Position numbers and translations under genes: made by a program. This document shows, piece by piece, positions 1 to 32,232 of a stretch of DNA of 32,232 nt. The DNA lies in the NCBI GenBank assembly GCA_018433015.1, contig JAHDSB010000193.1:1-32232 (forward strand). The letters are read 5' to 3'. The notes beneath the pieces were generated by a model. That model did not search any database. It worked only from the letters and a program-made list of their open reading frames with translations, and had not been told where the DNA came from. Every line of letters starts with the position of its first letter. Position 1 is the stretch's first letter. The stretch is from Clostridia bacterium. GTDB lineage: Bacteria; Bacillota; Peptococcia; DRI-13; SV3-B141.

Positions 1-70
1 CAATCATCTTGATAGGCCTCCTGTCGTATTTGTCTAGACAACAAAATTGTACAGGATATCGGCTCTATCG

Positions 71-103
71 GGAAGAGGGTACTTGTACTCTCTTCCTTTT
101 TTT
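71..103 (+). terminator. Rho-independent terminator of an upstream unit
   Basis: A 12-base arm at 71-82 pairs with 85-96 with a single G-T wobble, and seven T follow at 97-103. It presumably ends a transcript that begins left of the window. No coding sequence to its left can be supported. Confidence 0.75.
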
Positions 104-169
104 GTCTACTTATTCTGCCAATGATAATTATACTCTAACTGAATTAAAAAATTATATTATAATATTACT

Positions 170-213
170 TTAAAGAAATTTTCTTTAACAGCAAAACTTA
201 GGAAAAATATGAT
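170..213 (+). promoter_or_regulatory. Promoter with overlapping 19-bp palindrome upstream of the NhaC-type gene
   Basis: TTAACA (185-190) and TATGAT (208-213) are 17 bases apart and each matches 5/6 of the sigma-A consensus. A perfect inverted repeat, TTAAAGAAA (170-178), T, TTTCTTTAA (180-188), overlaps the -35 box. A repressor bound there would block the promoter. The cognate regulator is not identifiable here, so operator function is inference. Confidence 0.5.
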
Positions 214-243
214 AGTATTAAAATTGTTTACTAAATAGAGTGG

Positions 244-1605
244 ATGATGATAATTATGGATATTTTGTTAAGCATGCTTTTTATATTGACGTGCTTATTT
301 TATTGTATTTATCAAGGGATATTTATTGGCTATCCTTTATTTATATGTTACCTAGTATTTGTAGTTCTTGCGTGGAAAAGAGGCTATGATTGGCGGGCCA
401 TTACCAGGATGTCCTATGAAGGAGGTAAAAAGACATTTATTGTCCTGAAGATTTTTGTCTTGATAGGGGCTATTACTGCTATTTGGATGGCCTCAGGCAC
501 AGTTCCGGGTATTGTCTATTATGGCTTAAAGTTTATTAATCCCCATTTTTTTATCCTCTATATATTCTTAATTACTTTATTTGTTTCCTTCCTCTTGGGA
601 ACATCTTTTGGAACAGTAAGTACCATCGGTGTGGCCTTGATTGTTATGGCTAAAAGTAGCAATATCAATATAGCTGCGGCTACGGGCGCTATTCTATCCG
701 GAGCTTATTTTGGCGATAGATGTTCTCCCATGTCTTCCAGTGCTAATCTAATTGCAAATTTAACGGAAACAGATTTATATAGCAACATAAAAAAAATGTT
801 TACTACAGGGATTATTCCCCTGATAATATCCTGCTTTATTTACTTGGTTATTTCCTTACAACAACCTCTGGAGTGTGTACAAAGTAACATAAGCCAAGAA
901 ATTTTAAGAGTTTTTTCTGTTAGTTGGATAGTATTGCTGCCAGCCTTAATAATGCTCTTGCTAGTTGCATTTAAAGTGGATGTTAAAAAATCCATGTTAG
1001 TTAGTATCTTGCTGGCTTCATTAATTAGTATAACTGTTCAAGGATGTACTTTAAAGGAAGTAATGAATTATATTTTCTTTGGTTTTAATTTAAACGTAGT
1101 AAGTTTCTTACAAGATATTATCAAAGGCGGCGGTATCATTTCTATGGGGAAAGTTGCTATAATTGTTTTTGTATCTTGTGCTTTAGCAGGGATCATCGAA
1201 GGAACAGAGATGCTGGAAAGTGTGGAAAATCTTTTTAAGAAAGCAAAATCCCGTTATCATATCTTTATTTCCACCATAATTGTAAGTATTGTAACGGCAG
1301 CCTTAGGATGCAATCAATCCATAGCTATTGTAATGACCAGCCAGTTTATGAAGAAACTATATCAAGAAAGAAATATTGATAAGTATGAGTTAGCTGTAGA
1401 TGTGGAAAATACAAGTGTTGTTTTATCTGCCCTCATACCTTGGAACATAGCGGCTTTAGTTCCCACAACAATGTTGATGGTAAGTGCTACAGATTTTATA
1501 CCCTACGCCTTTTATTTGTATCTTATTCCCCTGTGTAATGTGATTTATTATAAATTATTTAGCCATCGTTCAGGACATGGAGGTATAAGCCATGGTGGCT
1601 TTTAA
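244..1605 (+). CDS. NhaC-family Na+/H+ (or Na+/organic acid) antiporter
   Basis: A 453-residue, very hydrophobic polytopic membrane protein. The motif GDRCSPMSSSANLIAN at about residues 156-171 is the NhaC-family signature (usually GD..SP.SDT.NLA), and the length is normal for NhaC/MleN transporters. The family exchanges Na+ for H+, or lactate/malate for Na+/H+. The SDT triplet is replaced here by SSS, so the coupling ion or substrate cannot be assigned. Start: ATG at 244, 247 and 256 are all in frame. The GAGTGG at 238-243 is best spaced for a downstream one, so translation may begin at 256 (residue 5). The last 14 bases overlap the next gene, a MATE exporter, suggesting translational coupling and joint export or ion homeostasis. 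Confidence 0.85.
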   Translation: MMIIMDILLSMLFILTCLFYCIYQGIFIGYPLFICYLVFVVLAWKRGYDWRAITRMSYEGGKKTFIVLKIFVLIGAITAIWMASGTVPGIVYYGLKFINPHFFILYIFLITLFVSFLLGTSFGTVSTIGVALIVMAKSSNINIAAATGAILSGAYFGDRCSPMSSSANLIANLTETDLYSNIKKMFTTGIIPLIISCFIYLVISLQQPLECVQSNISQEILRVFSVSWIVLLPALIMLLLVAFKVDVKKSMLVSILLASLISITVQGCTLKEVMNYIFFGFNLNVVSFLQDIIKGGGIISMGKVAIIVFVSCALAGIIEGTEMLESVENLFKKAKSRYHIFISTIIVSIVTAALGCNQSIAIVMTSQFMKKLYQERNIDKYELAVDVENTSVVLSALIPWNIAALVPTTMLMVSATDFIPYAFYLYLIPLCNVIYYKLFSHRSGHGGISHGGF

Positions 1606-2956
1606 AAGTGATATAAATAAAAAGATATATGCCATGATAATTCCTATAACCATAGAGAATATCTTACAAATGACAGCAGGTCTGGTTTCCATGGGATTAG
1701 TAGGGAGAATAGATGCCATAGCCATCAGTGCATTGGGGATAAGTTTACGATTAGTGCAGCTTGTTTGGGCAATATATAAGGGCATTGCTACAGGAGCCAT
1801 GATATTTGTAGCCCATTCTCTGGGGGCTAATAATCATAAAAAAATGGTCAATGTTATTAGGCAAGGACTATTGTCAATAGTAATCTTAGGATGTTTGTTA
1901 CATCTAGCAATATTCATTTTAACTCCTCAGCTCTTGAGTGTATTTGGACCTAAACCTGAACTATTGCGGGCTGCTGTATCTTATATGAAGATAGCTTCCT
2001 GGGGTTTGCCCTTTCTGGCAATTGTTGTGGTTGTGGGAGGGATATTTCAGGGGATGGGTAATGCCAAATTGCCCATGCGAGTAACTTTCATTATGAACAT
2101 AATTAACATAATAGTAGGTTATTTATTAATTTTTGGAAAATTAGGATTTCCTCCTTTAGGAATTAGGGGAGCCGCCATAGCTGCAGTAGTCTCTCAGGGC
2201 ATTGCAGCTTGTATTGATTTATACATACTTTTCAATAAAAATGGACTATTGCATTCTTATTTAAATAAAAAAATACTTGCTATAGATATAAAGCAAGTAT
2301 TAGAAATATATAGGGTAGGTATTCCCACCTCTCTAGAATCAGCATTTTGGCAAATTGCGGCAGTTATTCTTACCAGGGCTATGTTAACCTTTGGAGAAAC
2401 GGCCTTTGCCGCTTATCAATTAGGACTTCAAGCTGAGTCTATTTCTTACATGCCCGGAATGGGCTTTGGGATAGCTGCTACTGCTTTTGTAGGGCAAGCC
2501 TTGGGCTCCAGAGATAAGAGTCTCGCTAAGAGATATTTAAAAGAGATATATAAGGGTGGTATGCTAATAACGAGTATTAGTGTAATAATTCTAGTATTTT
2601 TTCCTAAAACAATGATGTCCTTGCTTACTAACAAAGAAGAACTCATAAATTTAGGTGCTATTTATCTGATTTTAATGGGTTTAGTCCAGTTCCCGCAAAA
2701 TACTACAAGCATTATTGTAGGAGCTATGAGAGGTGCCGGATATACTAAGATGCCCATGATAATTGCCGGAATAGGACTATGGGGGATACGCGTTCCTTTT
2801 ACCTTAATAGCCACATATCTATTAAAGTTGTCAATTATCGCTATTTGGGTGATAATTGCCATAGACATGTTATTTAGATTTATAGTAGTTTTAATAATGT
2901 ATAAATATAAGAACATTTATGAAAGTAAAGTTACGGTAGAGCAGAATAGTCGGTGA
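1592..2956 (+). CDS. MATE-family efflux transporter (first copy)
   Basis: A 454-residue protein with about 12 membrane segments in two MatE repeats. The N-terminal stretch (IPITIENILQMTAGLVSMGLVGRI) and the repeat-two GFGIAATAFVGQALGS motif near residue 290 are typical of MATE (NorM/DinF-like) Na+- or H+-coupled exporters of cationic drugs and metabolites. The start is fixed by GGAGG at 1579-1583, eight bases before the ATG. The gene begins inside the end of the NhaC-type gene (14-base overlap) and so is very likely co-transcribed with it. An NhaC-type neighbour could supply or use the Na+ gradient, which is inference. The substrate is unknown. It stops 9 bases from the end of a convergent gene. 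Confidence 0.92.
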   Translation: MVAFKSDINKKIYAMIIPITIENILQMTAGLVSMGLVGRIDAIAISALGISLRLVQLVWAIYKGIATGAMIFVAHSLGANNHKKMVNVIRQGLLSIVILGCLLHLAIFILTPQLLSVFGPKPELLRAAVSYMKIASWGLPFLAIVVVVGGIFQGMGNAKLPMRVTFIMNIINIIVGYLLIFGKLGFPPLGIRGAAIAAVVSQGIAACIDLYILFNKNGLLHSYLNKKILAIDIKQVLEIYRVGIPTSLESAFWQIAAVILTRAMLTFGETAFAAYQLGLQAESISYMPGMGFGIAATAFVGQALGSRDKSLAKRYLKEIYKGGMLITSISVIILVFFPKTMMSLLTNKEELINLGAIYLILMGLVQFPQNTTSIIVGAMRGAGYTKMPMIIAGIGLWGIRVPFTLIATYLLKLSIIAIWVIIAIDMLFRFIVVLIMYKYKNIYESKVTVEQNSR

Positions 2957-2965
2957 AAATTTAGG

Positions 2966-3352
2966 CTAAAGTTTGTAGAAGAAAAAAATAATGATAAATA
3001 AAGAAAAAAACATCATAATAATCACTGATTTGCTGTATTTATCAGTTTTTCTGCGGTGCCGTTTTCTATTTACGAAAAGAGTGAAGCTTGTAAAGATTAG
3101 CATGAATATGCTTAAAATAAAGGAAATTGTTAAGAAATGTAGGTCCCAACTTTGCCGCAACTGGAGCTGAAACAAATTACTAAAAAAGCTTTCTAGCTCT
3201 GGTTTTGCTTTATCAATCAGTAGAAGGATTATTATCATAACTGCCCATACTAGTAAGGACATGGCATTAATGAATTTAACCCAGAAATCGGGGCCACTTC
3301 TTCTATCTATCCTCCTTTGCTCTTTTTTAAAGGATGTCTTAAGATTATTCAT
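2966..3352 (-). CDS. Small membrane protein of unknown function
   Basis: 128 residues, not recognised. The N-terminal 25 residues are basic (KKEQRRIDRR). Hydrophobic segments follow at about residues 31-47 and 73-93, then a basic loop (NRKRHRRKTDKYSK) and a C-terminal hydrophobic segment at about 109-126. By the positive-inside rule this suggests three spans with the loops at residues 1-25 and 94-108 in the cytoplasm. GAGGTG lies about 5 bases upstream of the ATG on the minus strand. It is convergent with the MATE gene and divergent from the EamA gene. No catalytic motif is seen. Codon use and RBS support a real gene, but the function is open. Confidence 0.65.
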   Translation of the reverse strand: MNNLKTSFKKEQRRIDRRSGPDFWVKFINAMSLLVWAVMIIILLLIDKAKPELESFFSNLFQLQLRQSWDLHFLTISFILSIFMLIFTSFTLFVNRKRHRRKTDKYSKSVIIMMFFSLFIIIFFFYKL

Positions 3353-3375
3353 GGTAGCACCTCACAATTTTGGAA

Positions 3376-3404
3376 TTGATAATATAAGGTTGTCCCCTTA
3401 TAAG
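3376..3404 (+). promoter_or_regulatory. Promoter for the EamA transporter gene, with inverted repeat in the spacer
   Basis: TTGATA (3376-3381) and TATAAG (3399-3404) are separated by 17 bases. A 7-bp inverted repeat, TATAAGG (3383-3389) and CCTTATA (3396-3402), spans the spacer and the -10 box and could be an operator. The latter is inference. Confidence 0.6.
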
Positions 3405-3468
3405 TATTCATTATATTTTCCTAAAAAGCAAGATTTAACCAATTAACTATTTTATAGGAGATGTTTAA

Positions 3469-4395
3469 ATGGAACAAAAAAAAGTATATAGTTTAATGGT
3501 TTTAACGGCTTTCTTTTGGGCCAGTGCCTTTATTGCTGGTAAATTTGGAGTGGAAGAGTTCTCTCCTGTATCTATAACTTTTTTCCGCTTTTTATTTGCC
3601 ACGATAATAATCTTTTCTTTGATGGTGAAATGGGAAAAAAAAGATTGGCACATCAAAAAAGGTGATTGGAAAGCCGTTATATTATTAGGGTTAGTAGGAA
3701 TGGTGGGATATCATATTTTATTTTTCTCATCTTTAATTTACACTACTACTACTAATTCTTCTATTATTGCCGCATGTAATCCATTAATTACCAGTATTTT
3801 AGCGGCAATCTTTGCCGGTGAAGTTTTGGGCTTTAAGAGATTGGTGGCCCTAAGTATTGCTTTAGTAGGAGTTATTTTAACCATAACAAATTGGGATTTA
3901 GCTGTTATGAGTTCTCTTTCCTTTAATAAAGGGGATCTTTTAATGTTAGGGGCCGTTTTATGTATGGCAATATATTCAGTAATGGCTAAAAAAATCATGC
4001 CCAAGTATTCGCCCTTAATCTTAACTACGTACAGTTTTCTGGTATGTACCGTAGTTTTATTTCCCTTTGTATTAGTAGAAAGACCTCTCAGTTCCTGGGC
4101 TGAGATAAGTTGGCAGGGGTGGGCTGCTGTAGTATATATGTCCATATTTCCTACTGTGATAGGGTATCTTATTCAACAAATATCAATTAAAGCTATTGGC
4201 GCCAGTAGAACTAATATCTTTATTAATTTAGTGCCTGTATTTTCGATTATTTTAGCAGTCTTGATTCTTAAAGAAGAGCTAATACCTCTGAAACTGGTAA
4301 GCGCAGGAATTATTATCTTAGGAGTTTATCTGAATTCTACTGTTAAAGAAGAAAAAAGACAGCTTAAAGATGAACAGGCTTTTGTGAAGCGGTGA
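3469..4395 (+). CDS. EamA/DMT-family permease
   Basis: A 308-residue membrane protein with ten predicted spans, organised as two EamA repeats (about residues 5-140 and 150-292). The opening FFWASAFIAGKFG and the second-half SVMAKKIMPKYSPL fit the drug/metabolite transporter superfamily (RhaT/YdcZ/EamA group), which mostly exports amino acids or metabolites. The start is set by AGGAGA at 3457-3462, seven bases before the ATG. The gene is a single-gene unit with its own promoter (3376-3404) and a convergent terminator at 4497-4526. The substrate cannot be read from sequence. Confidence 0.9.
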   Translation: MEQKKVYSLMVLTAFFWASAFIAGKFGVEEFSPVSITFFRFLFATIIIFSLMVKWEKKDWHIKKGDWKAVILLGLVGMVGYHILFFSSLIYTTTTNSSIIAACNPLITSILAAIFAGEVLGFKRLVALSIALVGVILTITNWDLAVMSSLSFNKGDLLMLGAVLCMAIYSVMAKKIMPKYSPLILTTYSFLVCTVVLFPFVLVERPLSSWAEISWQGWAAVVYMSIFPTVIGYLIQQISIKAIGASRTNIFINLVPVFSIILAVLILKEELIPLKLVSAGIIILGVYLNSTVKEEKRQLKDEQAFVKR

Positions 4396-4496
4396 ACCTA
4401 TTCCACAATAATAGAAGAGCAGGTTCAAAGAGGCGTAGATATACTAAACTAGATATGTATGTATTTATTTAAAGAAATTTTTGATAGGGATATAAA

Positions 4497-4526
4497 GGGC
4501 TGCAAGAAAGTTACTTCTTGCAGCCC
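4497..4526. terminator. Bidirectional terminator hairpin between convergent genes
   Basis: A perfect 12-bp stem, GGGCTGCAAGAA (4497-4508) with TTCTTGCAGCCC (4515-4526), and a 6-base loop. The flanks are AT-rich on both sides but without a long T run (TTTATAT on the minus strand, AATTTATAT on the plus strand). It sits between the converging EamA gene and the 258-residue hypothetical gene. Confidence 0.65.
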
Positions 4527-4552
4527 AATTTATATCAGTATGGTTTTTGAAC

Positions 4553-5329
4553 TCAGTTCATATATGTATGTAATTTGATATACGGCTCTATCTGAATTTC
4601 TACACGGCCAAAGCAGTAGTTTTTAGGATAGACTATTATTTTATTAGCTTGTCTTTCCATTTTTCCGATTTCAAAGAAATTATTACATGCAATCAGAGTA
4701 TTATTACTGTATTGTTTTAAAGTAAGCCCTTGCTCTCCAAACCACACACCAATATGTAAGCCATCGGAACATATGTTGTCGTTCTCCTCTTCACAGGCCT
4801 CGTGACTTACTACTAATCTGTTCTCTTTAGTAGTTAACCTATAATGAGCTACGCCATCAGCATCTATTTGGGCAGGAGGACAATCCAATAATAGGGATAA
4901 ATTTTCGTTATAATCTACCCAAGGAGTATAAGTAAGATAAGTACTATTAATTAATAAATGGGGTGAAAGTTCAATTTGTAGAGCTGTGCCTGCTTGTTTG
5001 CTGGAGACAAAGCACAGATATTTATGATCGGTATCCCCGTCATTTTCCGTCTCCAGGACAACATCTTTAAAATAAAATTCGGAATATTCACTAACACAAG
5101 ATCCTTTATCATATAGGGATATAGAACAGACCTTATGGTTGTTTTTTTGTGTTAGTTTTAAATAAAGATAGAAATTGTTCTCTGGAGCTAACGGAGTTGT
5201 AAGGACAGTGGGTTTAGCACTAATTTTAGCTTGCTCTTTACTAATTAAATAAGAAAAGCTTTTGTTTTTATCTGCTGAAGCTGGTTCACATTCTAAATAC
5301 CTAGCCACCTTTTTATTAATTTCCTGCAT
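4553..5329 (-). CDS. Hypothetical protein, 258 aa, soluble, no family recognised
   Basis: I do not recognise this protein. It has no signal peptide or membrane segment. Alternating polar and hydrophobic residues throughout (for example FYLYLKLTQKNNHKVCSI, VEIQIEPYIKL) suggest a beta-rich fold. Seven cysteines are scattered without a CxxC metal motif. The N-terminal 40 residues (MQEINKKVARYLECEPAS, then SYLISKEQAKISAKPTVL) are more polar and could be a separate helical segment. A strong AGGAGG at 5337-5342 is correctly placed before the ATG, and a promoter lies at 5366-5394, so the gene is expressed as a single-gene unit. It is convergent with the EamA exporter and lies downstream of the COG3044 ATPase, separated from it by a terminator. 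The context gives no function. Confidence 0.75.
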   Translation of the reverse strand: MQEINKKVARYLECEPASADKNKSFSYLISKEQAKISAKPTVLTTPLAPENNFYLYLKLTQKNNHKVCSISLYDKGSCVSEYSEFYFKDVVLETENDGDTDHKYLCFVSSKQAGTALQIELSPHLLINSTYLTYTPWVDYNENLSLLLDCPPAQIDADGVAHYRLTTKENRLVVSHEACEEENDNICSDGLHIGVWFGEQGLTLKQYSNNTLIACNNFFEIGKMERQANKIIVYPKNYCFGRVEIQIEPYIKLHTYMN

Positions 5330-5365
5330 TTTTACCTCCTGGTCTAAGCTATTATTAATACATTT

Positions 5366-5394
5366 ATTGTCTCAAATTGTGAATTAATGGTCAA
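5366..5394 (-). promoter_or_regulatory. Probable promoter of the 258-aa hypothetical gene
   Basis: On the minus strand TTGACC (5394-5389) is followed after 17 bases by GACAAT (5371-5366), matching 5/6 and 4/6 of the consensus. The predicted leader is about 30 nt. Confidence 0.45.
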
Positions 5395-5428
5395 ACTTTT
5401 GTAACTAAAATTTTTCCCATGATAAATA

Positions 5429-5456
5429 AGAGCCCTTCCCTTGGGAAAGGACTTCT
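5429..5456 (-). terminator. Terminator of the COG3044 ATPase gene
   Basis: On the minus strand a G/C-rich stem of about ten pairs with one bulge (AGTCCTTTCCC against GGGAAGGGCT, 2-base loop) is followed by CTTATTTATC. It lies about 80 bases downstream of the ATPase stop codon and upstream of the next minus-strand gene. Confidence 0.55.
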
Positions 5457-5533
5457 CAACTACTAGTCCAGCTATGGCTTCTGTATCCTGGTTGGTATTT
5501 TTTGCGATTTAAATTTTTTATTTAGTATAGAAA

Positions 5534-7234
5534 TCACTTTACTTTCAGGGTGCGAAGACGGTTAATTGCAGCCGCTACTTCCAGTTTACGGGGCAGGGCT
5601 AAATCTCCCGGATGTTTGCCATAGTAAGGGGAGATAACATCTAATCCTTGACTTCCAATTAATTGATAAACTTTATCTATTAAGTGAGGTAAAGTAGTAG
5701 AATCGTCAGTTAAATTGTCTGCCACATATTTTAAAATAAGGGCTATAGCCTGGGTCTGACTGGAATCTACCAGTTGCTCTACAAAAGATAAGTCAATCTG
5801 GCTTGTTCCGTACAGGATGGTTTTTAGGCCTTTGGCATCAACTTTTTCTTTTTTACCCCGTTGAGCATTAAAACTATGCTTTTTAATGATGCGCTCAGTG
5901 ATAGCTCCGAAAGATGTTCCCCCTTCCGAGTTCCTGGAGGTGGCAAATTTTTGCGAAATATTTTTGGCTTTATCTGTCACATCTACAGGTTTATATTCAT
6001 CCATCATGATGACCAAGTCAGCACTATCAAAATAGTCACCGGAACCACCTAATACCAGGACAGTAGAAACAAGATAATCCCTATACAAATGTTGTACTTT
6101 ATCGATAAAAGGAGTAATTGGTTCCTTACCTTTACTAACTAACTCCTGCATCCGTGTATCTCTAATCATGAAGTTGGTGGCACTGGTATCCTCATCCATT
6201 AGCAGAACTTTACTACCCATTTCCAGGGCTTCTATGATATTGGCGGCTTGGGAAGTACTGCCGCTGGCATCTTCTGTAGAGAAACGGGTAGTGTCTTTTT
6301 GCAAAGGTAGATTAGTAATAAAGGGAGAAATATTTACTTTTTCAATGTTTCTCCCTTCTTCCGCCCTTATTTTATAAGCAGTGGGATTAGTTAATACAAA
6401 TTCCCTTCCATCTCCAGGGATGTGATGATATACGCCTCTTTCAATGGCCTTCAGGAGAGTACTTTTACCGTGAAAACCTCCACCTACAATTAGGTTTATT
6501 CCCTGAGGGAGAGCCATACCCCGTACGGATGCATCGTGGGGTAGGGGTATTTCTTTTTCTAAGGAAGGAGGTGACTGAAAGGGGATGACCTGGGAAGTTT
6601 TTAGGGATCGGTTGCTGATGCCGCTTTCCCTAGGTAAAATAGAACCGTTGGCTATGAAGCAAATATAACCATTTTCCTGGAGAAAGTGACGTATTGCTAT
6701 CTGCTGATCTACTAATCTTAAATGCCTCAAGAGATGAGTTTTATTAAAATGCAGTATTCCTTGCTGAACAAGGGCAGGAATGTCATGACAGAGCATGTGG
6801 GAGGCTTGTTTCCCTAAGATTCTTCTTCCTGCTGCCGGTAGCCCTACGGATAAACGAACCTCAATTTTTTTCGGAGTTACTTTAATAGCTGTACGGGGCA
6901 GGATTTCTTGCCCGGGGGTATCTATAAATATGAGACCGCTTTTACCGGTACCTCTTCTGTTGAGATGTAGGGTGCCCAGTTCTTTAGCTACTTGGCGAGC
7001 TAAGAAATCTTCTAAGGCAATTTTTCTAGGCAGTGTTTCATACCAGCCTTCCTCATGTTTAGTAATGTTATGAGCAAATTCTATTCTAATGCGGGAAGGA
7101 CTGGCAAAAGGATCACCCTGAACGTAATCAATATGTAGTAAAAAGGTATCTCCTTGATATGTACCTTGGATATCTTTATAAGCTTTATACCCTTTGCCAT
7201 CTATTTGCTGCAGTTTTTTCTTTAATTGTTGCAA
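5534..7234 (-). CDS. ABC-class ATPase, COG3044 / ABC_ATPase family, TTG start
   Basis: A predicted cytoplasmic P-loop ATPase with no membrane domain. The Walker A GGGFHGKSTLL is at about residue 247-257 and the Walker B VLLMDEDTSA at about 340-348. The N-terminal QQIDGKGYKAYKDIQG and the middle of the protein match the 'predicted ATPase of the ABC class' family (COG3044), whose cellular role is unknown. I chose TTG at 7234: AAGGAGGG (7249-7242) lies 7 bases upstream, and the family normally begins at this point. An in-frame ATG at 7279 would add 15 residues, but it falls at or before the transcription start expected from the promoter at 7282-7310, and it has no RBS. Length from TTG is 566 residues, normal for the family. 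It appears to be a single-gene transcript. Confidence 0.9.
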   Translation of the reverse strand: MQQLKKKLQQIDGKGYKAYKDIQGTYQGDTFLLHIDYVQGDPFASPSRIRIEFAHNITKHEEGWYETLPRKIALEDFLARQVAKELGTLHLNRRGTGKSGLIFIDTPGQEILPRTAIKVTPKKIEVRLSVGLPAAGRRILGKQASHMLCHDIPALVQQGILHFNKTHLLRHLRLVDQQIAIRHFLQENGYICFIANGSILPRESGISNRSLKTSQVIPFQSPPSLEKEIPLPHDASVRGMALPQGINLIVGGGFHGKSTLLKAIERGVYHHIPGDGREFVLTNPTAYKIRAEEGRNIEKVNISPFITNLPLQKDTTRFSTEDASGSTSQAANIIEALEMGSKVLLMDEDTSATNFMIRDTRMQELVSKGKEPITPFIDKVQHLYRDYLVSTVLVLGGSGDYFDSADLVIMMDEYKPVDVTDKAKNISQKFATSRNSEGGTSFGAITERIIKKHSFNAQRGKKEKVDAKGLKTILYGTSQIDLSFVEQLVDSSQTQAIALILKYVADNLTDDSTTLPHLIDKVYQLIGSQGLDVISPYYGKHPGDLALPRKLEVAAAINRLRTLKVK

Positions 7235-7281
7235 AAGAAAACCCTCCTTGCTTCTAAAGATTAGGAGCTTAACTACCATCT

Positions 7282-7310
7282 AGTATAACAGGGAACTAGG
7301 AAATGGTGAA
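7282..7310 (-). promoter_or_regulatory. Promoter of the COG3044 ATPase gene (extended -10)
   Basis: Minus strand: TTCACC (7310-7305), 17-base spacer ending in TGT, then TATACT (7287-7282). The TGnTATACT form is an extended -10. The expected transcription start is near 7275, which makes the upstream ATG at 7279 unusable and supports the TTG start at 7234. Confidence 0.55.
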
Positions 7311-7516
7311 ACTTTTCCAATTCAAGAAAGCAGCATGGTGAAAAGGGCTAAGGTTATGATCTTCTGCTGGTTATGATAAATCAGAAGGCAGGATTTATAA
7401 AAGATATAAAGAACAAGTTAGAAAAGTAGCTTGATATTAACTAGAAGGAAATAGTATGCAAAAGCTTACTTCATGAAACGAGTGCAGTTAAATTGAATTA
7501 AGAAAGGTGTGGAAAA

Positions 7517-8623
7517 ATGGCTAGTCCTGTATATTTTTGTAGTTTAAGAGCACGGGCAAAAAAGGAAAACAAAATTAATAAAATAAGAAGATTATTTGAG
7601 GCAGCAGGCTTTAATAAACTAGTGCAGAAAAATGACCTTACTGCTATTAAATTACATTTTGGAGAAGCTGGAAATGACGGCTTCATTAATCCTATTTTTG
7701 TAAGACAAGTTGTTGATAAAATAAAGGCTCACGGGGGAAAACCTTTTTTAACAGATACAAATACCCTTTATTCCGGGATGCGTAAGAATTCCGTGGACCA
7801 TTTAGTGACAGCTATTGAACATGGTTTTGCATATGCCGTAGTCGGTGCTCCCCTTATTATAGCCGATGGTTTAAGAAGTGATAACATTCAAGAGGTAGAA
7901 ATTAGAAAAAAACATTTACAGACTGTTAAGCTGGCGCGGGATATTGTGAATGCTGATAGTATGGTAGTATTGTCCCATTTTAAAGGCCATGAAATGGCGG
8001 GATTCGGTGGCGCTATTAAAAATTTGGCTATGGGTTGTGCCCCGGCTATAGGTAAGAAAGAACAGCATTCGGCCCGTTTTGTTGTAGATAAGGCCAAATG
8101 TGAGGGTTGCGGAAAATGTGTTGTCGTATGTCCCGAAGGAGCAATTAAACTTGTTGATAAAAAAGCGCTTATCAGTGAGAAAATGTGTATAGGTTGCGGT
8201 GAATGTATGGCCGTTTGTCCTGTTAAAGCTCCTAAGATAGACTGGAGTACAGAAATACCGGAATTTATCGAGCGCTTAACAGAGTATGCCTATGGTGTTA
8301 CAGTCAATAAAAAAGGGAAAATAGGATATATGAATTTCCTTCTCAATATAACCCCGGAGTGTGATTGTGTGCCCTGGAGCGATGCTCCTATTGTACCAGA
8401 TATTGGCTTCTTAGCTTCTCTGGACCCTGTTGCCCTGGATCAGGCTAGCCTTGATCTGGTTAACAACCAGACGGGCTTTGTTAATTCCCATTTAAGAGCT
8501 AATTGGGAACAGGGCCAGGATAAGTTCTTGGGAGTACATAAGCATGCTGACGGAACTATTCAGCTCCGCCATGGAGAAGAAATAGGAATGGGGAGCAGGG
8601 AGTATGAATTAATTGAAATTTAG
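7517..8623 (+). CDS. DUF362-domain protein with 2x[4Fe-4S] ferredoxin insert
   Basis: A 368-residue soluble protein of the DUF362 family. The DUF362 fold covers residues 1-190 (LTAIKLHFGEAG, FLTDTNTLYSG, SHFKGHEMAGFGGAIKNLAMG) and resumes after the clusters. Two ferredoxin-type motifs, CEGCGKCVVVCPEG (from residue 195) and CIGCGECMAVCPV (from about 224), should bind two [4Fe-4S] clusters. Proteins of this architecture are common in anaerobes and are presumed redox carriers or reductases; no reaction is established for this subgroup. AAAGGTG about 8 bases before the ATG supports the start. It forms its own unit ending at the terminator at 8663-8722. Oxygen-sensitive clusters in a cytosolic protein fit an anaerobic host. 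Confidence 0.88.
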   Translation: MASPVYFCSLRARAKKENKINKIRRLFEAAGFNKLVQKNDLTAIKLHFGEAGNDGFINPIFVRQVVDKIKAHGGKPFLTDTNTLYSGMRKNSVDHLVTAIEHGFAYAVVGAPLIIADGLRSDNIQEVEIRKKHLQTVKLARDIVNADSMVVLSHFKGHEMAGFGGAIKNLAMGCAPAIGKKEQHSARFVVDKAKCEGCGKCVVVCPEGAIKLVDKKALISEKMCIGCGECMAVCPVKAPKIDWSTEIPEFIERLTEYAYGVTVNKKGKIGYMNFLLNITPECDCVPWSDAPIVPDIGFLASLDPVALDQASLDLVNNQTGFVNSHLRANWEQGQDKFLGVHKHADGTIQLRHGEEIGMGSREYELIEI

Positions 8624-8662
8624 AGCTAAAATTAATATTACTTCAATAATTGTTTAATACTT

Positions 8663-8722
8663 AGACCTTCTCAAAGCAGAGTTGTCCTACTCTAGTTGCT
8701 TTGCAGAAGGTCTTTTGTTTTT
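8663..8722 (+). terminator. Terminator of the DUF362 gene
   Basis: The arms AGACCTTCT (8663-8671) and AGAAGGTCT (8705-8713) are extended inwards by CAAAGCA/TGCTTTG pairing and followed by TTTGTTTTT (8714-8722). Confidence 0.75.
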
Positions 8723-8758
8723 CTAAGTGTTATATAAAACCGCAAAAAAAATTTAAAA

Positions 8759-8807
8759 TTATATTACAGTATAGCAGGAAATTTTGAAGTTATATCGTAA
8801 TATATAA
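8759..8807 (+). promoter_or_regulatory. Candidate operator pair upstream of the XRE-cupin gene
   Basis: TATATTAC (8760-8767) and its exact reverse complement GTAATATA (8797-8804) flank a 29-base gap. Each lies inside its own imperfect palindrome (8760-8773 and 8790-8807). This spacing upstream of an autoregulatory-type HTH gene suggests two repressor dimers and possible looping. Only the repeats are seen; binding is inference. Confidence 0.4.
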
Positions 8808-8859
8808 AAAACCTACAAAAAAAGGTAGCTTATTATCTAGAAATATTTGGAGGTAATTA

Positions 8860-9402
8860 ATGGAGCACATTAGTAAAAAAATTCGTGAGATTCGTACTCA
8901 GCAAGAATTGACCTTAAAGGATTTAAGCGAGAAAACGGGGCTGTCCGTAAGTTTCCTTTCCCAGGTAGAACGGGGAAGTTCCACCTTGGCTATCACATCT
9001 CTGAAAAAAATAGCTGACGCTTTAGGTACAACAATAACCAGTTTCTTTACGGAACATAGTGAACAAAGCTTTTTTGTTAACAAAGAGGCTCAGGAACCCT
9101 TTCGTTTGGAAGGTTCTAATGTAGATTATGTAAGATTGGGAGGCGTATTTGCAGGGAGAATGTTGGAACCTCTCCTGGTAACTCTGCCTTCCGAAAGCAA
9201 ACGTACAGTTACTTTTAATCATCCGGGGGAAGAATTCTATTATGTTTTAGCAGGGAAGGTTATTTTCAATGTAAATGGAGAGGAGTTTACTGTGGGTCCG
9301 GGAGAATCTCTTCATTTTCCTTCCCATCTGCCCCATTTCTGGTTGAATCCCTGGAAAGAAGCAGCACAAATCTTATGTGTTCTCACTCCAGTAATATTTT
9401 AA
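8860..9402 (+). CDS. XRE-family transcriptional regulator with C-terminal cupin
   Basis: 180 residues: a Cro/XRE helix-turn-helix at residues 5-62 (IREIRTQQELTLKDLSEKTG, then LSVSFLSQVERGSS) and a cupin_2 sensor barrel at about 100-178 (HPGEEFYYVLAGKVIFNVNG, PSHLPHFWLNP). This two-domain form (PuuR/SinR-like) usually represses a catabolic operon and responds to its substrate or product through the cupin pocket. The start is fixed by TGGAGG, nine bases upstream. It is the first gene of a same-strand run with hyuA 24 bases downstream, hyuB and a small cupin gene, so it is the likely local regulator. Repeats at 8759-8807 are candidate binding sites. Confidence 0.92.
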   Translation: MEHISKKIREIRTQQELTLKDLSEKTGLSVSFLSQVERGSSTLAITSLKKIADALGTTITSFFTEHSEQSFFVNKEAQEPFRLEGSNVDYVRLGGVFAGRMLEPLLVTLPSESKRTVTFNHPGEEFYYVLAGKVIFNVNGEEFTVGPGESLHFPSHLPHFWLNPWKEAAQILCVLTPVIF

Positions 9403-9426
9403 AGAAAATATAGAAAGGAGCTTATT

Positions 9427-11469
9427 ATGCGAGTAGCCACTGATATTGGAGGTACTTTTACAGATTTAGTTTCTGTAGACAAAGACGGAAAAATTACTAT
9501 TGGAAAAAGTCACAGCACACCACCAAATTTTGAACAGGGTGTAATCGATGTATTGGAGAAAAGTGAAGTGAATATTGGCGAGATTGAAGCTTTTATTCAT
9601 GGAACCACTGTTATCATTAATGCCTTGACAGAACGAAAAGGGGTTAAAACAGGATTAATTACTACTAAAGGTTTTCGTGATGTTCTGGAGATTGGCAGGG
9701 GAAATAGACCCGATCTTTTTAATGTACGTTTTCAAAAACCCGTACCCTTTGTACCCCGTTACCTGCGCCAAGAAGTAGCAGAACGTATGAATTACAAAGG
9801 GGAAGTACTTACTTCTCTAAATAAAGAAGAGCTAAAAGAAATAATAGCTTATTTTAAACAGGAGCAGGTAGAGGCCCTGGCTGTGGCTTACCTTCACGCA
9901 TATGCCAACCCCCTCCATGAAGAAGAAACTGTAAAACTCATTAAAGAACTGTGGCCGGAAGTAGCTGTAACCGCCTCCTACCAAGTTACTAAAGAGTGGC
10001 GGGAATATGAGAGAACCAGCACCTGTGTATTGAATTCTTATGTAAAACCCATTGCCGCTTCATATATAGATAAATTAGAGGCCCGACTCGGTGAAGTAGG
10101 CCTTAAAGGAAAAAAATATATCATGCAGTCTAATGGAGGTACTACAACATTTAATCAGTCTAAAGAAACCCCCATCAACATGGTGGAATCAGGACCGGTA
10201 GCAGGAGTCTTTGGGGCCGCTGTTTTAGGGAAAATTTTAGGAGAACAGAATATTATAGCTTTTGATATTGGTGGTACTACGGCCAAATGTTCTTTGATTG
10301 ATAATGGGGAAGTAAAAGTAAATACAGATTATAAGATAGAAAAAACGGATCGTACGGCAGGTTATCCTATCAAAGTACCCGTAGTAGATATTGTAGAAAT
10401 AGGTAATGGAGGAGGGTCCATCGCTTGGGTAGATGAAGCCGGGTCTCTTAAAGTAGGGCCTCATTCTGCTGGTGCAGTACCCGGCCCCGTAGCTTACGGG
10501 AGGGGAGGAACAGAACCTACTACCACTGATGCCAGTTTGGTAACAGGGAGATTATCGGCTAAGAATTTTGATAATGAAGTAAATATCCCCCAGGTCAAAA
10601 AAGTTATTCAAGAAAAAGTGGCCCAAAAATTTAATATTTCTGAGGATGAAGGAGCCTTGGGAATTATTCGTATTGCTAATTCCAATATGTTAAATGCTTT
10701 AAAATTGATATCGGTTAGAAAAGGGTATGATCCTCGGGATTTTGCTATGGTAGCCTTCGGCGGTGGAGGTCCTATGCATGCCGCGGTGTTAGCAAAAGAA
10801 CTGGGCATAAAGAAGGTTATTGTACCTATAGCGGCTTCCGTATTCTCTGCCTGGGGTATGTTAATGACGGATTTGCGCAATGATTATGTACAGACTTATA
10901 TCAGACGTTTTAATCCTTCCGTCCTTACTGAACTAAATAAGGCATGGGAAGAAATAGAGCAACAAGCTTTGATTCAGTATCAGGAAGAAGGTATCCCCCA
11001 AGATAAGATTGTGTTTATGCGCTTCGCGGATATGCGTTATTTAGGGCAGGAGCATACCGTAAAAGTTCCCGTGCCTAATGGACTCTGGGATGAGGGAACC
11101 GTAGGGGAAGTTATCCGTCGTTTTCACGACTTGCATGAACACCATTACACCTTTAAGCTGGAAGAAGCCCAAACGGAAATTGTTAACCTTCATTTAGTGG
11201 CCTTAGGGACAGTTAAAAAACCGGAGCTTTATAAATTGGAGAAGGTGACATCATCTGGCCAGGAGGCCTTAAAGGAAGTACGACCGGTACTTTTTGAAGG
11301 TGAAGGCTGGAAAGATACTAAAGTATATGAGCGAGAAAAACTGGGAGCGGGAGCAACGATTGCCGGCCCTGCCATAGTAGAAGAAACCACAGCTTCTACC
11401 GTTATCTATGCCGGTCAGCAAGTATGTGTTGACGAATATGGCAACCTGATTATTAATACGGGGGTGTAA
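9427..11469 (+). CDS. Hydantoinase/oxoprolinase family subunit A (HyuA-like)
   Basis: 680 residues, the usual length. It opens with the ASKHA ATP-binding motif DIGGTFTD (residues 6-13), then HGTTVIINALTERKG near residue 62, a second phosphate-binding segment FDIGGTTAKCSLI near 280 and AFGGGGPMHA near 445. The layout is Hydant_A_N followed by Hydantoinase_A. The family (5-oxoprolinase, N-methylhydantoinase HyuA, acetone carboxylase beta subunit) uses ATP to phosphorylate a carbonyl or amide for ring opening or carboxylation, working with a B-type partner. Here that partner starts 3 bases downstream. The exact substrate cannot be told from sequence. AGGAG eight bases upstream supports the start. 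Confidence 0.92.
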   Translation: MRVATDIGGTFTDLVSVDKDGKITIGKSHSTPPNFEQGVIDVLEKSEVNIGEIEAFIHGTTVIINALTERKGVKTGLITTKGFRDVLEIGRGNRPDLFNVRFQKPVPFVPRYLRQEVAERMNYKGEVLTSLNKEELKEIIAYFKQEQVEALAVAYLHAYANPLHEEETVKLIKELWPEVAVTASYQVTKEWREYERTSTCVLNSYVKPIAASYIDKLEARLGEVGLKGKKYIMQSNGGTTTFNQSKETPINMVESGPVAGVFGAAVLGKILGEQNIIAFDIGGTTAKCSLIDNGEVKVNTDYKIEKTDRTAGYPIKVPVVDIVEIGNGGGSIAWVDEAGSLKVGPHSAGAVPGPVAYGRGGTEPTTTDASLVTGRLSAKNFDNEVNIPQVKKVIQEKVAQKFNISEDEGALGIIRIANSNMLNALKLISVRKGYDPRDFAMVAFGGGGPMHAAVLAKELGIKKVIVPIAASVFSAWGMLMTDLRNDYVQTYIRRFNPSVLTELNKAWEEIEQQALIQYQEEGIPQDKIVFMRFADMRYLGQEHTVKVPVPNGLWDEGTVGEVIRRFHDLHEHHYTFKLEEAQTEIVNLHLVALGTVKKPELYKLEKVTSSGQEALKEVRPVLFEGEGWKDTKVYEREKLGAGATIAGPAIVEETTASTVIYAGQQVCVDEYGNLIINTGV

Positions 11470-11472
11470 GAA

Positions 11473-13230
11473 GTGATAAGTGATAAGGAAAGTAAAGGTT
11501 ATCAAGATCTTTTTACTTTGGATATAGTAAAGGATTCCTTAGTAGCAATTGGTGAAGAAATGTTTTATGCTCTGGCTCGTACTTCTATGAGCCCTATCAT
11601 CTATGAGGTATTGGATTATGCCAGCGGTCTAACAGATAATAAAGGACAGCTTCTTACTCAGGGTAATGGAGTAACGGGATTTATCGGGCTTTTAACCTTT
11701 ATGGTTAAAGAAACACTTCATAAATTTAAAGCAGGAGACTTAAAGCCGGGAGATATTATTATCATTAATGATCCTTACATGGGTGGGGGTTCCCATTTAT
11801 CTGATGTTGGTCTAGTAATGCCCATCTTCTATCAAGGTGAGTTGGTAGCTTTTTCTGCCAATAAAGCCCACTGGACTGAAGTGGGAGGTAAGGACCCCGG
11901 TTCCTGGACTACTGATTCCACAGAAATTTTTCAGGAGGGTTTACAATTCCCTTGCATTAAACTATTTGAAGAAGGAAAGCTTAATCAGGCTGTAGCTGAT
12001 ATAATTAAAGCCAATGTACGTTTCCCCGATTTATCTTTAGGAGATATGTGGGCGCAAGTAGCGGCCCTGCGGACAGGAGAAAGACGATTCATTGAGCTGT
12101 GCGATAAATATAGTAAAGACATAGTTTTGGCTTCTATTGAGCGTCTCTTAGATCAAGGAGAGCAAATGACCAGAAAGGAACTGGCCCAACTGCCTAAAGG
12201 AACCTATGAAGCCGTGGATTATATTGATGACGATGGGATGAGTGATGAACCTTTAAAGGTTCAAGTAAAAGTAACAATTACCGAAGATCAATTTATCTGT
12301 GATTTTCGTGGCAGTCATCCCCAGGTTTTGGGGCCTGTAAACTGTTCTTATGCAGCTTTGGTATCGGCAGTGCGAACCATATTTTTAGCTGTAACTAATC
12401 CTTCCCAAGATGTTAATGATGGGATTTTCCGACCATTGGAGATTATCGCCGATAAAGGTTCTATTTTTGCTTGTGAGCGCCCGGCTGCAGTTTCCACGTA
12501 TTGGGAAAGTATGATCTACGGTTCGGATTTGGTTTGGAAGGCTTTGGCTCCCGTTTTACCACATCGTTTAACGGCAGGTCATTTGTTATCTGTAGGAGCT
12601 ATTGTTCTAGCGGGAATGCATCCTGATACTAAGGAGCCTTTCCTTATTGTAGAACCCTCGGCAGGCGGCTGGGGTGCCGGTGAAGGCAAGGATGGGGAGA
12701 CAGGTCAATTCTGTATTGGAGACGGGGAAACCTTTAATGTTCCCGTGGAAGTGGCTGAAACCCGGTATGGAGTACGAGTTGATGAATATAGTTTAAGAAC
12801 TGATGGTGGCGGTGCCGGCAAATATCGGGGTGGTTCCGGTGTAATCCGTTCTTACCGCGCTTTAACAGATAATCAAACTATCACTGCTACCTTTGGACGT
12901 CACAAATTCTTACCCTGGGGTGCAGGGGGAGGTAAAGAGGGGACCAGAAATGAGTTTGATATAATTAAAGCTAATGGAGAAAAAGCTGGTCCCTTTGGCA
13001 AGTATGCCCGTTATCCCCTCAACAAAGATGATGTGGTGCATTTGATTGCTGCCACGGGAGGAGGATATGGCAATCCTTTAGAACGAACTCCGGAAAAAGT
13101 GGCCTGGGATGTAAAAAATGAATATATAAGTAGCACCCAAGCTAAAGCTGATTACGGTGTAATAATTAATCCTGAGACCTTTATGGTAGAAGGCATTACA
13201 GAGGAACGGAAGCAGAAGGAGAGAAGCTAA
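11473..13230 (+). CDS. Hydantoinase/oxoprolinase family subunit B (HyuB-like)
   Basis: 585 residues with a GTG start, 3 bases after the hyuA stop, so translation is probably coupled. The glycine-rich NDPYMGGGSHLSDV (residues 99-112), the conserved FSANKAHWTEVGG and the C-terminal RTDGGGAGKYRGGSG are standard for the Hydantoinase_B family (N-methylhydantoinase B, 5-oxoprolinase C-terminal half, acetone carboxylase alpha). It should form the hydrolytic or carboxylating partner of the upstream HyuA subunit. No gene for an acetone carboxylase gamma subunit follows; a cupin gene does. This argues for a ring-opening amidohydrolase rather than an acetone carboxylase, as inference. The substrate is unknown. 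Confidence 0.92.
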   Translation: MISDKESKGYQDLFTLDIVKDSLVAIGEEMFYALARTSMSPIIYEVLDYASGLTDNKGQLLTQGNGVTGFIGLLTFMVKETLHKFKAGDLKPGDIIIINDPYMGGGSHLSDVGLVMPIFYQGELVAFSANKAHWTEVGGKDPGSWTTDSTEIFQEGLQFPCIKLFEEGKLNQAVADIIKANVRFPDLSLGDMWAQVAALRTGERRFIELCDKYSKDIVLASIERLLDQGEQMTRKELAQLPKGTYEAVDYIDDDGMSDEPLKVQVKVTITEDQFICDFRGSHPQVLGPVNCSYAALVSAVRTIFLAVTNPSQDVNDGIFRPLEIIADKGSIFACERPAAVSTYWESMIYGSDLVWKALAPVLPHRLTAGHLLSVGAIVLAGMHPDTKEPFLIVEPSAGGWGAGEGKDGETGQFCIGDGETFNVPVEVAETRYGVRVDEYSLRTDGGGAGKYRGGSGVIRSYRALTDNQTITATFGRHKFLPWGAGGGKEGTRNEFDIIKANGEKAGPFGKYARYPLNKDDVVHLIAATGGGYGNPLERTPEKVAWDVKNEYISSTQAKADYGVIINPETFMVEGITEERKQKERS

Positions 13231-13231
13231 A

Positions 13232-13552
13232 GTGGAGATCATAAATATTACAGAGGTTGAAGGACCTAAAAACGCTGATGTTGATATGAAGACAGTATTT
13301 GCTAAAGAGGGGGTTACTATGGGTACCGTAGTAATACCTCCCGGAATTAGAGCTCCCTTAAAAGGGGCTGGTTCCCATGAAGGAGACGAATATTCTATCA
13401 TTTTGAAAGGCTCCTTATTAACGGAAAGCGGTGGGAAACAATACAGAGTTAGTGCAGGCCAGGCTACTTTTATTCCCGCGGGGGAGGCCCACTGGGCTTT
13501 GAATGATGGGACTGAGGATTGTGAGATTATTTGGACCCTGGTGAAATCCTGA
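13232..13552 (+). CDS. Small cupin-domain protein of the hydantoinase operon
   Basis: 106 residues, a single cupin_2 barrel covering almost the whole protein. The two cupin motifs are visible: GSHEGDEYSIILKG (H49, E50/E53) and PAGEAHWALN (H87), so a metal site with reduced histidine content is possible. The start is a GTG one base after the hyuB stop, served by AAGGAGAG inside the end of hyuB. A strong terminator follows at once, so it is the last gene of the operon. Possible roles are a metal-dependent isomerase or epimerase preparing the substrate, or a binding protein. Its barrel resembles the sensor domain of the first gene, so both may recognise the same ligand; this is inference. Confidence 0.88.
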   Translation: MEIINITEVEGPKNADVDMKTVFAKEGVTMGTVVIPPGIRAPLKGAGSHEGDEYSIILKGSLLTESGGKQYRVSAGQATFIPAGEAHWALNDGTEDCEIIWTLVKS

Positions 13553-13559
13553 AAAAAAG

Positions 13560-13585
13560 CCCTACCTTTTTGAGGTAGGGTTTTT
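13560..13585 (+). terminator. Terminator of the hydantoinase operon
   Basis: Stem CCCTACCT (13560-13567) with AGGTAGGG (13573-13580), 5-base loop, then five T. It separates the operon from the M24 peptidase gene. Confidence 0.85.
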
Positions 13586-13690
13586 ACACATCTAGATAAA
13601 ACTTGATTAGTGTGTTTTTACTGCTAATTAGCAATCAGGAGTCAAGGCTTAAGGTTTAACGTTTGATACTATTATATGAGGGGTGATATT

Positions 13691-14779
13691 ATGAATTATT
13701 ATCAACAAAGGGTAAACAGAGCACAGACTTTATTACAAAAGTTAGGCTTGGCAGCAGTACTGGTGACAACACCTCCTAATTTTTATTTCTTTACTGGGAA
13801 ATGGCTTGATTCCCATGAAAGGTTGCAAGCCCTTATTATTAAACAAACAGGATCTCCAGTTATGCTGGTTCATGAAATGGCTAAGGAACAGGTTAAAACC
13901 ATAGCAGGTGTGGAACAGAAGTTTTGGCAAGATGGCGATGATGCTATTGGGATCTTGAAAAATCTTTTACCTCCACAAGGTACGGTAGCTGTTGATAATA
14001 ATTGGCCCAGTGCCAATTTGTTACAGCTCATGTCTTTAACAACAACTCTTTCCTTTCGGGATAGTACTGCTATTTTAGGCCAGCTTCGCTTGCATAAGGA
14101 TGAATTAGAGGTTAAACTCCTGCTGGAATCAGGTCGCGCTGCCGATGGAGTAATGGAGAAAATAAGTAAATATTTGCGTCCGGGACTTTCAGAACAAGAG
14201 GCCGCTATCAGAATAAAAGAGTTCTTTGAGGAAGAAGGAGCTCCTGAGCTTTCTTTCCCCACGATTGTAGCTACGGGACCTAATAGTGGCATACCTCACC
14301 ATGAAACGGGGGATAGGGTTATAGAAGAACAAGATATAGTGCTCATTGATATGGGAGGAATAAAGAATTATTACTGTTCTGATATGACGAGAACCTTTGT
14401 TTTAGGGGAACCGGAAGAGGAATTTAAAGAAATATATGAAGTAGTAAGGTTGGCCCAGGATGAAGCTGTGAAGAAGATTAGGCCGGGGATAGCCATGCAA
14501 GAAATCGATTTGACTGCCCGCGGAATAATTGAAAAGGCAGGATTCGGACCTTATTTTACTCATCGTACCGGACACGGATTAGGCATTGAGGTTCATGAGG
14601 AACCCTTCCTCACACCAACAAATTCTAATTTGTTAGAGGAAGGGATGGTAGTAAGCGTAGAACCAGGAATCTACTTGCCTGATAAATTTGGTGTAAGAAT
14701 CGAAGATATAGTAGTAGTAAGGGCTGAGGGAGCTTTAAGGTTAAACAATTTCCCTCATGAGCTAAGGAAAATTAGATAA
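13691..14779 (+). CDS. M24-family aminopeptidase (Xaa-Pro peptidase type)
   Basis: 362 residues: a creatinase-type N-terminal domain (1 to about 125) and a catalytic pita-bread domain (about 130-360). All five dinuclear metal ligands are present in order: D220 (IDMGG), D231 (SDMTR), H295 (TGHGLG), E324 (VEPGIY) and E338 (RIEDI). It most likely removes N-terminal residues before proline from peptides in the cytoplasm; other M24 members hydrolyse creatine-like amidino compounds, which would be of interest next to a hydantoinase operon. The start at 13691 is preferred because GAGGGGTG ends six bases before it; an in-frame ATG at 13676 overlaps that RBS. It is separated from the hydantoinase operon by a terminator. 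Confidence 0.9.
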   Translation: MNYYQQRVNRAQTLLQKLGLAAVLVTTPPNFYFFTGKWLDSHERLQALIIKQTGSPVMLVHEMAKEQVKTIAGVEQKFWQDGDDAIGILKNLLPPQGTVAVDNNWPSANLLQLMSLTTTLSFRDSTAILGQLRLHKDELEVKLLLESGRAADGVMEKISKYLRPGLSEQEAAIRIKEFFEEEGAPELSFPTIVATGPNSGIPHHETGDRVIEEQDIVLIDMGGIKNYYCSDMTRTFVLGEPEEEFKEIYEVVRLAQDEAVKKIRPGIAMQEIDLTARGIIEKAGFGPYFTHRTGHGLGIEVHEEPFLTPTNSNLLEEGMVVSVEPGIYLPDKFGVRIEDIVVVRAEGALRLNNFPHELRKIR

Positions 14780-14795
14780 TATGGGAAAAAGTAAC

Positions 14796-14831
14796 AAAAG
14801 GATCTCTGTTTCAATCCAGAGATCCTTTTTT
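14796..14831 (+). terminator. Terminator of the M24 peptidase gene
   Basis: A perfect 13-bp stem, AAAAGGATCTCTG (14796-14808) with CAGAGATCCTTTT (14817-14829), 8-base loop, T run to 14831. Confidence 0.9.
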
Positions 14832-14972
14832 CAATAATATATGTCTTTACTGTAACTATTTTGTAACCCAAATCTGGCCGAATGTATTAAACTAATAAGT
14901 AAGGACAGGGACAAGAATTTTTTCTTCACATATTATATATAAGTCTAATAGACATCAGATAGGGATGAGGAC

Positions 14973-16049
14973 ATGACAGAAAAATCTATAAATCGCCCAA
15001 AAAGAACGAAAGCAATGAAAGTAAGATACATAACGTTCTTAACATTTATAAGTGTAGCAGTATTATTCTTTATTTTAGGGTTAGGATATAATGAAAAAAC
15101 AAAAAATATGTTGGCGGTAGATAGTGATAGTGCCTCAAGAATTAAACATCAACAGGAAATTCAGAAGGAACCGGAAATACAGGAAGCTCTGCAAGAAAAT
15201 GAAGAAATACAAGAAAATGAAGAGCTCGGGGATAAGAAACAAGGTGGGACAGAACAAGAAACCAATGTAATAATTGATCAAGGGGAAGTAACAGAAAGAG
15301 TTACGGAAGCAGACGAAAAAGCCCCTGAAGAAGATGAAATAGTCTCGGAAACAGAACAAATAGACAGTGGGCAACCAGAAAACCCAGGAGAATTAGCAAC
15401 TATAGAGACACCAGAAACACCGGCAGAACAACAGGAAATAATTAAAAAAGTAGCATATCTCACTTTTGATGACGGACCGACCCACGTAACAGGAAAACTT
15501 TTAGATGTATTGGCCCAATACAATATTAAAGCAACTTTCTTTATGTTAGAACCCAATATGAGAAAATATCCGGAGGTTCTGACGCGTATGGTGGAAGAGG
15601 GTCATGCCGTAGGTTTACATGGAGTAAGTCATAGAAAGAATAAGTTCTATCAATCTAAAGATACGGTAGTGGGAGAAATGTCCACAGCCCAAGCAACTCT
15701 AAAAGAATTAGCGGGTGTGGAATCCCAGTTAATCCGCGTTCCTTATGGAAGCTATCCTCATATGAAAAAATCTTACATAGAAGCTGTTCAACAAGCCGGC
15801 TTTTTCTTATGGGATTGGAATGTGGATAGTAAGGATTGGTTTTACAATGATGCAGAAATGATTGATAATACTGTCAGGCAGCTGGTAGCCTTAGAAAAAA
15901 GAAATGAAGAACCCGTTATATTGATGCATGATCGGGTCCAAACTATCCCGTATGTAGCAAAAGTTCTGGAATATTTAATAAACAATAATTATGATATTCG
16001 CATAATAGATACAGAAATTACACCTGTAACTTTTAGTAGATCTAAATAA
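14973..16049 (+). CDS. Membrane-anchored polysaccharide deacetylase (CE4/NodB)
   Basis: 358 residues. A basic N-terminus and one membrane span at about residues 18-37 act as an uncleaved signal anchor. An acidic Glu/Gln-rich linker follows to about 158, then a NodB domain to the C-terminus. Catalytic motifs are TFDDGP (D166, D167), the metal pair HGVSH (H216, H220), RVPYGSYP and LMHD near the end, so the enzyme should be an active metal-dependent N-deacetylase of peptidoglycan or another cell-surface amino sugar, acting outside the membrane. GATGAGG about 5 bases before the ATG sets the start. PgdA-like enzymes protect the wall from lysozyme; which polymer is used here is not known. It is a single-gene unit with a bidirectional terminator downstream. 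Confidence 0.9.
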   Translation: MTEKSINRPKRTKAMKVRYITFLTFISVAVLFFILGLGYNEKTKNMLAVDSDSASRIKHQQEIQKEPEIQEALQENEEIQENEELGDKKQGGTEQETNVIIDQGEVTERVTEADEKAPEEDEIVSETEQIDSGQPENPGELATIETPETPAEQQEIIKKVAYLTFDDGPTHVTGKLLDVLAQYNIKATFFMLEPNMRKYPEVLTRMVEEGHAVGLHGVSHRKNKFYQSKDTVVGEMSTAQATLKELAGVESQLIRVPYGSYPHMKKSYIEAVQQAGFFLWDWNVDSKDWFYNDAEMIDNTVRQLVALEKRNEEPVILMHDRVQTIPYVAKVLEYLINNNYDIRIIDTEITPVTFSRSK

Positions 16050-16052
16050 AAG

Positions 16053-16087
16053 AGCAGGACCTTTTCTTTAAAGGAAAAGGTCCTGCT
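16053..16087. terminator. Bidirectional terminator
   Basis: Stem AGCAGGACCTTTTC (16053-16066) with GAAAAGGTCCTGCT (16074-16087), 14 perfect pairs. CTTTTATTT follows on the minus strand and TCTTAT on the plus strand. It serves the converging deacetylase and DsrE genes. Confidence 0.85.
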
Positions 16088-16114
16088 TCTTATATTAGTA
16101 ACTTAGAAGGGATA

Positions 16115-16489
16115 TTAATTTAATTGTAATGTTGTTTGGGCATTATCTAAAAGATCTATCACATCTGGTAAATTTATGATCTCTGCAGTTTCTAAAAGTT
16201 CTTTTTCGGCAATGTTATTATGCTTGAGACATGCTAAGCAGACTTTTATCATACCTCCCTGTTCTAAATAATCTTTAAGTAAGTCTTTAACTGGTCTAAA
16301 AGGTTCCCCGATATCTATATCATTAACATAATCTTTGCGCGCAATGTGAACACCATCTACCAAGAGAATAATGGCAGTTTTATGTCCTTTTTGCAGGGCT
16401 CCCAGGGCAGCAGTAAATGCTACGGTAACATTGTTTTCATTATTTTTGTTATAGCCTAAGGTAACAACAAAAGATGGGAAATTTGTCAT
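16115..16489 (-). CDS. DsrE-family sulfur-relay protein
   Basis: 124 residues of the DsrE/DsrF/TusD-like Rossmann-type fold: N-terminal strand FVVTLGYN, then AFTAALGALQKGHKTAIILLVDGVHIA, and IKVCLACLKHN carrying C84 and C87. Family members carry persulfide on a conserved cysteine near this position and pass sulfur between TusA/rhodanese-type partners; C84 or C87 is the candidate here. No such partner lies in the window. AGGGGG about 9 bases before the ATG supports the start. The gene has its own near-consensus promoter, with a long palindrome at the transcription start, consistent with control by a persulfide sensor. The exact sulfur acceptor is unknown. Confidence 0.87.
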   Translation of the reverse strand: MTNFPSFVVTLGYNKNNENNVTVAFTAALGALQKGHKTAIILLVDGVHIARKDYVNDIDIGEPFRPVKDLLKDYLEQGGMIKVCLACLKHNNIAEKELLETAEIINLPDVIDLLDNAQTTLQLN

Positions 16490-16514
16490 ATTTAGAACCC
16501 CCTTATCAAGTTAA

Positions 16515-16545
16515 GTTTCAGATACCCCCAAGGGGTATCTGAAAC
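16515..16545 (-). promoter_or_regulatory. CstR/CsoR-like palindromic operator at the DsrE transcription start
   Basis: A perfect 14-bp inverted repeat, GTTTCAGATACCCC (16515-16528), CAA, GGGGTATCTGAAAC (16532-16545). It begins 26 bases upstream of the DsrE start codon and directly follows the -10 box. The core ATACCCC-N3-GGGGTAT resembles sites bound by CsoR-family copper or persulfide sensors (CstR). No T run follows on either strand, so it is not a terminator. The regulator itself is not in this window. Confidence 0.6.
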
Positions 16546-16546
16546 A

Positions 16547-16575
16547 ATTATAGCATTAAATTTTTCGTTTATCAA
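16547..16575 (-). promoter_or_regulatory. Strong sigma-A promoter of the DsrE gene
   Basis: Minus strand: TTGATA (16575-16570), exactly 17 bases, TATAAT (16552-16547). The predicted start lies inside the adjacent palindrome. Confidence 0.8.
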
Positions 16576-16591
16576 TATTATTTAGCAGATG

Positions 16592-16624
16592 AAAAAAGAA
16601 CCGCTGAGCTCAGCGGTTCTTTTT
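16592..16624 (-). terminator. Terminator of the ECF S-component gene
   Basis: A palindrome centred on CCGCTGAGCTCAGCGG with flanking A/T runs (AAAAAGAA and TTCTTTTT). It lies directly after the S-component stop codon on the minus strand and before the DsrE promoter. Confidence 0.85.
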
Positions 16625-16627
16625 AGG

Positions 16628-17401
16628 TTAATCAATATAAGTCATGATAGGTGTTTTCTTTAAGGCTAAGATGATTAGATAACCTATGACTGCACCCATG
16701 ACAAACTGGACAATGTTCCAGGGAATGCTGAAAATGGGGACAATAAATGTTCCATACATGATGCCGGCAGCTACATAATATCCTAATACCATCCAGAGGC
16801 CTGCTACCATCATTCCTAATAGTTGGTTAACGGCAAAGAGTTCTTTGTCAACTTTATGAAGGAAAAATGCTAAGACTAAAATTACTAAGGGGATTAGAAT
16901 TGCAGCCCATAATAATTGGCTTTGGACTTTTTGGCTGAGCAGTAACAGCTGATTTATAGTTTCGGCGCCATCTATTTCTCCTAAAAGATCTGTAGATTTA
17001 GGAGTTATCATGGTGCTTAGTTTGTACCTTAAAAGATACATAAAGCCAAACCAGACGGAGGCCATACCAATACTAGTAATTATGCTGGCCGTTTTACTCC
17101 CTTTTTCACGAGAGTCTTTAGCAATCCAACCGACTAAAGCACCCATAAATGTTTTTATTATTAAAGTGGGAAGGGCCCAGTGGGGATAACTCACCAGATC
17201 AGCCAAAGCTGACCCCACTCCTCCTGCAACAGCTCCGTATTCCCAGCCTAAGAGAATCGCTGCCACGAAAATCATACTATCCCCGGCATGTATATAGCCT
17301 TGTGTGAAGGGGATAGGGATTTGAATACTACGAGTACTTACAAAAACTAGAGCAATCATTAAGGCGCAAAATATGAGTTTCCTTGTCTTTTTTCTATCCA
17401 T
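16628..17401 (-). CDS. ECF transporter S component, probable vitamin B6-type (PdxU2/HmpT group)
   Basis: A 257-residue integral membrane protein with about six to seven spans. The N-terminal part (TRSIQIPIPFTQGYIHAGDSM, AAILLGWEYGAVAGGVGSALADL) is typical of substrate-binding S components of energy-coupling-factor vitamin importers in the COG4720 group, which includes the predicted pyridoxine S component PdxU2 and the hydroxymethylpyrimidine component HmpT. A MocR/PdxR-like regulator is divergently transcribed 128 bases away with a PdxR-like site between, so pyridoxine/pyridoxal is the best substrate guess. The ATG at 17401 has AGGAGG eight bases upstream; an in-frame ATG at 17458 lacks an RBS. 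The central loop (about residues 120-160) is longer than in many S components. Shared EcfA/EcfT subunits must be encoded elsewhere. Confidence 0.8.
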   Translation of the reverse strand: MDRKKTRKLIFCALMIALVFVSTRSIQIPIPFTQGYIHAGDSMIFVAAILLGWEYGAVAGGVGSALADLVSYPHWALPTLIIKTFMGALVGWIAKDSREKGSKTASIITSIGMASVWFGFMYLLRYKLSTMITPKSTDLLGEIDGAETINQLLLLSQKVQSQLLWAAILIPLVILVLAFFLHKVDKELFAVNQLLGMMVAGLWMVLGYYVAAGIMYGTFIVPIFSIPWNIVQFVMGAVIGYLIILALKKTPIMTYID

Positions 17402-17471
17402 TGCTGTTCCTCCTAATACAAAAAAATAATAAATATTTGCAGAACAATTTATAAACAATTATAATATAATT

Positions 17472-17500
17472 TGACCACTTTAAAAGTGACAGATTTAAAT
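17472..17500 (+). promoter_or_regulatory. Promoter with PdxR-like operator between the S component and MocR genes
   Basis: TTGACC (17472-17477), 17-base spacer, TTAAAT (17495-17500) forms a promoter for the regulator gene. CCACTTT (17475-17481) and AAAGTG (17483-17488) form an inverted repeat in the -35/spacer. Read on the minus strand it is AAAGTGGTCAAA, close to the AAAGTGG-type half-site reported for actinobacterial PdxR. One site could control both directions. Confidence 0.55.
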
Positions 17501-17529
17501 ATTTTAACCAGGTCAGAAGGAGGAGCAAG

Positions 17530-18951
17530 ATGACAGGTTTAACAGTTAAGTTGGATAAAAAGGAGAAAGATCCCCTTTATGTCCAGTTATATGAATATAT
17601 AAAAAAAGAAATAATTTCTGGGCAAATAGAGCCAGAAACGAAACTGCCTTCTATCAGAGAGTTATCCGGTTATTTAAATATTAGCAAGACCACCATAGAA
17701 ACAGCTTATCATCAACTATATGTGGAAGGGTACATTGAAAGCCGACCCAAGTCAGGGTATTTTGTTAATAAACTGGAGGATAATAATATTGCTGCAAACA
17801 GCAAAAATCAAATCTTTGCCGAAGAAGCAAAGCTCCAGGATGCACCTACAAAAGACGAACAAGATTATAGAAAATATTATATTGATAAGGACAGTTTTGA
17901 TTTTGCTTTATGGAGAAAATATTTGAATAAAGCTTTGCTTATTTATAACGAGAGATTTTTGACTTATGGTGCCTATCAGGGCGAATATGAATTACGGAAA
18001 GAGATTGCTAAGTATGTCCATCACTCCCGGGGAGTAATATGCACTCCCGAGCAAATTATTATCGGAGCAGGAGTTCAGAGCCTTTTAAATATAATTTGTA
18101 GTATCTTAAAACCTTCCTACGATACTGTGGGTTTTGAAGATCCGGGTTTTAGACAAGGAAGATTTATTTTTCGCGATCACAATTTTAACTTAAAACCCAT
18201 CAAAGTCGATGGGGATGGTATCAACATAAAACTATTGGAAGAAAGTGGAGCAAAAGTTGTTTATGTAAGTCCTTCTCACCAGTTCCCTACAGGGACTATT
18301 ATGCCGATAAATAAAAGAATTAAACTCTTAAATTGGGCCAAAAAAAATAATACCTTAATTATTGAGGATGACTATGATAGTGAATTAAGGTATTTTGGTA
18401 AGCCTATTCCTTCCCTTCAAGGATTAAACGAAGGGGCTAATGTAGTATATTTAGGTACATTCTCAAAAATACTGTTACCTTCCTTAAGAATTAGTTATAT
18501 GATAATGCCTATGAATTTATTAGAACAGTATCGGGAAAAAATGTCCCATTACAATCAAACCTCCTCCATTATTGAACAAATAGCCCTTTCTTTGTTCATG
18601 AAAGAAGGTTTGTTAGAAAAACAGATTCGTAAATTGAGAAAAATCTATGCTCGCAAGAATCAAATTTTGATGGATTCCATTAAAAAAAATATGAAAAACC
18701 AAGTTAAAGTAATGGGCAAAGAAAGCGGTTTACACATTCTCCTGGAAGTCCATACAGACCGACCTACTCAGCAAATAGTAGAAAAATCTGCCCGAATAGG
18801 GGTAAAGTTAAACCCCATCGCTAATTTCTATTTTGATAATGATCGCCCATTAAACAGCGAATATCCGCTAGTTTTACTTTCCTATGGTGGAATTCCGGCT
18901 GAAAGTATTGAGGAAGTAATACAGAAACTCAGCGAACTTTGGTTTGCTTAG
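17530..18951 (+). CDS. MocR-type (GntR/aminotransferase) regulator, PdxR-like
   Basis: 473 residues: a GntR winged helix at about 10-78 (PLYVQLYEYIKKEIISGQIE, then LPSIRELSGYLNISKTTIETA) and a fold-type I aminotransferase domain from about 115. The PLP lysine is K313 in LGTFSKILLPSLRISY, and the cofactor-binding segments YVSPSHQFPTGTIMP and IEDDYDSELRY are intact. MocR proteins sense PLP or an amino compound bound through it; the PdxR branch controls vitamin B6 synthesis or uptake, and GabR controls GABA use. Divergence from an S component makes vitamin B6 control the best inference. GGAGGAG seven bases upstream sets the start. No PLP synthesis gene (pdxS/pdxT) is adjacent. Confidence 0.88.
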   Translation: MTGLTVKLDKKEKDPLYVQLYEYIKKEIISGQIEPETKLPSIRELSGYLNISKTTIETAYHQLYVEGYIESRPKSGYFVNKLEDNNIAANSKNQIFAEEAKLQDAPTKDEQDYRKYYIDKDSFDFALWRKYLNKALLIYNERFLTYGAYQGEYELRKEIAKYVHHSRGVICTPEQIIIGAGVQSLLNIICSILKPSYDTVGFEDPGFRQGRFIFRDHNFNLKPIKVDGDGINIKLLEESGAKVVYVSPSHQFPTGTIMPINKRIKLLNWAKKNNTLIIEDDYDSELRYFGKPIPSLQGLNEGANVVYLGTFSKILLPSLRISYMIMPMNLLEQYREKMSHYNQTSSIIEQIALSLFMKEGLLEKQIRKLRKIYARKNQILMDSIKKNMKNQVKVMGKESGLHILLEVHTDRPTQQIVEKSARIGVKLNPIANFYFDNDRPLNSEYPLVLLSYGGIPAESIEEVIQKLSELWFA

Positions 18952-19079
18952 TTATAGTACGGAATTAATTTGGCAAATATTGGTTAGGATAACAAAGTCA
19001 ATGCTGTACAAATATTGTATAATTTAAATTATTGCAGTACACTGTATATAGTTTGGATATAGTTAGGAGTGCAGGAATC

Positions 19080-20540
19080 GTGAAAGAAATCAGAGTACGT
19101 TTTGCTCCTAGCCCTACCGGTTATCTTCACATCGGAGGAGCCAGGACAGCTTTGTTTAATTGGTATTTTGCCAGACAGAACAAAGGTAAATTTGTATTAC
19201 GTATTGAGGATACTGATACTGAACGTTTAAAAGAGGATTCCGTTTCCCAAATACTTACCAGCATGAAATGGCTGGGGATGGATTGGGATGAAGGGCCGGA
19301 AGTCGGGGGAGAATATGGACCCTATTACCAGTCCCAACGGATGGAATTGTATAAAAAAGAAGCTTTGCGCCTTGTACAGGAAGGAAAGGCTTATTATTGT
19401 TTCTGTACAGCAGAGGAATTGCAAGCGGAGCGGGATCAGCAGAAAAAGACAGGGAAGAATTTTAGATATAGTGGTAAGTGTAGTAGTATTTCTTTAGAAG
19501 AGGCCCAAAAGAGGTTAGCCCAAGGAGAAAAGGCCGTTATCCGCTTTCGTTTACCGCGTAAGGGAGAAGTGAAAGTAAAGGATTTAATTCGTAAGCAAGT
19601 AAGTTTTTCCTTAGATCAGTTGGACGATTTTATTATTATGAAATCTAATGGTATGCCTGCCTATAATTTTGCCTGTGTAGTCGATGATAACGCCATGGCC
19701 ATTAGCCATGTAATTAGAGCCGAAGAACATCTTTCTAATACGCCTAAACAGGTCCTACTTTATGAGGCTTTGGGATATAATTTACCGGAATTTGCTCATT
19801 TATCTATGATTTTAGCTCCTGATCGTAGCAAGTTAAGTAAGCGGCATGGTGCTACATCCGTAGAAGAGTTCAGGGAACAGGGCTATTTAGCTTCGGCCCT
19901 TGTTAATTATCTCACTTTATTAGGTTGGTCTCCCGGAGGAGATCAAGAATTGGTAAGTGTGGAAGAAACCATTCAGAACTTTGAGCTTACTAAAGTGTCG
20001 AAAAATGCTGCTATTTATGATACGAAGAAACTTACCTGGATGAACGGACAATATTTAACTAGTGAAAATATAAGAGAAATTGTGGATCAAACGCTACCCT
20101 TTATGGTGGAAAGAGGGGTAATTACAGGACAACAGGCCACAGATGATTATGGGGAAATAACAAAGATTATTGATGCTGTGCGGGAACGGGTAAAAACCCT
20201 GGTAGAAATAGTGGATGCCAGTGAATACTTCTTTAAAGAGATAACTTCTTATCAAGAAAAGGGAGTGCGCAAATATTTCAGTAAACCCGGAGTAGATGAG
20301 CTTCTGGAAAAGGGTAGAAAAGCCTTAACAGAAGTAGAAGATTTTACTGTGGAAGAAACGGAAAATGCCTACCGCCGGCTTATTGATGAGCTGGAGATTA
20401 AGGGAGGGGCTATTATTCATCCCACACGTCTAGCTCTAACAGGCAGAACAGTGAGCCCGGGACTATTCGATATCATGGCTTTATTAGGGAAAGAGCGCTG
20501 TCTTAAAAGGTTAAATCAAGCCATTGAATACATAAAGTGA
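19080..20540 (+). CDS. gltX: Glutamyl-tRNA synthetase, GTG start
   Basis: 486 residues. The class I HIGH motif is H17-I-G-G in APSPTGYLHIGGARTAL, and the KMSKS-type loop is DRSKLSKRHG near residue 250. A zinc-type cluster (CFC, then YSGKC) lies at about 104-130, and the C-terminal anticodon-binding region follows from about 330. It charges tRNA-Glu; in Clostridia it is often non-discriminating and also mischarges tRNA-Gln, corrected by GatCAB. GTG at 19080 is chosen because TAGGAG lies 11 bases upstream and the family begins here. The longer ORF from 19032 adds 16 unrelated residues next to a TATAAT at 19018-19023 that probably belongs to its own promoter. Genes for tRNA-Gln and tRNA-Glu lie just downstream. 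Confidence 0.95.
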   Translation: MKEIRVRFAPSPTGYLHIGGARTALFNWYFARQNKGKFVLRIEDTDTERLKEDSVSQILTSMKWLGMDWDEGPEVGGEYGPYYQSQRMELYKKEALRLVQEGKAYYCFCTAEELQAERDQQKKTGKNFRYSGKCSSISLEEAQKRLAQGEKAVIRFRLPRKGEVKVKDLIRKQVSFSLDQLDDFIIMKSNGMPAYNFACVVDDNAMAISHVIRAEEHLSNTPKQVLLYEALGYNLPEFAHLSMILAPDRSKLSKRHGATSVEEFREQGYLASALVNYLTLLGWSPGGDQELVSVEETIQNFELTKVSKNAAIYDTKKLTWMNGQYLTSENIREIVDQTLPFMVERGVITGQQATDDYGEITKIIDAVRERVKTLVEIVDASEYFFKEITSYQEKGVRKYFSKPGVDELLEKGRKALTEVEDFTVEETENAYRRLIDELEIKGGAIIHPTRLALTGRTVSPGLFDIMALLGKERCLKRLNQAIEYIK

Positions 20541-20545
20541 AACTT

Positions 20546-20581
20546 CCATCAGTGGGGGTGTTGTTTATCCCACACTGATGG
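20546..20581 (+). terminator. Hairpin after gltX, probable terminator
   Basis: CCATCAGTG (20546-20554) pairs with CACTGATGG (20573-20581), extended by GGG/CCC after one mismatch. The following TTAGTTAAAT is only weakly T-rich, so its efficiency is uncertain. Confidence 0.5.
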
Positions 20582-20599
20582 TTAGTTAAATCAATCGGA

Positions 20600-20619
20600 G
20601 TGTTAACGTACGTTAACAC
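20600..20619. promoter_or_regulatory. Perfect 20-bp palindrome
   Basis: Each half is GTGTTAACGT with no gap, so the 20 bases are identical on both strands. It lies 73 bases upstream of the tRNA promoter and 59 bases after gltX. No T run follows. The form suits a homodimeric DNA-binding protein, but no regulator gene is adjacent. Confidence 0.4.
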
Positions 20620-20692
20620 CGCGATAAAAAATCTAAATTAAAAATAAGCGAATATTTATTTACAGAAATAATACAGAATTTGGATATACCCC

Positions 20693-20721
20693 TTGAAAAA
20701 TTTGATAAAAACCTTTATAAT
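20693..20721 (+). promoter_or_regulatory. Promoter of the tRNA-Gln/tRNA-Glu unit
   Basis: TTGAAA (20693-20698), 17-base spacer, TATAAT (20716-20721), ending 20 bases before the first tRNA. It shows that the tRNAs need not depend on gltX transcription. Confidence 0.75.
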
Positions 20722-20741
20722 GATTAAGCGTTGGAGATAAT

Positions 20742-20815
20742 TCCGGGATAGTGTAGCGGTAGCACAAGTGATTCTGGATCATTTAGCCTAGGTTCGATCC
20801 CTAGTCCCGGAGCCA
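20742..20815 (+). tRNA. tRNA-Gln (anticodon CUG)
   Basis: Acceptor arm TCCGGGA/TCCCGGA, anticodon stem AGTGA/TCATT with loop TTCTGGA (anticodon CTG), T arm CTAGG-TTCGATC-CCTAG, discriminator G, and CCA encoded at 20813-20815. Confidence 0.93.
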
Positions 20816-20828
20816 ATTTCATAAATAC

Positions 20829-20904
20829 GGCCCTATGGTCAAGTGGTCTAAGACGCCGCCCTCTCACGGCGGAAACAGGGGTTCGAGTCCCCTTAGGGCT
20901 ACCA
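20829..20904 (+). tRNA. tRNA-Glu (anticodon CUC)
   Basis: Acceptor arm GGCCCTA/TAGGGCT with a terminal G-U, anticodon stem CCGCC/GGCGG with loop CTCTCAC (anticodon CTC), T arm AGGGG-TTCGAGT-CCCCT, discriminator A, and CCA encoded at 20902-20904. Only 13 bases separate it from tRNA-Gln. Confidence 0.93.
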
Positions 20905-20928
20905 AAAAATTAATTTGTAAAAAAGATA

Positions 20929-20952
20929 AAACGGCATTTATGCCGTTTTTTT
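20929..20952. terminator. Terminator of the tRNA unit, possibly bidirectional
   Basis: Stem AAACGGCAT with ATGCCGTTT, 2-base loop, then a T run to 20952. TTTTATC follows on the minus strand, so it may also serve the converging YdcZ-type gene. Confidence 0.85.
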
Positions 20953-20997
20953 GTGTATTTATAAGCTTCCTAGTTATATGATGATACCCTACCATCT

Positions 20998-21438
20998 TCA
21001 CTTAATAATCAGGTTAACCCCAACAAACATCAAAACAAACCCGATAACTTTCATCATAGTGATAGGTTGGGGAGTTATGCCTAACAGACCAAAGTGATCA
21101 ATGATAGCTCCGGTGATGAGTTGGGTAATAACAAATATGGAAAGAGCGGCACTGGTACCAAGCTCAGGAATAATCAAGATGGTAAAAAAGACTATACCGG
21201 CCCCCATTAAACCTCCTCCTAACCAGTATAAGGGAGGTGCTTTAAAAACATCGGTAAAATGAAGGACATCCCCTCCAATAATATTGATAAGCAACATTAT
21301 TGTGCCGCTAACGATTATACTCTGTAGAGCGGCTAGTTTGGGGGTGGCCACTTTTCCTAAATGACCATTGATTGTTGGTTGAGTAGCAAGGAAGATTCCA
21401 GTAATTACAGAGAGCATGATAGCATAATATTTATTCAT
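20998..21438 (-). CDS. YdcZ-type (DUF606) DMT membrane protein
   Basis: 146 residues with five hydrophobic segments, a half-size member of the drug/metabolite transporter superfamily. The N-terminal YYAIMLSVITGIFLATQPTINGHLG and TSAALSIFVITQLITGAIIDHFGLLG are characteristic of the YdcZ/DUF606 family. Such half-length proteins are thought to act as dimers or paired small transporters. The substrate is unknown. AAAGGA about 10 bases before the ATG on the minus strand supports the start. Only one half-size gene is present, so a homodimer is expected. It is divergent from the nitroreductase gene and converges on the tRNA terminator. Confidence 0.85.
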   Translation of the reverse strand: MNKYYAIMLSVITGIFLATQPTINGHLGKVATPKLAALQSIIVSGTIMLLINIIGGDVLHFTDVFKAPPLYWLGGGLMGAGIVFFTILIIPELGTSAALSIFVITQLITGAIIDHFGLLGITPQPITMMKVIGFVLMFVGVNLIIK

Positions 21439-21640
21439 ATTTAGTAGTCCTTTCTTGGAAAAATGGGTTACTTTACTAATTTAACTAAACAAACCTCTAA
21501 ATTGCAAGATATTTTTCAAAAATATGAGTTCCCTATATAAGTTATATAATACCTCTTGGCAATCAATTTTTACATAAATTAAAGCATGGGAGGTTAAAAT
21601 GTGAAATAAGATATGTTTAATATAGGGAGGTCTTTTATTT

Positions 21641-22171
21641 ATGGATGCTATTTTATCACGGCGTAGTATACGCAAGTATGAGCAAAGAGATGTAGATCAG
21701 GAACTCCTTGAGGACCTGTTAAGGGCTGCCATGAATGCACCGTCAGCCGGTAATGAACAACCTTGGGAGTTTATTGTAATCAGAAAAAGAGAAGTGTTGA
21801 ATAGGGTAGCAGAATCATACCCTGATGCTCAGATGTTGTTGGATGCTCCTGTAGCCCTGCTGATTTGTGGGAATTTACAGTTAGAAAAACATGATGGTTA
21901 TTGGGTGCAAGATTGCTCTGCGGCAGCGGAAAATATCTTAATTGCTGCAGAAGAGAAAAATTTAGGCGCAGTGTGGGTAGGCATTTATCCAAGAAAAGAG
22001 AGAGTGGAAAATATGCAAAATATTATAGGTTTACCTGAGCATGTTGTTCCTCTAGCCCTGATTCCTATAGGATATCCTGCGGAAGATAAACCCCCGGTAG
22101 ATCGTTTTGATCCAGCTAAAATTCATTATGAAGGGTGGCAAGATGGTGCAGCCCAGCAGCAACCTTTTTAA
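21641..22171 (+). CDS. Nitroreductase-family FMN oxidoreductase
   Basis: A 176-residue NADH-dependent FMN enzyme. The FMN phosphate-contacting RRSIRKYEQRDV (residues 7-18), NAPSAGNEQPWEFIVI (32-47) and LGAVWVGIYPR near residue 110 are all present; the length is normal for the short nitroreductase group. The natural substrate is unknown (quinones, flavins or nitro compounds are possible). GGGAGG 10 bases upstream of the ATG sets the start. It is a single-gene unit; the thi riboswitch leader begins about 70 bases after its stop. An AUG-UGA pair with a good Shine-Dalgarno lies 40 bases upstream. Confidence 0.9.
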   Translation: MDAILSRRSIRKYEQRDVDQELLEDLLRAAMNAPSAGNEQPWEFIVIRKREVLNRVAESYPDAQMLLDAPVALLICGNLQLEKHDGYWVQDCSAAAENILIAAEEKNLGAVWVGIYPRKERVENMQNIIGLPEHVVPLALIPIGYPAEDKPPVDRFDPAKIHYEGWQDGAAQQQPF

Positions 22172-22182
22172 ATAGATTAAGA

Positions 22183-22211
22183 TTGCTAAATAATAAATTG
22201 TGTGATAGCAT
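22183..22211 (+). promoter_or_regulatory. Probable promoter of the thiamin operon
   Basis: TTGCTA (22183-22188), 17-base spacer, TAGCAT (22206-22211), each 4/6 to consensus. It would start transcription near 22218, just before the riboswitch aptamer. Confidence 0.45.
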
Positions 22212-22236
22212 TTGAGTGAAAGAAAATTTAATAAAT

Positions 22237-22335
22237 CATCGCTAGGGGGGCTGGTTAGGCCGGCTGAGATAAAGACCCGTTTGAAGTCTTTGACCCTAAA
22301 CCTGATCTGGATAATACCAGCGTAGGGAAGCTTGG
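22237..22335 (+). ncRNA. TPP riboswitch (THI element)
   Basis: The conserved core is complete: CTAGGGGGGCTGG near 22242, CTGAGA (22264-22269), ACCCT (22293-22297), then CTGATCTGGATAATACCAGC and GTAGGGAAG (22302-22330). It binds thiamin pyrophosphate and, with the terminator at 22351-22390, should stop transcription of thiD-cytX-thiM-thiE when TPP is plentiful. The outer P1 pairing is not clear by eye, so the boundaries are approximate. Confidence 0.95.
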
Positions 22336-22350
22336 CTCATTAGTTTATAG

Positions 22351-22390
22351 CACATATCCTTATTCTGGGATATGTGTTTTTTGTTTTTTT
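22351..22390 (+). terminator. Riboswitch expression-platform terminator
   Basis: Stem CACATATCC (22351-22359) with GGATATGTG (22368-22376), followed by TTTTTTGTTTTTTT. It lies between the aptamer and thiD, as expected for transcriptional attenuation. Confidence 0.9.
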
Positions 22391-22420
22391 ATAAAAAATA
22401 AGGATGAGGTGAAAGAAAAA

Positions 22421-23227
22421 ATGAAAACAGCATTAACAATTGCTGGCAGCGATTCAAGCGGTGGTGCAGGAATACAGGCCGATTTGAAGACTTTTTCGGC
22501 CCATGGGGTTTTTGGTATGAGTGTAATAACAGCTATAACAGCCCAAAATACCCAAGGTGTTTTAGCAGTTCAGGATATTTCTCCGGAAATTATCGAAAAG
22601 CAAATAGAGGCAATTTTTACTGATATAAAGGTAGATGCGCTGAAGATAGGGATGGTATCTGTTACTGAGACTATCCATATTATTAAAAGAAAATTGGCGG
22701 ATTTAAACTATCAGAACATAGTGCTGGATCCGGTAATGGTATCAAAAAGCGGCTATCATCTTTTAAAAACCGAAGCTAAAACTGCTTTAATTGAGGATCT
22801 GTTGCCTTTAGCCAAATTAGTTACACCTAATTTGCCGGAAGCAGAAGTTATAACAGGTAAAAATATTAGTACTTTAGCTGAAATGGAAGATGCAGCAAAA
22901 ATGATTCATCAAATGGGATCGGAAAACGTATTAGTCAAGGGTGGTCATTTAGCAGAGGATGCTGTGGATGTATTTTTCGATGGAAAAGAATTTTCCTATT
23001 TTCGGGTAAAGAGAATTGCTACCAAAAATACTCATGGCACAGGTTGTACCCTTTCAGCAGCCATAGCTGCTAATTTAGCCCAAGGATTGTCGGTAGTTCA
23101 GTCTGTAGAAAAAGCTAAGAGCTACATAACTACAGCTATCGAACATTCTTTGTCTATAGGTAAAGGTGTGGGCCCTACTCATCATTTTTATGAATTATAT
23201 AAGAAAGCAGGTATGTTAGATGAATAA
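22421..23227 (+). CDS. thiD: Hydroxymethylpyrimidine/phosphomethylpyrimidine kinase
   Basis: A 268-residue cytoplasmic ribokinase-fold enzyme that phosphorylates HMP to HMP-P and then HMP-PP for thiamin synthesis. N-terminal [20 protein letters not shown] and C-terminal anion-hole motif [14 protein letters not shown] are diagnostic. ATG at 22421 follows GATGAGGTG at proper spacing; a GTG at 22409 lies within that RBS and is less likely. It is the first gene behind the TPP riboswitch, and its last 8 bases overlap cytX. With CytX importing HMP, this enzyme provides the pyrimidine half of thiamin by salvage. Confidence 0.95.
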
Positions 23228-24443
23228 TCAAGGAGATAAAAGTCTGGGCAAAGGGAATTTTTTTGTTTTGTGGTTTGGTGCAGCTATCTCTATTGCTGAA
23301 ATTCTGACGGGAGGTCTTTTAGCTCCCTTAGGATTTAAAAAAGGCTTATTAGCAATAATAGTGGGGCACTTAATTGGTGTAAGTATCTTAGCTCTCGTAG
23401 GTGCTATTGGGGCAGAAAAGCGTTTGCCTGCCATAACATCTACCCAAATATCCTTTGGAAAATATGGAACCCATGTTTTTTCTGTTTTGAACATTTTGCA
23501 ACTTTTAGGTTGGACTTCAGTAATGATTATTTCCGGAGCTCGCTCCGTAAATGAAATCAGTAAGATAATTTGGAGTTTTGATAATATCACTTTGTGGTGT
23601 ATTGTAATAGGCGCTTTAATATGCTTATGGTTGTTTGTTGGCAAAGATGGTTTTATGAAGTTAAATTTTGTAGCCGTGGGACTCCTTTTTGTCCTGACCC
23701 TTGTTTTGAGTAAAGTAATTTTTCAGGATGCAGCTTTGCTGGCAGGGGTGGGAACCCAGGAGATCTCTTTAGGCACAGCTATTGAACTTAATGTCATTAT
23801 GCCTCTGTCTTGGCTACCGTTAATTTCAGATTATACTAGATTCGCGAAGAAAAAGCAGGATGCCGTATGGGGAAGCTTTTTAGGATATTTTCTGGGAAGC
23901 TGTTGGATGTATACTATCGGTTTAGGTGCTGCTATTGTTGCAGGTAATCCTGATCCGGGGACAATGATGCTGGCTGCCAATTTAGGGATGTTTGCCCTGG
24001 GAATTGTAGTGCTTTCTACAGTTACAACAACCTTTTTGGATGCTTATTCCGCAGGTGTTACATGCTTGAATATTATTCCAGGAACTACGGAAAAGAAAGC
24101 AGCCTTAATTATGGCTGTCATTGGTACTATAGCAGCAATGTCCGTACCTATCGAGCAATTTGAGAACTTTTTATATGCCATAGGTTCAGTGTTCGCACCT
24201 CTTTTTGCTATTTTAATCGTAGATTGCTTTGTAGTGAAAAAGGAATTCGACGAGAATCTTCTTATTAATTGGGGATCGGCTATTATTTGGGCTATCGGGG
24301 TTATCCTTTATTATCAATTCTTGAATTTTGACTTGCCTTTAGGAGCCACCGTACCCGTAATGCTTGTTACCGGCGTTCTATATTTAGTGAGCAGGAGGTA
24401 TATAGCCCAATGGAAATACTCAAGAAATGCGCAGAAAGCCTAA
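23220..24443 (+). CDS. cytX: Putative hydroxymethylpyrimidine transporter, NCS1 family
   Basis: A 407-residue, 12-span membrane protein of the NCS1 purine/pyrimidine permease family. The N-terminal WFGAAISIAEILTGGLLAPLGFKKG, and LPLISDYTRFAKKK in the middle, match the CytX branch found in thiamin regulons and predicted to import hydroxymethylpyrimidine. Its ATG overlaps the end of thiD by 8 bases, and its end overlaps thiM by 34 bases, so translation is likely coupled. Riboswitch control and kinase neighbours support HMP rather than cytosine as substrate. Confidence 0.92.
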   Translation: MNNQGDKSLGKGNFFVLWFGAAISIAEILTGGLLAPLGFKKGLLAIIVGHLIGVSILALVGAIGAEKRLPAITSTQISFGKYGTHVFSVLNILQLLGWTSVMIISGARSVNEISKIIWSFDNITLWCIVIGALICLWLFVGKDGFMKLNFVAVGLLFVLTLVLSKVIFQDAALLAGVGTQEISLGTAIELNVIMPLSWLPLISDYTRFAKKKQDAVWGSFLGYFLGSCWMYTIGLGAAIVAGNPDPGTMMLAANLGMFALGIVVLSTVTTTFLDAYSAGVTCLNIIPGTTEKKAALIMAVIGTIAAMSVPIEQFENFLYAIGSVFAPLFAILIVDCFVVKKEFDENLLINWGSAIIWAIGVILYYQFLNFDLPLGATVPVMLVTGVLYLVSRRYIAQWKYSRNAQKA

Positions 24444-25222
24444 TTACTTTAAGACAAAAGCAACCGTTAATCCATCACATCACTAACTATGTAACAGTCA
24501 ATGACTGTGCTAATATTGTTTTAGCAGTAGGAGCTTCTCCCGTGATGGCTGACGACAGTAAAGAAGTAGAAGATATTGTTTCCCTTGCCCAGGCTTTAGT
24601 AATTAATATGGGAACCTTAAATCAGAGGACCGTGGAATCCATGTTAAAGGCAGGGAAGAGAGCCAATGAATTAAAGATTCCCGTTATTTTTGATCCTGTA
24701 GGAATGGGAGCAAGTTCTTTTAGAAATGAGACAGCTAAAAAGATTATAGCAGGAGTTAAACTAGCTGTTATTAGGGGTAATATGTCAGAGATTAAGTTAA
24801 TTGCCGGGCAAGATGTAAAAATAAAAGGAGTAGATTCTCTGGCTTCAGAAGAAGACGGAACCCAAGTGGCCCAAGGATTAGCTCGTAAACTTAAGACGGT
24901 TGTGGCTATTACGGGAAAAACCGATATAATTTCCGATGGAACAAGAACCTGCTATATTAACAATGGACATGAACGCTTATCCCATGTAACAGGTACGGGC
25001 TGTATGGCCACATCCTTAATCGGTAGCTTTTGCGGTGCTGTAGATGATTATTATCTGGCGTCCCTTTCCGGTGTAATGGCTATGGGCTTAGCGGGAGAAT
25101 TGGCTTCAGAATCCTTAAGTCCTGCTGAAGGCATTGGGACATTTAGAATAAGACTATTTGATAATATTTCTAATCTTTCCCAGGAGATGATTTTAAAGCG
25201 AGGTCGAGTGAGCTATGAATAA
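24410..25222 (+). CDS. thiM: Hydroxyethylthiazole kinase
   Basis: A 270-residue ribokinase-like enzyme that phosphorylates 4-methyl-5-(2-hydroxyethyl)thiazole in thiamin salvage. Conserved segments are PLIHHITNYVTVNDCANIVLA (residues 19-39), VMADDSKEVEDI, VFDPVGMGAS-type IFDPVGMGASSFRNET near 95, and VTGTGCMATSLIG near 195, carrying the catalytic cysteine. AGGAGG inside cytX lies about 12 bases before the ATG. It overlaps cytX by 34 bases and thiE by 8 bases. Confidence 0.95.
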   Translation: MEILKKCAESLITLRQKQPLIHHITNYVTVNDCANIVLAVGASPVMADDSKEVEDIVSLAQALVINMGTLNQRTVESMLKAGKRANELKIPVIFDPVGMGASSFRNETAKKIIAGVKLAVIRGNMSEIKLIAGQDVKIKGVDSLASEEDGTQVAQGLARKLKTVVAITGKTDIISDGTRTCYINNGHERLSHVTGTGCMATSLIGSFCGAVDDYYLASLSGVMAMGLAGELASESLSPAEGIGTFRIRLFDNISNLSQEMILKRGRVSYE

Positions 25223-25847
25223 AGCTGACGTTGATTATAGTTTATATCTGGTCACAGACAGTGAATTAACCAAGGAGCGGGGCTTGTATCCTTGTGTGGC
25301 AGAAGCCCTCAAGGGAGGAGTAACCCTCTTACAATTACGGGAAAAAAATAAATCCACTAAAGATTTTTATGATATAGCTCTAGAGATGAAGAAATTGGCG
25401 GCAACACACCATATTCCCTTAATCATTAATGATCGCATGGATATAGCCTTGGCGGTAGATGCCGATGGTTTACATATCGGTCAGGATGATATGCCCTTGA
25501 CTATAGCTAGAAAATTTATGGGACAAGATAAGCTTATAGGGGTTTCCGCTACAACTCTGGAAGAGGCTGTGCAAGCTCAGGAAGAGGGGGCAGATTATGT
25601 GGGGGTAGGAGCGGTTTTTACTACTCCCTCCAAAAAAGATGCCAAACCTGTATCCCTGCAAGAACTGACCAGGATTAAAGCAGCCTTAAAAATACCCGTG
25701 GTAGCTATTGGGGGAATTAATGAGACTAATGCTGAAAAACTTAAGCCCACCGGCATAGATGGAATATCTGTTATATCAGCAATTTTAGGGAAGCAAGATA
25801 TTCAGCAAGCTACCCGGGAATTAAGAGATCTTATTGAGAGTAAGTAA
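25215..25847 (+). CDS. thiE: Thiamin-phosphate synthase
   Basis: A 210-residue TIM-barrel enzyme that joins HMP-PP and thiazole phosphate to form thiamin phosphate. Motifs QLREKN, HIGQDDMPL, GVSATTLEEA, GAVFTTPSKKDA and VAIGGINETNA are all present and in order. It is the last gene of the riboswitch-controlled operon and starts inside the end of thiM. No thiC, thiG, thiS, thiF or thiH is in the operon, so the locus supports salvage of both halves rather than de novo synthesis; other genes may lie elsewhere. Confidence 0.95.
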   Translation: MNKADVDYSLYLVTDSELTKERGLYPCVAEALKGGVTLLQLREKNKSTKDFYDIALEMKKLAATHHIPLIINDRMDIALAVDADGLHIGQDDMPLTIARKFMGQDKLIGVSATTLEEAVQAQEEGADYVGVGAVFTTPSKKDAKPVSLQELTRIKAALKIPVVAIGGINETNAEKLKPTGIDGISVISAILGKQDIQQATRELRDLIESK

Positions 25848-25903
25848 GGGGATCATGCTTAACATAGTTAAAAAGAAAGCTCCTTAAAAACTAATAGAAA
25901 GAA

Positions 25904-25936
25904 AAAAAGAACTGGGATTTTATCTCAGTTCTTTTT
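25904..25936 (+). terminator. Terminator of the thiamin operon
   Basis: A near-perfect stem of about 14 pairs between AAAAAGAACTGGGA and TCTCAGTTCTTTTT with a 5-base loop; the 3' arm provides the T run. Confidence 0.85.
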
Positions 25937-26092
25937 ACATTTGGAAAGTAAAAATAATGTCTTTCTTCCTGGTAGTAAAAGATTGTATAATGAGGTAAAC
26001 TTACTGAGGAGTTCTTAAGCTTTCGTTTTTAATTTGTCTCACCGGAACCGGAAGAAGAATATTTGACGCAGTTTTACTAGTGGAGGAAATAC

Positions 26093-26713
26093 ATGTTCAT
26101 ACTTAATATTTGTGAATTCTTGGGGACTGTAGCCTTTGCAGTTTCAGGGGCGTTAGTAGGAATAGATAAGGAATTGGATTACTTCGGAGTAATCGTTTTG
26201 GCTGTTACCACAGCAGTAGGTGGCGGTATTGTGCGGGATGTGCTGATAGGCTGTACACCACCCTTAGCTGTACAGAAACCTTCTTATACTATAATCAGTA
26301 TTTTGACGGCTTTAGTTGTTTTACGTTTATATAAAAGATTAGATAGATTCAAAAATACTATACAATTCTTCGATGCTGTGGGTTTAGCAGCTTTTACAGC
26401 TATTGGTGCCAGCATGGCCTTTTTAAATAATCTATCATCTCCTTTTATTGTAATAATTTTGGGACTTTTGACAGGCACCGGTGGGGGGATTATCAGGGAT
26501 GTATTTGCTCAAGAGATACCTTTTGTCTTTAGAAAAGAAATATATGCCATAGCGTCCATTTTGGGAGTAACGGCCTATTTGGTCTTTAGGCAGTATCTGT
26601 CGCCCACAGCGGCGGTGTATGCCTGTTTTATAATTACCCTTGTGGTGCGGTTAGTAGCTATTAAATACGGTTTAAATCTCAAAGTAGTTAAGAAAAGTAC
26701 CCATTCTTATTAA
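26093..26713 (+). CDS. TRIC-type cation channel family protein (UPF0126/YicG)
   Basis: A 206-residue membrane protein with six to seven spans in two homologous halves, each bearing the family's glycine-rich signature: GGGIVRDVLIG (about residues 43-53) and GGGIIRDVFA (about 130-139). Bacterial TRIC proteins form trimeric monovalent cation channels. GTGGAGG sets the start 8 bases upstream. A TATAAT at 25986-25991 without a clear -35 could drive it, giving a leader of about 95 nt, in which I see no known riboswitch. The tautomerase gene 28 bases downstream is probably co-transcribed; the functional link is unknown. Confidence 0.9.
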   Translation: MFILNICEFLGTVAFAVSGALVGIDKELDYFGVIVLAVTTAVGGGIVRDVLIGCTPPLAVQKPSYTIISILTALVVLRLYKRLDRFKNTIQFFDAVGLAAFTAIGASMAFLNNLSSPFIVIILGLLTGTGGGIIRDVFAQEIPFVFRKEIYAIASILGVTAYLVFRQYLSPTAAVYACFIITLVVRLVAIKYGLNLKVVKKSTHSY

Positions 26714-26741
26714 AGATTAAAAGAGAAGGGAAGGGTTAGTT

Positions 26742-26945
26742 ATGCCGTTTGTAAACATTCGAATTACCAAAGAAGGTGCCACTGCTGAGCAAAAAAAGCA
26801 ACTCATTGCCGGAGCAACAAAACTTCTGCAAGATGTGTTGGGTAAGAACCCTAAAACTACCTTTGTTATTATCGATGAAGTAGAGACTGATAATTGGGGA
26901 ATAGCAGGCGAATCTGTAACAGAGAGAAGAAAACTGGGGAAGTAA
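26742..26945 (+). CDS. 4-oxalocrotonate tautomerase-like protein
   Basis: 67 residues, the standard small tautomerase-superfamily subunit. Pro2 becomes the catalytic N-terminal proline after Met removal. DNWGIAGESVTERR near the end matches the family's C-terminal hexamer contact region. The arginines used by true 4-oxalocrotonate tautomerase (positions 11 and 39 after Met removal) align here with Ala and Phe, so the substrate is probably not oxalocrotonate. Many anaerobes carry this variant with no known substrate. The RBS is AGGGTTAG. There is no clear terminator behind it. Confidence 0.88.
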   Translation: MPFVNIRITKEGATAEQKKQLIAGATKLLQDVLGKNPKTTFVIIDEVETDNWGIAGESVTERRKLGK

Positions 26946-27082
26946 CAGGGCTCTAGAGAGAGTAGAACCAAATTTTTAACAAAAAAATGTTAGATAATAT
27001 ACAACAACAACTGAAATAATATTTATAGATAATGTGCATACCACCTCCATTCTGGCAGTTAAGTCCACCGTTAGAGGTGGTA

Positions 27083-27117
27083 TTGACTTTATCTAAAAAA
27101 TATGTTAGAATTCTAAC
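27083..27117 (+). promoter_or_regulatory. Promoter of the marR-MATE unit with MarR-type palindromic operator
   Basis: TTGACT (27083-27088), 17 bases, TAGAAT (27106-27111). The perfect palindrome GTTAGAATTCTAAC (27104-27117) covers the -10 box. This size and form are typical of MarR-family autoregulatory sites. A GTTAGAT half-site follows at 27119-27125. Confidence 0.75.
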
Positions 27118-27132
27118 TGTTAGATAAAATAA

Positions 27133-27177
27133 CAATAAGACAACTAACAATAAGATAAATTACAATAAGAAAACTAA
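27133..27177 (+). repeat. Three tandem 15-base direct repeats in the marR leader
   Basis: CAATAAGA occurs at 27133, 27148 and 27163, each followed by an A/C-rich CAACTAA-like tail, giving exactly 15-base spacing. They lie between the promoter and the RBS of the marR gene. Function unknown. Confidence 0.6.
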
Positions 27178-27203
27178 TGATAACAAAAAAAGGAAGGTAA
27201 AAA

Positions 27204-27656
27204 ATGAAAATAGAAGAAACTAAGGAACTATTTAACTTATTTTTTGAATTTATGCCTTTATATCATAAGAACATTGGTGCCATTATCAGAAAAGATGATG
27301 ATATTGAACCTAAATGCCATAAGAATCAGATTAGAGCCATGTTAATGATGCAAAGACAAGGAAAAATTACACCTACCCGTTTGGGGATCTGCTTGGACCT
27401 GCGCAAGGGCAGTCTTACTACCCTAATTGATTCTTTAGTTGAATTGAATCTTGTATATCGGGAAGCTGATAAAGAAGACCGTAGGAGATTATGGTTAGCC
27501 TTGACTGAAGAAGGGCAAGAATATCTAGCCAAGAAGCGCAAGGCCCATGAAAAACATTTTGTTGAACTATTTTCTTCTCTTTCAGAAGAAGAAGTAATTG
27601 AGTTAAAGGAGCACTTAAAAAAATCTATTGAAATTATGAAAAAGCTCACTATCTAA
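27204..27656 (+). CDS. MarR-family transcriptional regulator
   Basis: A 150-residue dimeric winged-helix protein. Conserved parts are QIRAMLMMQRQGKITPTRLG (helices leading to recognition), RKGSLTTLIDSLVELNLVYR and the wing motif EADKEDRRRLWLALTEEG (about residues 89-106). The C-terminal helix is the dimer interface. AAGGAAGG before the ATG sets the start. It lies 47 bases upstream of a MATE exporter gene on the same strand, an arrangement like mepR-mepA, so it is likely a drug-responsive repressor of that exporter and of itself through the palindrome at 27104-27117. Confidence 0.92.
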   Translation: MKIEETKELFNLFFEFMPLYHKNIGAIIRKDDDIEPKCHKNQIRAMLMMQRQGKITPTRLGICLDLRKGSLTTLIDSLVELNLVYREADKEDRRRLWLALTEEGQEYLAKKRKAHEKHFVELFSSLSEEEVIELKEHLKKSIEIMKKLTI

Positions 27657-27703
27657 AGAAGAGGAATATTGTAGAGTAAAATGATGTGGAGGAATTTGGT
27701 AAC

Positions 27704-29086
27704 ATGAATTATTCAGAACAACTTGGTGAAGAGAAAATTAGTAAGCTGCTTATCAGCTTTTCCGTTCCTGCAGTAGTTGCTATGTTAGTCAATGCTTCTT
27801 ATAACATAGTAGATAGAATATTTATTGGTAGAGGAGTAGGGTCTTTGGGGATTGCCGGAATCACAGTCACTTTCCCCTTTATGCTGTTGATGATGGCTTT
27901 TGGTATGTTAATAGGATTGGGGACAACAGCCTTAATTTCCCTTAAAATGGGGGAAGAGAGATACAAAGAGGCAGAGCGTATCTTGGGAAATGGCTTTGTA
28001 CTACTATTAGCAGTTTATTTTATTATTGGCGTGCTAGGCCTTTCTTTTATGAAACCTATTTTAGAAATATTGGGAGCTAGTGAGGATATCTTGCCTTATG
28101 CTTCACAGTATATGAGTGTTATCCTGTATGGAGCTATATTTCAGGGGATTAGTTTTGGGATGAACAATTTCATTAGGGCGGAAGGTAGTCCCCGACATGC
28201 TATGTTCACCATCTTGATTGCTGCTGTGTGTAATATTATTCTAGATCCCATCTTTATTTTTGTTTTTGGCATGGGAATAAAGGGTGCCGCATTAGCAACT
28301 ATTATTTCCCAAGGGCTTTCTGCTTTCTGGGTCTTGCACTATTTCTTCGGTGGAAAAAGTGTCTTGAAAATACGTCGAGAAAATCTGAGATTACAGAGAA
28401 GATTAGTGAAACTCATTGTAACTATAGGTTCCGCTCCTTGTGCAATGCAGATTGCTGCCAGTATTATAAATATAATTCTTAATAATAGCCTCTCATATTA
28501 TGGAGGGGACTTAGCCATTTCGGCTATGGGGATAGTATATAGTATAACTATGGTGAATCTGATGCCTATCTTTGGAATAAACCAGGGAGCACAACCCATT
28601 ATAGGTTATAATTATGGAGCCAAGAAATTTACCCGTGTTAAGAAAGCTTTAGGTTTGGCAGTTTTAACGGCAACTGTTATAGTAACATTAGGTTTTATTG
28701 CAACCAGGGTATTCCCTACGGAAATTATAAGCTTGTTTAATAAAGAAGATGGGGAATTAATATCTTTAGGGACCTATGCTTTGAATATATATTTAATCTT
28801 TTTACCTATCATTGGTTTTCAAGTAGTGTGTGCCAATTACTATCAAGCGGTGGGTAAACCTAAACAAGCTATGATCTTGAGTCTATCCAGGCAGGTATTA
28901 ATTTTTATTCCTGCGCTACTGATATTACCCAAGTATTTTGGGCTAAAAGGAGTGTTCATGGCTGGACCGGTTTCTGATTTATTTGCCTCACTGCTTACAG
29001 CTTTTTGTATTTATAAAGAGATGCAACAATTAAATGAGAAAGAAAGAAAAATTGGTAATATACAACCTCAATGGGTAGAAAATTAA
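27704..29086 (+). CDS. MATE-family multidrug efflux transporter (second copy, MepA-like)
   Basis: A 460-residue, 12-span protein with two MatE repeats. N-terminal FSVPAVVAMLVNASYNIVDRIFIGRGVG and the repeat-two NQGAQPIIGYNYGAKKF near residue 295 place it with the MepA/NorM-type exporters. It differs from the first MATE protein of this window, so it is not a recent duplicate. ATG at 27704 follows GGAGGA at good spacing; a GTG at 27686 lies upstream of that RBS and is less likely. It is in an operon with the marR gene, implying drug-inducible expression. Confidence 0.92.
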   Translation: MNYSEQLGEEKISKLLISFSVPAVVAMLVNASYNIVDRIFIGRGVGSLGIAGITVTFPFMLLMMAFGMLIGLGTTALISLKMGEERYKEAERILGNGFVLLLAVYFIIGVLGLSFMKPILEILGASEDILPYASQYMSVILYGAIFQGISFGMNNFIRAEGSPRHAMFTILIAAVCNIILDPIFIFVFGMGIKGAALATIISQGLSAFWVLHYFFGGKSVLKIRRENLRLQRRLVKLIVTIGSAPCAMQIAASIINIILNNSLSYYGGDLAISAMGIVYSITMVNLMPIFGINQGAQPIIGYNYGAKKFTRVKKALGLAVLTATVIVTLGFIATRVFPTEIISLFNKEDGELISLGTYALNIYLIFLPIIGFQVVCANYYQAVGKPKQAMILSLSRQVLIFIPALLILPKYFGLKGVFMAGPVSDLFASLLTAFCIYKEMQQLNEKERKIGNIQPQWVEN

Positions 29087-29125
29087 AGATAATGTTGAAT
29101 TAATTCAGTACAAGGGGATTTGATA

Positions 29126-30364
29126 ATGACAGGGAAACTACTAAAAATAGCAGTTATAGGCGGTGGCGCAGCAGGAATGCTGGCAGCTATAGCTGCTGGC
29201 AGAAAAGGCGCCGATGTGACCATTTGGGAGCGAGATCCCCGGGTGGGAAAGAAGATATTAGCTACGGGAAATGGAAGATGTAATTATACTAATACATATA
29301 CAGATATAGAGCATTATTATGGCAATAATCCCAAATTTGCCGTAAGTGCTCTTTCTCAATTTAGTGTTGAACAAACTATTAATTTTTTTAATCGCTTGGG
29401 TATAGCCCCTAAAATAGAAGAGCAGGGTAAGGTTTATCCCATGTCCGGACAAGCTTCCAGTATTTTAGATGTTTTGTTATATGAGCTAAAAGAACTAGGA
29501 ATTCAAATCTGTACTGATTCTTATGTAAAAAAAATAAGTAAAGAGGGAAAAAATTTTTATGTCCAACTGGAAAATGACACTCGTTTTAAGTTTGATCGTG
29601 TCATTATTTCTTGTGGGGGTAAAGCCAAACCTTCTACGGGGTCGGATGGAAGTGGATATGAGCTGGCTCGCATGTTGGGGCACACAATAACTGGGATATT
29701 TCCTGCTTTAGTACAGTTAAAGTTGGAAGGCCAGTATTTTAAACAAATTGAGGGTGTCAAGATTGAAGGAACAGCCCAGCTCTTGTGCAATAATAAGTTA
29801 GTTATGGAGGAACAAGGAGATATTCTTTTTGCCAATTATGGTATATCTGGTCCCCCCATCTTGCAGTTGAGTCGGAAAGCCGGGGAACTTCTGGAAAAAG
29901 GGCAGGTTCCCATTATAAAAGTAATCTTGCTAGATAAAATAACAGAGGAAAAATTACAGCAGGTAATGATCATGCGTTTTAAAGATGGTCCTAATAAAAC
30001 TATCCAGTTTAGTTTAGTAGGATTAATAAATAAAAGGCTGATACCTGTTGTGCTAAAAGAAGCCGGTATTACAGATTTAAATCGTCCTGTCAGCAATATT
30101 ACGGGACAGGAACGACAAAGAATAGTTAGTATACTCACGGATTGGAGATTTAAAATAACTGGAACAAAATCATGGCCTAGTGCCCAAGTTACGGCTGGGG
30201 GGATCAATACAGAGGAAATTAATCCTTCTACTATGGAATCAAAGCTGGTTCCCGGTCTTTATTTTGCCGGAGAAATAATCGATATTGACGGAAGGTGCGG
30301 TGGCTTTAATCTACAGTGGGCCTGGTCTTCCGGATTCGTTGCAGGACAAAATGTAGCTCACTAG
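29126..30364 (+). CDS. BaiN/HI0933-family NAD(P)/FAD-dependent oxidoreductase
   Basis: A 412-residue soluble flavoprotein. FAD-binding GGGAAGMLAAIAAGRKGA is at the N-terminus, then the signature KKILATGNGRCNYTN (about residues 42-56), GGKAKPSTGSDGSGYELA, and C-terminal GLYFAGEIIDIDGRCGGFNLQWAWSSG. The family (YhiN/HI0933, including BaiN) has unclear physiology; some members are linked to steroid or bile-acid reduction. ATG at 29126 follows AGGGG at 8 bases; a TTG at 29120 is also in frame but too close to the RBS. Only 39 bases separate it from the MATE gene, so co-transcription is possible. Confidence 0.92.
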   Translation: MTGKLLKIAVIGGGAAGMLAAIAAGRKGADVTIWERDPRVGKKILATGNGRCNYTNTYTDIEHYYGNNPKFAVSALSQFSVEQTINFFNRLGIAPKIEEQGKVYPMSGQASSILDVLLYELKELGIQICTDSYVKKISKEGKNFYVQLENDTRFKFDRVIISCGGKAKPSTGSDGSGYELARMLGHTITGIFPALVQLKLEGQYFKQIEGVKIEGTAQLLCNNKLVMEEQGDILFANYGISGPPILQLSRKAGELLEKGQVPIIKVILLDKITEEKLQQVMIMRFKDGPNKTIQFSLVGLINKRLIPVVLKEAGITDLNRPVSNITGQERQRIVSILTDWRFKITGTKSWPSAQVTAGGINTEEINPSTMESKLVPGLYFAGEIIDIDGRCGGFNLQWAWSSGFVAGQNVAH

Positions 30365-30465
30365 GAATATAGCGAAAGGTCTTGCATAAATAATAATAAA
30401 AAATAGTTAATAATTAACAAGGAAATAGTTGCAAAATTACTGTAAAAGTGAGAGAATAAATAAAC

Positions 30466-30493
30466 GGAAACTAAAAAAACTAAAATAGTTTCC
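30466..30493 (+). promoter_or_regulatory. TetR-type operator, copy 1
   Basis: A 28-base element ending 14 bases before the TetR start codon. Its core is AAACTA-N3-TAGTTT (30477-30491) preceded by a further GGAAACTA. A second copy with 25 of 28 bases identical lies at 31099-31126, before the efflux adaptor gene. Confidence 0.7.
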
Positions 30494-30507
30494 TACGGGG
30501 GTGCCAG

Positions 30508-31074
30508 ATGCGGGAAAGAATCTTGCGGTCAGCTATAGAAAAAATAAGTAAATATGGCTTTCGCAGGTTTACTATCGATGATATTGCTAGGGACCTGGGG
30601 ATAAGTAAGAAAACCATTTACAAGTATTTTTCTTCTAAAAGTAATCTCATCAGCGAAATTGTTGATGAGGCAGTTTTAGAAGAAGAAGTAGCTTATAAAA
30701 AGGAGATGGAAAAAAATCAGGGCTGGTTAGAAAAGTTGCAAGGCATTATGACAGTTTATACCTATCCTGATATACCCTATCGTTTGATGGATGAATTAGG
30801 ACGTTTTTTCCCGGAAGAGAGTGCAAAAATCAAAAAAAATATTGAGTTACGGCAGAAAATGATCAAAGAATTATTAAATGAAGGTAAGGAAAAAGGATTT
30901 TTACGTCCCCATATCAATGTTAACGTGATGTTAATGATTCTTCATAAAGTTTTACAAATGCCGGCAGAAGAAGAATTTTTACAGGAAAATGACATCACTG
31001 TTAACCAATTACTGCAGGAAATGAAAGATCTAATACTATATGGCATATTAAAAAGAAATAAAGTATGCAGTTAA
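30508..31074 (+). CDS. TetR/AcrR-family transcriptional regulator
   Basis: 188 residues. A TetR_N helix-turn-helix lies at about 5-50 (ILRSAIEKISKYGFRRFTID, then DIARDLGISKKTIYKYFSSK) and an all-helical ligand-binding domain follows. GGGGTGCC before the ATG serves as a weak RBS. The gene is flanked by two near-identical operator-like elements, one in front of itself and one in front of the HlyD-type adaptor gene 120 bases downstream, indicating autorepression and control of the efflux genes. The effector is unknown. Confidence 0.92.
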   Translation: MRERILRSAIEKISKYGFRRFTIDDIARDLGISKKTIYKYFSSKSNLISEIVDEAVLEEEVAYKKEMEKNQGWLEKLQGIMTVYTYPDIPYRLMDELGRFFPEESAKIKKNIELRQKMIKELLNEGKEKGFLRPHINVNVMLMILHKVLQMPAEEEFLQENDITVNQLLQEMKDLILYGILKRNKVCS

Positions 31075-31098
31075 AACTAGTTAAGGCTAAAACTGTCT

Positions 31099-31126
31099 GG
31101 AAACTAAAGAAACTAAGATAGTTTCT
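31099..31126 (+). promoter_or_regulatory. TetR-type operator, copy 2
   Basis: The core AAACTA-AGA-TAGTTT (31110-31124) is preceded by GGAAACTA, matching copy 1 at 25 of 28 positions. It lies 69 bases before the efflux adaptor start. Confidence 0.7.
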
Positions 31127-31194
31127 TAAAAATAATTGTCATAAAATTAATTATCTTAAAAATTATCATCTTTAGTAAAAATGAGGTGGAAGTA

Positions 31195-32232
31195 ATGCAA
31201 GAGGTAATGAAAGATGCAATGAAAAAAAAGCCTTGGTTAGGCTTGCTGCTGGTTGTAGTTATAGGGATTATGTTCATCAGTTTTGGTTGTCAAGATAAAG
31301 AAGAAACAAAAGAAGAAAAAGTAAAGCCTGTTAAGGTTCTGGAGACTAAAGAAGATGAGGAAAATGTTAGCTTAGAATACATAGGGTTGATAAATTCTCA
31401 AGAAGTTAAAAAATATAGTTTTAAAGTAGCCGGTAAAATTGCTGCCATCCCAGTGGAAAAAGGGGATCGGGTAAAAAAGGGACAGGTGTTGGCTCAGCTA
31501 GATAAAAAGGATTTAAGCTTTGCCCAAGAAGCGGCAGAATTGAATATGCAAAAAGCTTTTAGTGCCTATCAAGATGCCTTGGATTTTTATCAGAAAATGG
31601 AGGTTCTTTATGAAAAAGGGGCTGTGACACAAAATGAGTATAACAAAGCTAAACTGAATTACCAGGTTCAGGAAGCCACCTATAATCAAGCTGCTGTAGA
31701 TAATGCTCATAAATTGAGTATGTTGAATGATGCTGATTTAGTAGCAGATATAGATGGGTATGTGGTAGATACCATGTTTGAAGAAGGAGAAGTTATAGCT
31801 GCCGGCTATCCTGTTGTTGTGGTTCGCAGTGAAACCCAGATAGTTAATACGGGCTTATCCCAAGAGGATGTTAAAAAGATAGGCTTAGGAACAAAGGCAG
31901 TGATCAAGGAAGATGGGTTTGTTGCTGAAGGTATAGTTACTAATATTGAGCAAGTTCCTGACAAAACAAGCAGAACTTACAATGTAGAGATAGAGCTGAA
32001 GGAAAAACTTCCGGAAGAGGCTTTTTATTTAGGTTCTACAGTTGAAGTATTCTTAGATGTAGGAAAGGAAAAAGGCATTTGGATACCTATCACTTGTATT
32101 ATGAGCGACGGAGAAGATTATGTTTATGTAGTAGAAAATGAGAGGGCTGTGCGCAAAAATATTACAATGTTAAATGTGCAAGGGAATTATGTAAAAGTGG
32201 AAGGTCTTAAACCGGGAGAAAACCTGGTGACC
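31195..32232 (+). CDS. HlyD/RND-type efflux adaptor, 3' end outside the window
   Basis: An open frame of 346 codons reaches the right edge without a stop. The N-terminus has a membrane segment (LGLLLVVVIGIMFI) ending in SFGC, a possible lipobox, so the protein is probably a lipoprotein or signal-anchored on the outside. The biotinyl-lipoyl-like half (FKVAGKIAAIPVEKGDRVKK, QVLAQLDKKD), a coiled-coil hairpin (about residues 105-180) and beta-barrel strands (GYVVDTMFEEGEVIAAG) follow in the order of membrane-fusion proteins such as MacA/AcrA. GAGGTGG five bases before the ATG sets the start. A TetR-type operator precedes it. An RND or ABC pump gene is expected beyond 32232. Confidence 0.87.
   Translation, partial: MQEVMKDAMKKKPWLGLLLVVVIGIMFISFGCQDKEETKEEKVKPVKVLETKEDEENVSLEYIGLINSQEVKKYSFKVAGKIAAIPVEKGDRVKKGQVLAQLDKKDLSFAQEAAELNMQKAFSAYQDALDFYQKMEVLYEKGAVTQNEYNKAKLNYQVQEATYNQAAVDNAHKLSMLNDADLVADIDGYVVDTMFEEGEVIAAGYPVVVVRSETQIVNTGLSQEDVKKIGLGTKAVIKEDGFVAEGIVTNIEQVPDKTSRTYNVEIELKEKLPEEAFYLGSTVEVFLDVGKEKGIWIPITCIMSDGEDYVYVVENERAVRKNITMLNVQGNYVKVEGLKPGENLVT

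Follow-up and report, generated by a model that had tools for sequence, protein, structure and literature searches.

A probable CsoR/CstR-type operator at the promoter of a single dsrE gene in a Clostridia bacterium

A lone dsrE gene in a Clostridia bacterium has a near-consensus promoter that runs directly into a long, perfect palindrome. What is the palindrome for, which protein would read it, and what signal would that protein answer to? The window referred to below is the whole stretch of DNA analysed, 32,232 nucleotides in length. Around the gene it contains the following features:

16052 to 16088, no strand: terminator-like hairpin behind dsrE and a polysaccharide-deacetylase gene, probable bidirectional terminator
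16115 to 16489, minus strand: dsrE, encoding a 124-aa DsrE-family protein with the motif C84-x-x-C87-x-x-H90-N91
16498 to 16504, minus strand: AAGGGGG, probable ribosome-binding site, read from the sequence
16515 to 16545, no strand: perfect 14-bp inverted repeat GTTTCAGATACCCC-N3-GGGGTATCTGAAAC, by its sequence a probable type-2 CsoR-family operator
16522 to 16538, no strand: core of that repeat, ATACCCC-N3-GGGGTAT (ATACCCCTTGGGGGTAT), containing TAC-N9-GTA
16547 to 16552, minus strand: -10 hexamer TATAAT, at a 17-nt spacing from the -35
16570 to 16575, minus strand: -35 hexamer TTGATA, from the promoter scan
16593 to 16624, no strand: perfect 16-bp inverted repeat with a T run at the end on both strands, probable bidirectional terminator

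The gene product belongs to the DsrE family by DsrE/DsrF profile (Pfam DsrE, 3e-14) and by fold. A sequence search against the PDB gave no match; the AlphaFold model, however, is confident (mean pLDDT 92.6) and has a clear DsrE fold, with DsrE/DsrF-like proteins, YchN, DsrEFH and TusBCD as its best Foldseek matches. The C84-x-x-C87-x-x-H90-N91 motif is invariant across eight orthologues, and sulfur transfer is the known role of the family.

An earlier note on this DNA described TTGATA-N17-TATAAT followed by a perfect 14-bp repeat with an ATACCCC-N3-GGGGTAT core, and the sequence confirms that description. The promoter (16575 to 16547, minus strand) matches the consensus at 11 of 12 positions, is flagged as an extended -10 promoter, and outranks every other promoter-like site in a 900-base scan. 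A single base (16546) separates the -10 hexamer from the repeat downstream of it, whose fully complementary arms of 14 nt each (16515 to 16528 and 16532 to 16545; 100%) are 3 nt apart. Transcription would be expected to start near 16540, about 7 nt past the -10 and inside the repeat. Shuffling the whole window 20 times gave zero perfect repeats with arms of at least 14 and a loop of at most 5, and 0.06 occurrences of the core within 3 mismatches are expected per window. The gene lies between terminator-like hairpins, in keeping with the single-gene unit proposed earlier; the one at 16593 to 16624, judging from its sequence, probably separates dsrE from the upstream ECF transporter gene as a bidirectional terminator. 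Elsewhere in the window, a TPP riboswitch (22234 to 22345) is found upstream of a thiD-transporter-thiM-thiE gene run.

The repeat can be compared with the operators of S. lividans CsoR, where the consensus is ATATACCCCTNAGGGGTATAT, TAC-N9-GTA is required for binding, and type-2 sites are defined by a pair of short G/C tracts, separated by 2-4 bases, in an AT-rich inverted repeat (PMC3902906). The dsrE site reads ATA-CCCC-TTG-GGGG-TAT, fits the ATATACCCCTNAGGGGTATAT consensus and is nearly identical to the S. lividans copZA2 site. Two further marks of type-2 operators are also present: TAC-N9-GTA, and overlap with the promoter and the presumed transcription start, the site beginning 1 nt downstream of the -10.

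If this is an operator, other copies should help to show what kind. The 3.75-Mb genome (a 197-contig draft, 99.29% complete) contains two copies of the exact core, both at promoters, and 0 copies of the reversed word used as a control. The second copy (C7:7344) exactly fills the -35/-10 spacer (TTGCAA-N17-TATAAT) of a gene for a NapH-like polyferredoxin; the earlier note had looked to tusA, rhodanese or yeeE genes for further copies, and the genome scan does not support that. No such site was found at the copA-copZ operon on contig C74, so that copA and copZ lack the operator expected in a copper CsoR regulon, and none precedes rhodanese, tusA, tauE, sqr or cst-type genes, as a CstR regulon would have; genes of the latter kind do have the site in G433, a Planococcaceae genome that carries a dsrE orthologue. 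With exact copies at dsrE and the polyferredoxin gene and none at copA-copZ, the targets appear to be a sulfur carrier and an Fe-S protein rather than copper efflux. The widened word ATACC-N6/7-GGTAT gives 19 sites in this genome versus 13 in the control, and is uninformative by itself because most of the extra sites that were inspected fall inside genes. Sites with 2 mismatches on contigs C20, C45, C54, C137 and C146 are intragenic and were discarded as chance; one at C22:2405 was retained because it lies upstream of a MATE-csoR operon.

Word counts were extended to a set of 120 genomes, this one and 119 relatives. The exact core occurs at 33 sites in 22 of the 120 and the reversed word at 0, and a CsoR-family gene is present in 21 of the 22. 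The sites mostly precede csoR, copper-ATPase, thioredoxin, ferredoxin and permease genes. Nearby genes include csoR (G003, G052, G092, G098), copper ATPases (G062, G081, G089, G106, G109), trxA (G119) or trxB-trxA (G053), a CcdA-like cluster (G051), small ferredoxins (G001, G008, G055, G101), Fe-S/cytochrome b-like pairs (G055, G061, G101), SBF permeases (G001, G101), a pyridine-nucleotide disulfide reductase (G096) and a second polyferredoxin with 27% identity to the first (G099). A few exact sites (e.g. L094) lie within a reading frame and may be due to chance.

Several of these neighbors are of interest in their own right. In four genomes, ferredoxin-like proteins of 62-75 aa (L074, L075, L079, L083, L084) begin just after an exact ATACCCC-N3-GGGGTAT and are probably uncharacterised members of CsoR/CstR regulons. 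An SBF/ACR3-like permease gene (L073:2415-3383, L081:1540-2523, L162:3010-4002, L163:4860-5852) follows the operator in two genomes (G001, G101) and adjoins dsrE in two others (G428, G429); it is possibly a transporter of a sulfur compound. The related palindrome ATACCC-N5-GGGTAT is upstream of a fusion of CoA-binding and pyridine-nucleotide disulfide reductase domains in four genomes (L174, L176, L177, L178; Pfam domains determined on L178), a protein that resembles persulfide/CoA-disulfide reductase. The same palindrome precedes both loci (L157, L158) in which a csoR-like gene is immediately 5' of trxA, an arrangement that points to a thiol-linked type of CsoR having Cys-His-Cys ligands.

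Is the site also kept where dsrE itself is kept? None of the 119 relatives has a dsrE orthologue, this genome being the sole carrier (1 of 120), and so conservation at dsrE could be compared only across distant families: a Planococcaceae genome and its family, Tissierellia, and another Bacillota family. ATACC-N6/7-GGTAT occurs within 250 bases upstream in six of 12 dsrE sequences, our own included, where 0.005 are expected in shuffles; the 12 are mutually related rather than independent and represent about four lineages. Four further sequences have a one-mismatch form, namely ATACCCCATCCCCGTAT upstream of the gene in L145 and ATACGGGTGAGGGTAT-like forms immediately 5' of the start in L183, L184 and L185, and the remaining two (L131 and L132) have no site of this type upstream. 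The palindrome is thus neither unique to this locus nor unconserved, two outcomes that the earlier note had named as speaking against it: there are two copies in the genome and 33 sites in the 120, besides those at dsrE orthologues.

The same comparison bears on whether the repeat works as DNA or as RNA. A transcript would begin inside the repeat and its stem is stable (-24.1 kcal/mol, z -4.2), which would suit a 5'-terminal hairpin of the dsrE mRNA acting on message stability or initiation. In L146 and L147, however, the word is between the -35 and the -10 and hence untranscribed, as it is at the polyferredoxin gene, and this placement argues for function as DNA. The palindromes upstream of dsrE in L066, L130 and L182 are imperfect as stems, yet retain ATACC and GGTAT, and an Rfam search at the dsrE site gave no match. 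An RNA role is therefore highly improbable. Because relatives have the word at their csoR, copA and trx genes and it is kept upstream of dsrE orthologues, and given the match to the type-2 consensus with its TAC-N9-GTA, the palindrome very probably belongs to the CsoR-family operator class, as first suggested from this locus.

Which protein would bind it is less straightforward. The earlier note placed the regulator elsewhere in the genome and would have been contradicted by a genome without any CsoR-family gene; one is present, on contig C22 in a MATE-csoR operon (L013:678-2425). It is the sole CsoR-family gene found in the assembly, a search with the canonical CsoR/CstR model at E up to 10 giving no second one. 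The ligands of the protein are Cys-His-Cys and its N-terminus is His-rich, as in InrS, and InrS (5fmn) ranks second among its PDB matches. It clusters with ten similar proteins in a separate clade (98/90 support); InrS and 6ahx fall in the same part of the tree, where support is weak. In NCBIfam, all of the CsoR proteins score under the cut-offs, and these models therefore say nothing about their type. A CstR, with its two Cys and a middle ligand position not occupied by His, was not found in the draft assembly. A related palindrome, AAATATCCCCC-N3-GGGGGATATTT, is upstream of the operon, and the presumed auto-operator, TATCCCCC-N3-GGGGGATA, has the C4-N3-G4 core in common with the dsrE site, with 2 mismatches, and is without TAC/GTA. 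The CstR-like regulator implied by the earlier reading is thus not supported by this assembly, whose one detected family member is InrS-like and has a different presumed auto-operator.

Palindromes like TATCCCCC-N3-GGGGGATA precede the operon in three members of this clade (our own, L100 and L102; the absence of TAC/GTA was checked in our own), and members are in or beside exporter operons, MATE (our own, L102) or RND-like (L105). A resolvase-type recombinase fragment (L013:2497-3186) adjoins the MATE-csoR operon, which may therefore be on a mobile element.

Either the C22 protein also reads the dsrE site, or the draft, in 197 contigs, lacks the gene for a cognate CstR/CsoR. CsoR paralogues of Thermus can fail to cross-bind (PMC10318464). 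Control of dsrE by the C22 protein is conceivable, if somewhat doubtful. It would be required by a metal switch, in which this protein binds at dsrE, at the polyferredoxin gene and at its own operon, and Ni(II) or Cu(I) at the Cys-His-Cys site induces all of them. Being the only family member detected, having an operator with the shared core, and resembling InrS, which uses Cys-His-Cys for Ni(II) and binds Cu(I) too, all recommend the protein for this part. Its auto-operator nevertheless differs at the very TAC/GTA that CsoR requires in S. lividans, and the search turned up no second genome that combines exact sites with this regulator clade alone; G078, whose only CsoR match is in the clade, has no exact site. 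The targets, moreover, are sulfur and Fe-S proteins rather than metal pumps, and copA-copZ is without the site. On balance a metal switch is unlikely, and the same holds for the broader idea that the InrS-like protein has taken over the ATACCCC/GGGGTAT operators, coupling Ni/Cu or combined metal and persulfide sensing to DsrE and the polyferredoxin. Failure to find a canonical CsoR/CstR gene could also mean that a regulator of another family is involved, or that the palindrome is a functionless repeat. Such readings are very unlikely, since many genomes carry the word at promoters of csoR and copA, and distant Bacillota carry it at dsrE, at frequencies well above those of the controls.

For the signal, the most informative genome is G433. 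Its dsrE site, ATACCAGTAAGGGTAT, when reverse-complemented is one base from ATACCCTTACCGGTAT, which in the same genome is upstream of a rhodanese and metallo-beta-lactamase (persulfide-dioxygenase-like) gene, beside a Cys-only (Cys-Cys) CstR. The best PDB match of that CstR is 7MQ1/7MQ2, and 7MQ2 is named CstR (PMC9774590). In addition, the CstR-like YrkD of B. licheniformis represses a cluster that includes yrkE, a dsrE homologue (PMC9918477). Based on the CstR-side site and the YrkD precedent, persulfide is the best-supported signal for the dsrE orthologues. Extended by homology to the present organism, it is a reasonably probable signal for the dsrE operator.

Taken together, the best explanation, to which we assign a probability of about 0.68, is a type-2 operator through which a CsoR-family repressor, released by persulfide, controls dsrE. 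A CsoR-family (DUF156) protein would bind the palindrome, which is placed where transcription from a strong sigma-A promoter is expected to begin, and by barring RNA polymerase would hold the lone gene silent; modification of its cysteine site by the signal would free the DNA, and the DsrE sulfur carrier would be made. The signal would most likely be persulfide or polysulfide, as in CstR-like behavior, since the orthologues share the operator and the G433 site is close to the one on the CstR and persulfide-dioxygenase side. Repression, signal and binding protein at dsrE are all inferred.

On this reading, several Bacillota families would have a stand-alone dsrE subfamily, marked by an invariant CxxCxxHN, that is subject to CsoR/CstR-type control, and its product may be a stress-induced handler of sulfane sulfur. 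The operator word also flags small ferredoxins, the SBF/ACR3-like permease, thioredoxins and disulfide reductases, and so supplies a set of uncharacterised candidate partners that is open to experiment. Finally, it raises a question of specificity: which CsoR-family protein reads the word in a genome where the sole member detected seems to use another operator?

The CsoR-family switch itself is already known, and YrkD/yrkE is the precedent. In B. licheniformis, YrkD is likewise a CsoR-family persulfide sensor that represses a dsrE homologue (PMC9918477), but yrkE-yrkJ is a multigene cluster with its own repressor, whereas here dsrE is alone, lacks a neighboring repressor gene, and belongs to an assembly in which the search for a CstR-type protein came up empty. 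Staphylococcus aureus CstR and the 7MQ1/7MQ2 structures are closest to the CstR of the Planococcaceae genome with the CstR-like dsrE operator; the C22 protein differs in its His at the middle ligand position and its His-rich N-terminus. The latter, together with Cys-His-Cys ligands, is common to InrS, the Ni(II) sensor of Synechocystis (PMC4235346), although InrS controls the nickel-export gene nrsD and the C22 operon holds a MATE transporter instead. The type-2 operators of S. lividans (csoR, copZA1, copZA2; PMC3902906) have the same ATACCCC-N3-GGGGTAT core, TAC-N9-GTA and promoter position; there they control copper efflux, whereas here the site is at dsrE and the polyferredoxin gene and the copper ATPase operon is without it. 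TTHA1953 of Thermus thermophilus (PMC10318464) reads TAC-N2-TAC-N4-GTA-N2-GTA without G/C tracts, unlike the dsrE site, but is likewise a CsoR-family repressor of sulfur-metabolism genes far from its own gene.
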